64,000 nucleotides of DNA from Gammaproteobacteria bacterium. GTDB taxonomy: Bacteria > Pseudomonadota > Gammaproteobacteria > SZUA-229. This document shows, piece after piece, positions 1 to 64,000 of the stretch (the stretch's first letter is position 1; each line of letters begins with the position of its first letter). The notes beneath the pieces are model-generated. The model saw only the letters and a program-made list of their open reading frames with translations. It searched no databases and was not told the DNA's origin. A program made the translations under genes and the position numbers. The DNA lies in contig JAPHSS010000014.1 in assembly GCA_026195255.1 (NCBI GenBank), positions 1-64,000 of the forward strand. The letters are read 5' to 3'.

Positions 1-87
1 CCCCCTGTGAAAGTGCATTGCTCAGTATTAGCTGAAGATGCCATCAGTGCAGCGGTTGATGATTATATGAAGAAAAAACAGGCATAA
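1..87 (+). CDS. iscU: IscU, Fe-S cluster scaffold (3' end only)
   Basis: The window opens inside a gene whose last 28 codons read in frame from base 1 to a TAA at 85-87. The peptide starts PPVKVHCSVLAEDAISAA and ends DDYMKKKQA. This matches the C-terminus of IscU, including the Leu-Pro-Pro-Val-Lys region that HscA binds and the last conserved cluster-ligand cysteine (VHCS). IscU is the scaffold on which IscS and partners build 2Fe-2S clusters. iscA follows after 29 bp, as in the canonical isc operon. Only the 3' end is present, so nothing can be said about the other ligands. Confidence 0.9.
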   Translation, partial: PPVKVHCSVLAEDAISAAVDDYMKKKQA

Positions 88-116
88 GTTTATTAACTTA
101 AAACGAGATAGCAGAA

Positions 117-443
117 ATGGCAGTATCAATTACAGAGCAAGGCGCTAAACGGGTTAATGATTTCCTCGCAAATCGTGGCAATGGGATAGGTGTGCGTCTG
201 GGTGTTAAAACAACCGGATGCTCTGGCATGGCTTATGTTATCGAGTTTGTTGATGATGTTAACGCTGATGAAGATGAGGTTTTTGAAAGCAACGGTGTGA
301 CTATCGTTGTGGATAAAAAGAGCCTTGTTTATATCGACGGTACAGAAATGGATTTTGTTAAAGAAGGCCTCAACGAAGGTTTTGCGTTTAAAAATCCGAA
401 TGAGAAAGATGCCTGTGGTTGTGGCGAAAGCTTTACCGTTTAA
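117..443 (+). CDS. iscA: IscA, A-type Fe-S cluster carrier
   Basis: A-type carrier of 108 residues, the usual IscA size (E. coli 107). The three cluster-binding cysteines are present: Cys35 in TTGCSG, and Cys100 and Cys102 in the C-terminal CGCG motif. Proteins of this family receive clusters or iron from the IscU scaffold and pass them to apo-proteins, especially 4Fe-4S enzymes, in the cytoplasm. It sits between iscU and hscB in the standard isc order, with 33 bp to hscB, so co-transcription is likely. The paralogues ErpA and SufA have similar sequence; context decides for IscA. Confidence 0.95.
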
Positions 444-476
444 TCTTTAACTCTTTCCTCACTTCTTAGAAATCAC

Positions 477-1022
477 ATGTCTGACTCTATCTTTAATTTA
501 AATTATTTTGAAATATTTTCACAGCCGGTGACTACTGAGCCGGATGTGAATTTATTAAAACAAAAAAACCGGGAGCTTCAGCAGCAGGCCCATCCTGATA
601 AGTTTGCGAATAGTTCGGATGCGGATAAACGCCTGGCGATGCAGAAAACCTCGTTAATTAATGAAGCGTTTGAAACCCTGAAAAAGCCTGTTTCCAGATT
701 ACAGTATATGCTCACCCTTAAAGGTGTGGATATGAATGGCGAAACGGATACGTCTATGGATGGCGCTTTTTTAATGGAGCAAATGGAATTACGTGAATCT
801 ATTTCAGAGGTTCGAAATCAGGCTGAGCCATTAGATGTATTAGCTACGATGCTGGCTGATCTTAAATCTAAAGCCAAAAACCTGACAATTGAATTTTCTG
901 AGTCTTATGAATTGGATGACCTTGAAAAAAGTCGCGAAATCGTTCGTAAGCTTCAGTTTATAAGCAAAGCAGAAAAAGAAGTTAATGAAATTATTGAACA
1001 ACTGGAAGATGAATTAATTTAA
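477..1022 (+). CDS. hscB: HscB, J-domain co-chaperone for Fe-S assembly
   Basis: HscB is the DnaJ-like partner of HscA. It delivers IscU to the chaperone and stimulates its ATPase. The product has 181 residues (E. coli 171). The N-terminal J domain begins with an NYFEIF segment like the DYFTLF of E. coli and carries the HPD triad at residues 39-41. A C-terminal helical IscU-binding domain of about 100 residues follows. The stop overlaps the hscA start by one base (TAATG), which suggests translational coupling of the two chaperones. Confidence 0.95.
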
Positions 1023-2911
1023 TGGCTTTATTACAAATATCAGAACCCGGGCAGTCGACCAAACCACATGAGCATAAGTTTGCTATTGGTATTGATCTGG
1101 GTACGACAAATTCATTGGTGGCTTCGGTAAGAAGTGGAAAGGCTGACACCTTATCCGATGTTGATGGCAAACACTTATTGCCATCGGTTGTTCGTTATAG
1201 CGCTGACTCAATTGTTGTTGGGCTAGCTGCAAAAGAAAATCAGGTTAAAGACCCGCATAATACAATTTCATCAATTAAACGTTTGATGGGACGTGGCGTA
1301 GAAGACTTAAAAGCACAGTTTAAATCACTAAGTGATGAGTTGCCTTATGAGTTTGCTGAAGGTGACTCTGTTGTACCCAGAATAAAAACTGCCGCTGGAA
1401 ATAAAACAGCAGTAGAAATATCTGCAGATATTTTAAAAGTATTAAAATTACGTGGTGAAGAAACATTAGGTGATGAATTAGAAGGTGCAGTTATAACCGT
1501 ACCGGCTTATTTTGATGACGCTCAACGTCAGGCAACTAAAGACGCCGCAACACTGGCAGGTATTAATGTTTTACGCCTCCTGAATGAACCCACAGCCGCT
1601 GCGGTTGCTTATGGTTTAGATAGCGGAGCAGAGGGTATAGTTGCAGTATATGATTTAGGCGGCGGTACTTTTGATATATCTATCATGCAGCTTAAGCAGG
1701 GTGTGTTTGAAGTATTATCCACAGGTGGCGATAGCGCGTTAGGTGGTGATGATTTTGATCATGCTATTGCACAATGGATACTCGAACAGGCAGGTGTTGA
1801 CTCATCAGAGTTAAGTTCTAGTTCGTTACGTCTGGTCCTGCAGGAAGCCTGTAGTGCTAAAGAAGCTTTAAGTGAGCATACAGAAACTGAAATTAAAATT
1901 GATTTTTCTGCGGATAAAAACTGGACAGGTATCTTAAACAGAGAAATTCTTAATACATTAATTGATCCGTTAATTAAAAAAACCCTGATGTCATGTCGTC
2001 GAGCTTTACGTGATGCGGATGTTGATAAAGAGCAGGTAATCGATGTTGTTATGGTTGGTGGCTCAACTCGTGCTTTAAGAGTGCGTGAACAGGTTGGTGA
2101 ATTTTTTGAAACTGAGCCTAAAGTTGATATTGATCCGGATCGAGTGGTTGCCATTGGTGCAGCAATTCAGGCCAATGCGTTAGTTGGCAATGATGCTGAA
2201 GGTAATCTGTTGTTAATGGATGTTCTGCCTTTGTCTTTGGGTCTGGAAACCATGGGTGGCCTTGCGGAAAAAATAATTTCGCGTAATACGCCTATTCCCG
2301 TGTCTCGAGCTCAGGAGTTTACAACTTATAAAGACGGTCAAACGGCAATGGCAGTTCATGTGGTTCAGGGTGAGCGAGATCTGGTCGATGATTGTCGTTC
2401 GCTGGCTAAATTTGAATTGCGCGGCTTTCCTTCACATGTAGCGGGTGCTGCTCGAATTAGAGTTACCTTTCAGGTTGATGCTGATGGTTTATTAAGTGTA
2501 TCAGCGAAAGAGGAAACTTCCGGTATAGAAGCCAGTGTTGAAGTTAAACCCTCATATGGTTTGCAGGATTCTGAAATTGAAGCCATGTTAAAGGCATCAA
2601 TGGAATTCGCGGCAAATGATAAAGATGCGCGAAGTCTTCGTGAACAACAGGTAGAAGCTGATCGAGTGCTAGAAGCAATTGATTCGGCAATGGCTGATGA
2701 TGGTGAAGAAATGCTCAGTGCAGAAGAGCGTGAAGCTATTTTGCAGGTAAGGCAGGAACTCGAAATATCTCGTCATAATGCCACTGAGGCACAGCAGTTA
2801 AAAGATGCCATGTCCAAACTTGAAAAAGTTAGTGCTGAGTATGTGGCGCGCAGAATGAATGCCAGTGTGCAAAAATCGATGGCGGGTCACCAGGTAGAAG
2901 AGTTTAAGTAA
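1022..2911 (+). CDS. hscA: HscA, Hsp70-type chaperone for IscU
   Basis: Specialised Hsp70 that recognises the LPPVK loop of IscU and helps release the assembled cluster. It has 629 residues (E. coli 616). The nucleotide-binding domain starts at about residue 21 with GIDLGTTNS (23-31) and contains the [10 protein letters not shown] phosphate loop and the VMVGGSTR segment. The substrate-binding domain and a helical lid occupy roughly the last 220 residues. The start overlaps the hscB stop by one base. The next gene, fdx, comes after a 132-bp gap that holds no convincing gene. Confidence 0.95.
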
Positions 2912-3043
2912 AACAACAGAAGATGTGAATAAGTAATGTTGTTTGTCGGCGCACCTGTTAAGTGTTAAACAGACTTCGCTTCTTATTTATTTGTATTTCA
3001 TTTTTATATTAACGAAATTTTTTAAGTTTAAAGAGAGATTAAA

Positions 3044-3382
3044 ATGCCGCAGATTATTTTTCTGCCCCACGAAACACTCTGTCCTGAAGGTGCAGCATTT
3101 GATGCTAAACCCGGGGAAACCATTTGTGATGCAGCCTTACGTAATGATATTGAAATAGAGCACGCCTGTGAGAAATCATGTGCCTGTACTACCTGTCATG
3201 TATATGTTCGAGAAGGCCTCGACTCACTTAACGAGAACACTGATGATGAAGATGACATGTTAGATAAGGCATGGGGTCTGGATCCTGATTCTCGTTTAAG
3301 CTGTCAGGCAGTTATAGCTGACAAAGACCTGGTAGTAGAGTTGCCTAAATACACCATTAATATGGTTTCTGAAAATCATTAA
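3044..3382 (+). CDS. fdx: Isc-type 2Fe-2S ferredoxin
   Basis: Adrenodoxin-type 2Fe-2S ferredoxin of 112 residues, the usual isc ferredoxin size. The ligand pattern is C-X5-C-X2-C with a distal cysteine: Cys42, Cys48, Cys51 and the cysteine of LSCQ near residue 87. The extra Cys46 seen in E. coli Fdx is also present. It supplies electrons to IscS/IscU during cluster assembly. The ATG at 3044 is preceded by AGAGAG at a good distance. It lies between hscA and iscX in the canonical order. Confidence 0.95.
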   Translation: MPQIIFLPHETLCPEGAAFDAKPGETICDAALRNDIEIEHACEKSCACTTCHVYVREGLDSLNENTDDEDDMLDKAWGLDPDSRLSCQAVIADKDLVVELPKYTINMVSENH

Positions 3383-3414
3383 AATTATTAGTAAAATGAC
3401 TAGAGGTTTAGATT

Positions 3415-3615
3415 ATGGGGCTTAAATGGACTGATACACTGGATATTGCCTTAGAGCTTGATGAAAAGCATCCAGAGGTAGATCCTCAATACATTCGTTT
3501 TACAGATCTGCATCAATGGGTTTGTGATCTTGAAGATTTTGATGATGACCCTCAAAAGTCAGGTGAAAAAGCCCTGGAAGCGATTCAAATGACCTGGATT
3601 GAAGAAAAAGACTAG
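3415..3615 (+). CDS. iscX: IscX, small acidic Isc accessory protein
   Basis: Acidic protein of 66 residues, exactly the E. coli IscX length, with the family features: the N-terminal MGLKWTDT, a helical middle, FTDLHQWV and a C-terminal acidic segment. IscX binds IscS and iron and modulates the rate of cluster assembly. It lies 32 bp behind fdx as the last gene of the isc operon. In many gammaproteobacteria ndk or pepB follows; here there is a 350-bp gap and then rlmN. Confidence 0.95.
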
Positions 3616-3966
3616 TTTTATTTCTTTTTTATCTGCTTGCAGGCTTAAATCGCTTTGCCGCTATAGTGCTTGATAAAGCGCTAATGATTGTTTCTGACAG
3701 GTCTTGTGGGCAGGCTGCCTCATTCGTCCCGGTTTGTTTGAAATTAAGACTATTACTGAGTATCTAAAGATTTAATTGAGTGAGTAAATTCAATTTGAAT
3801 GCTTTATAAACTGGTCAATCCATAAACATTTCGCTTACAACTCATGAAATCTTCCATCTAGCTCTAGTTTTTAGCAAAAACATCACTAAAATCAGTGTTT
3901 TATCTGGTTTTTCGTTTATAATACCTTTTTTATATATTATGCGGTTACATTCCGCTTGAGATTCCT
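3616..3966. other. Intergenic gap between iscX and rlmN
   Basis: A 351-bp gap with no ORF that looks real, no RNA gene I recognise and no strong terminator behind iscX. The only supportable signal is a TATAAT -10-like box at 3917-3922, about 45 bp before the rlmN start, without a good -35 at 17 bp. The ndk gene often found in this interval in related genomes is absent. Confidence 0.5.
3917..3922 (+). promoter_or_regulatory. Candidate -10 box for the rlmN operon
   Basis: Perfect TATAAT hexamer in an AT-rich stretch some 45 bp upstream of rlmN. The hexamer at the expected -35 distance (AGTGTT) is a poor match, so this rests on the -10 alone. It would drive rlmN-pilF-rodZ and possibly hisS-yfgM-bamB. 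Confidence 0.35.
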
Positions 3967-5094
3967 GTGAGCACACCTGTCCATTTCCCGCATATTGAAA
4001 AAACTAACCTGTTAGGTTTAAATCGCCAGGATATGGAAGCATTTATTGCTGAATTAGGTGAAAAGCCCTTTCGAGTGTCTCAGCTAACCAAGTGGATTCA
4101 TCAGATGAACGTTTCTGATTTTGATGAAATGACAAATATTAGCAAATCGTTACGTGCCCAGTTAAAAGAAAAAGCCTGTATTAAACCGCTAACGGTTATT
4201 GTTGACCAAATTTCAAAAGATGGCACTCGAAAATGGGTTATGGGGCTGGATGATAATAACCAGATAGAAGCCGTTTATATTCCTGAAGATGATCGGGGAA
4301 CACTGTGCATTTCATCACAGATTGGTTGTGCACTTGATTGTAGTTTTTGTTCTACTGGCAGGCAGGGGTTTAGTCGCAATTTATCGGTGGCAGAAATATT
4401 ATCTCAGGTCTGGTTGGCTACGCGTTTACTGGATGAAGAAAAAAAGCCAGGGCGTAAAATTACAAATATTGTTTTAATGGGCATGGGCGAGCCATTACTT
4501 AATTATGATAATGTAATGAAAGCCATAGACGTTATGTTAGATGACTTTGCATATGGCCTTAGTAAACGTCGAGTTACGGTCAGTACGGCGGGCGTAGTTC
4601 CGGCAATGGATAAACTGGCAGATCGTCATGATGTTCAGCTGGCTATTTCCTTGCATGCAATACGCGATGAATTACGAGATGATCTTGTACCCATTAATAA
4701 AAAATATAATTTAGAAACATTAATTGCAGCCTGTCACCGTTTTATGGAAAAGCGTTCACCTCGTTCAAGGTTAACCATTGAATATGTAATGCTGGATGGT
4801 GTTAATGATTCTAAACAGGATGCAGAAAAGTTAATTGAGGTTTTGCAGGGGCTTTCAGTTTTGATAAACCTGATACCCTTTAACCCCTTTACTGGTTCGG
4901 GATATGGAACATCTTCAAATAATGCAGTAAGACGTTTTCAAGATGTATTAATGAAAGCGGGTTTGACAACTGTAATAAGAAAAACACGTGGTGAAGATAT
5001 TGATGCAGCCTGTGGTCAGTTAGTGGGTAAAGTAGCCGATAAGAGCCGTCGAGAAAACAAATTTAAAGTACCAAGACTGGGAATGAATACATGA
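3967..5094 (+). CDS. rlmN: RlmN, dual-specificity 23S rRNA/tRNA C2-adenosine methyltransferase
   Basis: Radical-SAM enzyme that makes m2A at A2503 of 23S rRNA and A37 of some tRNAs. It has 375 residues (E. coli 384). The CX3CX2C cluster motif is Cys121, Cys125, Cys128 (GCALDCSFC). The resolving cysteine near the C-terminus, in the AACGQL segment, is Cys349. The start used is GTG; no strong Shine-Dalgarno is visible, but the reading frame before it contains no better start. The stop overlaps pilF (ATGATG), so rlmN, pilF and rodZ look like one operon, a common gammaproteobacterial order. Confidence 0.93.
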   Translation: MSTPVHFPHIEKTNLLGLNRQDMEAFIAELGEKPFRVSQLTKWIHQMNVSDFDEMTNISKSLRAQLKEKACIKPLTVIVDQISKDGTRKWVMGLDDNNQIEAVYIPEDDRGTLCISSQIGCALDCSFCSTGRQGFSRNLSVAEILSQVWLATRLLDEEKKPGRKITNIVLMGMGEPLLNYDNVMKAIDVMLDDFAYGLSKRRVTVSTAGVVPAMDKLADRHDVQLAISLHAIRDELRDDLVPINKKYNLETLIAACHRFMEKRSPRSRLTIEYVMLDGVNDSKQDAEKLIEVLQGLSVLINLIPFNPFTGSGYGTSSNNAVRRFQDVLMKAGLTTVIRKTRGEDIDAACGQLVGKVADKSRRENKFKVPRLGMNT

Positions 5095-5858
5095 TGCGGA
5101 TGAAGTTATGCTTAGTTATTGTTTTATTAGTGTCTTTAGTGGCCTGTGCGTCAACGCCCAAAGAACTTGAAAAAGAAAGAAAAGATAAAGATGCCGCAGA
5201 AATAAACGTGCAGCTTGCTTCAGGTTATATGCGTAGAGGTGATCTGGAAATTGCAGAAAAAAAACTTCTAAAAGCCATTGAGTTTAATAATAAACACGTA
5301 CCCGCTTATACCACTCTTGCTGTGTTAATGACTATGATTGACAAGCCTGTTGAGGCGGAAAATTATTATCTCGAAGCGCTTGATATTGATTCACGTGATC
5401 CGCAGTTGCATAATAATTACGGTACCTTTTTATGCGGTATAAAAAAATACGATGAAGCGACCAAACAGTTTGAAATGACTTTACGTAATCAGTTTTACAA
5501 AACACCAGAAGTTGCGCATGCGAATTTGGGTTACTGCTTATTGCAGCAGGGAAATGCTGATTATAAAAAAATTGAAAGGCACCTGAGAAAGGCGCTTAAG
5601 CTTCGACCAAATATGCCTTCAGCTATGTTAGGTATGGCTGAGTTAGGCCTTGCAACAAAAAACTATCTAATGGCCAGAGCCTATACACAAAGATATCATT
5701 CAGTGTCACCCGCGACTGCAGAAAGTTTGTGGGTTCAGATAAAAGCTGAGCACGCATTAGGCGACAAAGTTTATTTTCTTAAAGTTTCTCAGAAGCTTCT
5801 AGACCAGTTTCCTGAGTCTGAAGAAGCTGAAAAATTGATGGGGTTATCTAATTTATGA
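5091..5858 (+). CDS. pilF: PilF/PilW-type TPR lipoprotein for type IV pilus secretin assembly
   Basis: Outer-membrane lipoprotein of 255 residues. The signal peptide ends in a lipobox LVAC with the lipidated Cys at 19, and about five to six TPR units follow (ASGYMRRGDLEIAEKKL, the LHNNYGTFL repeat and so on). PilF/PilW is the pilotin that moves the PilQ secretin to the outer membrane. The position between rlmN and rodZ is the conserved place for this gene. It overlaps rlmN by 4 bp and rodZ by 4 bp. No other pilus gene is in the window, so the role rests on family and synteny. Confidence 0.85.
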   Translation: MMRMKLCLVIVLLVSLVACASTPKELEKERKDKDAAEINVQLASGYMRRGDLEIAEKKLLKAIEFNNKHVPAYTTLAVLMTMIDKPVEAENYYLEALDIDSRDPQLHNNYGTFLCGIKKYDEATKQFEMTLRNQFYKTPEVAHANLGYCLLQQGNADYKKIERHLRKALKLRPNMPSAMLGMAELGLATKNYLMARAYTQRYHSVSPATAESLWVQIKAEHALGDKVYFLKVSQKLLDQFPESEEAEKLMGLSNL

Positions 5859-6829
5859 CAGATATAAATAAGCCATCTGAAGAGATGGGGAGTGAAGTCA
5901 ATGAGTTATTACATAAAAAAGATTTTGGCTCTGATTTAAGAAAAGCTCGTGAAAAACTAGGCATGTCGAGTAACGATGTTGCTGAAAACTTACTTATATC
6001 AGTGGATATAATCAAAGCAATAGATAACTCTCAGGCAGATGCTTTACCTGCGTTAACTTTTACTCAAGGTTATATACGTAGTTATGCGCGTTTAGTGGGT
6101 CTGTCTGCAGATGAGATTATAACTGAATATGTTTTAATGGCACCAGATTCAAAACAGGTCTTAACGCCACACTCTGTATTGCCGGTGCAAAAAAGCAGCA
6201 GTGATATTTTTATTCGATTTATAAGTTTTAGTTTTATTATTGTTGCGATTATCGTGCTCATTGTCTGGTTGTATAATACAGATTTTCGTGACTACACGGT
6301 TGTAAGTGATGAAGTGGCCCAATTCAATGCCCAGCCTGGCGCTGATCTTCAGAACGATTTTGAAACAAATGAAATCGCAATGCTTACACCTGAGAACGAA
6401 ACTGATCTGCCAGTATCAGTGCAGGATGCGCCTGATAATCAGTCAGAGGCATTAACTGTAGAAACACCAGTTGAAGCAGAAGCAGAAATAACTTCCGCGC
6501 CAGACGTGGCAGAAATCATTGCTGTAAAACCACCCGCTGTAGAAGCTGCAGGTGTCGATGTATTGTTTTTAAGTGCAATGGGTGAGTCGTGGTGTGAAAT
6601 TCAGGACTCAACAGGTAAACGTATGTTTTATCAATTGCTTAATAGAGGTCAGGAAGTTAAGTTGTCAGGTACTGCGCCTTTTACTATATTTCTGGGCAAT
6701 GCACCAAAAGTTCGTGTCGAAGTTAATAATAAAATAGTTGATTTTGAAAGTTTAATAAATAGAAGTAGCAATATCGCCAGTATCGAAGTTACCAAAGATG
6801 CGTCGGTAGTCAGTTTATCAAATCGTTAG
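5855..6829 (+). CDS. rodZ: RodZ, cytoskeletal cell-shape protein
   Basis: Bitopic inner-membrane protein of 324 residues. RodZ links MreB filaments to the peptidoglycan elongasome. Visible parts: an N-terminal Xre-type helix-turn-helix domain (about residues 25-90, FGSDLRKAREKLGMS onward) that binds MreB; one membrane segment at about 118-141; a Glu/Pro/Ala-rich periplasmic linker; and a C-terminal beta-rich DUF4115 domain (about 235-324) with the typical GESWCEIQD segment. It overlaps pilF by 4 bp. hisS follows after 9 bp. The usual intervening ispG is missing here. Confidence 0.93.
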   Translation: MTDINKPSEEMGSEVNELLHKKDFGSDLRKAREKLGMSSNDVAENLLISVDIIKAIDNSQADALPALTFTQGYIRSYARLVGLSADEIITEYVLMAPDSKQVLTPHSVLPVQKSSSDIFIRFISFSFIIVAIIVLIVWLYNTDFRDYTVVSDEVAQFNAQPGADLQNDFETNEIAMLTPENETDLPVSVQDAPDNQSEALTVETPVEAEAEITSAPDVAEIIAVKPPAVEAAGVDVLFLSAMGESWCEIQDSTGKRMFYQLLNRGQEVKLSGTAPFTIFLGNAPKVRVEVNNKIVDFESLINRSSNIASIEVTKDASVVSLSNR

Positions 6830-6838
6830 ATGTAGTAT

Positions 6839-8113
6839 ATGGCTAATAAAATAAATAAGATTCAAAGTATCAGAGGTATGCATGACATACTTCCAGAACA
6901 ATCTCCCCTTTGGCAATTTTTTGAAGCAACTGTACAAAAACTTTTACAGTCATATTCGTATAAAGAAATTCGCATGCCAATAGTTGAGTCGACCGATTTA
7001 TTCTGTCGTTCAATAGGTGAAGTGACTGATATTGTTGAAAAAGAAATGTATACCTTTGAAGATCGTAATGGAGATAGTCTCACGTTGCGCCCTGAAGGTA
7101 CTGCAAGTTGTGTTCGCTCAGGTATTCAACATGGTTTATTTCATAATCAGCAACAAAGATTATGGTACATGGGGCCAATGTTCAGGCATGAGCGTCCGCA
7201 GAAGGGCCGTTATCGTCAATTTCATCAAATAGGAGTTGAAACATACGGCATGCCTGATGCAGATATCGATGCGGAATTGATTTTAATGTCTGCTCGTCTC
7301 TGGAAACTGCTGGGGCTTAAGAATATCCGTTTAGAGCTAAATACTTTAGGCACGGCTGAATCTCGTAAAGCTTATAAGTTAGTGCTTGTTGATTATTTAA
7401 ATGAACATAAATCTGTTTTAGATGAAGATTCATTGCGACGTCTTGAAACAAACCCATTACGTGTTCTTGATAGTAAGAACCCTGATATGCAGTTAATGAT
7501 TGAGGCTGCACCAGCCTTAATGGATTATCTTGATGAAGAATCATTAATGCACTTTAACCACCTGACGGCAATACTGGATAAGGCTGGTATTACGTATAAT
7601 ATTAATCACCGTCTCGTAAGGGGGCTGGATTATTATTGTAAAACTGTATTTGAGTGGGTGACAGATGCTTTAGGTGCGCAAGGTACGGTTTGTGCGGGTG
7701 GCCGTTATGATGGTCTGGTGGAGCAGTTAGGCGGAAGAGACACACCGGCAGCAGGTTTTGCAATGGGCGTTGAACGGTTGTTGTCATTACTTGAAGATGC
7801 TGGAATGCAGGTAGATAATACGCCACATATTTATATTCTATTACAGGGTGAGCAGGCGCAACTTCAGGGCATGTCATTTGTCGAATCACTTCGTGATCAA
7901 ATGCCAGACATTGATATTCAAACAAATTGTGGCGCAGGCTCATTCAAAAGTCAGATTAAAAAAGCCGATAAATCAGGCGCCCGAGTTGCGCTTATTTTAG
8001 GCGAAGAAGAAATATTGAATGATTCGGTTGGCATTAAAATGTTACGTGAAAAAGTAGATCAGAAAACGGTGTCTCAATCTGAACTTGTGACACTGTTAAA
8101 GACGATTTTATAA
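6839..8113 (+). CDS. hisS: Histidyl-tRNA synthetase
   Basis: Class II synthetase of 424 residues (E. coli 424) that charges tRNA-His. It starts with the typical [12 protein letters not shown]. Motif 2 is [16 protein letters not shown]. The histidine-specific HisA segments are LVRGLDYY and AGGRYDGL. Motif 3 is the GFAMGVERL segment. A C-terminal anticodon-binding domain covers about the last 95 residues. It lies between rodZ and yfgM, as in many gammaproteobacteria apart from the missing ispG. Confidence 0.96.
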
Positions 8114-8134
8114 ATTTATTTATTAGAGATAATT

Positions 8135-8800
8135 ATGGATTACGAAACTGAAGAACAACAATTAGAAGCCATAAAAAAGTGGTGGAAAGAAAACTCAACT
8201 ATGGTTGTTATGGGTATAACAATTGGTGTGGGCTCTATTTTTGGCTGGCAATTTTATCAGGCTGAAAGTGTGAAACATGCAGAACATGCTAGTGTTTTAT
8301 ATGAGCAGGTGCTTATTAATTCTTCTGATCCTTCAAAACTTAATGATCAGCTTGCCACTGTAAATCAGTTAGAAGCCGAATTTGATGACACACCATACGC
8401 TAGTTTATCTGCTCTTATTGTTGCAAAACAACAATTGGCGGCAGGCCAGATTGATAAAGCTCAGCAACAATATCGTTGGGTTATTGAAAATGCTAGACAG
8501 GACGAGCTAAAGTATCTGGCTAAAATCAGGCTATCGCGCCTTTTACTGGCGGCTAATGAATTAGATAAAGCATTGGCATTGTTGAATGAGGACTATCCAG
8601 AGAGTTTTGATGCGATGGTTCTAGAGCTTAAAGGTGATGTGCTTTCTACTCAGGGTAATAAAGCAGACGCTAAAACGGCTTATAACAAAGCAATCTCATT
8701 ATCGAAAACCCCGAACCGTTGGTTGCAACTTAAAATTGATGATATTGGCGAAACATCTGCAGACTCAAATCTTAAAACAGCGACTGAACCATCAGCATGA
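8135..8800 (+). CDS. yfgM: YfgM, membrane TPR protein of the Sec translocon
   Basis: Inner-membrane protein of 221 residues: an N-terminal cytoplasmic stretch with YETEEQQLEAIKKWWKEN, one membrane segment (about 22-42, MVVMGITIGVGSIFGWQF), then periplasmic TPR-like helices. E. coli YfgM associates with SecYEG and PpiD and helps hand exported proteins to periplasmic chaperones. It is 21 bp after hisS and its last four bases overlap bamB, matching the conserved hisS-yfgM-bamB-der order. Confidence 0.9.
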   Translation: MDYETEEQQLEAIKKWWKENSTMVVMGITIGVGSIFGWQFYQAESVKHAEHASVLYEQVLINSSDPSKLNDQLATVNQLEAEFDDTPYASLSALIVAKQQLAAGQIDKAQQQYRWVIENARQDELKYLAKIRLSRLLLAANELDKALALLNEDYPESFDAMVLELKGDVLSTQGNKADAKTAYNKAISLSKTPNRWLQLKIDDIGETSADSNLKTATEPSA

Positions 8801-9927
8801 TTCGATTTATAGCCGTTCTACTTAGTGCCTTTCTTATAACGGCCTGTGGTGAATCAGATAACTCTGAGCCACCTGCGGAGCTGGTTGATTTTAAGCAAAC
8901 ACTAAAAGTAAAAGAGTTGTGGAGTGTTGATACCGGTAAAGGCGTAAATCAGTTATTTGTAAAGTTATTTCCACTTTTGCTGGATGACAGAATAGTTGTA
9001 AGCGATCGAGATGGTACTGTATCTGCCTATAATATAAAGACAGGTGTCCAGCTTTGGGAAACAGAGCTTGATACGGTTATCAGTGGCGGCGTTGGTGGAA
9101 ATGAGAATAACCTGGTTGTTACTAGTCGTAATGGTCTCGTTTTTTTGCTTGATTCAAAAGGCGAATTAATCTGGAAAGTCGATGCTTCTTCAGAAGTTTT
9201 AATGCCTGCGCAGATTGCCGGTAGTTTAATTATTATACGCTCAGTTGATGGTTTGATTTCTGCGCTGGATATTGATGATGGCAGTGAAGTGTGGACATTT
9301 AAACGTGATGTGCCTGCTTTAAGTTTACGTGGTAATAGCTCGCCCATCATTAAGCAGGGTTATATATTCAACGGGCTTGATAATGGTCGTCTGGTTACAT
9401 TAGATCTATTAGATGGACATACTGTTTTTGATATTGCTGTTGCCTCACCCAGTGGTCGATCAGAGCTTGAACGTTTAGTTGATATTGACGGTCATGCGGT
9501 GATAGAAAAAGATATGCTCTATATGGCTAGTTATCAGGGGCGAATAGTTTCAATCGACATTCGCCGGGGGCAACTAAGCTGGAGCCGCAAACTGTCTACC
9601 TATAGTGGAGTTAGCCACTCAAATTCGGGGTTATTTATTAGTGATGATAAAGACGCTATATGGGCATTAGACTCTTCAAATGGTGCTACATTATGGAAGC
9701 AGGAAAAACTTAAAGCTCGACAGATTACACGTCCAGTTACTATAAAAAATACCCTGGTTGTTGCTGACTTTGAGGCTTATTTGCACTTTCTATCACCATT
9801 TGACGGGCATTTTGTAGCGCGAGTTGAGACTGATGGGTCAGGTATAATAGTACCGCCTGTTGAGCGTGACGGACGCTTGTATGTTATTACGCGTGATGGA
9901 GAATTATCTGCATTTGAGCTTGAGTAG
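8797..9927 (+). CDS. bamB: BamB, outer-membrane assembly lipoprotein
   Basis: Lipoprotein of the BAM complex that inserts beta-barrel proteins. It has 376 residues. The signal peptide ends in the lipobox ITAC with the lipid Cys at 17. The mature part is an eight-bladed PQQ-type beta propeller, with repeated blade motifs such as GTVSAYNIKTGVQLWE, ISALDIDDGSEVW and AIWALDSSNGATLW. It overlaps yfgM by 4 bp. In the usual order der follows directly; here a DUF945-type gene is interposed. Confidence 0.93.
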   Translation: MIRFIAVLLSAFLITACGESDNSEPPAELVDFKQTLKVKELWSVDTGKGVNQLFVKLFPLLLDDRIVVSDRDGTVSAYNIKTGVQLWETELDTVISGGVGGNENNLVVTSRNGLVFLLDSKGELIWKVDASSEVLMPAQIAGSLIIIRSVDGLISALDIDDGSEVWTFKRDVPALSLRGNSSPIIKQGYIFNGLDNGRLVTLDLLDGHTVFDIAVASPSGRSELERLVDIDGHAVIEKDMLYMASYQGRIVSIDIRRGQLSWSRKLSTYSGVSHSNSGLFISDDKDAIWALDSSNGATLWKQEKLKARQITRPVTIKNTLVVADFEAYLHFLSPFDGHFVARVETDGSGIIVPPVERDGRLYVITRDGELSAFELE

Positions 9928-9938
9928 AATGCACATTA

Positions 9939-10043
9939 ATGGTCATTGATAAGCTGTTACTATTCAGTCTTGTGAGTTTGAGTGTGTGGTATCTTATTGT
10001 TTTAATAGCTTTGACTCTTAACCTGATAGAGATTAATAATTAG
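9939..10043 (+). CDS. Possible small membrane protein (34 residues)
   Basis: A short ORF, ATG at 9939 and TAG at 10041-10043, coding for 34 residues of which about 20 are hydrophobic (LLLFSLVSLSVWYLIVLIAL). A single membrane helix is predicted by inspection. It begins 11 bp after the bamB stop. A weak GAG-containing stretch overlapping the bamB stop could serve as ribosome site. I do not recognise a family. It could be a chance ORF in AT-rich DNA. Confidence 0.3.
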   Translation: MVIDKLLLFSLVSLSVWYLIVLIALTLNLIEINN

Positions 10044-10054
10044 AAATATAATAA

Positions 10055-10070
10055 AGTGACAAAAGTCACT
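10055..10070. promoter_or_regulatory. CRP/FNR-like palindrome upstream of the DUF945 gene
   Basis: Perfect 6-bp dyad with a 4-bp spacer, AGTGACAAAAGTCACT. It contains the GTGA-N6-TCAC core of CRP-family operators. Its centre (10062.5) lies about 61 bp before the transcription start expected from the TATAAT at 10111-10116, the classical class I activator position. The assignment to a CRP-family protein is inferred. Confidence 0.45.
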
Positions 10071-10110
10071 AACTACAGGGCTTTCACTAGCTGCATCTAT
10101 TTTTTTTGCC

Positions 10111-10116
10111 TATAAT
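10111..10116 (+). promoter_or_regulatory. -10 box upstream of the DUF945 gene
   Basis: Perfect TATAAT about 70 bp before the start at 10189. The -35 hexamer at 17 bp (TAGCTG) is poor, which would fit an activator-dependent promoter served by the palindrome at 10055-10070. Confidence 0.45.
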
Positions 10117-10188
10117 CAAAGCCAATTCAAGTTATTAGCCTTAACAGAGCTTATGGATTGAATTGAGAATAATTAAAAAAGGATAAAT

Positions 10189-11640
10189 ATGAGCACAAAA
10201 AGAATCAGTATCACTGAAATTATTTTATGGCTATTTGTTTTTGCCTTAATCGTAATCTCACTCTCACCACTTGCACTTGGCTTTAAAATAAAATCAGACT
10301 ACTCGTTATTGATCAATGATCTTTCAGAGATATCACAAGTTGATATTCAGCTGATTAGTTATGAACAGGGGTTCTTCTCATCAGATGCTGTTCTGGCCGT
10401 CAGTGTACCTAATCTGCAAGAGCAACTTCAGTTTAAAGAAAATATAGTTCATGGGCCTATCTACCTGGGTTTAATTAGCCAGGGCGAATTACCATTTGTA
10501 GCTGCGGTTGTAAAAGGCCAGCTCGATGTTTCTTCATCGCAGGAGGATCTAATTGAACAAATATTCGCAGGTAATAATCCACTGGTTTATCAAGCAACCA
10601 TAGATTTCTCTGGTGATTTATCTGCGCAGTTTTATATTCCATCTGTTGATGCCAGTTTCGAAGATGAGTTTGGTCCAGTGCATATCCAGTCAGCGGGCGT
10701 CATTATGAATCAGCATTATTCATCAACGACAGGTCTTATGAATGGCGATATGCAGATGCCAGTATTTAAAGTTGAGTCTGAAGTATTAACAATGAAGGCT
10801 GACTCAATAAGTGTTAGTTTTTCAGGTTCTATGGGTGGCAATGATATTATGATTGGTGATTCAGTGGTCTCTATGAATCTACTGAATATTGACTCTAGTG
10901 AAGATCAGTTTGCTGTGCGAGATCTAGTTGTACGTTCGGTTACATCTGAAAATGCAGGCCTGATTAATTCAAATAGCCGAGTTGAAGCGCGCGAAATGCT
11001 TGCCTCAAACCAGAAGTTTGGACCCCTGGTTTTAAATATGAGCATAAATGGCATAAATGCTGAGAGTTTAAATCAGTTGCAGGATATTCAAACTGAGCTT
11101 GAAGAAAAACTTCAGCAAGGCTTACCGCCCGAGCAGATAAACGCCATGATGACAGGGCAAATAATGGCTATTATGCCTGACCTGATTAAGCAGGCTGAAA
11201 TCAAAGTTAACCCATTAAGTGTTGATAGTGAGTTAGGTAAGCTGGAAGCAGATCTTGATTTCACCTTAGAGGGTATTGATAGTGATACACCTGCAGACCC
11301 TATGTTTTTACTGGGTGCAATTAATCTTGATTTAAATTTCTCTATAGATGAGCAGTTATTAAAGCAGTTCGTTAGTTGGGAATTAGAAAACAACGAACAG
11401 GCAGATGTTTCTTTTGGCTCAGATAAAAATAAAAAGATTGAAGCAGATATTCCTCTCGAGCAGAAAGTAGCAGAAAATATTCAGGGCATGTTAGATGAAA
11501 ACTGGCTGGTTATGAATGAAGGTGTTTATCTAAGTAAAATTAGTATGCATCAGGGCGAGTTGATCATTAATGAAAAACCGGTTGATCCTATGCAGCAAAT
11601 TATGTCGTCTATGGGGGGTGGTGCGCCCGTTACGCCCTGA
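10189..11640 (+). CDS. DUF945 (YdgA-like) membrane-anchored periplasmic protein
   Basis: Protein of 483 residues with an uncleaved-looking N-terminal membrane anchor (about 11-31, IILWLFVFALIVISLSPLAL) and a large periplasmic domain. The features of the YdgA/DUF945 family are visible: the early VDIQLISYEQGFFSSDA segment, the central IHGPIYLG-like stretch (here VHGPIYLGL) and a C-terminal region with repeated beta strands. The function of the family is not firmly known. The gene has an AAGGATAA ribosome site and its own promoter signals, and lies between bamB and der. Confidence 0.75.
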   Translation: MSTKRISITEIILWLFVFALIVISLSPLALGFKIKSDYSLLINDLSEISQVDIQLISYEQGFFSSDAVLAVSVPNLQEQLQFKENIVHGPIYLGLISQGELPFVAAVVKGQLDVSSSQEDLIEQIFAGNNPLVYQATIDFSGDLSAQFYIPSVDASFEDEFGPVHIQSAGVIMNQHYSSTTGLMNGDMQMPVFKVESEVLTMKADSISVSFSGSMGGNDIMIGDSVVSMNLLNIDSSEDQFAVRDLVVRSVTSENAGLINSNSRVEAREMLASNQKFGPLVLNMSINGINAESLNQLQDIQTELEEKLQQGLPPEQINAMMTGQIMAIMPDLIKQAEIKVNPLSVDSELGKLEADLDFTLEGIDSDTPADPMFLLGAINLDLNFSIDEQLLKQFVSWELENNEQADVSFGSDKNKKIEADIPLEQKVAENIQGMLDENWLVMNEGVYLSKISMHQGELIINEKPVDPMQQIMSSMGGGAPVTP

Positions 11641-11711
11641 GTAGAGATTATATTAAGACTGAAAATGAATCTGATTTAGTCTTTAAAATACGTTAAAATA
11701 CCACATGTAAG

Positions 11712-11729
11712 GGGCCTTTTGGGCCCTTT
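11712..11729 (+). terminator. Short hairpin between the DUF945 gene and der
   Basis: GGGCC, loop TTTTG, GGCCC, then TTT and a T6 run 4 bp further. It looks like a weak rho-independent terminator behind the DUF945 gene, ending about 30 bp before the der start. Confidence 0.5.
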
Positions 11730-11759
11730 ACTGTTTTTTGTTATTGTCTGGAATAATCT

Positions 11760-13184
11760 ATGTTACCTGTTATTGCTCTCGTTGGTAGGCCCAATGTTGG
11801 AAAATCTACCCTATATAATGTGCTCACAAAAAGTCGAGATGCACTGGTTGCCGATTATCCGGGTTTAACACGTGATCGTAAATATGGACATGCCCAGTAC
11901 AACGATAAAACCTATATTCTTATTGATACAGGTGGTTTAAGCGGGGAGTCTGAGGAGCTTGATGAGCATATGGCGCGGCAAACGCTTTTAGCCATTGATG
12001 AAGCTAATATTGTATTGTTAATGGTAGATGGTCGAGCAGGGATTACCGCCGCAGATGAAAGTATTGCCAGACAGATTCGCCGTCTGGGTAAAAACATACA
12101 CCTTGTAATAAACAAAACAGATGGTATCGATGTTCAAACCGCAGAATCAGATTTTGCGAGTTTAGGTTTTTCAGAATCTTATCCTATAGCCGCGTCGCAT
12201 AAAAAAGGTGTAACGCAACTGGTTGAAAAATTACTTACCGACTGGCCAGAGTGGGAAGAAGACCTCGACAGTAAATATAAAGGTATTCGAGTTGCGATAG
12301 CCGGCAAGCCTAATGTGGGTAAATCTACTCTGATTAATCGTATGCTGGGTGAGGAAAGGGTAGTTGTTATGGATATGCCGGGCACCACCCGCGACAGCAT
12401 CTTTATACCCTTTGAGCACGACGGTAAAGAGTACACATTGATAGATACAGCGGGCGTTCGTCGCTCAACAAAGGTTAAGGAAACCGTTGAAAAATTCAGT
12501 GTGATTAAAACATTGCAAGCGGTTGATCAGTCTAATGTGACGATTATTATGATTTCAGCCCGTGAGGGTATTACCGACCAGGATTTACATCTTTTAGGTT
12601 ATGCAATTGACTCAGGCCGGGCACTTATTATTGTGGTTAATAAGTGGGATGGAGTGGATCAGGATAAAAAGGAGCAGATAAAGGAAGAGCTGGAACGACG
12701 ATTAAGTTTTGTGCAGTTTGCTGATATCTATTTTATTTCTGCATTACATGGCTCTAATGTCGGTTTGTTATATAAAGCCATTAATAAGGCATACGATTCA
12801 GCTACCAAAAACATGCCAACTTCAGAGTTAACGCGTATTCTTGATAATGCGGTGCAGGCTCATCAACCACCGACTATCAGAGGCCGACGTATTAAATTAC
12901 GTTATGCCCATCAGGGTGGCAAAAATCCACCAATAGTGGTGGTTCATGGTAATCAAACAGATTTGTTGCCTAAATCTTATGTGCGTTACCTTATGAATTA
13001 TTTTATTGATGCTTTAAAACTCATTGGCACCCCCATGAGAATGGAGTTTAAAACCAGTGATAACCCATATGCTAAGCGCTCAAACCCTCGTGCTGCGGCC
13101 AAAAAACCGGGTAAAACACCATTTGGTAAAACAATAAAGAAAAAAAATAAAGTTAAAACTCGTGAACATGCAAGGCATAAATAA
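11760..13184 (+). CDS. der: Der (EngA), double-GTPase for 50S ribosome assembly
   Basis: Essential GTPase with two tandem G domains, 474 residues (E. coli 490). Domain 1 has GRPNVGKS at residues 8-15, the DTGG switch and NKTD. Domain 2 has [12 protein letters not shown] and NKWD. A C-terminal KH-like domain (about 355-440) follows and the protein ends in a Lys/Arg-rich tail. It acts late in 50S subunit maturation. In many gammaproteobacteria der follows bamB; here one gene separates them. Confidence 0.96.
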
Positions 13185-13304
13185 CAATATAACTATCTTC
13201 TAAAATTAGCGTTATCAATGAGTTATAGGATGTTTTTGTAATTTATTTTCGAAAAAACATATTGTGTTTTGATTTTATTCGACTATATATTAATTGATAC
13301 TAAT

Positions 13305-13333
13305 TTGACCTATGGGTATTTATTATCTATATT
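13305..13333 (+). promoter_or_regulatory. Sigma70-type promoter of the porin gene
   Basis: TTGACC at 13305-13310, a 17-bp spacer, and TATATT at 13328-13333. The expected start is near 13340, giving a leader of about 78 nt before the porin ATG at 13418. Confidence 0.55.
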
Positions 13334-13417
13334 TGAATTAATTCCAATAATTTCAGCTGTATACGGTATGTTTCTAAATACCCGTTTAATACAAATAACA
13401 AATAACGAGGCTATAGA

Positions 13418-14560
13418 ATGAAAAGAGCAATAGTTCCGGTTGCCATCGCGGCGGCTTTAAGCTTTTCGCATCAGGCTAGTGCCCTGGAATGGGATGGATT
13501 TTTAACAGCAGGTTTCTCTGTGCATGATCAGGAAGATGCAACATACCTGGACGCAATTACAGAAGATATTCGATTTGAGAATGATTCAAAGTTTGGTTTG
13601 CAGGTAACGGCTGATGTATCTGAAAATATGCAGGTGGTTTCACAGATTCTAGCAGCAGGTTCTGATGAGAACTTTGATCTGGATGTAGAGTGGGCATATC
13701 TTGACTGGGTACTGAACGATACGGTTAGTATACGGGGTGGTAAAGTTAAAGAGCCGGTATTCCTGATCTCGGATTATATAGAAGTGGGTTATGCCTACCC
13801 GTGGATTCGTCCACCCCAGGAGGTTTATCGTAACAACCCGATTAATACGATTAACGGTTTTGAAGGATTAATACAAATGGATGTGGGGGGAATGGGTTTA
13901 ACTATTCAGCCATATTTAGGATCTAATACAGAAGCAGTGCCAGGGGCGCCAGGTTTAACTTTTGATGCATCAAACTTTTATGGTGCAGCCATTCAATTAG
14001 CATCTCGCTCATTTACGGCGCAGGTGAGTTACCTGACTACAGATGTAGACGTTTCTGGTTCTACCGGTTTGGTTGATACCTCGACAGGTTTCCCAGTTCC
14101 ATTCTCTTCAGACGGTACTGCTACCTTGACCAGTTTTGGTCTGTCTACCGATGTAAATAATTTTGTTGCTTATGCTGAATATGTTACTCGTGATATTGAG
14201 GCTGAGTCTGCTGTGCCAATGGATTCATTATTCCCGGATCAGGATGCCTGGTATGTCACTATAGGTTATCGTATGGGTAACTTTTTACCTCATTTAACTA
14301 TTGCAAATTCAGAAGCTGATCCATTAGCGGGTGCTAGTCAAAGCCCTCTGACGCCAAGCCCAGGTGTATCACAGGATTCGATCACATTAGGTGTTCGATA
14401 TGAAATTAATGATAGTGCGGCATTTAAATTTGAGGTTCAGTCTGTTGAGCCTGATCTAGCTGCAAGTACGAGCTCTGGTTTATTTAATACGGTGCCTACT
14501 GGTTTTGCGGCAGATGACAGCGCTATTTTAATCAGTGCAGCAGTAGATGTTATTTTTTAA
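13418..14560 (+). CDS. Outer-membrane porin
   Basis: Secreted protein of 380 residues. The signal peptide (1-22) ends in SHQASA, cleaving before LEWDGF. The mature chain alternates polar and hydrophobic residues in short strands and ends in a phenylalanine (AAVDVIF), the typical signature for recognition by BamA. The segment DVEWAYLDWVLNDTVSIRGGKVKEP resembles the strand-loop pattern of general porins of the porin 4 / phosphate-selective O/P type. The transported solute cannot be read from the sequence. The gene stands alone, with its own promoter and a clear terminator. Confidence 0.75.
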   Translation: MKRAIVPVAIAAALSFSHQASALEWDGFLTAGFSVHDQEDATYLDAITEDIRFENDSKFGLQVTADVSENMQVVSQILAAGSDENFDLDVEWAYLDWVLNDTVSIRGGKVKEPVFLISDYIEVGYAYPWIRPPQEVYRNNPINTINGFEGLIQMDVGGMGLTIQPYLGSNTEAVPGAPGLTFDASNFYGAAIQLASRSFTAQVSYLTTDVDVSGSTGLVDTSTGFPVPFSSDGTATLTSFGLSTDVNNFVAYAEYVTRDIEAESAVPMDSLFPDQDAWYVTIGYRMGNFLPHLTIANSEADPLAGASQSPLTPSPGVSQDSITLGVRYEINDSAAFKFEVQSVEPDLAASTSSGLFNTVPTGFAADDSAILISAAVDVIF

Positions 14561-14603
14561 ATAACAGCTTATAAATATAGAAAATCACAACATGTAAGTA
14601 ATG

Positions 14604-14632
14604 CTCCCCGTAAATACTTATGGGGAGTTTTT
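14604..14632 (+). terminator. Rho-independent terminator of the porin gene
   Basis: CTCCCC, a 12-nt loop, GGGGAG, then five T. It lies 44 bp after the porin stop and just before the next gene. Confidence 0.85.
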
Positions 14633-14650
14633 CACAAAGGGAATTATCAA

Positions 14651-15586
14651 TTGTTTGTGGACAAGATTATTATGCGCAATCTATGTAACTACATTTCAAA
14701 AATCAGTTTAACGCTGTTTTTTCTTATACCCGTTAGTATTAATGCTGAAGCATCTATTTATTTTTCAGATGTCTCGGCAGGGGTGTTTCGATTTCAGATT
14801 AAACTGGCGGAACAGGGTAACCCGGAAGCACAGTATAAAGTGGGTGAAATGTATGAGCTGGGTAGAGGTGTAAAAAAAGATGAGCAAATAGCTTTATCCT
14901 GGTTTGAGAAAGCAGCCGCCCAGGGGCATAAAAAATCCAGCTACAAGTTGCTCTATCTTGAAATAAAGTCTAATGGCCTTAATGATTTTACTAAAACACA
15001 ACTCGGCGTGTTACGTCAGGAATCCGCATCGGGTAATGCGAATGCCCAATACTATCTTGGAAAGATGTATGCAACAGGCATCGGTGTTCCTAAAAGTTTA
15101 AATAACGCATTAACCTGGTTAAATAAAGCGACTTTTAATGGTATCCCTGAGGCTGAGCATGAAGCGATAGCGGTAGAAGAAGAATTAGCTCGAATTAGAG
15201 AACAAGAGGCTAAAAAACGCGCCGCTGCATTATCTGAAAGTAAGGAGCGAAAAGCAGAAGAAGAGCGCCAGAAAGCAATAAAACAAAAAGAAGATGAAAA
15301 GAAACGTAAAGCGGCGGCGGCTAAACGTAAATCGAATCAGGACGCTGAGAAGAAAAGGTCCGCAGAACAACTCAAACGTCTTGAAAGTGAACGTAAAGCG
15401 TTAGCGCTAGAGAAGGCAAAATTAGAAAAAGATAAAAAGTCTATAGAGGCGCAAAAAGCACGCCAGGCTAAAGAAGAGAGAAAAGAAACCAAAAAAGAGG
15501 CGACAAAAGAAGCAAAAAATGAAAAAAGCTTTGAGTCTGATCCGTGTAAAGGTAAATCAGCAAGGTTCCTTTCAACCTGCCGATAA
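14651..15586 (+). CDS. Secreted Sel1-repeat protein with a charged coiled coil
   Basis: Exported protein of up to 311 residues. A TTG start at 14651 is preceded by AAGGGA at 8 bp; the ATG at 14672 (304 residues) is the alternative and gives a more compact signal peptide ending in SINA. Two Sel1-type repeats are visible (EQGNPEAQYKVGEMYELGRG and ASGNANAQYYLGKMYATGIG), about residues 53-165. Then comes a highly charged Lys/Glu/Arg/Ala coiled coil (about 175-290) and a short tail with two cysteines (DPCKGK, STCR). Sel1 repeats mediate protein-protein contacts; the partner is unknown. Confidence 0.75.
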   Translation: MFVDKIIMRNLCNYISKISLTLFFLIPVSINAEASIYFSDVSAGVFRFQIKLAEQGNPEAQYKVGEMYELGRGVKKDEQIALSWFEKAAAQGHKKSSYKLLYLEIKSNGLNDFTKTQLGVLRQESASGNANAQYYLGKMYATGIGVPKSLNNALTWLNKATFNGIPEAEHEAIAVEEELARIREQEAKKRAAALSESKERKAEEERQKAIKQKEDEKKRKAAAAKRKSNQDAEKKRSAEQLKRLESERKALALEKAKLEKDKKSIEAQKARQAKEERKETKKEATKEAKNEKSFESDPCKGKSARFLSTCR

Positions 15587-15604
15587 CACCTGTTATAGTG
15601 CGTT

Positions 15605-15638
15605 AAAAAAAAGGGTATCAATTTGATACCCTTTTTTT
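15605..15638. terminator. Strong bidirectional terminator behind the Sel1-repeat gene
   Basis: A run of A, then GGGTATCA, loop ATT, TGATACCC and seven T. The 8-bp stem is perfect and is flanked by A and T runs, so it could act on both strands. Confidence 0.9.
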
Positions 15639-15840
15639 ATGGTTGTTTAACGTAGCTGATTGTATCTTTTAATCAATAAATGTTAATTTAGATAAGCTGA
15701 TCTCATCGATTTTTAATGTTTGAGAGATAGGTCCTTGCTGTATCAGTAATTTTTTATAAAATTTAACATTGGGTATTGATTATAATATCTCTATCAATCT
15801 TTACTGATTCTTACTAAGTGGTTATATAACCTGAATTTTT

Positions 15841-18213
15841 ATGTCTAAGCAAAAACCTAAACCTAAACCTAAACCTAAATCTAAGCCTAAATCTAAACCC
15901 CGTAAAAAACCTTCAAAGAAGAAAGCAGTAAAAAAGACCAGGGGAAGACTCAGCTTTTTATTTAATAAGTATGCATTTTTGGGTTTAGCCATTTTTGTGT
16001 TAATTTTTTCAGCTTATCTTGTGTATTTGAATGTACAGATTACAGATAAAATGTCTGGTCGTATCTGGTCTTTACCTTCTCATGTATATGCACGTCCTCT
16101 TGAGCTGTACCAGGGCAAACATCTATCTACCGAGCAGTTAGTTTCTGAGTTAGGGCAAATTGAATATACCAGGGTGCAAAATAGACCAACAAAACCCGGC
16201 CAGTACCGGGTGCTTAATGATTTACATTTTGAAATAATTAGTCGAAATTTCACCTACTGGGATGGAGAGCAAAAGTCGCAGGGTGTTCGTTTAAGTATTT
16301 ATAATAATAAAATTAATGGTTTACATGAGCTGTATTCAGATGAAACTTTGCCGCTGTTTAGAATGGAGCCAGTTAAAATTGCCGGCATATACCCATCAAC
16401 CAAAGAAGAAAGACAGTTAGTAAAACTTGATGAAGTGCCAGATGATCTGGTGCTGGCTTTACTGGCAGTTGAAGACAGGCGTTTTTATGATCACTGGGGC
16501 GTTGACCCTCGATCAATCATCAGAGCTATGCTGGCTAATATGAAGGCAGGTGGTACGGTTCAGGGTGGTAGTACCTTAACCCAGCAGCTGGTTAAAAATT
16601 TATTTTTATCACCGGAAAGAACACTCAGCAGAAAAATAAATGAAGCCCTGATGGCCGTACTTTTAGAGATTAATTACGATAAATCAGTGATTCTCGAAAC
16701 CTATATTAATGAAGTATATCTGGGGCAAAATGGGGCGCAACAGATTCATGGGTTTGAGCTCGCTAGTCAGTACTACTTTGCTAATTCCTTAAGAAAAATA
16801 CGTAGGGATCAAATGGCCTTACTTGTGGGTCTGGTAAAAGGGCCTTCATGGTATGACCCAAGACGACACCCTGAACGCGCTAAAAACAGACGTGATCAAG
16901 TTTTAAAATTAATGCATGAACGTGGCGCATTAAGTCTGCCTCAATTAAATAAATATAAGGCTTTAGATTTAGGTCTGGCTAAAAAGCCACGATTTTCTGC
17001 TAATCGATACCCCGCGCTGGTTGATCTGGTTAAACGTCAGTTAAAACAGGACTATAATGAGGGTGATTTAAAATCTTCGGGTTTAAAAATTTTTACAAGT
17101 ATTGACCCACTTATTCAGTTTCAGGCTGAGGCAAGTGTTAGACGTGTAATATCACGTTTGCAAAAAAATAATAAAAAGGCTGAAGATCTACAGACTTCTT
17201 TAATCGTAGCATCCAGCCAGCAGGGTGAGATTCAGGCTATGGTATCGGATAGCAAACCCGAGTTTCCCGGTTTTAATCGTTCGCTTGATGCGGTACGTCA
17301 AATCGGATCTTTAATTAAACCGGCAATTTATTTAACGGCCTTACAGAAACCGGACAGATATACACTGGCGAGCCGGCTTGACGATAGTCCATTACATATA
17401 AAAACCTCTAAAGATAAAATCTGGTCACCGCAAAATTACGATAAAAAGTTTACCGGTGATATTTTACTTTTTGAAGCATTAAATAAATCTCGTAATATAC
17501 CCACGGTAAGACTCGGGCTTGATATTGGCTTGCCTGATATATCAGATACCTTACACAATCTTGGTGTTAGTAGAGATATACCTACATATCCTTCTATAAC
17601 CCTGGGTGCTTTCAGTTTGTCACCCTTTGATGTGGCCAATATGTATCAGACATTTGCAGCAAATGGCTTTAATGTGCCATTAAAAGTTATTCGTGAGGTA
17701 TTAAATAAAGACGGCTTGCCACTTAAGCGTTACCCCCTTGAATCAGAAAAAACCATAGATGAAAAATCGGTCTATCTTGTAAACCATGTTTTACATGAAG
17801 TAACTAAAATCGGTACAGCCGGGTCACTCTCAAAACTATTCCCACAATCACTGGCCGGTAAAACAGGTACAACAGATGATTTAAGAGATAGCTGGTTTGC
17901 CGGGTTTTCAGATAATCAGCTAGCAGTGGCATGGATTGGCCGTGATGATAATACGAGCACGGGTTTAACAGGTTCCTCTGGTGCTCTCAGGTTATGGTCA
18001 GACCTTTTTAGTCATCTAAATGTAGATAGTCTGCAGATGCATCGGCCTGAAGGTATTAATAATGTCTGGATTGATGCTCAAAGTGGTGGTTTATCTAATA
18101 AAAATTGTCTGGGTGCGGTAGAATTACCCTTTATTCAGGGGTCTGAACCAACAGAGAAAGCAGAATGCAAGTCAGCCGGATTTATCGATCAAATCAAACG
18201 TTTATTCAATTAA
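15841..18213 (+). CDS. mrcB: PBP1b-type bifunctional peptidoglycan synthase
   Basis: Class A penicillin-binding protein of 790 residues. Order: a cytoplasmic Lys/Pro/Ser-rich tail (1-37) coded by hexanucleotide repeats; a membrane anchor (about 45-66); a UB2H-like domain (about 80-180); the GT51 glycosyltransferase with catalytic Glu211 in VEDRRFYDHWG and GGSTLTQQL; then the transpeptidase with Ser490-X-X-Lys493 (GSLIKP), SRN and KTGTT. It polymerises and cross-links peptidoglycan in the periplasm. The UB2H region and length point to PBP1b rather than PBP1a. The end overlaps the following lipoprotein gene if that gene's ATG is used. Confidence 0.92.
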   Translation: MSKQKPKPKPKPKSKPKSKPRKKPSKKKAVKKTRGRLSFLFNKYAFLGLAIFVLIFSAYLVYLNVQITDKMSGRIWSLPSHVYARPLELYQGKHLSTEQLVSELGQIEYTRVQNRPTKPGQYRVLNDLHFEIISRNFTYWDGEQKSQGVRLSIYNNKINGLHELYSDETLPLFRMEPVKIAGIYPSTKEERQLVKLDEVPDDLVLALLAVEDRRFYDHWGVDPRSIIRAMLANMKAGGTVQGGSTLTQQLVKNLFLSPERTLSRKINEALMAVLLEINYDKSVILETYINEVYLGQNGAQQIHGFELASQYYFANSLRKIRRDQMALLVGLVKGPSWYDPRRHPERAKNRRDQVLKLMHERGALSLPQLNKYKALDLGLAKKPRFSANRYPALVDLVKRQLKQDYNEGDLKSSGLKIFTSIDPLIQFQAEASVRRVISRLQKNNKKAEDLQTSLIVASSQQGEIQAMVSDSKPEFPGFNRSLDAVRQIGSLIKPAIYLTALQKPDRYTLASRLDDSPLHIKTSKDKIWSPQNYDKKFTGDILLFEALNKSRNIPTVRLGLDIGLPDISDTLHNLGVSRDIPTYPSITLGAFSLSPFDVANMYQTFAANGFNVPLKVIREVLNKDGLPLKRYPLESEKTIDEKSVYLVNHVLHEVTKIGTAGSLSKLFPQSLAGKTGTTDDLRDSWFAGFSDNQLAVAWIGRDDNTSTGLTGSSGALRLWSDLFSHLNVDSLQMHRPEGINNVWIDAQSGGLSNKNCLGAVELPFIQGSEPTEKAECKSAGFIDQIKRLFN

Positions 18214-18629
18214 GCTTGAGCAAGTTATGTTTTATCCTGATATTACAACTATCTGTGTTGTGGTTAACCGCCTGTGCGCCGCAGATAATAACTGAGCCGC
18301 CCGTAGCGGGTATTTTACCTGTTGCCGACAATGTTCAGTTACCGGAAGTCATAAAGTCACTTATTTCACAATCGGATAAACTGTATTTAAATAATGATTA
18401 TGTGGGGGCGGTATCAACACTGGAAAGAGCGGTGCGTATCAATCCTCGTTATGCTGAAGTCTGGTCGCGTATGGCGCAGGTTTATTTAACACAGGGTAAT
18501 TTAGAACAGGCGAAACAACATGCTAAAAGATCGAATAGTGTTGTTAAAGACAATAGTAAATTGCGTGAATTTAATAATAAAATAATATCAGGCGGTTCGG
18601 GCGAGATTCAAAAGGACGTGTTGCATTGA
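18165..18629 (+). CDS. TPR lipoprotein
   Basis: Small lipoprotein of up to 154 residues. A hydrophobic segment ends in the lipobox LTAC (Cys37 from the ATG at 18165). An in-frame TTG at 18216 would give a compact 20-residue signal peptide starting MSKLCFIL and would avoid the overlap with mrcB; the ATG has the better ribosome site (GAGAAAG). The mature part holds one or two TPR units (LYLNNDYVGAVSTLERAVRI, YAEVWSRMAQVYLTQGNLEQAKQ). It sits between PBP1b and the yoaA-type gene, whose start overlaps its stop. A cell-envelope scaffold role is inferred only. Confidence 0.75.
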   Translation: MQVSRIYRSNQTFIQLSLSKLCFILILQLSVLWLTACAPQIITEPPVAGILPVADNVQLPEVIKSLISQSDKLYLNNDYVGAVSTLERAVRINPRYAEVWSRMAQVYLTQGNLEQAKQHAKRSNSVVKDNSKLREFNNKIISGGSGEIQKDVLH

Positions 18630-20548
18630 GCAAGTCTGCCGAATTATTAAGTGAAACAGGGGTTTTCGCAGAAACACTTGATGGCTTTTCATCGCGCTCC
18701 GGCCAACAGGCCCTGAGTGCTGCTATTGAAAATGTTATTTCAAAGAAACAGGTCTTAATAGCCGAGGCGGGTACCGGTATTGGAAAAACCTTTGCTTACC
18801 TGGTTCCAGCCATTATATCTAATCAAAAAGTTATAATTTCTACCGGCACGCGTCATTTACAGGATCAATTGTTCCACACAGATATTCCACTGGTTAAAAA
18901 AGCCTTAAAAGTTGATTTGCCCTGTTCATTATTAAAGGGTCGTGCAAATTACCTGTGTAAATATCGACTTGATATTGCCCATCAACAATCTTTCTTAAGT
19001 CGAGAAACACAGGATCACCTGGCAAGAATTCGACAATGGTCAAAAGCAACACAGTTCGGTGATCTTGCAGAAATGTCAGAAATTTCTGAAGATGCGCGTG
19101 TCTGGCCAATAGTGACGTCTACATCAGATAACTGTTTAGGCAGTGAGTGCACTGACTGGGCAGAGTGTTTTGTTGTTAAAGCAAGGCGTGATGCACAGGA
19201 AGCAGACATTGTTGTTGTTAACCATCATTTATTACTTGCCGATATGGCAATAAAAGAAGAAGGTTTTGGTGAGTTATTGCCCGCAGCTGATACATTTATT
19301 ATTGATGAGGCACACCAGTTACCGGAGGTTGCCTCGCGATTTTTTGGTAAGGGTTGTAGCAGTCGACAAATTAATAATTTAGTTAATGACTGTATTGCAG
19401 AGCAGCTTAAAGATGCACCGGAAATCAGCGAAATTCGTGAAACCTGTGATGAATTAAAAACCAGTATGGCTCAATTCAGGTTAGCACTGGGTGTTGATAG
19501 CCAGCGTGACGGCTGGTCTAAAATTAAATATAAACCGGCGCTACAAAAAGCCAGAGAAAACCTCCTGGGTATTTTTCAGGATCTTACTGATATTTTGCAG
19601 GATGTTGCAGATAGAGGTAAAGGTTTAGAGTTATGTGCAGTTAGATGTCTGGAGCTTTTTCAAAGTTTTAAAGATTATGGTGAAGAGTCCGCCGCTGAAT
19701 CAACCTCTATTTACTGGTATGAGACGTTTACTAAAGGGTTTGTTTTGCATTCCACTCCGGTAGATATAGCGGCTTTATTTAAACAGCAACGTGATGCTTT
19801 GCCCGGCAGCTGGATTTTTACCTCGGCAACCCTGGAAGTAGGGCATGACTTTGAGCATTTCGCAAAACGTCTGGGCCTGGATCAATATGAAAAGGGCAAC
19901 TGGAATAGTCCGTTTGATTATCAACAACAATCATTATTGTTTTTGCCGGATAACTTACCTGATCCATCAAGTTTTGACTATACTGAAAAATTAATTCAAC
20001 AGGCGATACCTGTTTTAGAGGCAAGCAAGGGACGGGCCTTTTTATTGTTTACCAGTTATCGTGCGTTGAATGAAGCTGCTAAATTATTACAGAGAAAAGT
20101 GGAGTATCCCATTTTAATTCAGGGCAGTTTGCCTAAACATCAGTTACTGGAGAAATTTCGTGAGCTGGGAAATGCAATCTTGCTGGGTACAAGCAGTTTC
20201 TGGGAAGGTGTTGATGTAAGAGGTGAAGCCTTATCATGCGTTATTATTGATAAATTACCCTTTGCGTCTCCTGGCGACCCGGTTATGCAAGCCCGTTTAG
20301 ATGGTATCCGTAAACAGGGGGGTAATCCATTTATGGATTATCAATTACCGCAGGCTGTTATAACCTTAAAACAGGGTGCAGGCCGCTTAATTCGAGATAT
20401 GAAAGATTATGGCGTGCTGATGATAGGGGATAACCGTTTAAAGACAAAAGGGTATGGTAAAACCTTTATTGAAAGTTTGCCGGATATGCCACAAAGTAAA
20501 AGATTAGAAGATGTTCAGGCATTTTATAAATCATGGATGGATGAATAA
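18626..20548 (+). CDS. yoaA: YoaA/DinG-family Fe-S DNA helicase
   Basis: XPD-like superfamily 2 helicase of 640 residues (E. coli YoaA 636). Walker A is EAGTGIGKT and the DEAH box is IIDEAHQ. Four cysteines between them, including KGRANYLCKY and the CLGSECTDWAEC stretch, match the Fe-S cluster domain. Helicase C-terminal motifs include GSFW-like SSFWEGVDV and QGAGRLIR. The start is TTG at 18626, overlapping the previous stop by 4 bp and preceded by AAAGGACG. YoaA of E. coli works with the HolC clamp-loader subunit in repair. Association with tsaB downstream mirrors E. coli, which favours YoaA over DinG. Confidence 0.88.
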   Translation: MSKSAELLSETGVFAETLDGFSSRSGQQALSAAIENVISKKQVLIAEAGTGIGKTFAYLVPAIISNQKVIISTGTRHLQDQLFHTDIPLVKKALKVDLPCSLLKGRANYLCKYRLDIAHQQSFLSRETQDHLARIRQWSKATQFGDLAEMSEISEDARVWPIVTSTSDNCLGSECTDWAECFVVKARRDAQEADIVVVNHHLLLADMAIKEEGFGELLPAADTFIIDEAHQLPEVASRFFGKGCSSRQINNLVNDCIAEQLKDAPEISEIRETCDELKTSMAQFRLALGVDSQRDGWSKIKYKPALQKARENLLGIFQDLTDILQDVADRGKGLELCAVRCLELFQSFKDYGEESAAESTSIYWYETFTKGFVLHSTPVDIAALFKQQRDALPGSWIFTSATLEVGHDFEHFAKRLGLDQYEKGNWNSPFDYQQQSLLFLPDNLPDPSSFDYTEKLIQQAIPVLEASKGRAFLLFTSYRALNEAAKLLQRKVEYPILIQGSLPKHQLLEKFRELGNAILLGTSSFWEGVDVRGEALSCVIIDKLPFASPGDPVMQARLDGIRKQGGNPFMDYQLPQAVITLKQGAGRLIRDMKDYGVLMIGDNRLKTKGYGKTFIESLPDMPQSKRLEDVQAFYKSWMDE

Positions 20549-20575
20549 GGGCGGATGAATAAGAGTGACTGAATT

Positions 20576-21283
20576 ATGAAAACTCCGGCCAAAATTCTGG
20601 CAATAGATACGGCAACAGAAGCCTGCTCTGCAGCGTTATATGTTGATGGTGTGATTACCGAGCAGTTTAAAATAGCGCCGAGGGAGCATACCCGGCTTAT
20701 TTTAAAAATGATTGAAACCCTGCTGGCTCAATCGTCGTTAAAAGTTGCTGAACTTGACGCACTGGCTTTTGGTAGAGGCCCGGGTTCATTTACCGGCGTG
20801 CGTATCGCTACCGGTATTGTGCAGGGCCTGGCTTTTGCCAGTGATTTACCCGTAGTTCCGGTTTCTACTTTAGCAGCACTGGCGCAACAGGCTCACGATA
20901 ATTATCAGCAGACACATGTGTTAAGCGCAATAGATGCCCGCATGGGGGAAATATACTGGGCCTGTTATGCAAAAGATGAGAATAATCTGATGAGACTGAC
21001 ATCTAAAGAGAGTGTATCAGCAGCTGAATCTGTCGTTTTATCTGCGGGTTTATCAAACTCATGGTGTGGAACGGGTAGTGGCTGGGCGAGTTATAAAGAA
21101 CAGCTTGAAGTCATTTTAGGTGATCAGCTTACGCAGATTTATGCAGATGAGTTACCTCGTTCATCAAGCATCGTTAAACTTGCGGTGGACGCCTTTCAAC
21201 GAGGTGAGGCCATAGAGGCATCACAGGCTTTGCCCGTATATTTGAGAAATGATGTAGCCAAGAAAAAAGCTGAACAGTCATAA
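20576..21283 (+). CDS. tsaB: TsaB, partner in t6A tRNA modification
   Basis: ASKHA-fold protein of 235 residues (E. coli 231). It pairs with TsaD, TsaE and TsaC to form threonylcarbamoyl-adenosine at A37 of ANN-decoding tRNAs. The N-terminal ILAIDTATEACSAALY and the GRGPGSFTGVRIA segment are diagnostic. TsaB itself has no catalytic site; it is the TsaD dimerisation partner. It lies 27 bp after the yoaA-type gene, as in E. coli. Confidence 0.93.
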   Translation: MKTPAKILAIDTATEACSAALYVDGVITEQFKIAPREHTRLILKMIETLLAQSSLKVAELDALAFGRGPGSFTGVRIATGIVQGLAFASDLPVVPVSTLAALAQQAHDNYQQTHVLSAIDARMGEIYWACYAKDENNLMRLTSKESVSAAESVVLSAGLSNSWCGTGSGWASYKEQLEVILGDQLTQIYADELPRSSSIVKLAVDAFQRGEAIEASQALPVYLRNDVAKKKAEQS

Positions 21284-21471
21284 AGCCGTGTTTAATAAAC
21301 AATTTAGATAAGCTGTGAGTCCTTGCTCATCTCGATTGTCATTAGTTTTATACTAATTCAGTTTTAATATCAGTTAATATCTTCTTTAATCACTTCAATC
21401 GCTTTGTAGATGAAAAAGCCAATTTAAGGTAATATAGCGGGCTTTCCTTATCGCTAGAATAATCCAGATTT

Positions 21472-22570
21472 ATGTTAGAAGTAAACCCTGTTCAAAACCA
21501 GATAAATGATCTCTCATCCCGCCGTGATGATCTTCGGGGGTATCTTTGACTTCGATACCCGTAAAGAAGAGCTGGATGAAATAAATCGCGAATTAGAACA
21601 ACCGGATGTCTGGAATGATCAGGCGCGAGCGCAGCAACTTGGTAAAGAGCGCTCCCGACTTGAGGCTATTGTGCTGACCATTGTCAATTTAGATAATGGG
21701 CTGTCGGATGCCTCAGAGTTACTGGAAATGTCAGTTGAAGAAAATGACGCTGAAGGCGTTCAGTCCGTTGTTGACGATCTGGCTATAATGGAAAAACAAA
21801 TTGAAGAGCTTGAATTTCGGCGCATGTTTTCCGGTGAAATGGATGCCGCAAATGCCTTTTTAGATATTCAGGCTGGTTCTGGTGGCACTGAAGCGCAGGA
21901 CTGGGCTGAAATGATATTACGCATGTATCTGCGTTGGGGTGAAGCCCATGGTTTTAAAACCGAATTAATGGAAGTAACCGCCGGCGATGTTGCGGGTATT
22001 AAAGGTGCTACCATTAGTTTTCAGGGAGAATACGCGTATGGCTGGTTACGCACAGAAACTGGTGTGCACCGATTAGTCAGAAAATCTCCCTTTGATTCAG
22101 GTAGTCGACGGCATACATCTTTTGCTGCGGTATTTGTTTCTCCCGAGGTTGATGACGATATAGATATTGAAATTAATCCAGCAGATTTACGTATTGACGT
22201 ATACCGCGCATCAGGTGCCGGTGGGCAGCACGTTAACAAAACAGAATCTGCGGTGCGTATAACACATGTGCCTACGAATGTAGTTGTACAATGCCAGAAT
22301 GATCGTTCACAGCATAAAAATAAAGCCAGTGCGATGAAGCAACTTAAAGCTAAACTCTATGAGCTTGAATTACAGAAGCGCAGTGGTGATCAGCAGGTGG
22401 TTGAAGATAATAAGTCTGATATTGGTTGGGGAAGCCAGATACGATCGTATGTACTCGATTCATCCAGAATAAAAGATTTAAGAACCAATGTAGAAACTGG
22501 CAATACCCAGGCTGTACTGGATGGTGGAATCGATATGTTTATCGAAGCCAGTTTAAAATCGGGTTTATAA
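21472..22570 (+). CDS. prfB: Peptide chain release factor 2 (with programmed +1 frameshift)
   Basis: RF2 recognises UGA and UAA stops. The gene is split: ATG at 21472 opens 25 codons ending in LRGYL, then an in-frame TGA at 21547-21549. Skipping T21547 (join 21472-21546 and 21548-22570) continues as DFDTRKEEL and gives 365 residues, exactly the E. coli length. The slippery site has the classical parts: a GGGGG Shine-Dalgarno-like run at 21536-21540, CTT, TGA, C. The body has the SPF anticodon-like tripeptide (RKSPFDSG) and the catalytic GGQ (SGAGGQHVN). The frameshift is autoregulatory: low RF2 lets the ribosome slip. lysS follows, as in E. coli. Confidence 0.96.
21536..21550 (+). promoter_or_regulatory. 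prfB programmed +1 frameshift site
   Basis: GGGGG, TAT, CTT, TGA, C in that order. The G run pairs with the anti-Shine-Dalgarno of 16S rRNA three bases before CTT; the weak TGA-C stop context favours slipping from CTT to TTT. The layout matches the known prfB element. Confidence 0.95.
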
Positions 22571-22590
22571 GTTAACCTTACATTTTTATG

Positions 22591-22620
22591 TTGAGTTTGT
22601 TTTGCCGTAACAGCTATAAA
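22591..22620 (+). promoter_or_regulatory. Candidate promoter of lysS
   Basis: TTGAGT at 22591-22596, an 18-bp spacer and TATAAA at 22615-22620, in the 129-bp gap between prfB and lysS. The match is moderate. lysS may also be read through from prfB. Confidence 0.4.
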
Positions 22621-22699
22621 TATACAACAACAAAGCGAATAGTTTAAATAGATTAAGTTATTTTATTTCATTAAATTTACTACAGAAAAACAAAAGATT

Positions 22700-24214
22700 A
22701 TGACTGACGAAAATAAAACAGAAGAAATACAGGTAGACGAAAATAAACTGATTGCACAACGAAGAGAAAAGTTATCTGTAATGCGTGATAACGGAAACGC
22801 TTTTCCTAATGATTTTCGACGTGATAATCTGGCAGCCGAATTGCATGCTGAATACGATGAAAAAACTAAAGAAGAACTGGAAGCCTTAAACGTTACTGTA
22901 AAGGTTGCAGGTCGCATGATGGCTAAACGTATTATGGGTAAAGCCAGTTTTGCACAGTTACAGGATATGTCTGGTCGCATTCAATTATTTTTGCAACGTG
23001 ACTCACTGCCAGAGGGTTTGTATAACGAAGGTTTTAAAAAGTGGGATGTCGGTGATATTATTGGTGCCGAAGGTGTTTTATTTAAAACTAAAACTGATGA
23101 ACTTTCAGTCAAGTTAACAGACATTCGGTTGCTGACTAAATCATTACGCCCTTTACCTGAAAAGTTTCATGGATTATCAGATCAGGAGACTCGTTATCGT
23201 CAACGTTATGTTGATTTAATAATGAACCAGGAAGTGCGTGAAACATTTCATATGCGCTCTAAAATAGTTACCTATATCCGTCGTTTTTTTGAAGACCGCG
23301 GATATATGGATGTTGAAACGCCAATGTTACAGGCTATACCGGGTGGCGCAACAGCTCGTCCATTTGAAACACATCATAATGCTCTGGATATGCCAATGTT
23401 TTTGCGTGTTGCACCTGAGCTTTATTTAAAAAGACTGGTTGTAGGTGGTTTTGAAAAAGTATTTGAAATTAATCGAAACTTTAGAAATGAAGGTGTTTCG
23501 ACACGTCATAATCCTGAATTCACCATGCTTGAATTTTATCAGTCATACGCAGATTATAATGACTTGATGGATATAACTGAAGCCTTGTTACATGGGCTTG
23601 CACAAGATGTTGTTGGTAAATCTAGTATTGATTATCAAGGTGATGTGTACGACTTTGGCAGTAAGTTTGCCCGACTTTCTGTATTTGATTCTATTCTTAA
23701 ATATAACCCGCATTTAACAGCGGCTGATATTGATAATATTGATTCGGCACGTAAGCTAGCAGAAAAACTGGAAATTCCTTTAAAGGATATTTATGGTCTG
23801 GGTAAAATTCAGATTGAAATATTTGAGAAAACGGTTGAGCATCGTTTGATGGATCCAACCTTTATTACTGAATATCCAACTGAAGTCTCTCCATTGGCGC
23901 GGCGTAATGATAATAATGATTTTATTACAGATCGTTTTGAATTGTTTGTTGGTGGGCGTGAGATTGCAAATGGCTTTTCCGAGTTAAATGACGCTGAAGA
24001 TCAGGCTGAACGTTTTAAACAGCAGGTTGTTGAAAAAGATGCGGGTGATAACGAAGCGATGCATTATGACGCTGATTATATTCGTGCTTTAGAGCACGGC
24101 CTGCCACCTACAGCAGGTGAAGGCATTGGTATTGACAGGCTGGTCATGCTGTTAACTGACTCACCATCTATTCGTGATGTCATTCTCTTTCCGCACATGC
24201 GAGCAGAAGTTTAG
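22700..24214 (+). CDS. lysS: Lysyl-tRNA synthetase (class II)
   Basis: Class II LysRS of 504 residues (E. coli 505). An N-terminal OB-fold anticodon domain (about 55-150, [18 protein letters not shown]) is followed by the catalytic domain. That domain has motif 2 ([18 protein letters not shown], with LEFYQSY after it) and motif 3 ([12 protein letters not shown]). It charges tRNA-Lys in the cytoplasm. The prfB-lysS pair is conserved in gammaproteobacteria. Confidence 0.96.
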
Positions 24215-24228
24215 AGAAACAATTAACT

Positions 24229-25197
24229 GTGTCTGAATTTGATCTAATCAATCAATTTTTTAAAAACACTAAAGTTAAACGTGATGATGTTTTGCTGGGT
24301 ATAGGTGATGATTGCGCAATGCTTTCTCCACCTTCAGGAAAAACACTTGCAGTTTCAACCGATACGCTTATCAGCGGTGTGCATTTTCCTGAATCAACTT
24401 CAGCTGAAGATATAGCTTATAAGTCGCTTGCGGTTAATCTAAGTGATCTTGCCGCTATGGGGGCTGAGCCCGCCTGGGTTAGTCTTGCAATTAGTCTTCC
24501 TGATTCTAATGTGGAATGGTTAGCTGCTTTTATGCGCGGCTTTAATGAGCTGGCAGAGCGCTTTAATGTGGCCCTTATAGGCGGTGATACAACCCAGGGA
24601 GCATTAAGTATAACGCTTAATGTGACTGGGTTTGTAGACGCTAAACTTGCTTTAAAAAGAGCCAACGCAAAAGTCGGTGATATTATATTTGTAACAGGGA
24701 CTATCGGTGATGCGAGTATTGGTCTTGATCTTATATTGAATAATGTTAATACGCCTGATGTGTTTACGGGTGACTATAAAAGTTATTGTATCGATCGATT
24801 AAATCGACCTTATCCACAGGTCATAGCCGGCCAGTTGTTAACGGAGTTTGTGGTTGCGGCAATTGATATTTCAGATGGTTTAAAAGCGGATTTAAATCAT
24901 ATTTGTAAAGCAAGTAATGTCGGTGCAATAGTAAATATTGAAAATTTGCCAACGTCTGATGCGTTGCTGGCATTTTATAATAATAAACCTGACTGGCAGA
25001 ATATCATAACAGCAGGGGATGACTACGAATTATGTTTTACCTGCTCTAAAGATAAAGTCACAGAAATGCTGAGTTTAATGGAGTCGAATAATATTAAAAC
25101 TACATGTATCGGTGAGGTTGTTTCAGGTTCTGGTGTTAAATGTATGTTTGATAATGAACTTTTAAATTTTGAACAAACCGGGTATAACCACTTTTAA
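24229..25197 (+). CDS. thiL: Thiamine-monophosphate kinase
   Basis: ThiL phosphorylates thiamine monophosphate to the active cofactor thiamine diphosphate. The product has 322 residues, typical length, with a GTG start at 24229. Characteristic segments are GIGDDCAML and STDTLISGVHFP, which bind Mg-ATP and substrate, SDLAAMGAEPAW, and the DISDGLKADL motif near residue 216. pgpA follows almost directly. The nusB gene that often precedes thiL is absent; lysS is upstream instead. Confidence 0.93.
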   Translation: MSEFDLINQFFKNTKVKRDDVLLGIGDDCAMLSPPSGKTLAVSTDTLISGVHFPESTSAEDIAYKSLAVNLSDLAAMGAEPAWVSLAISLPDSNVEWLAAFMRGFNELAERFNVALIGGDTTQGALSITLNVTGFVDAKLALKRANAKVGDIIFVTGTIGDASIGLDLILNNVNTPDVFTGDYKSYCIDRLNRPYPQVIAGQLLTEFVVAAIDISDGLKADLNHICKASNVGAIVNIENLPTSDALLAFYNNKPDWQNIITAGDDYELCFTCSKDKVTEMLSLMESNNIKTTCIGEVVSGSGVKCMFDNELLNFEQTGYNHF

Positions 25198-25198
25198 A

Positions 25199-25681
25199 AT
25201 GAAGAGCACAAAAAAAATTCCCATCACTTATTTAAAGAATCCAGTGCATTTTATTTCTGTGGGTTTTGGATCTGGTTTATTGCCTAAAGCACCGGGTACT
25301 TTTGGTACTCTTGTAGCAATACCTCTATATTTTCTTATTAGTCATCTGGATTTCTGGATATACTTTCTGATTACCTGTGTTGTTACAATAGCGGGTGTGT
25401 ATGCCTGCAGTTATACGAGTAAAGCGCTTGGAGTTCATGATCATTCAGGTATCGTTATAGATGAAATAGCAGGTTATTTTATAACCATGATGGCAGTGCC
25501 ATTCGACTGGCTTTGGGTGTTAGTAGGTTTTGTGTTATTTAGAATATTCGATATCTTAAAACCCTGGCCAATTTCATGGTTAGATAAGAACTGTGAAGGT
25601 GGCCTGGGTATTATGCTTGATGATGTGCTGGCGGGGATTTTTGCATTAATCTGTTTACATTCTATACTGTATTTTATTTGA
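25199..25681 (+). CDS. pgpA: Phosphatidylglycerophosphatase A
   Basis: Inner-membrane phosphatase that dephosphorylates phosphatidylglycerol phosphate to phosphatidylglycerol. From the ATG at 25199, two bases after the thiL stop, it has 160 residues; a TTG at 25169 would add ten residues inside thiL and has no ribosome site. Family motifs are GFGSGLLPKAPGTFGT near the N-terminus, the VIDEIAGYF segment and WPISWLDKN with a C-terminal MLDDVLAG. Three or four hydrophobic helices are visible. The thiL-pgpA pair is conserved. Confidence 0.9.
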   Translation: MKSTKKIPITYLKNPVHFISVGFGSGLLPKAPGTFGTLVAIPLYFLISHLDFWIYFLITCVVTIAGVYACSYTSKALGVHDHSGIVIDEIAGYFITMMAVPFDWLWVLVGFVLFRIFDILKPWPISWLDKNCEGGLGIMLDDVLAGIFALICLHSILYFI

Positions 25682-25689
25682 ATTAATTT

Positions 25690-26334
25690 ATGAAACTATT
25701 TTATATATTTTTAACTGTGTATTTACTGTTGTTTTCGCAACAGACTAAAGCTGTTGAAAAAATTGAGGTACAGGCTTTAATGCCAGGTATGGTTGTTTTG
25801 TTAATTGACGGTAACAGAATAACTTTAAAAACAGGCGGCCACTCACAGGGCGTAAAGCTGATTTCATCAACTACACAAACAGCTGTGCTAGAGGTAGATG
25901 GTGAGCAGAAAAGTTACCAGATGGGAACAACCGTAAGTACAAGTTTCAGGCCACGTGAAGTAATTACTGAAAGAGTTATTATCGATAATTATGGCATGTT
26001 TCGTAGCTTTGGTAGTATTAATGGTCATTCGGTAAAGTTTCTGGTTGATACCGGGGCTAGTACAGTGGCTATGAGCGCAAAAGATGCACGTAGTTTAGGT
26101 ATTCAATATCAACTAGAAGGCACACCCACTCAGGCGAGCACCGCATCGGGTCTAGCTAAAGCCTGGTCAGTGCAGCTTAAAACCGTGCGCCTGGGTCAAC
26201 TGCTTGAGCATAATGTACGGGGTATGGTTGTTGATGGCGATTATCCAAGACAGATATTACTTGGCATGACTTTTTTAAATAGAATGAAAGTTGAAAAAGA
26301 TGGTAATACAATGAGTATTATTAGCGAAAAGTAA
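25690..26334 (+). CDS. Periplasmic retropepsin-like aspartic protease
   Basis: Exported protein of 214 residues. A signal peptide (1-21, ending SQQTKA) is followed by a beta-rich region, then a single-domain retropepsin fold with the catalytic motif FLVDTGAST (Asp120) and a later ILLGMTFLNRM segment typical of the clan AA family TIGR02281. Such enzymes act as homodimers. The substrate is unknown. It starts 8 bp after pgpA and probably shares its transcript. Confidence 0.82.
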   Translation: MKLFYIFLTVYLLLFSQQTKAVEKIEVQALMPGMVVLLIDGNRITLKTGGHSQGVKLISSTTQTAVLEVDGEQKSYQMGTTVSTSFRPREVITERVIIDNYGMFRSFGSINGHSVKFLVDTGASTVAMSAKDARSLGIQYQLEGTPTQASTASGLAKAWSVQLKTVRLGQLLEHNVRGMVVDGDYPRQILLGMTFLNRMKVEKDGNTMSIISEK

Positions 26335-26359
26335 ATCTCTAGTCAGTTTTATTTTCAAG

Positions 26360-27439
26360 CTACTGGCCTGGCTGATTTTTTAGTTTGAGATCATATTTTG
26401 TTTTAATTCCCTGGTGTAATCCACAAAAAATAATATTCATAGTAGATATTACGGGTATAGCCACGACCATTCCTATAAAGCCAAATAAATTGCCGAAGAC
26501 AATAATGCCTACTATTACCACCAACGGGTGTAAGTTAACAGCGTTTGCGATGACCGCAGGAATAACGATTACATTATCTATTATTTGTGCAATTAGAATA
26601 ACTGATACTGCTGCGCCAACAAGCCATAACTCAACAGGTGTGTGCCCCAGAGCGAGTAAAACCGGAAGTACTGTTGCCAGTAAGGGGCCTACATATGGAA
26701 TTAGGTTAAGTACGCCAGCTACTAAACCTAATAAAAAAGGAGAATCTAATCCTATTGCGATAAAACCCAGGGTTGTGACAATGCTCATAATACCTGATTG
26801 AATCATTATGCCGCGTATATATTCCTGAAGCTGGTGAGCAACTCTATAGTAAATTAACCAGCCCATCTCAAAACTTGAGTTTGGGAGTTTGTCGAGTAAA
26901 TTGTTTCTAAAATTTCTAAAGTCACGGATAAGAAAGAAAGTAAATATCGGAACCAGTATCAATAAAACAGAAAGACTGATAATTAGATTTGAGCCTTCTA
27001 TTAAGGCTGTTTTCCCCCAGTCATTTGCCTGATTAAAGAAATGCTGTGTTAAGCCACTTGATTGTGTTTCTAAACCCAGTGATGAAACGATATGCTGGCT
27101 AAATTCGTAACCCATTGTTGTGATGGTTTGCCAGACTACAGGTAACTGCGCCTGTAACGATGATAGTTGTGCGGATAAATGAGGTAATAATAATGAAACG
27201 CCTACGCTGCCAACTGCAACTAGAATCAACAAAACGCTAAGTGATGAAGCGTTACGAGATAAACCGTGACGTTCAAATATTTCTGAAATAGGTTCAAGTA
27301 AGGCGTATAAAGCAAAAGAAATGATAATAGGTATCAGTAGAGGCGCCAGTAATATTGCAAGTAATGCAATTACCGTAGTGATCATACTGAAAATAAATAA
27401 TGTTTTGCTCAGTGGGTGTTTAATAAGTGACTGTATCAT
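26360..27439 (-). CDS. AI-2E/PerM family membrane protein
   Basis: Permease-like protein of 359 residues with about seven to eight membrane helices. It has the family pattern of two N-terminal helices, a soluble domain (about 65-160) and a C-terminal bundle containing GLVAGVLNLIPYVGPLLA, and the PLVVIVGIIVFGNLFGFIGMVVAIP segment in two parts. The ATG at 27439 (MIQSLIKHP) lies 5 bp after the stop of the upstream gene; a longer frame reaching 27556 overlaps that gene and looks spurious. The family includes TqsA and PerM; the substrate is not predictable. It is co-oriented with the lone cyclic-nucleotide-binding protein. Confidence 0.85.
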   Translation of the reverse strand: MIQSLIKHPLSKTLFIFSMITTVIALLAILLAPLLIPIIISFALYALLEPISEIFERHGLSRNASSLSVLLILVAVGSVGVSLLLPHLSAQLSSLQAQLPVVWQTITTMGYEFSQHIVSSLGLETQSSGLTQHFFNQANDWGKTALIEGSNLIISLSVLLILVPIFTFFLIRDFRNFRNNLLDKLPNSSFEMGWLIYYRVAHQLQEYIRGIMIQSGIMSIVTTLGFIAIGLDSPFLLGLVAGVLNLIPYVGPLLATVLPVLLALGHTPVELWLVGAAVSVILIAQIIDNVIVIPAVIANAVNLHPLVVIVGIIVFGNLFGFIGMVVAIPVISTMNIIFCGLHQGIKTKYDLKLKNQPGQ

Positions 27440-27444
27440 TTGTA

Positions 27445-27936
27445 TTAGCTGTTTTGTAATGAAAGCAGGATATTGGTATGTCTTAGTCTTGCTGCTAATA
27501 CGGTTGAGATGTTTAACATAAATTGGGCGCCGCTTTTTGGTGAGCGCTTCACCCATTCTTCCAGGTCTGAACGTAAAAAGAATATTAACTCAGAGTCTTC
27601 ACATGCAATTGCATCTGCTGTGCGGGGTTCATCAATTATTAAGGCAACTTCACCAAAGAAGTCACCTGCGGTTAATTCAGCCAGTAACTTTTCGGCTGCT
27701 TTAATTTCAATTCCACCGCTACGAATTAAAACGATGCTTGCACCAATATCGCCACTACTAAAAACGACTTCACCCTGTTTGTAGTGACGAGGGTGCATTG
27801 TTTTAACTAGCTCCCTGCATTCTCGTTTGCTAATTTTATCGAACAGGGGAGTTGACATCCACATTCTGGTTACTTCAGAGGTGCGGTCTTCTTTTTGACG
27901 AAACAGGTTTTGCCAGAGAGGGTGTTGTGAGCTCAT
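27445..27936 (-). CDS. Stand-alone cyclic-nucleotide-binding domain protein
   Basis: Protein of 163 residues made of one CAP-ED/cNMP-binding beta-roll (about 30-140). FDKISKRECRELVKTM leads in, HYKQGEVVFSSGDIGASIVLIRSGGIE forms the roll in two parts, and GDFFGEVALIIDEPRTADA is the phosphate-binding cassette (GEVAL and the Arg). No helix-turn-helix follows, so it is a sensor without DNA binding. The five-base gap to the PerM-like permease suggests that it controls or partners that protein. The ligand could be cAMP or another nucleotide. Confidence 0.85.
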   Translation of the reverse strand: MSSQHPLWQNLFRQKEDRTSEVTRMWMSTPLFDKISKRECRELVKTMHPRHYKQGEVVFSSGDIGASIVLIRSGGIEIKAAEKLLAELTAGDFFGEVALIIDEPRTADAIACEDSELIFFLRSDLEEWVKRSPKSGAQFMLNISTVLAARLRHTNILLSLQNS

Positions 27937-28026
27937 TTGTTAAAATTGTAACTTTATAATTGTTATAGACGTATTTTAATTGTAGCAGGTTCTGAGCAAG
28001 GTATATTATGTCGATAAGTTATGCCT

Positions 28027-28602
28027 TTATATAACCGGCAGACCATTTTCTTTTAACATTCTGCATAGCTGAATAAGGGGAAGTCCGATTAAGGTGTTGG
28101 GGTCAGTTCCCCGCATGCTTTCGAACAGGCTAATGCCTAATGCTTCAGATTTAAAACTGCCAGCACAGTTATAAGGTTGTTCTTTTTTCAGGTAGTTTTC
28201 TATTTCGCTTTCGCTTAAGTCACGAAACTTTACTATATAGGGTTCACAGATAGTTTCGGCTTTGCCTGTGCTGCTATTTAATAAACATAAACCGGTATAA
28301 AAGGTTATGCTTTGACCAGAAGCGGCTTTTAACTGCTCAAATGCAACTTCATATGTGCCTGGTTTATGTAATACCTTATCGTTTAGTACAGCGCTCTGAT
28401 CTGAACCGATAATGAGTGATTCGGGATGATTTTCAATGAGTGCTCTGGCTTTGGCTTCAGAAAGACGTTTAACCATTGTTTCAATAGATTCATCAGGTAA
28501 AGGTGTTTCATCTATATCGGGTGAATCTGTTGTAAATTGCAGGCCTAATTTATCAAGTAGTGCTTTACGGAAGGGTGAACTAGAGGCTAAAACGAGTTTC
28601 AT
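28027..28602 (-). CDS. maf: Maf/YceF nucleotide pyrophosphatase
   Basis: Maf-family house-cleaning enzyme of 191 residues (E. coli YceF 194). The N-terminal LASSSPFRKALLDKLGL is diagnostic, together with IIGSDQSAVLND and the EPYNCAGSF-like EQPYNCAGSFKSE. The Maf-2/YceF subgroup hydrolyses m7GTP and related modified nucleotides. In E. coli yceF is divergent from yceD-rpmF-plsX; the same arrangement is found here, which supports the YceF assignment. Confidence 0.92.
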   Translation of the reverse strand: MKLVLASSSPFRKALLDKLGLQFTTDSPDIDETPLPDESIETMVKRLSEAKARALIENHPESLIIGSDQSAVLNDKVLHKPGTYEVAFEQLKAASGQSITFYTGLCLLNSSTGKAETICEPYIVKFRDLSESEIENYLKKEQPYNCAGSFKSEALGISLFESMRGTDPNTLIGLPLIQLCRMLKENGLPVI

Positions 28603-28758
28603 GTTTAAATATTATCATTGTCATGTTTAAAAATTGGCATATTACCCTTTCTTTTTAAATGTTAATAGCTAATTAAAATTATATTATAACGCCTTATCAG
28701 TGACCTATATGATGTAAAATAACGCTGTTTATTACTGTAAAAATTTATAACATCACAT

Positions 28759-28789
28759 ACCCGGTAGGATGAATTCCTAAACACCGGGT
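28759..28789. other. Inverted repeat between maf and yceD
   Basis: ACCCGG, then an inner TAGGA/TCCTA stem around TGAAT, a 4-base bulge AACA and CCGGGT. It forms an 11-bp two-part hairpin about 80 bp before yceD. There is no T run, so it is not a clear terminator. It could be an operator or a leader structure for an upstream promoter. Confidence 0.4.
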
Positions 28790-28826
28790 GTTTAAGTGGA
28801 AATGCTTGAATGTAAAGGGAATTTCT

Positions 28827-28855
28827 TTGACAGCGAGGCGATTTACATATAGAAT
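28827..28855 (+). promoter_or_regulatory. Sigma70 promoter of yceD-rpmF
   Basis: Perfect TTGACA at 28827-28832, 17-bp spacer, TAGAAT at 28850-28855. The expected transcription start, about 28861-28863, lies only some six bases before the yceD ATG at 28868, and there is no Shine-Dalgarno. Confidence 0.7.
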
Positions 28856-28867
28856 CGCGCGATTATT

Positions 28868-29380
28868 ATGAACCAGTCATTACCTGTCCATCTGAACTTC
28901 GCTCAAAAAGCCAAAATTGGCTTCGAAATTCATGGAAAATTGCCTATAAAGCAATTAAAGCGTTTATCAGAGTCTTTATTGTCTGGTGAGGGTGATATAG
29001 AGGTAGATCTTAAGTTTGAAAGAGTAGGCCCTGTACCTTATATTCATGGCCATATAAAAACTGATCTGCAACTAAAATGTCAACGCTGTATGCAGTCAAT
29101 GCCTTATGTGGTTGATGTCAGGTTTAAACTGGGCCTGGTGCAGAATGAAGCACAAATGGAAAAACTACCGGATGATGCAGAGCCTTATCTGATAGAAACT
29201 GATAATAACCATCTGCCAGATATGCTGGAAGAAGAGTTATTGTTAGCGCTACCTCTGGTAGCCATGCACGAATTCGATTGTTCTGATTTTCTGCAACAGC
29301 AGAAATCAGCTCAACAGAATGAAGTAGAAGTATCTGAAGAGAAGGAAAACCCATTTTCCGTACTCAAGGATCTACTTTAA
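28868..29380 (+). CDS. yceD: YceD (DUF177), 23S rRNA accumulation protein
   Basis: Protein of 170 residues (E. coli YceD 173) of the DUF177 family, linked to 23S rRNA metabolism in bacteria and plants. A CXXC motif (LKCQRCMQ) sits near residue 60. The middle is acidic and the segment ELLLALPLVAMHEFDC is typical of the C-terminal half. It lies directly upstream of rpmF, its conserved place. A strong promoter ends only about six bases before the ATG, so translation may start on a nearly leaderless mRNA. Confidence 0.9.
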   Translation: MNQSLPVHLNFAQKAKIGFEIHGKLPIKQLKRLSESLLSGEGDIEVDLKFERVGPVPYIHGHIKTDLQLKCQRCMQSMPYVVDVRFKLGLVQNEAQMEKLPDDAEPYLIETDNNHLPDMLEEELLLALPLVAMHEFDCSDFLQQQKSAQQNEVEVSEEKENPFSVLKDLL

Positions 29381-29443
29381 TAATAGTTTTAAGTTATTGT
29401 TTTATGTAGTAATTATAATGCTACTTAATTTTTGGAGATTGAA

Positions 29444-29626
29444 ATGGCAGTACAAAAAAGCCGTAAAACACGTTCTAAGCGTGGCATGCGTCGTTCACAT
29501 GATGCACTAACCAGTGCTGAACTGTCTGTAGAGCAGACTACAGGTGAAACACACCTGCGTCACCATGTAAGCCCAGATGGTTACTTTAAAGGCCGTAAGA
29601 TCACAGCTAGTTCTAGCGCAAGCTAA
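29444..29626 (+). CDS. rpmF: Ribosomal protein L32
   Basis: L32 of the 50S subunit, 60 residues. The start is the ATG at 29444 ([19 protein letters not shown]), preceded by GGAG at 29433-29436; an upstream TTG four codons earlier overlaps that ribosome site and is not used. No zinc-binding cysteines are present, as in E. coli L32. It sits between yceD and plsX in the conserved order, with a hairpin behind it. Confidence 0.96.
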
Positions 29627-29640
29627 TAAGTAGTTGCATG

Positions 29641-29673
29641 TATTCCGGTGAGCTTTCACCGGAATATATTTTA
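29641..29673 (+). terminator. Hairpin behind rpmF
   Basis: Perfect 11-bp stem TATTCCGGTGA / TCACCGGAATA with loop GCTT, followed by TATTTTA. The stem is strong but the T run is short, so partial termination or 3'-end protection of the rpmF mRNA is likely. Confidence 0.65.
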
Positions 29674-29798
29674 GTCGTGTTAAAACACGTATGTAAAAGC
29701 TGACCATTCGAATCAGTTAACACAGAGCAATTCGCATAAATTTATGCAACGTTTAGCTTATCGGCTAAAACGAAATCAATTCAAATATTAGAGACCAT

Positions 29799-30815
29799 AT
29801 GCCTGAAACACCTATTATTGCTATTGATGCCATGGGTGGAGATGTCGGCCCAGAAGTCACTGTTGCAGCCGCTGCTCGTATTTTGAAGCAGCGTAATGAT
29901 GTTAAACTTATCATTGTTGGTCTTGAAGATGAAATTAAGGCCGAGTTAATCCGTCTTAAATTAACTGAATCAGAAAGATTAATAGTTAAACATGCTTCAG
30001 AAATAGTTGCCATGGATGAAGCGCCGGCCCTGGCGCTTAGAAAAAAGAAAGACTCTTCAATGAGGGTGGCTATTAATCTGGTTCAGGAAGGTCTTGCATC
30101 AGCGGCAGTCAGTGCGGGTAATACCGGTGCGCTTATGGCGACGGCAAAATTTGTTCTAAAAACCCTTGATGGCATCGATAGACCCGCCATTATGACGACA
30201 TTACCCAATATGTTAGGCCATACACATATGATGGATCTCGGGGCTAATGTAGATTCAGGTGCAGAAAATTTATTTCAATTTGCAGTGATGGGCTCAGTCA
30301 CCGCGTCAGCAGTGGATAATGTTGATAACCCTCGTGTTGGATTATTAAACATTGGCTCAGAAGCAATGAAAGGCAATGCCCAGGTTAAAGCAGCTGAGCC
30401 ATTGCTGCTAAATAGCAATTTAAACTATATTGGTTTTGTTGAGGGTGATGATATCTTTAATGGATCAGTAGATGTGGTAATCTGTGATGGTTTTGTGGGT
30501 AATGTTTCACTTAAGAGCTCTGAAGGTGTGGCCAAGATGTTCGGTCAGTTTATACGCGAAGAGTTTAACCGTAATATTTTAACCAAAATTATAGGTTTCA
30601 TTGCCCTGCCGGTATTAAATGCGTTTAAAAAACGTGTCGACCATAGACGTTATAATGGCGCTAGTTTATTAGGCTTAAAACAGATAGTTATCAAGAGTCA
30701 TGGTGGTGCTGATGATTATGCGTTTAGCAGGGCCATTGATGTAGCAATATTAGAGGTAGAAAAATCAGTACCTCAATGTATAGAGAGTCATCTGGGTGCC
30801 TTATTAGCGAAATAG
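29799..30815 (+). CDS. plsX: PlsX, phosphate acyltransferase
   Basis: PlsX converts acyl-ACP to acyl-phosphate for PlsY at the first step of phospholipid synthesis. The product has 338 residues (E. coli about 345-356). It begins with [16 protein letters not shown], the family signature. Other typical segments are [28 protein letters not shown] and [14 protein letters not shown] in the C-terminal half. It lies between rpmF and fabH, the conserved lipid-synthesis cluster. Confidence 0.95.
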
Positions 30816-30883
30816 CCGCTTAGATCTGTTTTACTAATTTACAGGAATTTCCTGTTTGAATTTATTTTAAAAGAGCAATTATA

Positions 30884-31852
30884 TTGAAATACTCGCGCAT
30901 TACTGGAACCGGAAGTTATCTACCTGAACGCATTATGACGAATGCAGACATTGAGAAAATTGTTGATACAACCGATCAATGGATACAGGACCGTACAGGT
31001 ATTAAACAAAGGCATATTGCGGCGGATGATCAAACAACCTGTGATCTTGCCGAACTTGCAGCCATTAAAGCAATGCAGGCAGCGGGTAAAACGAAACATG
31101 ATATAGACCTGATTATTGTTGCTACAACAACACCGGATCAGGTGTTTCCAAGTGTTGCCTGTTTATTACAGAAAAAACTCGACATCCATGGTTGTTGCGC
31201 ATTTGATGTGCAGGCAGTATGCACCGGTTTTGTATATGCACTGGGCATTGCCGATAATTTCATAAAAGCGGGAAGTGCAAAGTGTGCACTGGTTATTGGT
31301 GCCGAAACCCTGTCTAGAATTCTTGACTGGAACGACCGTGGTACCTGTGTTTTATTTGGCGATGGCGCCGGTGCAGTGATATTAGAAGCGAGTGATAAAC
31401 CGGGTATTTTATCGACTCATCTACATGCAGATGGTAGTTATGAGCACTTGCTTAATGTGCCTAATGGCATTTCTAAAAACCAGCAACAATTCAGGGAAGA
31501 AGGCGCTCATATCACAATGAAAGGTAATGAGGTCTTCAAAATGGCGGTTAATACGCTGGGCCGTATTGTTGATGAAACACTGGCCGCGAATAATATGCAA
31601 AAGTCAGATATCGACTGGTTAGTGCCGCATCAGGCTAATATTCGAATTATCAAGGCGACAGGTAAGAAACTAGGTTTAAACCCGGACCATGTTGTTGTAA
31701 CAGTAGATAAACACGGTAATACATCAGCGGCTTCTGTGCCTTTAGCGCTTGATACAGCAGTTAGGGAAGGGCGTATAAAGGAAGGTGAAACAGTCTTGTT
31801 AGAAGCCTTTGGTGGCGGTTTTACCTGGGGCGCAGCTTTACTGAAATGGTAA
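30884..31852 (+). CDS. fabH: FabH, beta-ketoacyl-ACP synthase III
   Basis: FabH condenses acetyl-CoA with malonyl-ACP to start fatty acid synthesis. It has 322 residues (E. coli 317), with a TTG start at 30884 ([16 protein letters not shown]). The catalytic triad is visible: Cys113 in QAVCTGF, the His of VPHQANIRI and the Asn of KHGNTSAAS. The C-terminus [13 protein letters not shown] is typical. Normally fabD, fabG and acpP follow; here a VOC-family gene overlaps the stop instead. Confidence 0.95.
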
Positions 31853-32226
31853 TGAATTTTGAAGGTCTGGTTCCAGTAATTCAATGTACTTACATAGAGA
31901 AAACGCTGGAGTTTTACCAACAGGCATTACGCTATATTATTATTAGTAAGACAGAATCAGATACGGGTCTGCAATGGGCCTATATTAAATCTGATAATAC
32001 ATATCTCATGTTACAGAAAAACACAGAGACCTTACCTCAAACGCATAACAAAGCCATTGTTTTGCATTATTTTACCTCTGATGTATCAGCTCAGCACCAG
32101 TTTATGACCGCCAGAGGAATTAATGTTGGTCAAATAGAAGACACAGCGTATCATGTGAGGCAGTTTTTTATAGAAGACCCAGAAGGCAATAAAATTGCAA
32201 TTGGTCAGGATATAAAAAACAAATAA
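31846..32226 (+). CDS. VOC-superfamily (glyoxalase-like) protein
   Basis: Small protein of 126 residues with the two beta-alpha-beta-beta-beta modules of the vicinal-oxygen-chelate fold: [20 protein letters not shown] at the start and [15 protein letters not shown] at the end. The latter carries the typical DPEGN turn and a Glu-like ligand region. Members include glyoxalase I, dioxygenases and resistance proteins; the substrate here is unknown. It overlaps the end of fabH by 7 bp (a second ATG at 31852 is possible), so it is translated from the same mRNA. Confidence 0.75.
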
Positions 32227-32295
32227 TAGTTCACAGTCTATACTCAGAATTGTCCTATAGTATTAGTACAATCCAGTATATTTAAGAGAGTATTT

Positions 32296-32643
32296 ATGAA
32301 TAAATTTAGCAAAACACTAATCATTTCATCGTTTTTAGCAAGCTTGTCTGCATGCACTGCATTTACTGAAATATCTTCAAGTACCAGTTCAACTTCAGAT
32401 GCTGTCACACCTGATATAACATTGAATGAATTTGTAAATAAACGTTATGTTGCAATTCGTCAAGACGCTGCAAACGGTAGTGGTGAAAATTTAGATGCTC
32501 TAGCTCAGTTGTTAGGTGAGTCAGATAAAAATGCATTTGCAATCAAAATGAAAACTAATTTTGATACGATATTTATGGATATAGAAGAACCTTCAGAAAT
32601 TATTTCAAGAATTGAATCTCAGGTGACTTCTAAGAAAGGCTAA
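32296..32643 (+). CDS. Small hypothetical lipoprotein
   Basis: Protein of 115 residues with a lipoprotein signal peptide ending in LSAC (Cys20). The mature part starts with a Ser/Thr-rich linker and continues with a mostly helical domain (ITLNEFVNKRYVAIRQDAANG, LDALAQLLGES). The early TLNEFVNKRY and AANGSGENLDALAQLLG segments resemble the DUF3015-like envelope proteins only loosely, so I do not assign a family. It follows the VOC gene by 69 bp and is closed by an inverted repeat. Confidence 0.65.
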   Translation: MNKFSKTLIISSFLASLSACTAFTEISSSTSSTSDAVTPDITLNEFVNKRYVAIRQDAANGSGENLDALAQLLGESDKNAFAIKMKTNFDTIFMDIEEPSEIISRIESQVTSKKG

Positions 32644-32709
32644 AAGTAAGAATAGATATTAGATAAGTTTTCAGAAAACCAGGTTTATACTTATCAAAAT
32701 GTAATTATG

Positions 32710-32746
32710 ATCTGACGTTGTGGGAGTGGCAGCGTCAGATTATTTA
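32710..32746 (+). terminator. Inverted repeat behind the small lipoprotein gene
   Basis: ATCTGACG, 15-nt loop, CGTCAGAT, then TATTT. The 8-bp stem is perfect; the T run is weak. Confidence 0.55.
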
Positions 32747-32841
32747 AGAGACTCTAAACTGAAGAAATTAAATAGATTCATAAAAAATAGTAAAAATAGT
32801 AAATGATAAATTAAATACGATGTAATTTAAGGGAGCAAGCA

Positions 32842-34554
32842 TTGTTTAAGTTTCTACAGGGTAATAATGCAAAAAAATCAAAATGGCAAATTGATCAGGA
32901 TTTAAACCGGGGTTTAGCTTTACTGGTTTTAATAACATTTTCAATAGTTGGATCAAGTTGGTTATTTTATCTGCCTGTTTACTTTGATATCAAAATAGCG
33001 GCTCAAATTCTACCGCTAATATTTCTAATTATTTTGTTCTTTTCTGTAACAAAAATCCAGCATGTATATCTTAATAAAGTTGCACCCATACTTGCATTTT
33101 CTTTAGTTTTTTGTAGTTGGTCATATGTCGTATATTTGAACTCTATTACAGGTTTAAGTTCTACGGAAGTCAAAGATGTGGTTAATGCTCAACATTTGGG
33201 TATGTCTCAAAATGCATATCTAATTGGCCTGTGTTTTGTAACCTTCTGGTTGGGGCGTTATTTTAGATATAGTATATATCTGTCCATGGCTTTTATTATC
33301 GCATTGATAAGCATCTTATTCATATTTGCAAAAACTGAGGTTATTTATTTATTAGCACAAGCTCTGTTGTTATCTTCTAGTGCCATATTCTCTGTAGTCA
33401 GTTTGAGTAAAGCGGATTTTTCTGAAGCCAAATCAACATCTGATTCTTTTAATAAAACACTTCAGGACTCTATAAGTGAATCATCATTAAGCGAAGTTAT
33501 TTTACCGTCAGAACTTGAACAACAGATAATCAAACCTGAGTTAGATATAAATACGCTGCCATTAAATGAATCTTCAATTATCAATGACTGGGGCTTGATT
33601 CTCAGAGAGTTACATGGAGAATTAAGAAACACAACAGACGTTGATCAGTTGTTTAAACGTATGTTAACTTTTCTACATGGAGCTATGGAGTTTGATGCGG
33701 CTGCAGTTGGTATGTTGCAAGATAAAAATATACGTAAAATAGCGATTTATGGTGGTGATGATTATTTGCATGCCAAATCACTAAACTGGTCAAACCAGAG
33801 GATAAAGGAATTATTTTCAACTCGTGAACCTATTTTAAGCACCCAGTCACATTTAAGTGCAGATACAAACAATGTGACACGGCCGATTCACAGACTTGAT
33901 GTGCCTGTTATTTCTAATCAAAAGGTGGTCGGTCTTGTAACTTTATTCAGAGATGAACTTTTATTTGATACGCATGATGTAATGCTTGCATCAAGTATAG
34001 TGTTTCACAGTATGATTGCTTTGCGTCAGGCGCGATTACAGGATGAAATTAAACGCCTCAATAATGATGCCGCAGTTACAAAGTTAACACTCTTTACCCG
34101 TGAACAATTTGTAGTCAAGGTTAAACCGATATTTGAAAAACTATCAACACCACGTGAGTGTTCGCTTTTTATTGTTGAAATAGATAATCTTGAGTCAGTG
34201 ACTGATGTGCAGGGAAGAGATGCAGGAGCCAGGTTATTTAAGGCGGTTTCAAATGTAATTATGTCTCATTTAAATGAAGGTGATGTGTTAGGCCGTTATG
34301 GGAATGAGGGATTCATTGTATTACAGGATGAAACTAATTTAATGCATGCAAAATCAATCGCTGAAAAAATAAGATTAAAAGCATCACAGATTAGATTGAA
34401 ATTTCAGGATGATGTAATTACTACAACGGTGAGTATAGGTTTAACTATAGTATCTGACTCTGATGAAAGTTTATCATCTTTAATGCGAAAAGCGGACATG
34501 GGTTTATTTGTAGCTAAAGAAAATGGTTGTAATACTGTTAAAGTAAGTTTGTAA
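32842..34554 (+). CDS. Membrane GAF-GGDEF protein with degenerate active site
   Basis: Inner-membrane protein of 570 residues; TTG start at 32842 with GGGAG eight bases before. Six or so membrane helices fill residues 20-190. A GAF-like domain covers about 245-400 (AMEFDAAAVGMLQD, LVTLFRDELLFDTHDV). A diguanylate-cyclase fold follows (about 410-568). The active-site loop reads RYGNEGF (485-491) instead of RYGGDEF or RYGGEEF, and the metal site reads VEIDN instead of DIDHF. Loss of the catalytic Glu of the signature predicts no cyclase activity; a GTP or c-di-GMP receptor role is possible. The neighbouring operons give no partner. Confidence 0.82.
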   Translation: MFKFLQGNNAKKSKWQIDQDLNRGLALLVLITFSIVGSSWLFYLPVYFDIKIAAQILPLIFLIILFFSVTKIQHVYLNKVAPILAFSLVFCSWSYVVYLNSITGLSSTEVKDVVNAQHLGMSQNAYLIGLCFVTFWLGRYFRYSIYLSMAFIIALISILFIFAKTEVIYLLAQALLLSSSAIFSVVSLSKADFSEAKSTSDSFNKTLQDSISESSLSEVILPSELEQQIIKPELDINTLPLNESSIINDWGLILRELHGELRNTTDVDQLFKRMLTFLHGAMEFDAAAVGMLQDKNIRKIAIYGGDDYLHAKSLNWSNQRIKELFSTREPILSTQSHLSADTNNVTRPIHRLDVPVISNQKVVGLVTLFRDELLFDTHDVMLASSIVFHSMIALRQARLQDEIKRLNNDAAVTKLTLFTREQFVVKVKPIFEKLSTPRECSLFIVEIDNLESVTDVQGRDAGARLFKAVSNVIMSHLNEGDVLGRYGNEGFIVLQDETNLMHAKSIAEKIRLKASQIRLKFQDDVITTTVSIGLTIVSDSDESLSSLMRKADMGLFVAKENGCNTVKVSL

Positions 34555-34611
34555 AATACGTTTATCTAAAAAACCACGTATTTCAGTCGTCACGAGTATT
34601 TATTTTTGTAT

Positions 34612-35961
34612 TCATACTGATATATTATATTTCTGAATCCAGCGCCATAATGTTGTTCTGTTTACGCCCAGAATTTTTGCTGCTTCAGCTTTATTTCCCT
34701 TGCAGCTCTGCATTGCTTTTTGAATTTCATTGATTGTGTTTTCTTCATCATCAGAAACTTTCACAAAGGTATTTATATCTGAGCAGTATTCTCGTATATC
34801 CTGTGGCAGGCTCTCAGGAAAAACCACATCATCTTTCGCACAAATAATGCCATGTTCAACAGCATTTTCAAGTTCGCGTACATTTCCTGGCCATGGGTAA
34901 TCCATCATCATTCTCATGGAGTCCTGACTGCACTTCATATTTCCCGGGTAACCACGATTTTGTAGATGTAGACAAAAATGTTCTATTAATACAGGTATAT
35001 CACCAGGTCGTTCCCGTAAAGATGGCACGGTGAGTGCGATTACAGCTAGTCGATAATATAAGTCTGCACGAAATTTTCCATTATCAACCATATCCCGCAG
35101 GTTTTTATTTGAAGCAGAAATTATGCGCACATCAACCTTTATGGTTTTATCGGAACCTACCATTTCAAATTCCTGCTCCTGAATTGCACGTAGTAACTTC
35201 GCCTGTAAGTGGAGGGGAATTTCACCTACTTCATCTAGAAATAATGTTCCCTTGTGTGCACTTTGGAAACGCCCTAAACGATCAGCACTTGCACCAGTAA
35301 ATGCCCCCTTAACATGACCAAACAGTTCTGACTCTAATAAGGATTCAGGAATAGCTGCGCAGTTCACTTCTATAAATGCCGCTTTTGAGCGTTGGCTCTG
35401 GCTATGTGTTAAACGCGCTAACTGTGTTTTACCTGTTCCAGATTCACCCTGTAATAAAGTAAATGCATTGGTAGGTGCTATCTGTTGAATACGATTTATA
35501 ATTTCAAGCATTTGCGGGTCTTTGCTTGAAAGGTTAGAGCCTGACGGGTTAAGTACCGATTGAATATGATGAAAATCAGTTTTATCTCTGAATAATAATA
35601 ATCGCTTACGATCATCAGATTCATTTTCTGATATCAAACCGCTTGTGATTTCAATTACTCTGTGACTATCAGAATGTTTTATGCGTTCTTCAAAAGAGAC
35701 AAAATTACCACTGGGTTTACCCGCTGCATCTACTTCACCTGAATCAATGGCTGCCCGGAGCAATGATTTTTGTAAATTAAATTTGCCTATGTCGTTGATT
35801 TTAATTAATTCAATATCGTCGCTTATATCCAGTAGCTTTCTAACCGCTGGATTGTAATAGAGTATTTTCCCCAGTTGATCAGCAACCATAATGCCTTCGT
35901 CAATGTGTTGAATGACAGTTTTTGCCAGGGGAGCGAAATCGAACTTTGCGGACTTGGTCAT
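34612..35961 (-). CDS. PAS-containing sigma54-dependent transcriptional activator
   Basis: NtrC-family activator of 449 residues without a receiver domain. Parts: an N-terminal PAS sensor (about 12-125, [21 protein letters not shown]); the AAA+ domain with Walker A GESGTGKT at 172-179, the sigma54-contacting GAFTGA at 219-224 and Walker [10 protein letters not shown]; and a C-terminal Fis-type helix-turn-helix (about 405-447, [18 protein letters not shown]). It is divergent from the SCP2-like gene, whose promoter has a perfect sigma54 layout. Ordered inverted sites in the 276-bp gap are probably its enhancer. The PAS signal is unknown. Confidence 0.92.
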
Positions 35962-36023
35962 TTTTGTGCTACTTTACTTTAAATTGATTTAAAAAATTAA
36001 CTCTCTATCTAAAGATAGTGTAT

Positions 36024-36122
36024 TTGCAACATATTGCAACACAGTGCAACACTTAAATTTTAACACCTCAATAAAATCAGTCACTTAGCATTTTATTGTT
36101 GTATCGTTGTTGCATTGTTGTT
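36024..36122. promoter_or_regulatory. Candidate enhancer array for the sigma54 activator
   Basis: Three direct copies, TTGCAACA at 36024-36031, TTGCAACA at 36034-36041 and GTGCAACA at 36044-36051, spaced exactly 10 bp. They are followed by an inverted set, TGTTGTA at 36097-36103, TGTTGCA at 36108-36114 and TGTTGTT at 36116-36122. The two clusters lie about 150-180 and 80-105 bp before the expected start of the SCP2-like gene, the normal range for an NtrC-type enhancer with a DNA loop. The left cluster lies 60-90 bp before the activator gene and may also control it. Confidence 0.65.
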
Positions 36123-36177
36123 TTTTAATTTATATGAACATTATTTATTGGTCATATAAATCAATGGTTTACAACTT

Positions 36178-36193
36178 TGGCATATACGTTGCA
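36178..36193 (+). promoter_or_regulatory. Sigma54 (-24/-12) promoter of the SCP2-like gene
   Basis: TGGCAT-N5-TTGCA: the -24 GG (36179-36180) and the -12 GC (36191-36192) are separated by exactly 10 bp, matching TGGCAC-N5-TTGCW with one mismatch. The expected start is near 36204, about 35 nt before the ATG at 36238, which has a strong GGAG ribosome site. Confidence 0.85.
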
Positions 36194-36237
36194 ATTGTAA
36201 ACTTATCTTACTAAAAAATGAAAAAAGGAGATCGAAA

Positions 36238-36630
36238 ATGAGTATGTTTAATGAAGAGTGGATGAAACATTACAGCGAAGCATGGAACAGTGAGCCGGGT
36301 TTAGCTGATGCTTTAGAGCAAATTAATTTTAACTCGATAATCGGTTATGGTTTTGATGGTCAGGATGCACCTGTTGGTTTTATTGATGTGCAGAATGGAA
36401 AGGTTGTTTCTTCTGGCCCATATGATGGCCAGGAACTCAACTGGGATTTACGAGCGACTGAAGATAACTGGGAAAAATGGTCTAAAAAGCCACCCGGAAT
36501 GGTAGGTCTTGGCATGGCATACACCACTAAAAAATTAAAATTTAACGTGGGTGATTATGCCGCAATGGTTAAGGACCCCCGTATGGCAGGTCCCTTTATT
36601 AAAAGTTTTGGCGTAATGGGAAAAGTATAG
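36238..36630 (+). CDS. SCP2-like small protein under sigma54 control
   Basis: Cytoplasmic protein of 130 residues with a strong AAAGGAGA ribosome site. The alternating strand pattern (SIIGYGFDGQDAPVGFIDVQNGKVV), the central WDLRATEDNWEKWSKKPPG and the C-terminal VGDYAAMVKDPRMAGPF resemble the SCP-2 sterol-transfer fold, which binds hydrophobic ligands in a tunnel. The ligand is not known. It has a near-perfect sigma54 promoter and is followed by its own terminator, so it is monocistronic and is the main clear target of the divergent activator. Confidence 0.7.
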   Translation: MSMFNEEWMKHYSEAWNSEPGLADALEQINFNSIIGYGFDGQDAPVGFIDVQNGKVVSSGPYDGQELNWDLRATEDNWEKWSKKPPGMVGLGMAYTTKKLKFNVGDYAAMVKDPRMAGPFIKSFGVMGKV

Positions 36631-36683
36631 GGATAATTAAAAAATGTATAAAAGTGCCAAAAAGTTGCGTTAGAACAATTAAA

Positions 36684-36726
36684 GGCTGGTTCATTAAGTT
36701 TTTGCTTGTGAGCCGGTCGCCTTTTT
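36684..36726 (+). terminator. Terminator behind the SCP2-like gene
   Basis: GGC-T-GGTTCA, loop, TGAGCC-GGTC-GCC followed by five T. The stem includes one G-T pair and a small internal loop. It separates the SCP2-like gene from the RND operon. Confidence 0.65.
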
Positions 36727-36806
36727 AAAGCAAGCCACTATAATTTTAATAATTGAGTTTTATACCATATTATAAAACCTCTAACATACCCTAGAATGTG
36801 AATATA

Positions 36807-38252
36807 ATGAAAATGAAACTAATTATTAAACTTGCTCTCGCTTTTTCTCCCTTATGTTTGATATCTATACTCCATGCCTCCGATACTGGTTATTATCAAA
36901 ATTTTTCAACTAATGCAGTTAATCCGTCTGCAACGCAGAATCAACAGGCTCAACAAATTTATCAGGCACCAGCGGATTACTATAGTCAGCGTAATCAGAA
37001 AAATACGAGGCAAAATAATTTTGCTGCACAAATAATTCCTGTTTCAAATATAAAAACAGGCGCTCATGTTGTTCTAGGTGGCACGGTAGTTGCGGATAAA
37101 GAAATTGTTATGACGGCACAGATATCGGGTCGTGTCGAATATATTGCGGGCCAGGAGGGTGACTGGTTTGATGAAGGGCAAATTCTGGCAGCGATTAATC
37201 ATGACAATATTCTCGCGCAGCGTGAACAGGCAATAGCTAATTTATATAGAACTGAAGCATCACTAGGTAATGCGAAAGTAAATTATACCAAAGAGTATTG
37301 GGCTCCCCAGGCCTACCGTGATTATAATAATCAGAAAAATAAACTCTATGGTCCCATGCCAGCGCCAGCAGCAGCAATGGCTTCTGCACCAGCGCAGGGT
37401 TCTGGTATGGGTTACTTTCCAACTATGTTTGATCGCTTTATGGGGATGGGCGGCAATGCGCCTGCTCAAGCCCCTTCCGCCGCCGTTGCACAACCCGTAG
37501 CAAAGCAGCAGGTTTTTAATCTTGAATATCCCAATACTCAGCTAAATCCCTGGATACATAGAGATCTGGATATGTATAGCAGTGAGAATAATATTAATAT
37601 GGCTAAAAGTAATATTATGGCGATGCGTTCCAGGGTTAATGAAATTGATACACATCTTCGAGACGCAAGATCAATAAGTCCGTTTGAAGGTGTAATTGTT
37701 GAGAAGTTAGTAGAAGTCGGTGATACGGTGCAAAGAGGACAGGCCCTGATTAAATACTCTGATACACGTTCGCTTCAGCTGGAAGTTGATGTGCCGGCAC
37801 GTCTGGTATCTTCAATTGAAATTGGCACACTTGTGCCTGCAAAACTTGATGTAGGTAGCACCTATATTGATGTGCGAGTTGCGCAAATTTTTCCAACCGC
37901 TGATAAAGAGAGACATACCGTAACTGTGAAATTTGATTTACCCGAAGGTGCACCTGGTGGCCCTGGCATGTATGCAGAAGTCATGGTACCAGATCTTAAT
38001 ACCCCGATTAACAGTATGCCGGTAATACCATCATCAGCCATTCTTCACAGAGGAAGTTTACCTGCCGTATTTGTGCTTAATAGCCAAAACAAGGCAGAGT
38101 TAAGATTAGTCAGGTTGGGTGATCAGGTTGATAACCAGTATGTGGCTGTTCTCGCTGGCGTATTACCCGGTGAAAATATATTTGTTAATCCGCATCCGGG
38201 TATGAGATCTGGCTGGACGCCACAAAAAGAAAATAATAGCAATTTTAAATAA
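36807..38252 (+). CDS. Periplasmic membrane-fusion protein of an RND system, with low-complexity insertion
   Basis: HlyD/AcrA-type adaptor of 481 residues from the ATG at 36807 (a GTG at 36798 would add three). The signal peptide ends in ILHA. A Gln/Asn/Tyr-rich stretch leads into the lipoyl half GGTVVADKEIVMTAQISGRV. The other lipoyl half is ISPFEGVIVEKLVEVGDTVQRGQ; beta-barrel and membrane-proximal domains follow (about 310-470). Between the two lipoyl halves the usual long alpha-hairpin is interrupted by about 75 residues rich in Pro, Ala, Met and Gly. An adaptor joins an RND pump to an outer-membrane channel; the channel is not in this window. The RND gene follows after 145 bp. Confidence 0.85.
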   Translation: MKMKLIIKLALAFSPLCLISILHASDTGYYQNFSTNAVNPSATQNQQAQQIYQAPADYYSQRNQKNTRQNNFAAQIIPVSNIKTGAHVVLGGTVVADKEIVMTAQISGRVEYIAGQEGDWFDEGQILAAINHDNILAQREQAIANLYRTEASLGNAKVNYTKEYWAPQAYRDYNNQKNKLYGPMPAPAAAMASAPAQGSGMGYFPTMFDRFMGMGGNAPAQAPSAAVAQPVAKQQVFNLEYPNTQLNPWIHRDLDMYSSENNINMAKSNIMAMRSRVNEIDTHLRDARSISPFEGVIVEKLVEVGDTVQRGQALIKYSDTRSLQLEVDVPARLVSSIEIGTLVPAKLDVGSTYIDVRVAQIFPTADKERHTVTVKFDLPEGAPGGPGMYAEVMVPDLNTPINSMPVIPSSAILHRGSLPAVFVLNSQNKAELRLVRLGDQVDNQYVAVLAGVLPGENIFVNPHPGMRSGWTPQKENNSNFK

Positions 38253-38397
38253 ACAAATTGCATATAAGTGGTATTAAAAGTTTTACAGGTTTTGCAAATT
38301 ACATAACATTGCTGCATACGAGTTATTGCCCTGATGAATTTTAAACCAGAGAGAAGCTGATGATTAAACTGGAATATAAATAACTGAGTTACCAAAC

Positions 38398-41300
38398 ATG
38401 GCAAATGAATTAAACGAAAAAGACATTACTGAAGAGTCTGAAGAGTTAAACCAGAAGAATCTTGGAATCGCTGGGAGAATTACTCGTCAGTTTATTAACT
38501 CTCCTGTAACGCCTTTATTAATGGCCGCTTTTTTAATGATTGGTATACTGGGTTTAATGTTTACACCCAGGCAGGAAGATCCAAAAATTTCTGTGCCAAT
38601 GGTTGACATCTTTGTTAAATATTCGGGTGCTTCTGCAGAACAAATAGCTAATCTTGCTATAACCCCACTGGAAAGAATGATCAGTGAGATTCCTGGTATT
38701 CGCCATGTTTATTCAGCAAGTCAACGTGGTTCAGGCCTTGTAACGGCGCAGTTTTTTGTGGGTGAAGACCTGGGTGAATCAATTGTAAAAATTCACGATA
38801 AAATACAGTCAAATCTTGATGCTATACCCCCCGGCGTATCAATGCCGTTAGTGAAACCTGTCGGGCCAGATGATGTGCCTGTTGTTACCGCAACAATCTG
38901 GTCTGAAGATCCGTCTATTGATGATGCCATTTTGCGTACACTCGCACTTGATATTTTACAAAATCTTGAGCAGGTGCCAAATTCTGGTAAGGGTTTTGTT
39001 GTAGGTGGTCGAGCTGAACAGATTCGAATAGAAGTATCACCGGAACGTTTAAATGGATTTGGTATTAGCATTCAGGAGGTTGCAAACACAATCAAAACCG
39101 CAAACAGTGAACTATCTGCAGGAAATATTGAAGGCGGAAACCGAACTTTTAATGTTTACACCGGTTCCTTTTTAAATGATGCACAGGATGTTGCCAATCT
39201 TGTGGTTGCTGTTAGAAACGGTTCTCCAGTATATGTTCGAGATATTGCTCATGTGTATCAGGCACCAGAAGAAACAGCCCAAATAGTTAATTTTGCGACT
39301 GGGCCGGCTTATGAAGGAAGTGGGCCTACGACAAGCGGTTCTCAGGCTGTAACTATAGCGGTTGCAAAAAAAGTTGGATCAAACGGCGTTACCATTGCTA
39401 GAGATTTAATTGCTAAGTTAGATTCTTTAAAAGGCCACCTGATTCCAGACAATGTTGAAGTTAGTATTACCCGTGATTACGGTAAATCAGCCAACGACAA
39501 AGTTAATGAATTATTGTTAGCTTTATTTGAAGCAACAGTGGCAGTGAGCATTTTGTGTTTAATTGGCTTAGGAGCACGAGCCGCATCTGTTGTTATATTT
39601 GTTATCCCTGTTGTTATTTTAATGACTGTCTGGGCGGCGTGGGTAATTGATTATACGATAGACAGGGTAAGTTTGTTCGCACTGGTATTTACTATTGGTA
39701 TTTTGGTAGATGATGCAACCGTTGTTGTAGAAAATATATTTCGACGATGGCTGAAAGCGGGTAAAACAACAACCGCTATTGCGATAGATGCGGTACGTGA
39801 AGTCGGTAACCCCACCATTATGGCAACACTGGCCATCATTGCTGCATTATTAGCAATGGGTTTTGTAAGTGGTCTAATGGGGCCATATATGCGACCGATT
39901 CCTGTTCTGGGTTCAGCTGCGATGTTCCTGTCCCTGCTAGCAGCATTTATTTTCGTTCCCTGGTTTGCAATGCGTTTGCGGCCTGATATGGAAGCCTTAA
40001 AGAAGGCAGAGAAAAAAGAATTACGACAAATTGAAATGATAGGGCGTTTTTACGAACCTGTTATGAAACCACTAATGAATAATAAATTAGTCGGTCGTGT
40101 ATTTCTGTTCTCCCTGATCGCGTTAACTTTTATTTCCTGTTATCTATTTTCTATAAAAGCAGTAACAGTAAAAATGTTACCGTTCGATAATAAACCTGAG
40201 TTCAATGTAGTTATTAATATGCCTGAAGGTACGGCGTTACCAGTGACTGCAAATTTAACATCTCGTCTAGCTGCAAAACTTCAGGAAATTCCCGAAATTA
40301 CAGCAATACAAACTTATGTGGGTACATCTTCACCATTTAATTTTAATGGCATGGTAAGACATTATTATATTCGCAAGCAGCCCTGGCATGCCGATATTCA
40401 GGTTATGTTGTTAGATAAAGATGATCGTGAACGTTTTAGTCACGATATTGCTGTAAATGCCCGTGAATTATTAAAACCAATTGCTGATGAAATGGGCGCT
40501 CGAATACAGGTAGTAGAGATGCCACCCGGGCCACCTGTTTTACAAACTGTTGTTGCAGAGATTTATGGGCCCGATGCGAAGACTCGTAGACAGGTAGCAA
40601 AAGATATGACAGGTATCTTTGAGCAGGCTGAAGGTCTTGTTGATGTTGATAATTATATGGCGGATGAATATGAGTATTGGCGTTTTGAAGTTGATACTAA
40701 AAAAGCTGCTCGTCGAGGAGTTTCTGTCAACACAATTAATCAAACACTTGCCATGGTTATGGGTGGTTATAAGTTAGGTGACGTAAAGAAAGGTAAAGTA
40801 CTGGAACCCACCTATATTGTTATTCAGGCCCCTATGGGGGTGCGATCGGAGATAAATCGTCTAGGTAATATGCCGATTACAGGTGTTAATGGTCAATCAA
40901 TTCCACTAACAGAATTAGGCCGCTTTGTTCGTGCAACTGAAGACCCTATCGTGTATCACAAGGATTTGCGCGATGTAGAGTACGTAACAGGTGAAATGGC
41001 TGGTCGATTAGGTGCGCCAATTTATGGCATGTTCTCAGTAGAAGATTTACTCAAAGATTATATAACGCCGGATGGACAAACTATAACCGGAATGCCTATG
41101 GGCTTGATTGGGCCACCAAAAGATGACTTTAAGTCAGCATTTGAATGGGGTGGTGAATGGACAGTAACCTATGAAACTTTTCGTGATATGGGCGGTGCTT
41201 TCATGGCTGCGATGTTACTCATCTATGGATTAATTGTTTGGGAGTTTAAAGATTTTACTTTGGGTGGATTGATTATGGCACCAATTCCACTAACTTTGAT

Positions 41301-42180
41301 CGGTATCATACCGGGGCATATGATTACCGGTGCAGAATTTACAGCAACCTCGATGATTGGTTTTATTGCCCTCGCAGGAATTGTCGTCAGGAACTCAATT
41401 TTACTTGTTGAGTTCGTTAAACATGAAGTGGCTGATGGTGGCGAAATATGTGATGCAGTAATTAATGCAGGTAAAGCGCGTATGCGTCCTATTTTAATTA
41501 CCGCATTAACATTGATGGCTGGTTCTTACATGATACTTGACGACCTTATTTTTAAAGGTATGGCTGTTAGTTTATTGTTTGGTGCCGGTGTTGCAACGGT
41601 ATTAACACTTGTAGTTATTCCCCTGGGTTGTATCAGTGTTAAGAAACATTTTTACATGTGTCGTTGTGATGATGGAGAGGTCATTGTTTATCGCGATGAG
41701 CCAGAAGAGTACAAACTGCCGTTATGGATGCAAATTTATTCTTCAGTTATTAACGCGGCAATGTGGTTGTTCTATATAGGTCGCATGTTTGTGATAATGG
41801 TTAAGATGGGCATAGATCGAGTTTTTGGAGCATCAGCAAATGAGTCGCCAACTACCAATAATTATGCTTCAGAACCACCTGTAGATTCACCACCAACGCC
41901 TGAAGAGCCCCCAGCTAAACCACAAGCTCCGAAAACTTCAGACAATAAGCAGACTACAGATAAAAAAGCGGATGTTAAAACCGCCTCAAAGGACGCGTCA
42001 TCAGAAGAAACGGTTGCAAAAAAAGCACCACCTAAAAAGAAAGAATCAACTAAGAAAAAAGCGGCACCAAAAAAGAAGGTAACGCCTAAGAAGAAGGCGT
42101 CAACCAGGAAAAAAACGGTTGTAAAGAAACGCAGAGGTATTAAATTAAAAGATGACTCTGACGATACTAATTCTGATTAG
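38398..42180 (+). CDS. RND transporter permease with extra membrane segment and lysine-rich tail
   Basis: RND permease of 1260 residues, against 1030-1050 for the usual family. The standard core is clear: TM1 at about 38-56, periplasmic porter loops (about 60-370), TM4 with the proton-relay pair Asp438-Asp439 in GILVDDATVVVEN, a second porter loop (about 590-925) and TM8-12. After TM12, at about residue 1085, comes a Cys-containing loop (FYMCRCDDGEV), one more hydrophobic segment (AAMWLFYIGRMFVIMV, about 1120-1137) and a cytoplasmic or periplasmic tail of about 115 residues rich in Pro, then Lys (KKKAAPKKK-type repeats). The double Asp marks a proton-driven HAE-type pump. The substrate is unknown. 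Confidence 0.88.
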   Translation: MANELNEKDITEESEELNQKNLGIAGRITRQFINSPVTPLLMAAFLMIGILGLMFTPRQEDPKISVPMVDIFVKYSGASAEQIANLAITPLERMISEIPGIRHVYSASQRGSGLVTAQFFVGEDLGESIVKIHDKIQSNLDAIPPGVSMPLVKPVGPDDVPVVTATIWSEDPSIDDAILRTLALDILQNLEQVPNSGKGFVVGGRAEQIRIEVSPERLNGFGISIQEVANTIKTANSELSAGNIEGGNRTFNVYTGSFLNDAQDVANLVVAVRNGSPVYVRDIAHVYQAPEETAQIVNFATGPAYEGSGPTTSGSQAVTIAVAKKVGSNGVTIARDLIAKLDSLKGHLIPDNVEVSITRDYGKSANDKVNELLLALFEATVAVSILCLIGLGARAASVVIFVIPVVILMTVWAAWVIDYTIDRVSLFALVFTIGILVDDATVVVENIFRRWLKAGKTTTAIAIDAVREVGNPTIMATLAIIAALLAMGFVSGLMGPYMRPIPVLGSAAMFLSLLAAFIFVPWFAMRLRPDMEALKKAEKKELRQIEMIGRFYEPVMKPLMNNKLVGRVFLFSLIALTFISCYLFSIKAVTVKMLPFDNKPEFNVVINMPEGTALPVTANLTSRLAAKLQEIPEITAIQTYVGTSSPFNFNGMVRHYYIRKQPWHADIQVMLLDKDDRERFSHDIAVNARELLKPIADEMGARIQVVEMPPGPPVLQTVVAEIYGPDAKTRRQVAKDMTGIFEQAEGLVDVDNYMADEYEYWRFEVDTKKAARRGVSVNTINQTLAMVMGGYKLGDVKKGKVLEPTYIVIQAPMGVRSEINRLGNMPITGVNGQSIPLTELGRFVRATEDPIVYHKDLRDVEYVTGEMAGRLGAPIYGMFSVEDLLKDYITPDGQTITGMPMGLIGPPKDDFKSAFEWGGEWTVTYETFRDMGGAFMAAMLLIYGLIVWEFKDFTLGGLIMAPIPLTLIGIIPGHMITGAEFTATSMIGFIALAGIVVRNSILLVEFVKHEVADGGEICDAVINAGKARMRPILITALTLMAGSYMILDDLIFKGMAVSLLFGAGVATVLTLVVIPLGCISVKKHFYMCRCDDGEVIVYRDEPEEYKLPLWMQIYSSVINAAMWLFYIGRMFVIMVKMGIDRVFGASANESPTTNNYASEPPVDSPPTPEEPPAKPQAPKTSDNKQTTDKKADVKTASKDASSEETVAKKAPPKKKESTKKKAAPKKKVTPKKKASTRKKTVVKKRRGIKLKDDSDDTNSD

Positions 42181-42256
42181 AATAATGACTCAGAAGATAA
42201 GTCATAATTTATTTGACCTAAACCTTGAAATTAAATGAGTTGAGTAGGGTAAAAAT

Positions 42257-43246
42257 ATGAAAGTTACAAGAATATTATCAATAACAGGTGTGATGTTGAT
42301 GAGCACTCAGTTAAATGCTGCAGTAGTTGAAAATAATCAAATTATGCCACCACCGGGGCCGTATAAATCAATCATGAGTAATACGCCACCCGCTTTTGTA
42401 CCTTATGGTTCCCAACAGGCGCAAAATAACCCGTATCAACAAAATCAGGCGTCACAGGCATTTAACCGTTTTCCTGCTAATAACCAGCCATTGCATAAAC
42501 CTGCAGAACAGTTGCCTGAATGGGTGGTAAGTAAACAGCAGGAAAATAAAGCCAGGATTGAAAAGATGCTTGAGGAAAATGCAGCAAGAAATAAAGAAAA
42601 TGAAAAACGTTTTACTGAGTATCTTGAAAAAGCAGAAGCACTCGCTAAAAAAAGAAATGAAGAAAATAAAAAGTGGGTAGCTGAAAATAATAAAAAAATG
42701 AAGGAATTCTGGCAATCTGAACTTGATAAATTTGCTAAAAATCAAAAATTACAAATAGAGAAAGCTAAAGATCTTCCAGACTGGGTTAAGAAGAATATGT
42801 TAGAGCGCCAACAAAAACAACTGGCAGTAATGAAAGAGAATCCACCAATGCCTATGCAAATGCCCAGCCAAAATTCCAGGCAAAATTTAAGGCAGAATTC
42901 AATGCAACGTAATCCGCCTTCAATGAATGAATTTAATAATATGCAACAGTCGCCACCTGCTCATCAGATGCCTTCAAGTATGCAGTTCAGACAGCCGCCG
43001 CTTATGCAACAACATCAGCAACAGCAGCCAGGTATGAACCAGCCGTTTAATTCAGGCCAGCAAAATATGCCCAGACAATTTATGCAGCAGCCTCGTCAGG
43101 CTCCGCCTATGCAACAACAATATCGGTCACAGCCTTTTTATAATACGCCAGAAAATCGGCAGTTTGTGCCTCCTGTGCAAGGTCCATATTCAGGGGCTGT
43201 AAGCGGGCAACCTAATATTAATCCATATAATCGATATTCACGTTAA
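42257..43246 (+). CDS. Secreted Gln/Pro/Met-rich coiled-coil protein
   Basis: Exported protein of 329 residues. The signal peptide ends in LNA or NAA (about residue 22). A Pro/Gln/Asn segment leads to a charged coiled coil (about 85-190, rich in Lys, Glu, Asn; contains LPEWVVSKQQEN and a second LPDWVKKNMLERQQ, a possible internal repeat). The C-terminal 140 residues are low complexity, dominated by Gln, Pro, Met and Asn (for example MPMQMPSQN and QQHQQQQPG). No family recognised. It lies 76 bp after the RND gene in the same direction, so it may be a cargo or a structural partner. Confidence 0.75.
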   Translation: MKVTRILSITGVMLMSTQLNAAVVENNQIMPPPGPYKSIMSNTPPAFVPYGSQQAQNNPYQQNQASQAFNRFPANNQPLHKPAEQLPEWVVSKQQENKARIEKMLEENAARNKENEKRFTEYLEKAEALAKKRNEENKKWVAENNKKMKEFWQSELDKFAKNQKLQIEKAKDLPDWVKKNMLERQQKQLAVMKENPPMPMQMPSQNSRQNLRQNSMQRNPPSMNEFNNMQQSPPAHQMPSSMQFRQPPLMQQHQQQQPGMNQPFNSGQQNMPRQFMQQPRQAPPMQQQYRSQPFYNTPENRQFVPPVQGPYSGAVSGQPNINPYNRYSR

Positions 43247-43270
43247 GTTCGAGGATTTATAGAGAGAGTT

Positions 43271-43918
43271 ATGAATATAATAAATACACGTATCATTGTA
43301 ATTATGAGTCTTTCGGTGGCTGCATTTTTCCCATTTGCAGCATATTCGTATCACAATGAATCGATATATAACCATGCACAACATGATCATGCTACTAGCG
43401 TTCATGATCTTAAAAAATGGAAAACAGGCTCGAATTTTCATGTTCGTAACAAGCCTGTGCGTGTACCTGTTGCTACTCGTAAAGTTGAGGAAGATCATTA
43501 TGCCTTAACTGAACCGCAGAGAAAGTCAGTTAATCCATGGATCATTAAAAAACCAGATAATAATGGTTTTTCTAAAATGAATGCGAAACGTCCATGGGGT
43601 AGTGTGCCTGAGAAATATTCAGATAAAACAAAGAAGAATAAAAAGAATAAAAACAATCTATCTGTTATTAACAATGTTCACGCAAATAACCAGCTAAAGT
43701 ATAAACCGTTTGGGGAAAATAATTTATTACTTAATCAAAATAGAAATCCTTCTTTAATACCCATAGCAGGACATTTTCCTACTTATTCAGATCCAGGCGG
43801 TTTTTCACCAATGTATGCAGACCCTGGTTATGGTTATGGTTATGGATATGGTGGCTACAATGCGTATCCGTTTATGGGGCAGGGTTTTATGCCATTCAAT
43901 AGATATGGCTGGCGATAG
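43271..43918 (+). CDS. Secreted protein with Tyr/Gly-rich C-terminus
   Basis: Exported protein of 215 residues with a signal peptide ending in FAAYS (about residue 26). The mature part is basic and rich in Lys, Asn and His in the first 150 residues (including [14 protein letters not shown]). It ends in a short Gly/Tyr/Phe-rich tail ([24 protein letters not shown]) similar in composition to the next gene's product. No family recognised. Gap of 24 bp to the previous gene. It could assemble with the sulfur-globule-like protein by its aromatic-glycine tail. Confidence 0.7.
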
Positions 43919-44031
43919 AAAAAATTAAATCGAAATCTGGTTTAGTTCCGCATGTTGAACTTTCCGCTGCATGTTTGATTAGAAGGCATATGTCTTCAGG
44001 AAAATATAAATACATAACTGAGGATCATACG

Positions 44032-44475
44032 ATGAAAAAAGTATCAAAAATTATATCAGCAGCAGCTTTATTAGGTGCACTGGCAACCCCGATGATGGCT
44101 GATGCCTGGTGGGGACCATTTAATAATAATGGTTGGGGTAACAATAATAACGGCTGGAACAATAATGGCAATGGTAATGGTAACGGTTGGGGAATGGGAG
44201 ACTTCCTTGGCAACGGTGGCCTAGATTTTAATATGAGCGGCAATGGACGCGGTAATGGTTACGGTAATGGCTACGGCAATAACAGCTATAACGGTAACAA
44301 TCGTTTCAATGGTTACAACGGTTATAATGGATATAACGGTTACAACGGTGGTTATGGTGCACCTTATGGTTATGGCGCACCTTATGGCGGCGGCGCACCT
44401 TATGGTTACGGAGCACCTTATGGCGGTGGACACCCAGGTTATGGTCCTGCACCGGTACCTGCACCCGGTCAGTAG
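44032..44475 (+). CDS. Sulfur-globule-like Gly/Asn/Tyr-rich secreted protein
   Basis: Exported protein of 147 residues. The ATG at 44032 (MKKVSKIIS) is chosen over an upstream in-frame ATG because it has GAGGA at the right distance and gives a clean Sec signal peptide ending MMADA before WWGPF. The mature chain is a low-complexity repeat protein: Asn/Gly blocks ([10 protein letters not shown]), NGYNGY-type repeats and YGAPYGGG-type repeats. Composition and export resemble the Gly/aromatic-rich envelope proteins of sulfur globules (Sgp) in purple sulfur bacteria. I infer a structural, self-assembling role; the sulfur link is not proven. No sulfur-oxidation gene is in this window. Confidence 0.7.
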
Positions 44476-44498
44476 TTCAGTTACTGATGTGTATAGAG

Positions 44499-44518
44499 AA
44501 CACAAGGATGTGTTTTTT
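44499..44518 (+). terminator. Possible attenuator behind the sulfur-globule-like gene
   Basis: AACACA, loop AGGA, TGTGTT, followed by TTTT. A short AT-rich hairpin with a T run 23 bp after the stop. It might let most transcripts end here so that the repeat protein is made in excess over the downstream genes. Confidence 0.4.
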
Positions 44519-44550
44519 ATATTTTATTTATTAAACCTTCAGGTAGACGA

Positions 44551-45357
44551 ATGTTCATGACTTTTAAATCTTTGATAGTAACGATGGTGTTGTTTTTGCT
44601 TACTAATAATGGTTATGCATCGATAACAGATAAAGAATTTTCAGCTGATGCTGTTGTGTCTATACCCGGGCAACCGTCTACTACAAGTAAATTATTTGTA
44701 GGTAAAGATGTTGTTCGAACAGAAGTGCAAACCAGTGACGGTGTTATTATTGATATCGTTTATCCATATATGGGTAAAGCAATAAAGTTAAACACAAAGC
44801 ATCACGAGTATATTGAGATAGCAATAGAAAAACAAAATAAAGATCAGAATTTAAATCCTTGTAGCCGAATTCAGAATGCAAATTGTACTTTGTTAGGCAG
44901 CGAGCTTGTTGATGGTATGCCGGCACAAAAGTGGCAGATTGTAGCAAATCAAAATGGTAAAAATATAAGAACATTACATTGGGTTGATGTTAAAAGACAA
45001 TTGGCTGTACGTGAGTTTTTTAATGATGGATCAATGGCAGAAATGAAACTTGAAAAAAATGAAGTTGTTGATGGGCGTAAAACAGAGCGTTGGGTTAGAA
45101 CGATTAGTCGACCCGATGGGTCTATGGTTAGTTCATATCAATGGTATGATCCACAGTTAGAAATATCCATAAAAGAAGAGTTGCCAGGTGGTTACATCAG
45201 ACAGTTAAAAAATATAAAGGTGGGCACTCAAAAGAAAACAATATTTGCTGTTCCAGATAATTACAAAATCATGCGACCAGAACAATTACAGTTAAACAGA
45301 TCGATAAACAGGCCGTCTCGATCGCCTGCTAACTCATCATCACAAAACTACAGGTAG
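44551..45357 (+). CDS. Exported LolA-like/DUF4412-type protein
   Basis: Exported protein of 268 residues; the signal peptide ends in NGYAS (about residue 24). The chain is beta-rich, with paired segments typical of LolA/LolB-like or DUF4412 folds: FSADAVVSIPGQPSTTSKLF, VRTEVQTSDGVIIDIVYP and a repeated KWQIV...KTERWVR pattern. One Cys pair (NPCSRIQNANC) may form a disulfide. The C-terminus is Asn/Ser/Arg-rich. Proteins of this kind bind lipids or protein partners in the periplasm. It precedes the ParA-like gene by 7 bp. Confidence 0.6.
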   Translation: MFMTFKSLIVTMVLFLLTNNGYASITDKEFSADAVVSIPGQPSTTSKLFVGKDVVRTEVQTSDGVIIDIVYPYMGKAIKLNTKHHEYIEIAIEKQNKDQNLNPCSRIQNANCTLLGSELVDGMPAQKWQIVANQNGKNIRTLHWVDVKRQLAVREFFNDGSMAEMKLEKNEVVDGRKTERWVRTISRPDGSMVSSYQWYDPQLEISIKEELPGGYIRQLKNIKVGTQKKTIFAVPDNYKIMRPEQLQLNRSINRPSRSPANSSSQNYR

Positions 45358-45364
45358 AACTAAA

Positions 45365-45988
45365 TTGGTTACTGTTATTGCAAACTTAAAAGGTGGTTCA
45401 GGTAAAAGCACGGTGATATTTAATCTTGCATTGTGGTTAAAAGAAAAAGATCAATTAATAATGGCTTTTGATCTTGATCCACAAGGCACTTTGAGTGATG
45501 TTGCAGATGTTAGAAAAGACGAGGGTTTAGAGGCGCTGGAAGTGTTGACTGATGTCGAAGAAATTAAAAACCATCTTGATAAACATGTTCTTGTAGATGT
45601 AGGTGCTTCAAATATGCAAGATATGAAGTTGGCAATAAAATTAGCAGATCGAGTATTAATACCAGTTTCTCCTAGTCAGCCTGATTTATGGGCGACACAA
45701 AGATTTTTAAAAATAGTTAAAGAATGTGATTCAGAGGATAAACCTCTTGAATTATTGGCATTTATTAATAGAGCAGATACGCATACCATGGTTCGCGAAT
45801 CAGATGAAACAGAAGAGGCGCTTAATACAATAAAAGCAATTCAGGTCTTACCGCACAGGCTTTGCCAACGAACAATGTTTAGACGTACTTTAAGTGAGGG
45901 CATGTCTATTAATGAAATATCACCTAATAGCAAAAGTGCTAAAGAATTTAATACACTAGCTTCAGCTCTTTATGCTGATCTGGTTTAA
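45365..45988 (+). CDS. Orphan ParA/MinD-type ATPase
   Basis: ParA-family ATPase of 207 residues with a TTG start at 45365. The deviant Walker A is KGGSGKST with the signature Lys9 and Lys14. Walker A' is AFDLDPQGTLSD and Walker B is HVLVDVG. It is of the short type without an N-terminal DNA-binding domain. No ParB gene or parS-like repeats are nearby, and chromosome partition genes are elsewhere, so it probably positions a protein complex rather than DNA. It is tightly coupled to the exported-protein gene before it and the membrane TPR gene after it. Confidence 0.85.
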   Translation: MVTVIANLKGGSGKSTVIFNLALWLKEKDQLIMAFDLDPQGTLSDVADVRKDEGLEALEVLTDVEEIKNHLDKHVLVDVGASNMQDMKLAIKLADRVLIPVSPSQPDLWATQRFLKIVKECDSEDKPLELLAFINRADTHTMVRESDETEEALNTIKAIQVLPHRLCQRTMFRRTLSEGMSINEISPNSKSAKEFNTLASALYADLV

Positions 45989-46000
45989 TCGGAGTTAAAA

Positions 46001-46789
46001 ATGAAAAGCTTAGTTAAAAAAACAATATGGTTAATTATTTATTTACTGCCTATTTTAGCTCTAATCTACTATCGTGCATTTATATTTACACCGCATTTTA
46101 ATAAACCGATTGATAATGCACTTAACGATCTCTCTCAAGCTATAGGATTTGAAATTCCTTCATATAAGCTTGCAAATAATGAAGGGTCTTTATATAAGCA
46201 GTATTTAGGTGATTCTGAAACAACAGTGCAAACTGAAGTCTCAGTAAATACTACAACGCCTTTAGAAGAGCCTGTTTCTCAGCCTGCTGATATGATGAAT
46301 GGAGCTTTAGAGCCTGAAGTTGAATTAATTCCCGAAGTGGAATCTGCTGCTATTGAAACTGAAGAATCAGATCTTGATATGAAACAGATAGTTTCAGCTG
46401 TTAAGGAATCAGTGAGTGAGTCCCTTGAAACTTTTATGGATGAAAAAGAATCACAGCCATTAGAAAGTGAATCTTCTTTATTAAGTGCGCAGGAATTATT
46501 ATTCAAGGCGCGTTTAGCCTATTGGAATGGTGATTTAAAAACAGCAGAAAATACATATATTCAATTAACTGAAATGTTAAGTGACGACCCTAATGTTTAT
46601 GGTGAATTAGGAAATCTCTATTATATGCAGTCTAAATGGAAGTTGGCGAGTGATGCATATTATCATGCGGCCCTTAAACTAAGTAAGACAAAAAATGCTT
46701 ATCAGGCACAGCACCTGTTGCGTATTATTCGCGGGCTTGATACTGAAACAGCTGATAAGTTACAGGCCGAATTAAACCATACCAGTTAA
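46001..46789 (+). CDS. Membrane-anchored TPR protein
   Basis: Protein of 262 residues with one N-terminal membrane segment (about 8-28, IWLIIYLLPILALIYY). A long acidic linker rich in Glu, Ser, Val (about 75-155) follows, then two to three TPR-like helix pairs near the C-terminus (ARLAYWNGDLKTAENTYIQL, YGELGNLYYMQSKWKLASDAYYHAAL). No family recognised beyond TPR. It lies 12 bp behind the ParA-like gene with a GGAG-type ribosome site. It may be the membrane partner that the ATPase positions. Confidence 0.72.
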   Translation: MKSLVKKTIWLIIYLLPILALIYYRAFIFTPHFNKPIDNALNDLSQAIGFEIPSYKLANNEGSLYKQYLGDSETTVQTEVSVNTTTPLEEPVSQPADMMNGALEPEVELIPEVESAAIETEESDLDMKQIVSAVKESVSESLETFMDEKESQPLESESSLLSAQELLFKARLAYWNGDLKTAENTYIQLTEMLSDDPNVYGELGNLYYMQSKWKLASDAYYHAALKLSKTKNAYQAQHLLRIIRGLDTETADKLQAELNHTS

Positions 46790-46819
46790 ACCAGATTAGT
46801 AAACTTTTTTGAGATAATA

Positions 46820-47389
46820 ATGAATACAGATCATAAGCCGAAAAAAATTAAAAATGTACGTGAAGTCATTATTGAGGCAATAGAATGTGAGCCCGGTATT
46901 GCAGGTTGTACGGCTGACCCTGATACCTGTCCTAACTCGCCAGATACATGTGACAAAAAATTATCAATGTTTGGATATTATGACGATACAATTAAGGATA
47001 GTGTGGAACATGTTTTAAGCAGAAGCCTTGACGATTTAACGAAAACTTTTACTGCAAGTGCCAGGCGTTGGGAGTTAATTGTTTACCCGGCAATGTTTAG
47101 TTTTGTAGTATTAGCGATTTATGGTTTTTTTCTTATTTTCAGTTTAACAAAAGATATCACCATTGTTTCAACAGAGATGGTTAATATGAGTCGAAATATG
47201 ACTCAGATGACGACAGATGTGCACAACATGACATTAATAATGCAGGATCAGTCTATGTATATTAGTGAAATGAATAAAAATATGCGCAACATGTCTATGT
47301 CTATGAATCAAATGCGTTATGACATGTCAAGCATGAATAGTAATGTTTCCAGGCCAATGAACTTTATGAATTCATTTGCACCGTGGTGA
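46820..47389 (+). CDS. Met-rich membrane coiled-coil protein
   Basis: Protein of 189 residues. The N-terminal cytoplasmic part carries six cysteines within about 35 residues (ECEPGIAGCTADPDTCPNS, PDTCDKK), possibly a metal site. One membrane segment follows (about 92-113). After it comes a helical stretch (about 115-175) with a seven-residue-like pattern in which Met and Asn recur (NMSRNMTQMTTDVHNM, MSMSMNQM). About 25 residues of the last 75 are Met. No family recognised. Met-rich periplasmic segments bind Cu(I) in some copper proteins, and Met also packs coiled coils; neither is shown here. It is the last gene of the cluster. Confidence 0.7.
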   Translation: MNTDHKPKKIKNVREVIIEAIECEPGIAGCTADPDTCPNSPDTCDKKLSMFGYYDDTIKDSVEHVLSRSLDDLTKTFTASARRWELIVYPAMFSFVVLAIYGFFLIFSLTKDITIVSTEMVNMSRNMTQMTTDVHNMTLIMQDQSMYISEMNKNMRNMSMSMNQMRYDMSSMNSNVSRPMNFMNSFAPW

Positions 47390-47549
47390 ATAAGGCGAGT
47401 ATCTGACAATATAAATAATTTTTCAAGCTATACTGTATATATCTGGAGCTAATGATCAGAACTGGTCTGAAGTGATGATATCTAATATTGCCGTATAAAG
47501 TGGTCTATAAAATCTTATGTCAAAGATTTAACTTGAAGAAGAATTATCT

Positions 47550-48677
47550 ATGGACGAACATCACGATCAACTTGCTGATATCAATAAACAACTTCCTTTG
47601 AAGGATAAACTGGTATCAACACATAAGTCTTTAAATGATCTGTTCCCTTTTATTGTTCGTGTAGCTGTTGCTTTATACGATTCTGAAACAAAGGTACTCA
47701 AAACATATTTACATAGTGGCGATACCGATAATCCTCTTGAGCACTATCAGACATTACTTGATCATGCTCCATCATTAAAAAAAATTTTAGATAAAGGCCA
47801 TCCAAGGGTAATTAATAATTTACTGACATTTGATAATGGCTCGCATGAGCATACTCGCCGCATCGGACGAGGCGGATTTGCTGCAAGTTACACTTTACCT
47901 ATATTTAATGAAGGTGATTTCATTGGTTTTATCTTTTTTAATGCGGATAAAACAGATGTATTTACAGAAAGTGTTCTCAGCCAGATAGATGTGTACGCGC
48001 ATATGATTACCTTAATGGTAATTAATGAACTTAGTTCTATAAAAACACTGACAGCAGCGGTGAAAACAACGGGTCATATCACACATATGAGAGATCCCGA
48101 AACAGGTAGTCACCTCGATCGAATGTCACGTTATAGTCGTTTGATAGCGACCGAACTTGCAGAGACCTACGACCTTAATGATGACTATATAGAACACATA
48201 TTTATGTTTTCACCATTACATGATATTGGAAAAATCGCCATACCTGATCACATATTATTAAAGCCGGGTCAGCTTGATGATGACGAAACTACTATTATGA
48301 AAACTCATGTTCACAAGGGTTGTGAAATCATAGATGAGTTACTGGTAAACTTCGGCTTAAATAATATCAAACATATGGATATTCTACGTAATATTGCCGA
48401 AGGGCATCACGAAGCAATAAACGGCAGTGGCTACCCTGCGGGTATAATGGGTGAGAGTATTCCTCTGGAGGCACGCATTGTCGCTGTAGCTGATGTATTT
48501 GATGCTTTAACCAGTAAACGAACCTATAAAGAAGCCTGGAGTAATGAAAAAGCTATCGAGCTTATAAAGAGTCTGGCTGGTGAGAAGCTCGACCAGAACT
48601 GTGTGAATGCTTTACTCAAAAACATGGATCAGGTTGTGCGCATTCAGTTACAGTTTAAGGAAAATATAATAGGTTAA
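47550..48677 (+). CDS. GAF-like/HD-GYP cyclic-di-GMP phosphodiesterase
   Basis: Protein of 375 residues. A GAF-like sensor (about 20-170, VRVAVALYDSETKVLKTYL, GFIFFNADKTDVFTES) precedes an HD-GYP domain. The metal-binding HD pair is His224-Asp225 (LHDIGKIAIP), with GHHEAINGSGYP carrying the GYP triplet at 294-296, and VADVFDALTSKRTYK after it. All key residues are present, so hydrolysis of c-di-GMP is expected. It follows the RND cluster after 160 bp and may or may not belong to it. Confidence 0.88.
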   Translation: MDEHHDQLADINKQLPLKDKLVSTHKSLNDLFPFIVRVAVALYDSETKVLKTYLHSGDTDNPLEHYQTLLDHAPSLKKILDKGHPRVINNLLTFDNGSHEHTRRIGRGGFAASYTLPIFNEGDFIGFIFFNADKTDVFTESVLSQIDVYAHMITLMVINELSSIKTLTAAVKTTGHITHMRDPETGSHLDRMSRYSRLIATELAETYDLNDDYIEHIFMFSPLHDIGKIAIPDHILLKPGQLDDDETTIMKTHVHKGCEIIDELLVNFGLNNIKHMDILRNIAEGHHEAINGSGYPAGIMGESIPLEARIVAVADVFDALTSKRTYKEAWSNEKAIELIKSLAGEKLDQNCVNALLKNMDQVVRIQLQFKENIIG

Positions 48678-48971
48678 CTTCAAGTGACTTAACGGATGCA
48701 CTTCGATATACAGGCTGATCACTATTTTTACTCGTTACCACGGTCTGCCATGTCAGCATAACCTCTAACAGACTATCCCTGATCTGCACCAAAAACAAAG
48801 TCATACTAAAGTTATATCATAGCTTCGTAAAATTCGATCATAATGCTCTTTATATTCGAATTATCTTATTGTTTTCTTCATGTAAAATGCTCGCATCTAT
48901 GATTGTGTTTAGCTCATTGTTAAGGGTAAATTCAGTCAGCTTATATTTAAGAAATTAACGCAGGATACACA

Positions 48972-49859
48972 ATGAAACGAATCATGTTATTTATAATGAC
49001 AAACATAGCCATTATGGTTGTTCTTAGTATTACCCTAAGGTTATTAGGTGTTGATAGCATCCTCGCTGAAAATGGTTCAGACCTTAATATACAGGCATTA
49101 GTTATTTTATCTGGTGTTATTGGTTTTGGTGGATCATTTATATCTCTGCTGATTTCCAAATGGATGGCTAAACGTATGACAGGGGCGGTTGTTATAACCA
49201 GCCCATCATCCAATATTGAAAAATGGCTAATTAATACAGTTGAAAAACAGGCTGAAATTGTCGGCATAAAAATGCCAGAAGTAGCTATTTTCCCATCAAC
49301 TGCAATGAATGCCTTTGCCACAGGTGCCACTAAGAACAATGCATTAATGGCGGTTTCTCAAGGTTTATTAGACAATATGACCCAGGGTGAAATTGAAGCG
49401 GTTGTCGGTCATGAGATGAGTCATATCGCTAATGGCGATATGGTCACCCTGGCTTTGATTCAAGGCGTTGTTAATACCTTTGTTGTATTTTTATCACGGG
49501 TTATTGGTCATGTTGTAGACCGTGTTATTTTAAAAAATAATCAGGGTCATGGTATTGGTTATTTTGTGAGTGTCATTGTGGCACAGGTTGTTTTATCTGT
49601 ACTTGCATCAACTATCGTAATGTATTTCTCCAGGAAACGTGAGTTCATTGCAGACACTGGTGGAGCAGATCTGGCAGGGCACCAGAATATGATTAATGCA
49701 CTTAAACGTCTTGGACAGGTTGAACCAGAACCATTACCAGAGCAGATGGCGGCTTTTGGAATTAACGACAAAAGCGCTATTATGGCATTATTTTCTTCAC
49801 ACCCACCTATTAGCGCACGAATAGACGCGCTGGAAAAACGCGCGATGAATCTTTCATAA
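48972..49859 (+). CDS. htpX: HtpX, membrane zinc metalloprotease
   Basis: HtpX of 295 residues (E. coli 293), a heat-inducible inner-membrane protease that works with FtsH in membrane-protein quality control. Two N-terminal membrane helices (5-25 and 35-55) are followed by the HEMSH zinc motif at 147-151, two more hydrophobic segments and the third ligand in the FIADTGGADLAG stretch. Upstream 290 bp hold no gene. It stands alone. Confidence 0.95.
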   Translation: MKRIMLFIMTNIAIMVVLSITLRLLGVDSILAENGSDLNIQALVILSGVIGFGGSFISLLISKWMAKRMTGAVVITSPSSNIEKWLINTVEKQAEIVGIKMPEVAIFPSTAMNAFATGATKNNALMAVSQGLLDNMTQGEIEAVVGHEMSHIANGDMVTLALIQGVVNTFVVFLSRVIGHVVDRVILKNNQGHGIGYFVSVIVAQVVLSVLASTIVMYFSRKREFIADTGGADLAGHQNMINALKRLGQVEPEPLPEQMAAFGINDKSAIMALFSSHPPISARIDALEKRAMNLS

Positions 49860-50163
49860 AATTACACAGTAATTGATTGTGTGTTGAAAGTCATAAGGTG
49901 TGCGCTTTGGCATGATTATGCTTATATAAAAGTATAACCAGAGCGCAGTATTAGACAGCTTTGTAAAACTTAAAATATTTTTGGCAGGTGAGTACTCATG
50001 CCTGGGTTTGTGTGCTCATTTGCCTATAAAGTAAAACAAAAACATTTGAAATATGCTGCTAGGTAATAACTTCTTTTATTTGCCATTTTTAAAAACACGT
50101 TTTATTCACACTGCCTGTCAGGTGACGAAGAGTTTTCTTATACTACTTAGAGTCAGTTACTAT
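49860..50163. other. Intergenic gap between htpX and the CDGSH fusion gene
   Basis: A 304-bp gap between convergent genes with no believable ORF. It contains a large imperfect hairpin at 49901-49947 (outer stem TGCGCTTTGG / CCAGAGCGCA, inner stem TTATGCTT / AAGTATAA) without a T run, so not a classical terminator. Confidence 0.5.
49901..49947. repeat. Long imperfect hairpin
   Basis: Outer 10-bp stem with one G-T wobble and an inner 8-bp stem, also with one wobble, separated by a few bases. It lies between the convergent ends of htpX and the CDGSH fusion gene and might act as an mRNA 3'-end structure for either. Confidence 0.45.
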
Positions 50164-51717
50164 TTAGACATTACTTTTCGCGCTTGCAAAACCCGAGTAC
50201 TCAACACCCGATAACAATGCCATTTCACGATGCCAGGTAGCGAGATCACGCTGCGTAAATTTATGTAAGTCGTCATGACCACAGGCACGAGCCATAACTT
50301 TCATTAGCTCGATAGAAGCATCAAAAAAATTATGTAACTGCTTAGATGATTTTTCTATATTTAATTTTTGTCTTAAATCTTCTTTCTGTGTCGCAATTCC
50401 GGCAGGGCAATTATTCGTGTTGCAGATTCTAGCCGCAACACAACCTATTGCCTGCATCGCACTATTAGAAATTGCAATACCATCTGCACCTAGCGCCAGC
50501 GCTTTTACAAAATCGACCGGTACACGCAAACCACCGGTAATAATAAGTGTGACACGACCACTTGCAGCTTGTTCATCAAGGTAACGGCGGGCACGTGCGA
50601 GTGCAGGGATGGTTGGCACACTGATATGATCTCTGAACATTTCAGGGGCCGCACCCGTGCCACCACCACGGCCATCCAGAATAATATAATCAGCACTGGC
50701 ATCCAGAGCGAACTGTATATCCTGTTCTATATGATTTGCACTGAGTTTAAAACCTACTGGAATGCCGCCACTAATTTCTCTGACACGGTCAGCCATTTTT
50801 TTAAAATCGGCTGCGCTTGAAAGGTTTTTAAATGTCGGTGGTGATATTGCCGGTTCGCCTTCGGGAATGCCTCTCACCTGAGAAATTTTTCCGACATTTT
50901 TATTACCCGGTAAATGACCACCCGTACCTGTTTTTGCACCTTGTCCGCCTTTAAAGTGAAATGCCTGAACATTTTTCAGAAGTTCTTCTTTGAAACCAAA
51001 TTCAGCACTGGCAAACTCATAAAAATAGCGCGAATTCGCGGCTTGTTCTTCAGGCAGCATTCCACCTTCACCGGAACATATACCGGTGCCCGCAAGCTCT
51101 GCGCCCATGGCTAATGATATTTTTGCTTCTTCAGATAACGCGCCAAAACTCATGTCAGAAACAAACAGGGGTATTTTTAACTTTAATGGTTTTTTTGCTT
51201 GCGGCCCTATGATTAGCTCAGTTGAAACCACAACATCTTCCATCAAGGGTTTCTTTGCCATCTGCGCCACCATAATTTGTAGGTCATCCCAGTGTGGTAA
51301 CTCATGGCGTGGTACACCCATAGCAGTCATTGGGCCATGATGGCCTACTTTAGATAAACCTTCTCTTGCCAGCTGATGAATAAACTCTACAGTTGGCTCT
51401 TCTGCTGTAGCAGTAGCAACGGGGCTATCCGATGCTTGCGATTTTATTCCCGGTCCTTCTTTACCTACCTGCTCATCACTGAACTGTTGATGCGTGCCAT
51501 CACAAAAGGGAGCATTAGACGTATGTTTACATGCGCACAGGTAGGCTTCACCGTTATCATCAGCAACGATTACTTTTGGATTGAATGTGGTGCCTACATG
51601 CGAGCCATCACAAAACGGCTGGCTTTTAGATCGTCCACAGGTACAAAAATGATATTCCTGTCCTTTTGAAAGAGTAACTCTGGATGGTTTGTTATCTGCG
51701 ATGACAGGATTGGACAT
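50164..51717 (-). CDS. Fusion of two CDGSH Fe-S domains with a glutamate-synthase-like FMN domain
   Basis: Protein of 517 residues. The N-terminus has two CDGSH-type 2Fe-2S motifs: Cys25-X-Cys27, Cys36, His40 (CTCGRSKSQPFCDGSH) and Cys61-X-Cys63, Cys72, His76 (CACKHTSNAPFCDGTH). A linker leads to a glutamate synthase-like (GltB2/GltS) FMN barrel (about 115-515), with KLSANHIEQD, DGRGGGTGAAPEM, GADGIAISNS and the 3Fe-4S cysteines in GCVAARICNTNNCPAGIA. There is no glutaminase domain, so it is not a normal glutamate synthase. CDGSH domains probably feed electrons to the FMN. Function unknown. Confidence 0.85.
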   Translation of the reverse strand: MSNPVIADNKPSRVTLSKGQEYHFCTCGRSKSQPFCDGSHVGTTFNPKVIVADDNGEAYLCACKHTSNAPFCDGTHQQFSDEQVGKEGPGIKSQASDSPVATATAEEPTVEFIHQLAREGLSKVGHHGPMTAMGVPRHELPHWDDLQIMVAQMAKKPLMEDVVVSTELIIGPQAKKPLKLKIPLFVSDMSFGALSEEAKISLAMGAELAGTGICSGEGGMLPEEQAANSRYFYEFASAEFGFKEELLKNVQAFHFKGGQGAKTGTGGHLPGNKNVGKISQVRGIPEGEPAISPPTFKNLSSAADFKKMADRVREISGGIPVGFKLSANHIEQDIQFALDASADYIILDGRGGGTGAAPEMFRDHISVPTIPALARARRYLDEQAASGRVTLIITGGLRVPVDFVKALALGADGIAISNSAMQAIGCVAARICNTNNCPAGIATQKEDLRQKLNIEKSSKQLHNFFDASIELMKVMARACGHDDLHKFTQRDLATWHREMALLSGVEYSGFASAKSNV

Positions 51718-51816
51718 AAAATTATTCCTCTGGACGGGTATTTAATTTCTATTAACATTTTAATTTTTAAGAGATTTGACGCTGAGATGATTTGCAGTTA
51801 ATTATTTTAAGCATAG

Positions 51817-51855
51817 AAATTAACTCTATCGCAACCATTGCGATAGAGTTAATTT
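51817..51855. terminator. Perfect 18-bp hairpin between yceI and the CDGSH fusion gene
   Basis: AAATTAACTCTATCGCAA, loop CCA, then the exact complement. It lies 12 bp behind the yceI stop on the minus strand. The downstream T run is weak, so it acts as a terminator or as a 3' stabiliser. Confidence 0.6.
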
Positions 51856-51866
51856 ACATAAAGATG

Positions 51867-52448
51867 TTATTTTTTGATGCCTTCAAGGGAGAGTGTCATT
51901 TCAACATCTTTGGATTTTGGTCCAAGATCTTTCACAATGCCGAAATCAGACATGGCAAATTTAGTTTTGCCTTCAAAACCACGACGATAACCGCCCCAGG
52001 GATCTTTACCCGCACCAACAGAATACATTTCAATTTCTACTGGTTTGGTAACACCGTGTAAAGTCAGGTTGCCTTTAAGAATGCCTTTGCCATCTTTTCC
52101 CGGTGTATAACTTGTACTGATAAACCTGGCTTCCGGATATTTTTTTACATCCAGAAAATCATCACTTCGTAAATGCTTGTCACGCTCTGCATGGTTAGAA
52201 TCAACACTAGCCGTTTTAATAGTTACTTCGACGGATGCGCTTTCTGGAGCCTTCTCGTCATAACTAAATTGCCCGCTGAATTCATTGAAACGCCCATATA
52301 ACCAGCTGTATCCCAAATGTTGAACACGGAACTGAATAAAAGCATGCGCGCCTTTAGTGTCAATCACATAGTCTTCAGCCAGCAACGCTGCGCTATTAAA
52401 AGTTAATCCGGCAAACAATAATGAAGCGGTCATATTACGTAATGTCAT
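51867..52448 (-). CDS. YceI-family periplasmic protein
   Basis: Exported protein of 193 residues; signal peptide ending SAALLA (about 24), then a lipocalin-like beta barrel of the YceI family with the typical YVIDTKGAHAFIQFRVQHLGYSW opening (in two parts), DDFLDVKKYPEARF and ILKGNLTLHGVTKPV. YceI proteins bind polyisoprenoid-type lipids. The gene follows the cytochrome b561 gene by 28 bp, a frequent pairing that suggests a role in quinone or isoprenoid handling in the envelope. Confidence 0.9.
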   Translation of the reverse strand: MTLRNMTASLLFAGLTFNSAALLAEDYVIDTKGAHAFIQFRVQHLGYSWLYGRFNEFSGQFSYDEKAPESASVEVTIKTASVDSNHAERDKHLRSDDFLDVKKYPEARFISTSYTPGKDGKGILKGNLTLHGVTKPVEIEMYSVGAGKDPWGGYRRGFEGKTKFAMSDFGIVKDLGPKSKDVEMTLSLEGIKK

Positions 52449-52476
52449 GGTGTATCTCCTCGTTGATAAAAACTAT

Positions 52477-53022
52477 TTAACGTCCGAACATGCGCATTAA
52501 ACTGCGATCCCGGTCAATGAAATGATGTTTTAAGGCCGCGGCTGCATGAAGCAGTACCAGACCAATTAATATCGATGCTACTATCAGGTGTACCTGACCT
52601 GCAACATCTTCCTGCTCGACAATCGAAGTAATCGTTGCCGGAACTGAAAACCAGCCGAAGACTTCAATGGCTCGATTATCTGCTGTTGAAATAAGATAAC
52701 CGCTAATCATGGTCACCAATAGTAACAGATAGAGAAATATATGAACCGCATGCGCGATTTTAATTTCCCATGGCTTATGACTTGATAACGGTTTTGGCGA
52801 TGGTGTAAAAAAGCGCCAGAAAAGTCGAAATACTACCGTCAAAAAAAGTAACACACCGATACTTTTATGCCACCATGGTCCTAACTGATACCAGCTATCG
52901 TAGTAATCCAGCTCTGTCATCCACCAACCGAGTGCAAACAGGATGAAAACCGGCAAAGGCACCAACCAGTGTAATGCTATCGTTATAAAACCATATCGAT
53001 CTGTGTTATTTTTCCACTGCAT
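52477..53022 (-). CDS. Cytochrome b561 (CybB-type)
   Basis: Integral-membrane di-heme cytochrome of 181 residues with four membrane helices (about 13-33, 48-66, 90-110, 140-162). Candidate heme ligands are the His in ITIALHWLVPL, WWHKSIGV, IAHAVHIFLY and the helix-4 LVLLHAAAALKHHF. It accepts electrons from quinol or superoxide. It pairs with yceI downstream and is divergent from the LysR regulator, 377 bp away. Confidence 0.92.
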   Translation of the reverse strand: MQWKNNTDRYGFITIALHWLVPLPVFILFALGWWMTELDYYDSWYQLGPWWHKSIGVLLFLTVVFRLFWRFFTPSPKPLSSHKPWEIKIAHAVHIFLYLLLLVTMISGYLISTADNRAIEVFGWFSVPATITSIVEQEDVAGQVHLIVASILIGLVLLHAAAALKHHFIDRDRSLMRMFGR

Positions 53023-53399
53023 GTCAAACCTTTTTCTCTCTTTTCAATACGTTAAAAATTCGACGCATTTTGTAAATTAATAATCGGAGTATGTGTGACT
53101 CCTGTTAAATAATCGCTTGAATAATATATTACGTTCCTCTGCCAGTATAGAGTCTATATCTGGAGTTACGAAAGGATATCTGATGGCTCGATTGTGAGAT
53201 GCACAGTGATGTCTTCACCATTAACATCGTCATCGTTGTTATGACCGTTTGTAATTCATTCGTTCATTCATAACATCCACCTTTCCGTACAGAGGGGGCT
53301 TATTACCCTGTGCGGACAGTATTATCACTGTTGCTTATTAATAAATAAACAGCTATTATGTGAACTTATTGTTCTAATTGTCGCAACAATCGAGTCAAT
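53023..53399. other. Divergent control region between cytochrome b561 and the LysR gene
   Basis: A 377-bp gap without a convincing ORF. It must hold the promoters of the b561-yceI pair and of the LysR gene. The clearest signal is the LysR-type dyad at 53368-53390. AT-rich stretches give several weak -10 candidates that I do not assign. Confidence 0.5.
53368..53390. promoter_or_regulatory. LysR-type dyad upstream of the LysR gene
   Basis: ATTGTT-N11-AACAAT, a perfect 6-bp dyad with the T-N11-A geometry of LysR-family sites. It ends 9 bp before the LysR start, a normal place for an autoregulatory site. Confidence 0.5.
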
Positions 53400-54317
53400 A
53401 TGAATCGTTTCGAAAATATGCATACCTTTATTCGGGTTGTTGAAGCAGGCAGTATAAGCGGCGCCGCAGATCGGCTGAATGTAGCTAAATCGGCCGTTAG
53501 TCGTCGCCTGAAAGAGCTGGAAAAACACCTCGGTGTACAGCTTTTTCACCGAACAACCCGTCATATGAATTTAACAGACACCGGCCGCGCTTTTCATCGA
53601 CAGGCTGTACGAATACTCGATGATGTTCTAGAGGCAGAAATTGCCACATCGCAGGCTCATGAAACATTAAAGGGAAGTTTGAAGATAGCTCTGCCATCGT
53701 CTTTTGGTCTTATGCATATGGGGCCCATTATTAATGACTTTCTGAAACAACATCCGCAGATTGAATTTGATCTGGATTTTAATGATCGTGAAGTGGATGT
53801 AATTCAGGAAGGGTATGATCTTGCGATTCGCATTGCTAATCTACCGAATTCAAGTTTGATTGCACGCCGTATAGCCCCTGTTAAGTCAGTTATGTGTGCA
53901 AGCCCGGATTATCTTGAACGGATGGGGGGGGTGCCCCGGTCACCGGAGGATTTGATAGATCATCAGTGCCTTGTTTACAGCCTGTTACGTGATCCCGAAT
54001 ACTGGTATTTAAGTGATGCCAGTGGTGATGAAATCAAAACCAGGATACGCCCTTATCTTAAAGCAAGCACCGGTGAATTTCTCAGAGAAGCCGCCGTTGA
54101 AGGCCAGGGTATCATTCTCGTACCAACATTTATCATCTACAAAGAAATAGAGAGTGGTGCGCTGGTGCCTTTACTCAAAGACTACAATACACCACAGATT
54201 AATGCTTATGCGATCTATCCGCAGACGCGCCACCTTTCACAGCGTGTCAGGGCGTTTGTTGATCTACTTGTTAAACGATTTGAGGGCACTCCCTATTGGG
54301 ACTTATGCCTTGAATAA
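53400..54317 (+). CDS. LysR-family transcriptional regulator
   Basis: Regulator of 305 residues with the N-terminal winged helix (about 1-60, FIRVVEAGSISGAADRLNVAKSAVSRRLKELE in parts) and a periplasmic-binding-like effector domain (about 90-300). It resembles the DsdC/AaeR-like group that regulates divergent genes. A run of eight G at 53934-53941 lies in the effector domain, codes GGV in frame and could slip. The most likely targets are the divergent b561-yceI pair and itself. The inducer is unknown. Confidence 0.9.
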   Translation: MNRFENMHTFIRVVEAGSISGAADRLNVAKSAVSRRLKELEKHLGVQLFHRTTRHMNLTDTGRAFHRQAVRILDDVLEAEIATSQAHETLKGSLKIALPSSFGLMHMGPIINDFLKQHPQIEFDLDFNDREVDVIQEGYDLAIRIANLPNSSLIARRIAPVKSVMCASPDYLERMGGVPRSPEDLIDHQCLVYSLLRDPEYWYLSDASGDEIKTRIRPYLKASTGEFLREAAVEGQGIILVPTFIIYKEIESGALVPLLKDYNTPQINAYAIYPQTRHLSQRVRAFVDLLVKRFEGTPYWDLCLE

Positions 54318-54415
54318 TTAACATAAGACAATATTGAACACTAACATGGGTGGGCAAGCGACCTGTACAAGAAAATCATAGATATCTGGTTTTGATTTCG
54401 GTTATTCAATGCCAT

Positions 54416-54438
54416 AAAAAAGGCGACTAAAAGCCACC
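54416..54438 (-). terminator. Terminator of the PEP-CTERM gene
   Basis: On the minus strand: GGTGGC, loop TTTTA, GTCGCC, then six T. The stem has two G-T pairs. It follows the stop of the PEP-CTERM gene by about 30 bp. Confidence 0.65.
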
Positions 54439-54469
54439 TTTCTATTAACATTAATGATGATCTTTATAC

Positions 54470-55171
54470 TTACTTACGTCTAGCCAATCCAAGCAAGCCA
54501 ATTAAGCCAGAGCTAAATAACCACATTGCGGCTGGCACGGGTACTGTCGTAATTTCTGCGTATTCTATGCTTAAATTCGCACTTGAGCCAAGTGTTGCAT
54601 AAACATTCCAGTAAGAAACATCAAATAGAAATCCCAGGTTATTCGAGTCGTCAATATTGGTAATTAAAAAGTCTGTGACATCGAGTGAATAACTTCTATT
54701 GTAGTAACCAGAGCCCCCCGTGAATTGGGTATAACCCAAGTTATTGCTAGTTTGAGAAAAATCGTCAAGTGAAACATTGCCGTCTGCAACGTAGCCGTAT
54801 GTTCTTAAACCGTCGCCATAACTCCCGCTAGTATAAGATGAAGTGAAGTTAAGTGATGCGGAAATAATTTCATCTGAGGAAATTACAGTCGTTGTTGGTA
54901 ATGAAAATTCATAAACACCTCTAAACTCTGCGTAGTTAAAGACCGATGTTCCATTTATTTTTCGTAGAAAAATATCATCCGCAGTGCCTATTATGTCAAA
55001 CGTTCCATCCATTTGACCTCCACCAGAGGTGCCGCCGTCAACAGCGTAACCTGATGCAGTGGAGTTAATGCTTAATATGCTGGCATGTGAAGCTGCTTGT
55101 ATGAAAAATAAAATAAAAAGCAAAGGGATGTTTCTTTTACATTTGTAAAAATTGTGCCATAAAATTTCCAT
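54470..55171 (-). CDS. PEP-CTERM-anchored secreted protein
   Basis: Exported protein of 233 residues with an N-terminal signal peptide (about 12-30) and a C-terminal sorting signal: VPVPAAMWLFSSGLIGLLG followed by LARRK. This is the variant PEP-CTERM motif recognised by exosortase (EpsH) systems that accompany exopolysaccharide formation. The mature part is Ser/Thr/Gly/Tyr-rich with beta-sandwich-like strands. A second protein with the same signal starts at the right edge of the window. The exosortase is not in this window. Confidence 0.85.
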   Translation of the reverse strand: MEILWHNFYKCKRNIPLLFILFFIQAASHASILSINSTASGYAVDGGTSGGGQMDGTFDIIGTADDIFLRKINGTSVFNYAEFRGVYEFSLPTTTVISSDEIISASLNFTSSYTSGSYGDGLRTYGYVADGNVSLDDFSQTSNNLGYTQFTGGSGYYNRSYSLDVTDFLITNIDDSNNLGFLFDVSYWNVYATLGSSANLSIEYAEITTVPVPAAMWLFSSGLIGLLGLARRK

Positions 55172-55248
55172 TTATTATTATTATTAACTTATAAAGTTTA
55201 TCAGATCTCATACCTTATTCATAAGTCTATGTTGTTGATTACTTATCG

Positions 55249-55286
55249 TGATTCTTATCGAGACACCTGATTCTTATCGAGACACC
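55249..55286 (+). repeat. Perfect 19-bp tandem duplication
   Basis: TGATTCTTATCGAGACACC repeated twice with no gap. The second copy leads directly into the 40-bp repeat unit. Confidence 0.85.
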
Positions 55287-55318
55287 CATAATAACAAAAG
55301 ACTTAGATGCAATCTAAA
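55279..55318 (+). repeat. Left copy of a 40-bp direct repeat
   Basis: Begins GAGACACCCATAATAACAAA and continues to CTTAGATGCAATCTAAA. It matches 56049-56088 at 35 of 40 bases and flanks the gene at 55533-56006. Confidence 0.8.
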
Positions 55319-55532
55319 TCATTGTTTTTATTGGGTTTTTGTGATGGGTGTCTTAGATGCTTTAGATGCTTAGTGTCTTAGATGTTTACGCGGGAGTATG
55401 GGAACGAGTTATGAATTGCAGGTTAATAAGTTGTGCTTATTCATGCATATGTTAAAGTTGTATGTCGTTATTTTTTTATAAACGGTCTGATGAAGCCGCC
55501 GCCAGTCAGCCACCAGAATAGAGGTTCGAGTT

Positions 55533-56006
55533 TTGACACAAGATGAAATTGCAAACTATCTCCGGTCACATAGCGCTTTTTCCAATCTCGATCCAGCGCA
55601 TATAGAGATTCTCGTTCAGCATGCGCAGGAGAGGTCGTACGCCGTCGGTGATATGTTGTTCAGGCAGATGGATCTGGCGGAGCATTTCTTTATCCTGATG
55701 GAGGGCTCAATCAAGGTGCAAGTCCCTGCTATTATGGGGCCAGCTCTTGTGGTGCAGACATTGGAGGCCAACGATATCCTGGGTTGGTCCTGGTTGATAC
55801 CACCGTACAAATGGGCCTTCGAGGCGACAGCCGAGCTCGATTCGAGAGTGCTGGTTTTCGATGGCAAGGCCTTGTTGCAACATTGTGAAACCGATTATAA
55901 CTTTGGTTATGCGCTTATGAAAATGTTTGCCGGTCTGATGTCGGAACGTTTGCATGCGGCGCGCATAAAGATGATGGACAGCTGGTCGCCGGCCGGCTGG
56001 GCGTAA
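55533..56006 (+). CDS. Lone cNMP-binding (Crp-like sensor) protein
   Basis: Protein of 157 residues made of one cNMP-binding beta-roll (about 20-135; SYAVGDMLFRQ, DLAEHFFILMEGSIKVQV, ANDILGWSWLIPPYKW). No DNA-binding helix-turn-helix follows. The start used is TTG at 55533 with GAGG 11 bp before. Base composition is clearly higher in GC than the surrounding genes (about half GC, by eye), and it lies between imperfect direct repeats, so recent acquisition is likely. In cNMP-binding roll proteins the phosphate cassette usually has Arg and Glu; here GWSWLIP replaces GExAL, so ligand binding may differ. Confidence 0.8.
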   Translation: MTQDEIANYLRSHSAFSNLDPAHIEILVQHAQERSYAVGDMLFRQMDLAEHFFILMEGSIKVQVPAIMGPALVVQTLEANDILGWSWLIPPYKWAFEATAELDSRVLVFDGKALLQHCETDYNFGYALMKMFAGLMSERLHAARIKMMDSWSPAGWA

Positions 56007-56048
56007 TGATTAATCAAACATTCGACTTTGATACATAAACAGTTTATT

Positions 56049-56088
56049 GAGACGCCCATAATAACAAATGGCTTAGATGCCATTTAAA
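56049..56088 (+). repeat. Right copy of the 40-bp direct repeat
   Basis: Begins GAGACGCCCATAATAACAAA and matches 55279-55318 at 35 of 40 bases. A shorter relative, CAGTTTATTG(A/T)GACGCCC, occurs at 56040-56057 (running into this copy) and again at 56225-56242. Confidence 0.8.
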
Positions 56089-56224
56089 AGTCAAAAGCAG
56101 TAGAAACAGCGAATGGTCACTTAAATACATCCATGTTGCCGTGACATTAGTGCATCCTTGCAGTCAACGTAAATATTTAATTAACTCGATCCCATGCTCA
56201 CGCGTGGCAACAAGTTAATTATGT

Positions 56225-56242
56225 CAGTTTATTGTGACGCCC
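56225..56242 (+). repeat. Third, partial repeat copy
   Basis: CAGTTTATTGTGACGCCC, 17 of 18 identical to 56040-56057. Confidence 0.7.
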
Positions 56243-56296
56243 TTATCAGGCCAGGTTTCATTTGCTAATTTTATATTAAAAAATTAGAAAACTGTT

Positions 56297-57970
56297 TCAG
56301 GAATTCAATTGAGAACGATTTAACATATCCTTAGCATGATCAATTGTTTGTTGAGTGATCTCTAAGCCACCTAACATTCTTGAAATTTCATCAACTCGTT
56401 GTTCCATTTCCAGAGGGATAATTTCTGTTCGAGTTTCTTTACCATCACTGTGTTTATATACCTGCATATGATGGTGAGCCTGTGATGCAACCTGTGGTAA
56501 ATGTGTAATACAGAAAACCTGACGGTTTTCGCCTAAAACTCTTAAGTGTTTACCGACTATTTCTGCAATGCCGCCACCAACACCACTATCGACTTCATCA
56601 AATATTAAAGTTGGAATGCGTCCCTGTTGAGCAGTGATCATTTGTATGGCGAGACTAATGCGCGCAAGTTCACCACCTGATGCTGTTTTTGCCAGTGCTT
56701 TAAATGGCTGCCCGGTGTTTGTGCTGACGGTGTATTCAATTGAATCTAAGCCATTGGCTGAGGCTTTTTCTTTAGTTGTTATTTGTATTTTAAATTGACC
56801 ACCGGACATACCAAGGGTTTGCATTGAAGTGCTGATTTGTTTGTTAAGTTCTATTGAAGTTTTTGTTCGCGATTCAGTTAGTTTTTTGGCAAGTGTTTTA
56901 TACTTTTTATCGAGTTTATTTACTTCACTTTCCAGCTTGCTTAAGTTTTCATCAGCATTATCAAGTTCATTTAGCTCTAACGATAATGACTCTGTTAAAT
57001 CTATTAACTGGTCAGGTTCAATATGATGTTTGCGAGATAAATCATGAATGATGCCCAGACGGGTTTCAACTTCGTCAAAACGCTCCGGGTTGCTATTTAA
57101 ATTGTCTTTGTAATCACGTAATAAACTGGCTGTTTCTTCTATTTGAACCATTGCTTCAGATAACATTTCAAAAGCAGGGGTTAGGGTTTTATCAGTTGAT
57201 AACATATCTTCTATTTTTTTTGCCTGTTGAGAAAGTTGTAGATGAATACTGGTGTCATCTGCATCATAAAGGCTGTTTAAAGTGGATGCTGTGTTGTCAC
57301 TTAACTGATCTGCGTTAGCCAGGGTTTGATGTTCACTTTGTAGTTTGTCAGCTTCACCAGGCAGTAATGAAAGCTCTTCAAGTTCAGTTACCTGGTATCT
57401 TAATAAATCAAGCCGATCATTTTTATCTTTGCAGGCAGTTTGTAATGTTATTAATTTTTCTTTTTTAGAATTCCAGTCAATAAATACTTCTTTAACATCG
57501 GTTAGAAGTTTTTCATGTTGAGCATAGTCGTCTAAGAGCTGTCTCTGCATATCGGCTTTCATTAGTGACTGGTGTTCGTGCTGACCATGTATATCGACTA
57601 ACATTTCGCCCAGTTGCCGCATGTCTTGTAATGGAGCGGGACTGCCATTTATAAATGCTCTGGAACGACCATCAGAACTTAACCTTCGTCTTAACAGGCA
57701 ATCACCATCTGCATCGAGTTCTTTAGAAAGTAACCATGCATTTACTTCAGGTAATTCAGAAATATCAAATTCAGCACTGATTTCTGCCTTGCTTGAACCT
57801 GCACGCACGCTATCTGAGTCAGCACGGTCACCCAGAAGCAAGCCAAGTGCACCTAACAATATTGATTTTCCCGCACCGGTTTCACCGGTAAGTGTGGTTA
57901 ATTTATTTTTAAAATCGAGATCAAGGTGATCAATAATAGCAAAATTACGGATACGGATATGGTTAAGCAT
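56297..57970 (-). CDS. recN: RecN, SMC-like DNA repair ATPase
   Basis: RecN holds broken DNA ends together during double-strand break repair. It has 557 residues (E. coli 553). It starts MLNHIRIRNFAIIDHLDLDF in the family manner, has Walker A GETGAGKS at 31-38, two long coiled-coil arms (about 150-370), and the C-terminal ABC part with SGGELARISLAIQ and DEVDSGVGG. The start overlaps the nadK stop by one base. No LexA-type box is visible before it, so SOS control, if any, would come from upstream. Confidence 0.95.
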   Translation of the reverse strand: MLNHIRIRNFAIIDHLDLDFKNKLTTLTGETGAGKSILLGALGLLLGDRADSDSVRAGSSKAEISAEFDISELPEVNAWLLSKELDADGDCLLRRRLSSDGRSRAFINGSPAPLQDMRQLGEMLVDIHGQHEHQSLMKADMQRQLLDDYAQHEKLLTDVKEVFIDWNSKKEKLITLQTACKDKNDRLDLLRYQVTELEELSLLPGEADKLQSEHQTLANADQLSDNTASTLNSLYDADDTSIHLQLSQQAKKIEDMLSTDKTLTPAFEMLSEAMVQIEETASLLRDYKDNLNSNPERFDEVETRLGIIHDLSRKHHIEPDQLIDLTESLSLELNELDNADENLSKLESEVNKLDKKYKTLAKKLTESRTKTSIELNKQISTSMQTLGMSGGQFKIQITTKEKASANGLDSIEYTVSTNTGQPFKALAKTASGGELARISLAIQMITAQQGRIPTLIFDEVDSGVGGGIAEIVGKHLRVLGENRQVFCITHLPQVASQAHHHMQVYKHSDGKETRTEIIPLEMEQRVDEISRMLGGLEITQQTIDHAKDMLNRSQLNS

Positions 57971-58842
57971 TACAGTTGTTCACTCCAGTGTAATTTGGCA
58001 CGTAAAATTTCATAATAGTCGTAACTGGTTGGGTGTATAAGGGTAATCATTTCCTGTTTTTTCCTGATGATTATTTTATCACCGGGGTTAACATCAAATG
58101 CCGTTTGCCCATCGAATGTAACCTGCGACGTAGACTGTTTACTCTCTCCAATGATAATTTCGACTTTACTATCGGCATTAACAACCAAAGGGCGATTAGT
58201 TAAGGTGTGTGGGCAAATAGGTACAACGACTATGGCATCAAGTGTTGCATGAAGCAGGGGGCCACCACTGGATAACGCATAAGCTGTTGAGCCCGTTGGA
58301 GTGGATACTACAAGACCATCTGCACGCTGGTAGTTAACAAACTGTCCATTGATATAGGTTTCAAATTCGATCATTCGCGCAACATCACGTATATGCACGA
58401 CAACATCATTAAAGGCATCGGCTTTTGATATTAGCTGACCATTTCGCTCTACATGTGCTTCTAACAGGAAGCGGCGTTCTTCTACATACTCGCCGCGCAT
58501 TATCTGTTCCAGGTTTTGCAGCATGTCATCTGGTGATATGTCTACTAGAAAACCCAAACGACCAAGGTTTATTCCTAAAACGGGAATATTATGTTCAGCT
58601 AGCGAACGTACCGCACTAAGAAAGGTACCGTCGCCACCTACAACTATTGCCAGGTCGGATTGTTTGGCAAGTGTGATTCTGTCTACGCAAGTTACATTTT
58701 CTATTAAACCGTCAGTACTTTGGTCAAAAGCAATTTTGCAGTTTTTCTGATTAATAAAATCTACAAGTCGTTGAACTGTTTGTTTAACCGCTTCGCTATT
58801 GTCCTTTGCGATAATACCGATGGTGTTAATTTTCATTGTCAT
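57970..58842 (-). CDS. nadK: NAD kinase
   Basis: NadK phosphorylates NAD to NADP. It has 290 residues (E. coli 292). The GGDG motif (VVGGDGTFLSA) is the catalytic Asp/ATP site. NPTG is replaced by STPTGSTAYALSSGGP, the usual bacterial variant, and LVVNADSKVEI follows. The recN gene overlaps it by one base. The nadK-recN pair is conserved in gammaproteobacteria. Confidence 0.95.
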   Translation of the reverse strand: MTMKINTIGIIAKDNSEAVKQTVQRLVDFINQKNCKIAFDQSTDGLIENVTCVDRITLAKQSDLAIVVGGDGTFLSAVRSLAEHNIPVLGINLGRLGFLVDISPDDMLQNLEQIMRGEYVEERRFLLEAHVERNGQLISKADAFNDVVVHIRDVARMIEFETYINGQFVNYQRADGLVVSTPTGSTAYALSSGGPLLHATLDAIVVVPICPHTLTNRPLVVNADSKVEIIIGESKQSTSQVTFDGQTAFDVNPGDKIIIRKKQEMITLIHPTSYDYYEILRAKLHWSEQL

Positions 58843-58907
58843 TATATTGCCATTGCGTTCTTTATTTTATTTCCCATCTAGCTAGTTGGAAATAATAGAA
58901 TTAAAAA

Positions 58908-61538
58908 TTAATGTTTATGTGACTTTTCAGCCAGTTCGTACAAAAGTTCTAATGCTTGTCTCGGGTTTAAATTATCTACTTGAATTTCCTGTAACTGTTC
59001 AATAATTGGATGGGGGTTATTATTAAATAACTCAAGCTGCCCTGTAGATTTCTCGACAAATACTTCATGGCTATTTGCAGACTGGCGCTCTAAAATCTGT
59101 AACTTCTTGCGTGCATTTTTAATAACTGAAGCTGGAACCCCTGCCAGTTTTGCAACCTGTAACCCATAACTCTGGTTGGCGGGACCATCTTTAACCGCAT
59201 GCATAAATACAATGTTTTCACCATGCTCTACAGCATCCAGATGAACATTTTTCACACTCGTTATTTCATCTACCATTGAAGTTAACTCAAAATAATGAGT
59301 GGCAAATAAGGTAAAGGGCTGGCTTTCCAGGGCGAGGTTTTCAGCACATGCCCAGGCAAGTGATAAACCATCAAAGGTACTTGTGCCCCGACCAATTTCG
59401 TCCATCAATACCAGGCTTTTTTCTGTGGCATTATTTAATATATTTGCCGCTTCGGTCATTTCAACCATAAAGGTAGAACGCCCGGATGCTAAATCATCGG
59501 TTGCCCCAATACGTGTAAATATGCGGTCAATAGAACCGATAACCGCTTTTTCTGCGGGAACATAACAACCTATATGTGCCATTAATACAATCAGGGCGGT
59601 TTGCCGCATGTAGGTTGATTTACCACCCATATTCGGACCGGTAATAATAAGCATACGTTGCTGGTCATTTAACTTACAGTCATTAGGTATGAAACTGTTT
59701 TCTGTTACAATTTCAACAACAGGGTGTCGTCCTGCTGTAATGTTAATAGCAGACTTGTTCTGGAATTCGGGTTGACAATAATTTAAGGTGTCAGCGCGTT
59801 CTGCAAAACAACAGATAGTATCTAATTCGGAAAGCCCTTCAGCACAAGTTTGCAGAGCAACTAAACTGAGCAACAACTTATCAAGCAGTTCATCATAAAG
59901 TAATTTTTCACGACTCAAGGCTCTTTCTTTTGCGCTCAATACCTTGTCTTCAAAAGACTTTAATTCAGGTGTGATAAAACGTTCTGCCGATTTTAATGTT
60001 TGTCTTCGTATATAGTCTGTGGGTACGTTTTCAGACTGAGCACGAGAAATTTCGATGTAAAAACCATGCACACGGTTATAACGAACCTTTAAAGTATTGA
60101 TGCCACTGCGTTCTCTTTCGCGTACTTCAAGGTCAACTAAAAATTGATCAGCATTTTTACTTAAATTTCTTAGTTCATCTAATTCGTTATCATAACCCTC
60201 AGCTATAACGCCACCATCGCGCAACACTACTGGTGGGTTTTCTTTAATTGCTGACTGTAACAGTGTAACTGTATCCGGGTGCTCACTAATTAAAGTAGAT
60301 AGTTGTATTAAACGCTCAGAAATTACATGTTTTAGTTGTAGCTGGATCTTCGGTAACTGTGCAAGTGAGTTGCCTAAGGTATACAAGTCTCGTGGTCGTG
60401 CTGTTTTTATTGCAACACGACTGATAATTCTTTCAATGTCACCAATATGTTTTAACTGACCTTGAATTTCCGAGTATTCACGATTTTTTAGTAATGCGGC
60501 TATAGCGCTATGGCGTAATTTAAGTTGGGCCTGATCTCGTAATGGACGATTAATCCAGCGGCGTAAACATCGACTGCCCATAGACGTGCTGGTTTTATCG
60601 ATAACTGAAGCGAGGGTATTTTCATGACCCCCGCTTAAATTTATTTCCAGTTCAAGGTTACGCCTGCTTGCCGCATCTAATAATACCGAGTCTTCACTGC
60701 GTTCTACTCGTAAACCCTGGATATGGGGTAAAGTGGTTCTCTGGGTATCATTTACATATTGCATTAAACAGCCCGCAGCTAAAATAGCCTGGGTCATTCC
60801 ATCACAGCCAAAGCCACTCAGGTCTTTGGTTGCAAACTGATCTGTTAATAAGCGCTGACAGGTGTCTATTTCAAAATACCAGGGTGGCTGACGTCTCAAA
60901 CCTTTAGCAGATGCGAGTTGCTGATACAAAGCGTCATCTTCTGATATTAAAATTTCTGATGGTTTAATACGTTCGAGCTCAGTTTGTAACTGCTCATAAC
61001 TACTAAGCTCCTGAACAAAAAACCGCCCTGAACCCACATCTAGCACTGAAAGCCCAATGTCTTCATTAAATGATGCAATGGCCATTAAAAAGTTATCACG
61101 ACGCTCTTCTAGTAAGTTTTCATCGGTAACCGTACCCGGCGTGACTATTCGCATGACCTTGCGTTCAACTGGTCCCTTTGATGTGGCAGGGTCGCCAACC
61201 TGTTCACACAGGGCGACAGACTCTCCGGCCTTTATTAAACGAGCTAAATAGTTATCTGCTGCATGGTAGGGGATTCCGCACATGGGAATCGGTTCACCAT
61301 TTGATTTGCCCCGTGCGGTAAGGGTGATATCAAGTAGTTGTGATGCTTTACGGGCATCATCAAAAAATAATTCATAAAAGTCACCCATGCGGTAAAACAG
61401 TAAAATATCAGGGTGCTCAGCCTTGATGCGAAGAAACTGTTGCATCATAGGGGTGTGGTTGGAAGCAGGGGCCTTTGTAGCGGCTTTTGGGGCTTTTTTT
61501 AGCGGAGCTTCAAGGGTTGTGTCAGTGGCTTCATTCAT
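58908..61538 (-). CDS. mutS: MutS, mismatch recognition ATPase
   Basis: DNA mismatch repair protein of 876 residues (E. coli 853). The mismatch-binding N-domain has [12 protein letters not shown], with the Phe-X-Glu that stacks on the mismatch, after an extra 28-residue Ala/Lys/Pro-rich leader. The ATPase domain has GPNMGGKST and [12 protein letters not shown]. The C-terminus carries the tetramer domain region. nadK follows after a 65-bp gap on the same strand. In many genomes cinA and recA are next to mutS; here they are on the other strand or absent. Confidence 0.95.
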
Positions 61539-61665
61539 GGGGTAAATTCTACTGTTTACAAACGCTTAGCGCAAAGCTTAACATTGATTAATTTTAATAA
61601 ACGGGCAATGTTCAGGTGATGTTTGATGTGCTACATTTAGAGTAATAATATCTAATGGAAAATCT

Positions 61666-62388
61666 ATGAAGACCTTTATTTTAATAAGTTTTGTTTTAAG
61701 TGTGATATGCACTCCGCTTATAAGTCATGCTGAACTGAAGCAGTTTATGGCTAAAGATCTCAATATGAGTAATCTAGTTGATGTAAAAGACAAAAAAAAG
61801 CGCTTTTTCGATTTTATGCGGCCCATTGTTAAAAGTGAGAATGAAAGGGTATTAGCACTCAGGAAATCACTGGAAAGTGCCAGGAAAAATAATAATAATC
61901 ATGCCATGGTTGCTCAAACTGCAGAGGACTACAGTGTTGAATGGGTAAAAGGTAAGGAAAACTGGGACAAATTATTAGAAAGAGTTGATGCGGTAGCTCT
62001 GGAGCTGGTGTTGGCACAAAGTGCTAATGAGTCAGCCTGGGGACAGTCTCGTTTTGCTGCTATGGGGAGTAATTTTTTTGGTCAATGGTGTTATAAAAAA
62101 GGTTGCGGCCTTGTGCCTAAAAAACGAGACAAGGGAACTAAACATGAGGTTGCAAAATTCACTAGTGTGAATAAATCTGTGCGTAGTTATATTAAAAATA
62201 TCAATACCGGGCGTGTTTATGCGCCCTTAAGAAAGATTCGTAAGCAAAACCGGGCAGCGGGTAAAAAACCGGATGCTATTGCTCAGGCAGGAGGGTTAGT
62301 TAGATATTCTCAACGTCGTGAGGCTTACGTAAAAGAGATTAGAGCCATGATTCGTTACAATAAAAAGCTCATGCTGGTATCTAATTGA
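61666..62388 (+). CDS. Bax-like glucosaminidase-domain protein
   Basis: Exported protein of 240 residues; the signal peptide ends SHA (about 22). The catalytic domain (about 85-235) has the peptidoglycan endo-beta-N-acetylglucosaminidase (GH73-like) pattern AQSANESAWGQSRFA, containing the candidate catalytic Glu, FFGQWCY and VRSYIKNIN. E. coli Bax is the closest known type. The role is presumed cell-wall turnover. It starts 127 bp upstream of the divergent mutS start, so a shared promoter region is likely. Confidence 0.88.
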   Translation: MKTFILISFVLSVICTPLISHAELKQFMAKDLNMSNLVDVKDKKKRFFDFMRPIVKSENERVLALRKSLESARKNNNNHAMVAQTAEDYSVEWVKGKENWDKLLERVDAVALELVLAQSANESAWGQSRFAAMGSNFFGQWCYKKGCGLVPKKRDKGTKHEVAKFTSVNKSVRSYIKNINTGRVYAPLRKIRKQNRAAGKKPDAIAQAGGLVRYSQRREAYVKEIRAMIRYNKKLMLVSN

Positions 62389-62395
62389 TAGATTT

Positions 62396-62902
62396 ATGAC
62401 TGAAACTGAATTTTCGAAAAGTATAAAGCAGTTAATTTCAGCGATAGTGCCTGAGTTAATAAAGCAGAAGCGCATAGTTGCTTCTGCTGAATCCTGTAGT
62501 GGAGGCTGGGTAGCCAAATCAGCAACCGATTTTGCTGGAAGTTCAGACTGGTTTGACAGTGCTATTGTAACGTATAGTAATAAATCTAAAGTTGAGTTGC
62601 TTGGTGTTCAGCAATCTACTTTAGATGTTAATGGTGCAGTAAGTCAGCCAGTTGTTAAAGAAATGGTATTAGGTTTGCTTGATCGCTGTAATGCTAATAT
62701 CGGTGTATCGATTAGTGGTATAGCGGGTCCCGGTGGTGGTAGTGATGACAAACCGGTGGGTACGGTCTGGCTTGCCTGGGCAACACCTGGTGTATTAATT
62801 GAAGCAGCTCGCTTTAAGTTTAAAGGTGATCGTAATCAGGTTAGAATGCAGGCAGTTGTTGAAGCTTTTAAGGGTATTCAACGGATATTGAAAAATAAAT
62901 GA
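62396..62902 (+). CDS. pncC: CinA-C/PncC nicotinamide-nucleotide amidohydrolase
   Basis: PncC deamidates nicotinamide mononucleotide to nicotinic acid mononucleotide, recycling NAD by-products. It has 168 residues (E. coli PncC 165). Signatures: AESCSGGWVAKSATD near the N-terminus and GIAGPGGGSDDKPVGTVW. It is only the C-terminal CinA domain, as in E. coli YgaD. It lies 7 bp behind the Bax-like gene. In many relatives recA follows; here thpR follows. Confidence 0.92.
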   Translation: MTETEFSKSIKQLISAIVPELIKQKRIVASAESCSGGWVAKSATDFAGSSDWFDSAIVTYSNKSKVELLGVQQSTLDVNGAVSQPVVKEMVLGLLDRCNANIGVSISGIAGPGGGSDDKPVGTVWLAWATPGVLIEAARFKFKGDRNQVRMQAVVEAFKGIQRILKNK

Positions 62903-63093
62903 AAATATAATGAAACGGTAGTTATGATTACATTAATTCAGTAATATTTTTCTAAGTCGGCAAAAAACCAAATAAAATTGCAGTCAGTTGTGATGAAGAT
63001 AGTGCAAGAATATAAATAAACGTAGACAGATGAATTTCCTCCACACACTAAACGGAAAGCGTATTAGAAAAACGAATCTAGATCTGGTTTATA

Positions 63094-63618
63094 ATGGCTG
63101 ATACAAAACGCCTATTCTTTGCTCTATGGCCTGATGATACAATCAGAAATGAAATATCTCAAACTTTTCTGTGCTCGGCCTATTCTAAAGCGGAAGGCCA
63201 GCGGTATAACTTTCAAAATTTGCATTTAACGTTGCATTTTTTAGGCAATGCTTCTGAAGAACAGTATTCGTGTTTTTTAGAGGCAGCTGAAAAAGTAAAA
63301 TTTACTGAGTTTACTTTGAGTTTAGATAAGTTCAGTGTTTTTGAAAAAGCCAAAGTTTTCTGGTTGGGTGTAAGTGATATACCAGCAGAATTAAAACAAT
63401 TGCATTATGAGCTTGGAGAGGTTCTAACTCACTGTGGTTACAAAGGTGATGATCGTATTTACACACCCCATGTAACATTGATGCGTAAAATAAAACATTT
63501 CGTGGTTGAAAAAAAAGCACGCGAGGTCAGTTGGCCGATTAGTCAGTTTGCGCTGGTTGAATCAGTTACTGAAAACGGTGCTATATTATATAAACCAGTT
63601 AAATTTTATAATACCTAA
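63094..63618 (+). CDS. thpR: ThpR, RNA 2',3'-cyclic phosphodiesterase
   Basis: 2H-phosphoesterase of 174 residues (E. coli ThpR/LigT 176). The two catalytic H-X-T-X motifs are HLTLHFLG and HVTLMRK. The N-terminal RLFFALWPDD is typical. It opens 2',3'-cyclic phosphates and can join tRNA half molecules with 2'-5' bonds. It lies 191 bp after pncC; no strong promoter is apparent in the gap. Confidence 0.93.
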   Translation: MADTKRLFFALWPDDTIRNEISQTFLCSAYSKAEGQRYNFQNLHLTLHFLGNASEEQYSCFLEAAEKVKFTEFTLSLDKFSVFEKAKVFWLGVSDIPAELKQLHYELGEVLTHCGYKGDDRIYTPHVTLMRKIKHFVVEKKAREVSWPISQFALVESVTENGAILYKPVKFYNT

Positions 63619-63778
63619 TATTTTTTGCAGGGGTTTACTTAAAGTGTTGAAAAGTTAAAAGCAAAAAGGGGGGGCGCTAAAGTTAATTAGCTGTACATCA
63701 AACAGCCTGAATAGTCAGAAACAGAAGAACCCGTAAATTAGTCTTAATAGTCTTTCTCGCAGATATTTACTACTGCAT

Positions 63779-63809
63779 AAAAAAGCCCCAACCTATACAG
63801 GAATGGGGC
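63779..63809 (-). terminator. Terminator of the right-edge PEP-CTERM gene
   Basis: On the minus strand: GCCCCA, loop, TGGGGC, then six T. It is about 90 bp behind the stop of the gene that runs off the window. Confidence 0.8.
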
Positions 63810-63898
63810 GTTCGTTTTCTCAAGGCATAACATCTACAGATTTAAGTTAATCTCTGGACTAAAACGTCGTCTTTAAATTGGAGGCATTGATTAACTTA

Positions 63899-64000
63899 TT
63901 AAGCTTTTTTACGTCTTGCTATTCCAGCTAAACCAATTAACCCTGAGCCGAATAACCAGACAGCTGCTGGCACTGGTATAACAGTAGTAACAGACATACC
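63899..64000 (-). CDS. PEP-CTERM-anchored protein (3' end only)
   Basis: The minus-strand frame enters the window at 64000 and stops at 63899-63901. Its last 33 residues end in a PEP-CTERM sorting signal: IPVPAAVWLFGSGLIGLAG followed by IARRKKA. The signal is nearly the same as that of the gene at 54470-55171. The mature part and the start are outside the window. Confidence 0.85.
   Translation of the reverse strand, partial: GMSVTTVIPVPAAVWLFGSGLIGLAGIARRKKA

Follow-up and report, generated by a model that had tools for sequence, protein, structure and literature searches.

The window analyzed here, a 64,000-nt stretch of a gammaproteobacterial contig, contains an envelope gene cluster in which the initial annotation had described nine genes on one strand. 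The ORF listing bore this out, as all nine are open reading frames on the plus strand at the positions assigned to them, and profile matches identified the RND, adaptor, sulfur globule-type (SGP), and ParA products. From the adaptor gene to the Met-rich gene, the intergenic gaps are 145, 76, 24, 56, 75, 7, 12, and 30 nt. The nine genes stand, but the unit is larger than first drawn, with a 130-aa gene and a divergent activator upstream and, in relatives, genes for a DUF302 protein and a dynamin-like GTPase added downstream. The features are as follows, with the evidence for each in parentheses.

34612..35961, minus strand: divergent PAS-AAA-HTH sigma-54 activator (NtrC type), a conserved neighbor (ORF, motifs, neighboring homologues)
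36178..36193, plus strand: sigma-54 -24/-12 promoter TGGCATATACGTTGCA (motif score)
36238..36630, plus strand: conserved 130-aa cytosolic protein, whose gene opens the unit (position ahead of the adaptor conserved)
36798..38252, ATG at 36807, plus strand: RND periplasmic adaptor (profile match, tip comparison)
38398..42180, plus strand: RND permease, HAE type (profile match, homologue alignment)
41842..42180, plus strand: Pro/Lys-rich RND tail, residues 1149-1260, with RRGIKLK near its end (sequence comparison)
42257..43246, plus strand: LC1, exported Gln/Pro/Asn/Met-rich low-complexity protein (ORF, hydropathy)
43271..43918, plus strand: LC2, exported Asn/Lys/Tyr/Gly low-complexity protein (ORF, hydropathy)
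43975..44475, likely start 44032, plus strand: sulfur globule-type protein, PF17228 (profile match, motifs in paralogues)
44551..45357, plus strand: exported DUF4412 protein, LolA/LolB/RseB fold (profile, predicted structure)
45365..45988, plus strand: small ParA ATPase, deviant Walker A KGGSGKST (profile, PDB matches)
46001..46789, plus strand: single-pass membrane protein with a predicted periplasmic-side TPR (profile, hydropathy)
46820..47389, plus strand: single-pass membrane protein with a Met-rich C-terminal coiled coil (ORF, hydropathy)

Missing from the initial annotation were the motif in the RND tail, the promoter for sigma-54, both genes upstream, and the dynamin-like and DUF302 partners. 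The 130-aa protein had no Pfam or PDB matches, and since its likeness to SCP2 was by eye only, we rejected that identity and left the protein unnamed. An Rfam scan of the window returned no RNA elements. A defense system was rejected on finding no PADLOC matches, as was a phage origin of the Met-rich gene, which had no matches in phages.

The sequence of the divergent activator contains ESGTGK and GAFTGA motifs, and its homologues adjoin the cluster in relatives. The promoter site scores 14/15 and lies 45 nt upstream of the 130-aa gene; similar sites are found in sister genomes at about -57 upstream of the homologous gene, and sites scoring at least 12 occur in 14 of 31 loci, where 1.75 are expected. 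Thus, both hallmarks of a sigma-54-controlled operon, a -24/-12 promoter and a GAFTGA activator, are present in the sequence.

The initial annotation had allowed that the cluster might be a chance grouping if its genes were not neighbors in related genomes. In a neighborhood comparison, we found the same gene order in sister genera and in other families, which rules out a chance grouping; judged by gene order, the cluster is real. Many sulfur-oxidizing gammaproteobacteria keep it in conserved order, with a conserved core of adaptor, RND, low-complexity secreted, SGP-type, LolA-fold, ParA, TPR, and Met-rich proteins; filamentous Thiothrix relatives also have it. Among the 62 loci with enough flanking sequence to be counted, genes near RND encoded the adaptor in 57, the Met-rich protein in 41, ParA in 39, dynamin in 32, the LolA-like protein in 31, the TPR protein in 31, and SGP in 23. 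The genome of the window encodes its dynamin-like protein elsewhere, unlinked to the cluster. Reduced vesicomyid symbionts retain the adaptor and RND alone, so ParA is not essential to the transporter.

The SGP-type protein matched PF17228 at 29.6 bits, over the cutoff of 26.7, and has WWGPF and GD-xxG-xGxxxFNM-GRG motifs in common with two paralogues in its own genome; by hydropathy, this protein, LC1, and LC2 have signal peptides. Across 369 genomes, the RND clade was present in 51/56 SGP-positive genomes versus 24/313 SGP-negative genomes (51/24 versus 5/289; Fisher, 5e-38), with part of the SGP matches being the cluster's own SGP gene; the latter 24 genomes have the RND clade and no SGP match. 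The clade also tracked dsrA (64/11 versus 54/240). Because each of RND, SGP, and dsr is a marker of sulfur oxidizers, the co-occurrence of RND and SGP could reflect a shared lifestyle; inside dsrA-positive genomes, the RND-SGP counts were 46/18 versus 4/50 (2e-13). In addition, a displaced ParA gene in one genome adjoins an SGP gene.

The DUF4412 match of the LolA-like protein fell slightly below the profile cutoff. Its AF2 model (pLDDT, 87.7) gave a Foldseek value of 2e-7 to LolA3 and VIA-align Z scores of about 9-11 to RseB and LolA, so the predicted structure shows the open half-barrel fold of the LolA/LolB/RseB superfamily, a fold that, in a model, does not by itself reveal the ligand. The permease matched ACR_tran (457 bits, residues 29-1075), and the adaptor matched RND_mfp (130 bits). 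The proton relay residues D438 and D439 (the TM4 acidic pair) and R998 (TM10) are invariant in 29 homologues. The adaptor hairpin tip is unusual (GMGYFPTMFDRF), with a different conserved tip across the adaptors compared, and the TolC-docking pattern R-x3-L-x6-S was absent from the tips compared. A profile scan of the cluster products found no TolC-type outer membrane protein among them, in agreement with what the initial annotation had reported for the cluster.

The window ParA and its relatives have the deviant Walker A KGGSGKST with the signature lysine, and PDB matches identified ParF and, for the N terminus, McdA as the nearest solved relatives. The Lys-rich C-terminal tail of the RND protein has RRGI(R/K)LK at its tip (RRGIKLK in the window protein). 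Presence of this motif followed the presence of a linked ParA gene with a strict pattern (39/2 versus 8/22, 9e-10), with a relaxed pattern after removal of a masked tail (45/3 versus 1/21), and in loci keeping the other core genes (43/1 versus 1/6, 2.7e-6). The motif showed no association (p 0.4-1) with genes for the Met-rich, dynamin, TPR, LolA-like, or DUF302 proteins, and 0/48 distant RND proteins contained it. Apparent exceptions are due to a frameshift, a contig edge, or an unlinked ParA orthologue; the last applies to three motif-only genomes, with a ParA homologue elsewhere at 59, 55, and 36% identity, one of them a weak match, and five motif-free genomes had no ParA homologue elsewhere. 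A second genome set gave the same motif-ParA agreement. Independent contrasts gave 5 in the same and 0 in the opposite direction with the exceptions uncorrected (p 0.06) and 7/7 with the exceptions corrected post hoc (p 0.016), the contrasts being few. Together, these genome comparisons show that the motif and ParA are coupled.

We propose, with a probability of about 0.6, that the cluster encodes an envelope machine that assembles sulfur globules in the periplasm or feeds them, with ParA spacing and sharing out the sites. The activator would turn the unit on, and SGP, LC1, and LC2 would enter the periplasm as putative coat proteins. The proton-driven RND protein and adaptor would move a hydrophobic cargo from the inner membrane to the globule, and the LolA-fold protein is a candidate periplasmic carrier for it; our best guess for the cargo is membrane-dissolved sulfur or polysulfane. 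The adaptor tip, with no TolC-docking motif, suggests a route into the globule and not via TolC. The TPR and Met-rich single-pass proteins may brace the site, with the Met-rich part predicted to be periplasmic. ParA on the nucleoid would bind the disordered basic RND tail via RRGI(R/K)LK and thereby position the assembly sites, and the dynamin-like GTPase, unlinked here, would shape the membrane around the globule. A fuller version, to which we give slightly less than even odds, is that RND is the ParA cargo adaptor of a dedicated globule organelle in which filling, placing, and inheritance are coupled and the dynamin-like GTPase shapes a membrane pocket. The initial reading, in which ParA positions a machine serving envelope inclusions or surface layers, is largely supported: the cluster tracks SGP, the coat of an envelope inclusion, while the surface layers found no support.

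The HAE-type RND and adaptor profiles would also suit a sulfide-linked efflux pump, in which RND exports toxic sulfur species or sulfide-accompanying metals and SGP, ParA, and the others are only coregulated. Retention of the adaptor and RND alone by reduced symbionts fits such a pump, as does the rise of RND genes in Azospira sulfide oxidation (PMC5358917). A point against the globule machine is that Azospira oxidized sulfide no more slowly after deletion of an SQR/RND/adaptor operon (PMC5358917), although the RND of that operon may belong to another clade. Counting against the pump, the tail motif is associated specifically with ParA throughout the tree, the tie to globule proteins is strong inside dsrA-positive genomes, and the cluster has neither an outer membrane partner gene nor a TolC motif at the adaptor tip, so we consider a pump unlikely. 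ParA, TPR, and exported low-complexity proteins would equally suit an envelope complex for pili, gliding, a sheath, or exopolysaccharide that sulfur oxidizers share by happenstance, and the filamentous Thiothrix relatives are consistent with this. The unit contains no conserved pilus, polysaccharide, or motility genes, though, while SGP genes lie in or near it and also beside a displaced ParA, and the RND clade reaches nearly all SGP-positive genomes, which makes such a complex a poor candidate.

Direct ParA binding would also fail if the RND tail were periplasmic. A 35-residue hydrophobic helix after TM12 (residues 1109-1143; hydropathy, 1.8 at 1117-1135) could form membrane span 13, which would place the tail in the periplasm, beyond the reach of ParA, whose tie to RND would then be indirect; the full-length model (mean pLDDT, 74) is too low in confidence to place this helix. 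In contrast, the helix has an amphipathic character (moment, about 0.4), the motif is tied to an ATPase of the cytosol but not to any periplasmic component, and the 30 Lys/Arg versus 17 Asp/Glu past residue 1145 favor a cytoplasmic tail, so a periplasmic one seems very improbable.

The proposed globule machine shares periplasmic SGP-family coat proteins with the SgpA-D envelope of Allochromatium vinosum; unlike in our proposal, no transporter, ParA, LolA-like, or dynamin role is assigned to those globules in the papers found. The Allochromatium gene for the strongly sulfide-induced globule protein SgpD is reported to adjoin a gene for a hydrophobic/amphiphilic exporter (PMC10386293). In A. humboldtianum, no SGP-like gene neighbors the second RND locus, and the published sgpD exporter was not matched to any clade. 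McdAB of carboxysomes and ParF-ParG also pair a small, deviant Walker A ParA with a partner bearing a disordered basic-aliphatic motif, which the RND tail motif appears to resemble, but there the motif is at the N terminus of a soluble or DNA-binding partner, whereas here the C-terminal tail of a transporter in the membrane would bear it. Partners of ParA use disordered segments containing aliphatic and basic residues for binding (PMC12462528; PMC10241942). A neighbor listing, made without an McdB profile, showed no McdB or carboxysome genes beside ParA in the loci listed. The RND fold family, adaptor, and proton relay are common to TriABC, MexJK, and AcrAB-TolC; this cluster differs in having no TolC partner gene or adaptor docking motif and in its long Lys-rich tail and constant ParA, SGP, and LolA-like neighbors. 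Aryl polyene and xanthomonadin clusters pair RND/MMPL exporters with LolA-like carriers for a hydrophobic product. They likewise place an RND-superfamily transporter gene beside one for a LolA-fold periplasmic protein, but the present cluster has no biosynthesis genes, is confined to sulfur oxidizers, and contains ParA and SGP.

Sulfur globules have been observed for over a century, and to our knowledge, the components known so far are coat proteins only. A search of the open PMC literature found no description of an RND-globule or ParA-globule system. A conserved gene set that joins RND and ParA and is found almost wherever protein-coated globules are made suggests a machine, so far undescribed, that builds and distributes them, and the cluster supplies named genes for sulfur entry into globules and for globule sharing at division. 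We know of no described system in which a transporter docks to ParA by its tail; if true, such docking would extend ParA positioning to a transmembrane machine, and the short tail motif provides a single target to mutate.

All nine plus-strand genes that the initial annotation had grouped around an RND permease are present in the window, and profile matches back the identities of the adaptor, the RND transporter, the sulfur globule-type protein (SGP), the LolA-like DUF4412 protein and ParA. The cluster genes are closely spaced, with gaps of 7 to 145 nt, and we found no terminator-like sites between them on the coding strand. The unit is headed by a strongly conserved 130-aa protein (window 36238-36630) that falls outside known families and by eye resembles SCP2 lipid carriers. 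Located 45 nt 5' of this gene is a -24/-12 element (TGGCATATACGTTGCA), and sister genomes have equivalents at about -57; scores of at least 12 were obtained at 14 of 31 loci, compared to 1.75 expected from shuffles. The divergent neighbor of the unit encodes a PAS-AAA-HTH activator with GAFTGA. GGDEF and HD-GYP proteins are encoded on either side of the cluster (window 32842-34554 and 47550-48677), a hint that c-di-GMP may control it; within the same genus, the GGDEF gene is retained.

The proposal that these genes are conserved neighbors held, as the full row (130-aa gene, adaptor, RND, low-complexity proteins, SGP, LolA-like, ParA, TPR, and Met-rich) was found again in other genomes from this genus and this family, and elsewhere, in further genera and families, the row also includes a DUF302 membrane protein and a dynamin-like GTPase. 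Across 62 RND loci with sufficient flank, the neighbors were adaptor (57), Met-rich (41), ParA (39), dynamin (32), LolA-like (31), TPR (31), SGP (23) and DUF302 (18). In the window genome, the dynamin gene (53% identical) is on a separate contig, where it adjoins a gene for a Met/Gln-rich single-span membrane protein (locus L239, 5597-8088, G000:C70); this pair is apparently the second half of the system, split off in the window genus. Among named organisms, the RND clade occurs in Allochromatium, Chromatium, Thiocapsa, Thiorhodococcus, Halochromatium, Thiohalocapsa, Sedimenticola, Thiothrix, Thiofilum, Thiomargarita and Venteria, and also in a Leucothrix MAG and a vesicomyid clam symbiont; these are mostly sulfur oxidizers with known internal sulfur.

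We counted the RND clade (matches above 1,090 bits, plus three partial genes), dsrA and PF17228 in 369 genomes from the class, and found them in 75, 118 and 56 genomes, respectively. RND and SGP genes occurred together in 51 genomes, RND alone in 24, SGP alone in 5 and neither in 289 (Fisher P = 5e-38), where some SGP matches are the cluster's own gene. Because the association holds within dsrA-positive genomes (46, 18, 4 and 50, respectively; P = 2e-13), the RND clade is tied to globule proteins beyond sulfur oxidation alone, though both P values overstate the evidence since the sampled genomes are kin. The window genome contains dsrA and, outside the cluster, two additional SGP genes, which have WWGPF and FNM...GRG signatures in common and neighborhoods in which we found no other cluster genes:

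L236, 1498-1905: SGP gene
L237, 1375-1809: SGP gene

Beyond TM12, the RND protein continues with an additional helix, followed by a Pro/Lys-rich tail; the final conserved piece of this tail is RRGI(R/K)LK. The Lys-rich tail differs in length between relatives, and part of it is encoded in the window by 36-bp repeats (42019-42099, 2.2 copies). With a strict motif pattern set ahead of counting, ParA was nearby at 39 of 41 motif loci versus 8 of 30 motif-free loci. With a relaxed pattern and one masked tail excluded, 45 motif loci had ParA and 3 did not, compared to 1 and 21 motif-free loci; among loci retaining other core genes, these values were 43 and 1, and 1 and 6 (P = 2.7e-6). The single motif-free ParA locus is a frameshift, and its adjacent frame terminates in ASARRGIKLKPLDDE. 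The three motif loci without linked ParA have a homologue elsewhere in the genome (two at 55 to 59% identity, one at 36%), while in five motif-free genomes ParAs were distant only or absent. Of the Met-rich, dynamin, TPR, LolA-like and DUF302 genes, none was associated with the motif, which was absent from all 48 distant RNDs searched.

In a second set, none of the RNDs read from six genomes lacking the cluster ParA carried the motif; in four of five genomes with this ParA, a motif-bearing RND adjoins it, and in the fifth a contig end falls at the expected RND position. Contrasts on the RND tree, for which ParA labels were not genome-wide for every paralogue, gave five in the same direction and none opposite (P = 0.06, uncorrected), or 7 of 7 (P = 0.016) after post hoc correction of exceptions. 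A displaced orthologue of the cluster ParA lies immediately 3' of an SGP-type gene, apart from the RND gene (L252, 9058-10250, G212:C25). Reduced genomes of vesicomyid clam symbionts and close kin (L112, L197 and L198) contain only the adaptor and RND genes of the cluster; their RND tail is motif-free, and the genomes yielded no ParA orthologue.

Known ParA partners bind via aliphatic and basic residues in disordered segments (PMC12462528, PMC10241942, PMC12204374), and the RND tail has the same kind of segment. Past residue 1145 the tail contains 30 basic and 17 acidic residues, a composition that favors a cytoplasmic location. The main weak point of a ParA-tail interaction is that the helix at 1109-1143, amphipathic by moment, may instead cross the membrane, a point on which the model is not decisive. 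The RND transporter retains its proton-relay residues; the hairpin of its adaptor is short and conserved at the tip, around GMGxPSMFDxF, and the TolC-docking motif was absent from the adaptor tips examined. The LolA-like protein has a LolA/RseB fold, which binds hydrophobic ligands in known members. Together, the relay residues, adaptor tip and this fold suggest that the machine handles hydrophobic cargo within the periplasm, for which membrane-dissolved sulfur or polysulfane would be a natural candidate in these organisms.

We know of no described system that joins an RND transporter to ParA, nor of one that fills sulfur globules or shares them out; every part comes from known families, and the function is one that we infer. 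Among openly available papers, we found none that describes a role for an RND transporter or ParA in globules, though subscription journals may contain one. In Allochromatium vinosum, SgpD is located on globules in cells, and sgpD adjoins a hydrophobic/amphiphilic exporter gene (PMC10386293), which may or may not belong to this RND clade. In Azospira, sulfide induces an SQR operon that includes an RND pump, but oxidation was no slower when the operon was lost (PMC5358917). Elsewhere in the window, an exported protein (54470-55171, minus strand) has a PEP-CTERM-like C terminus (VPVPAAMWLFSSGLIGLLGLARRK).
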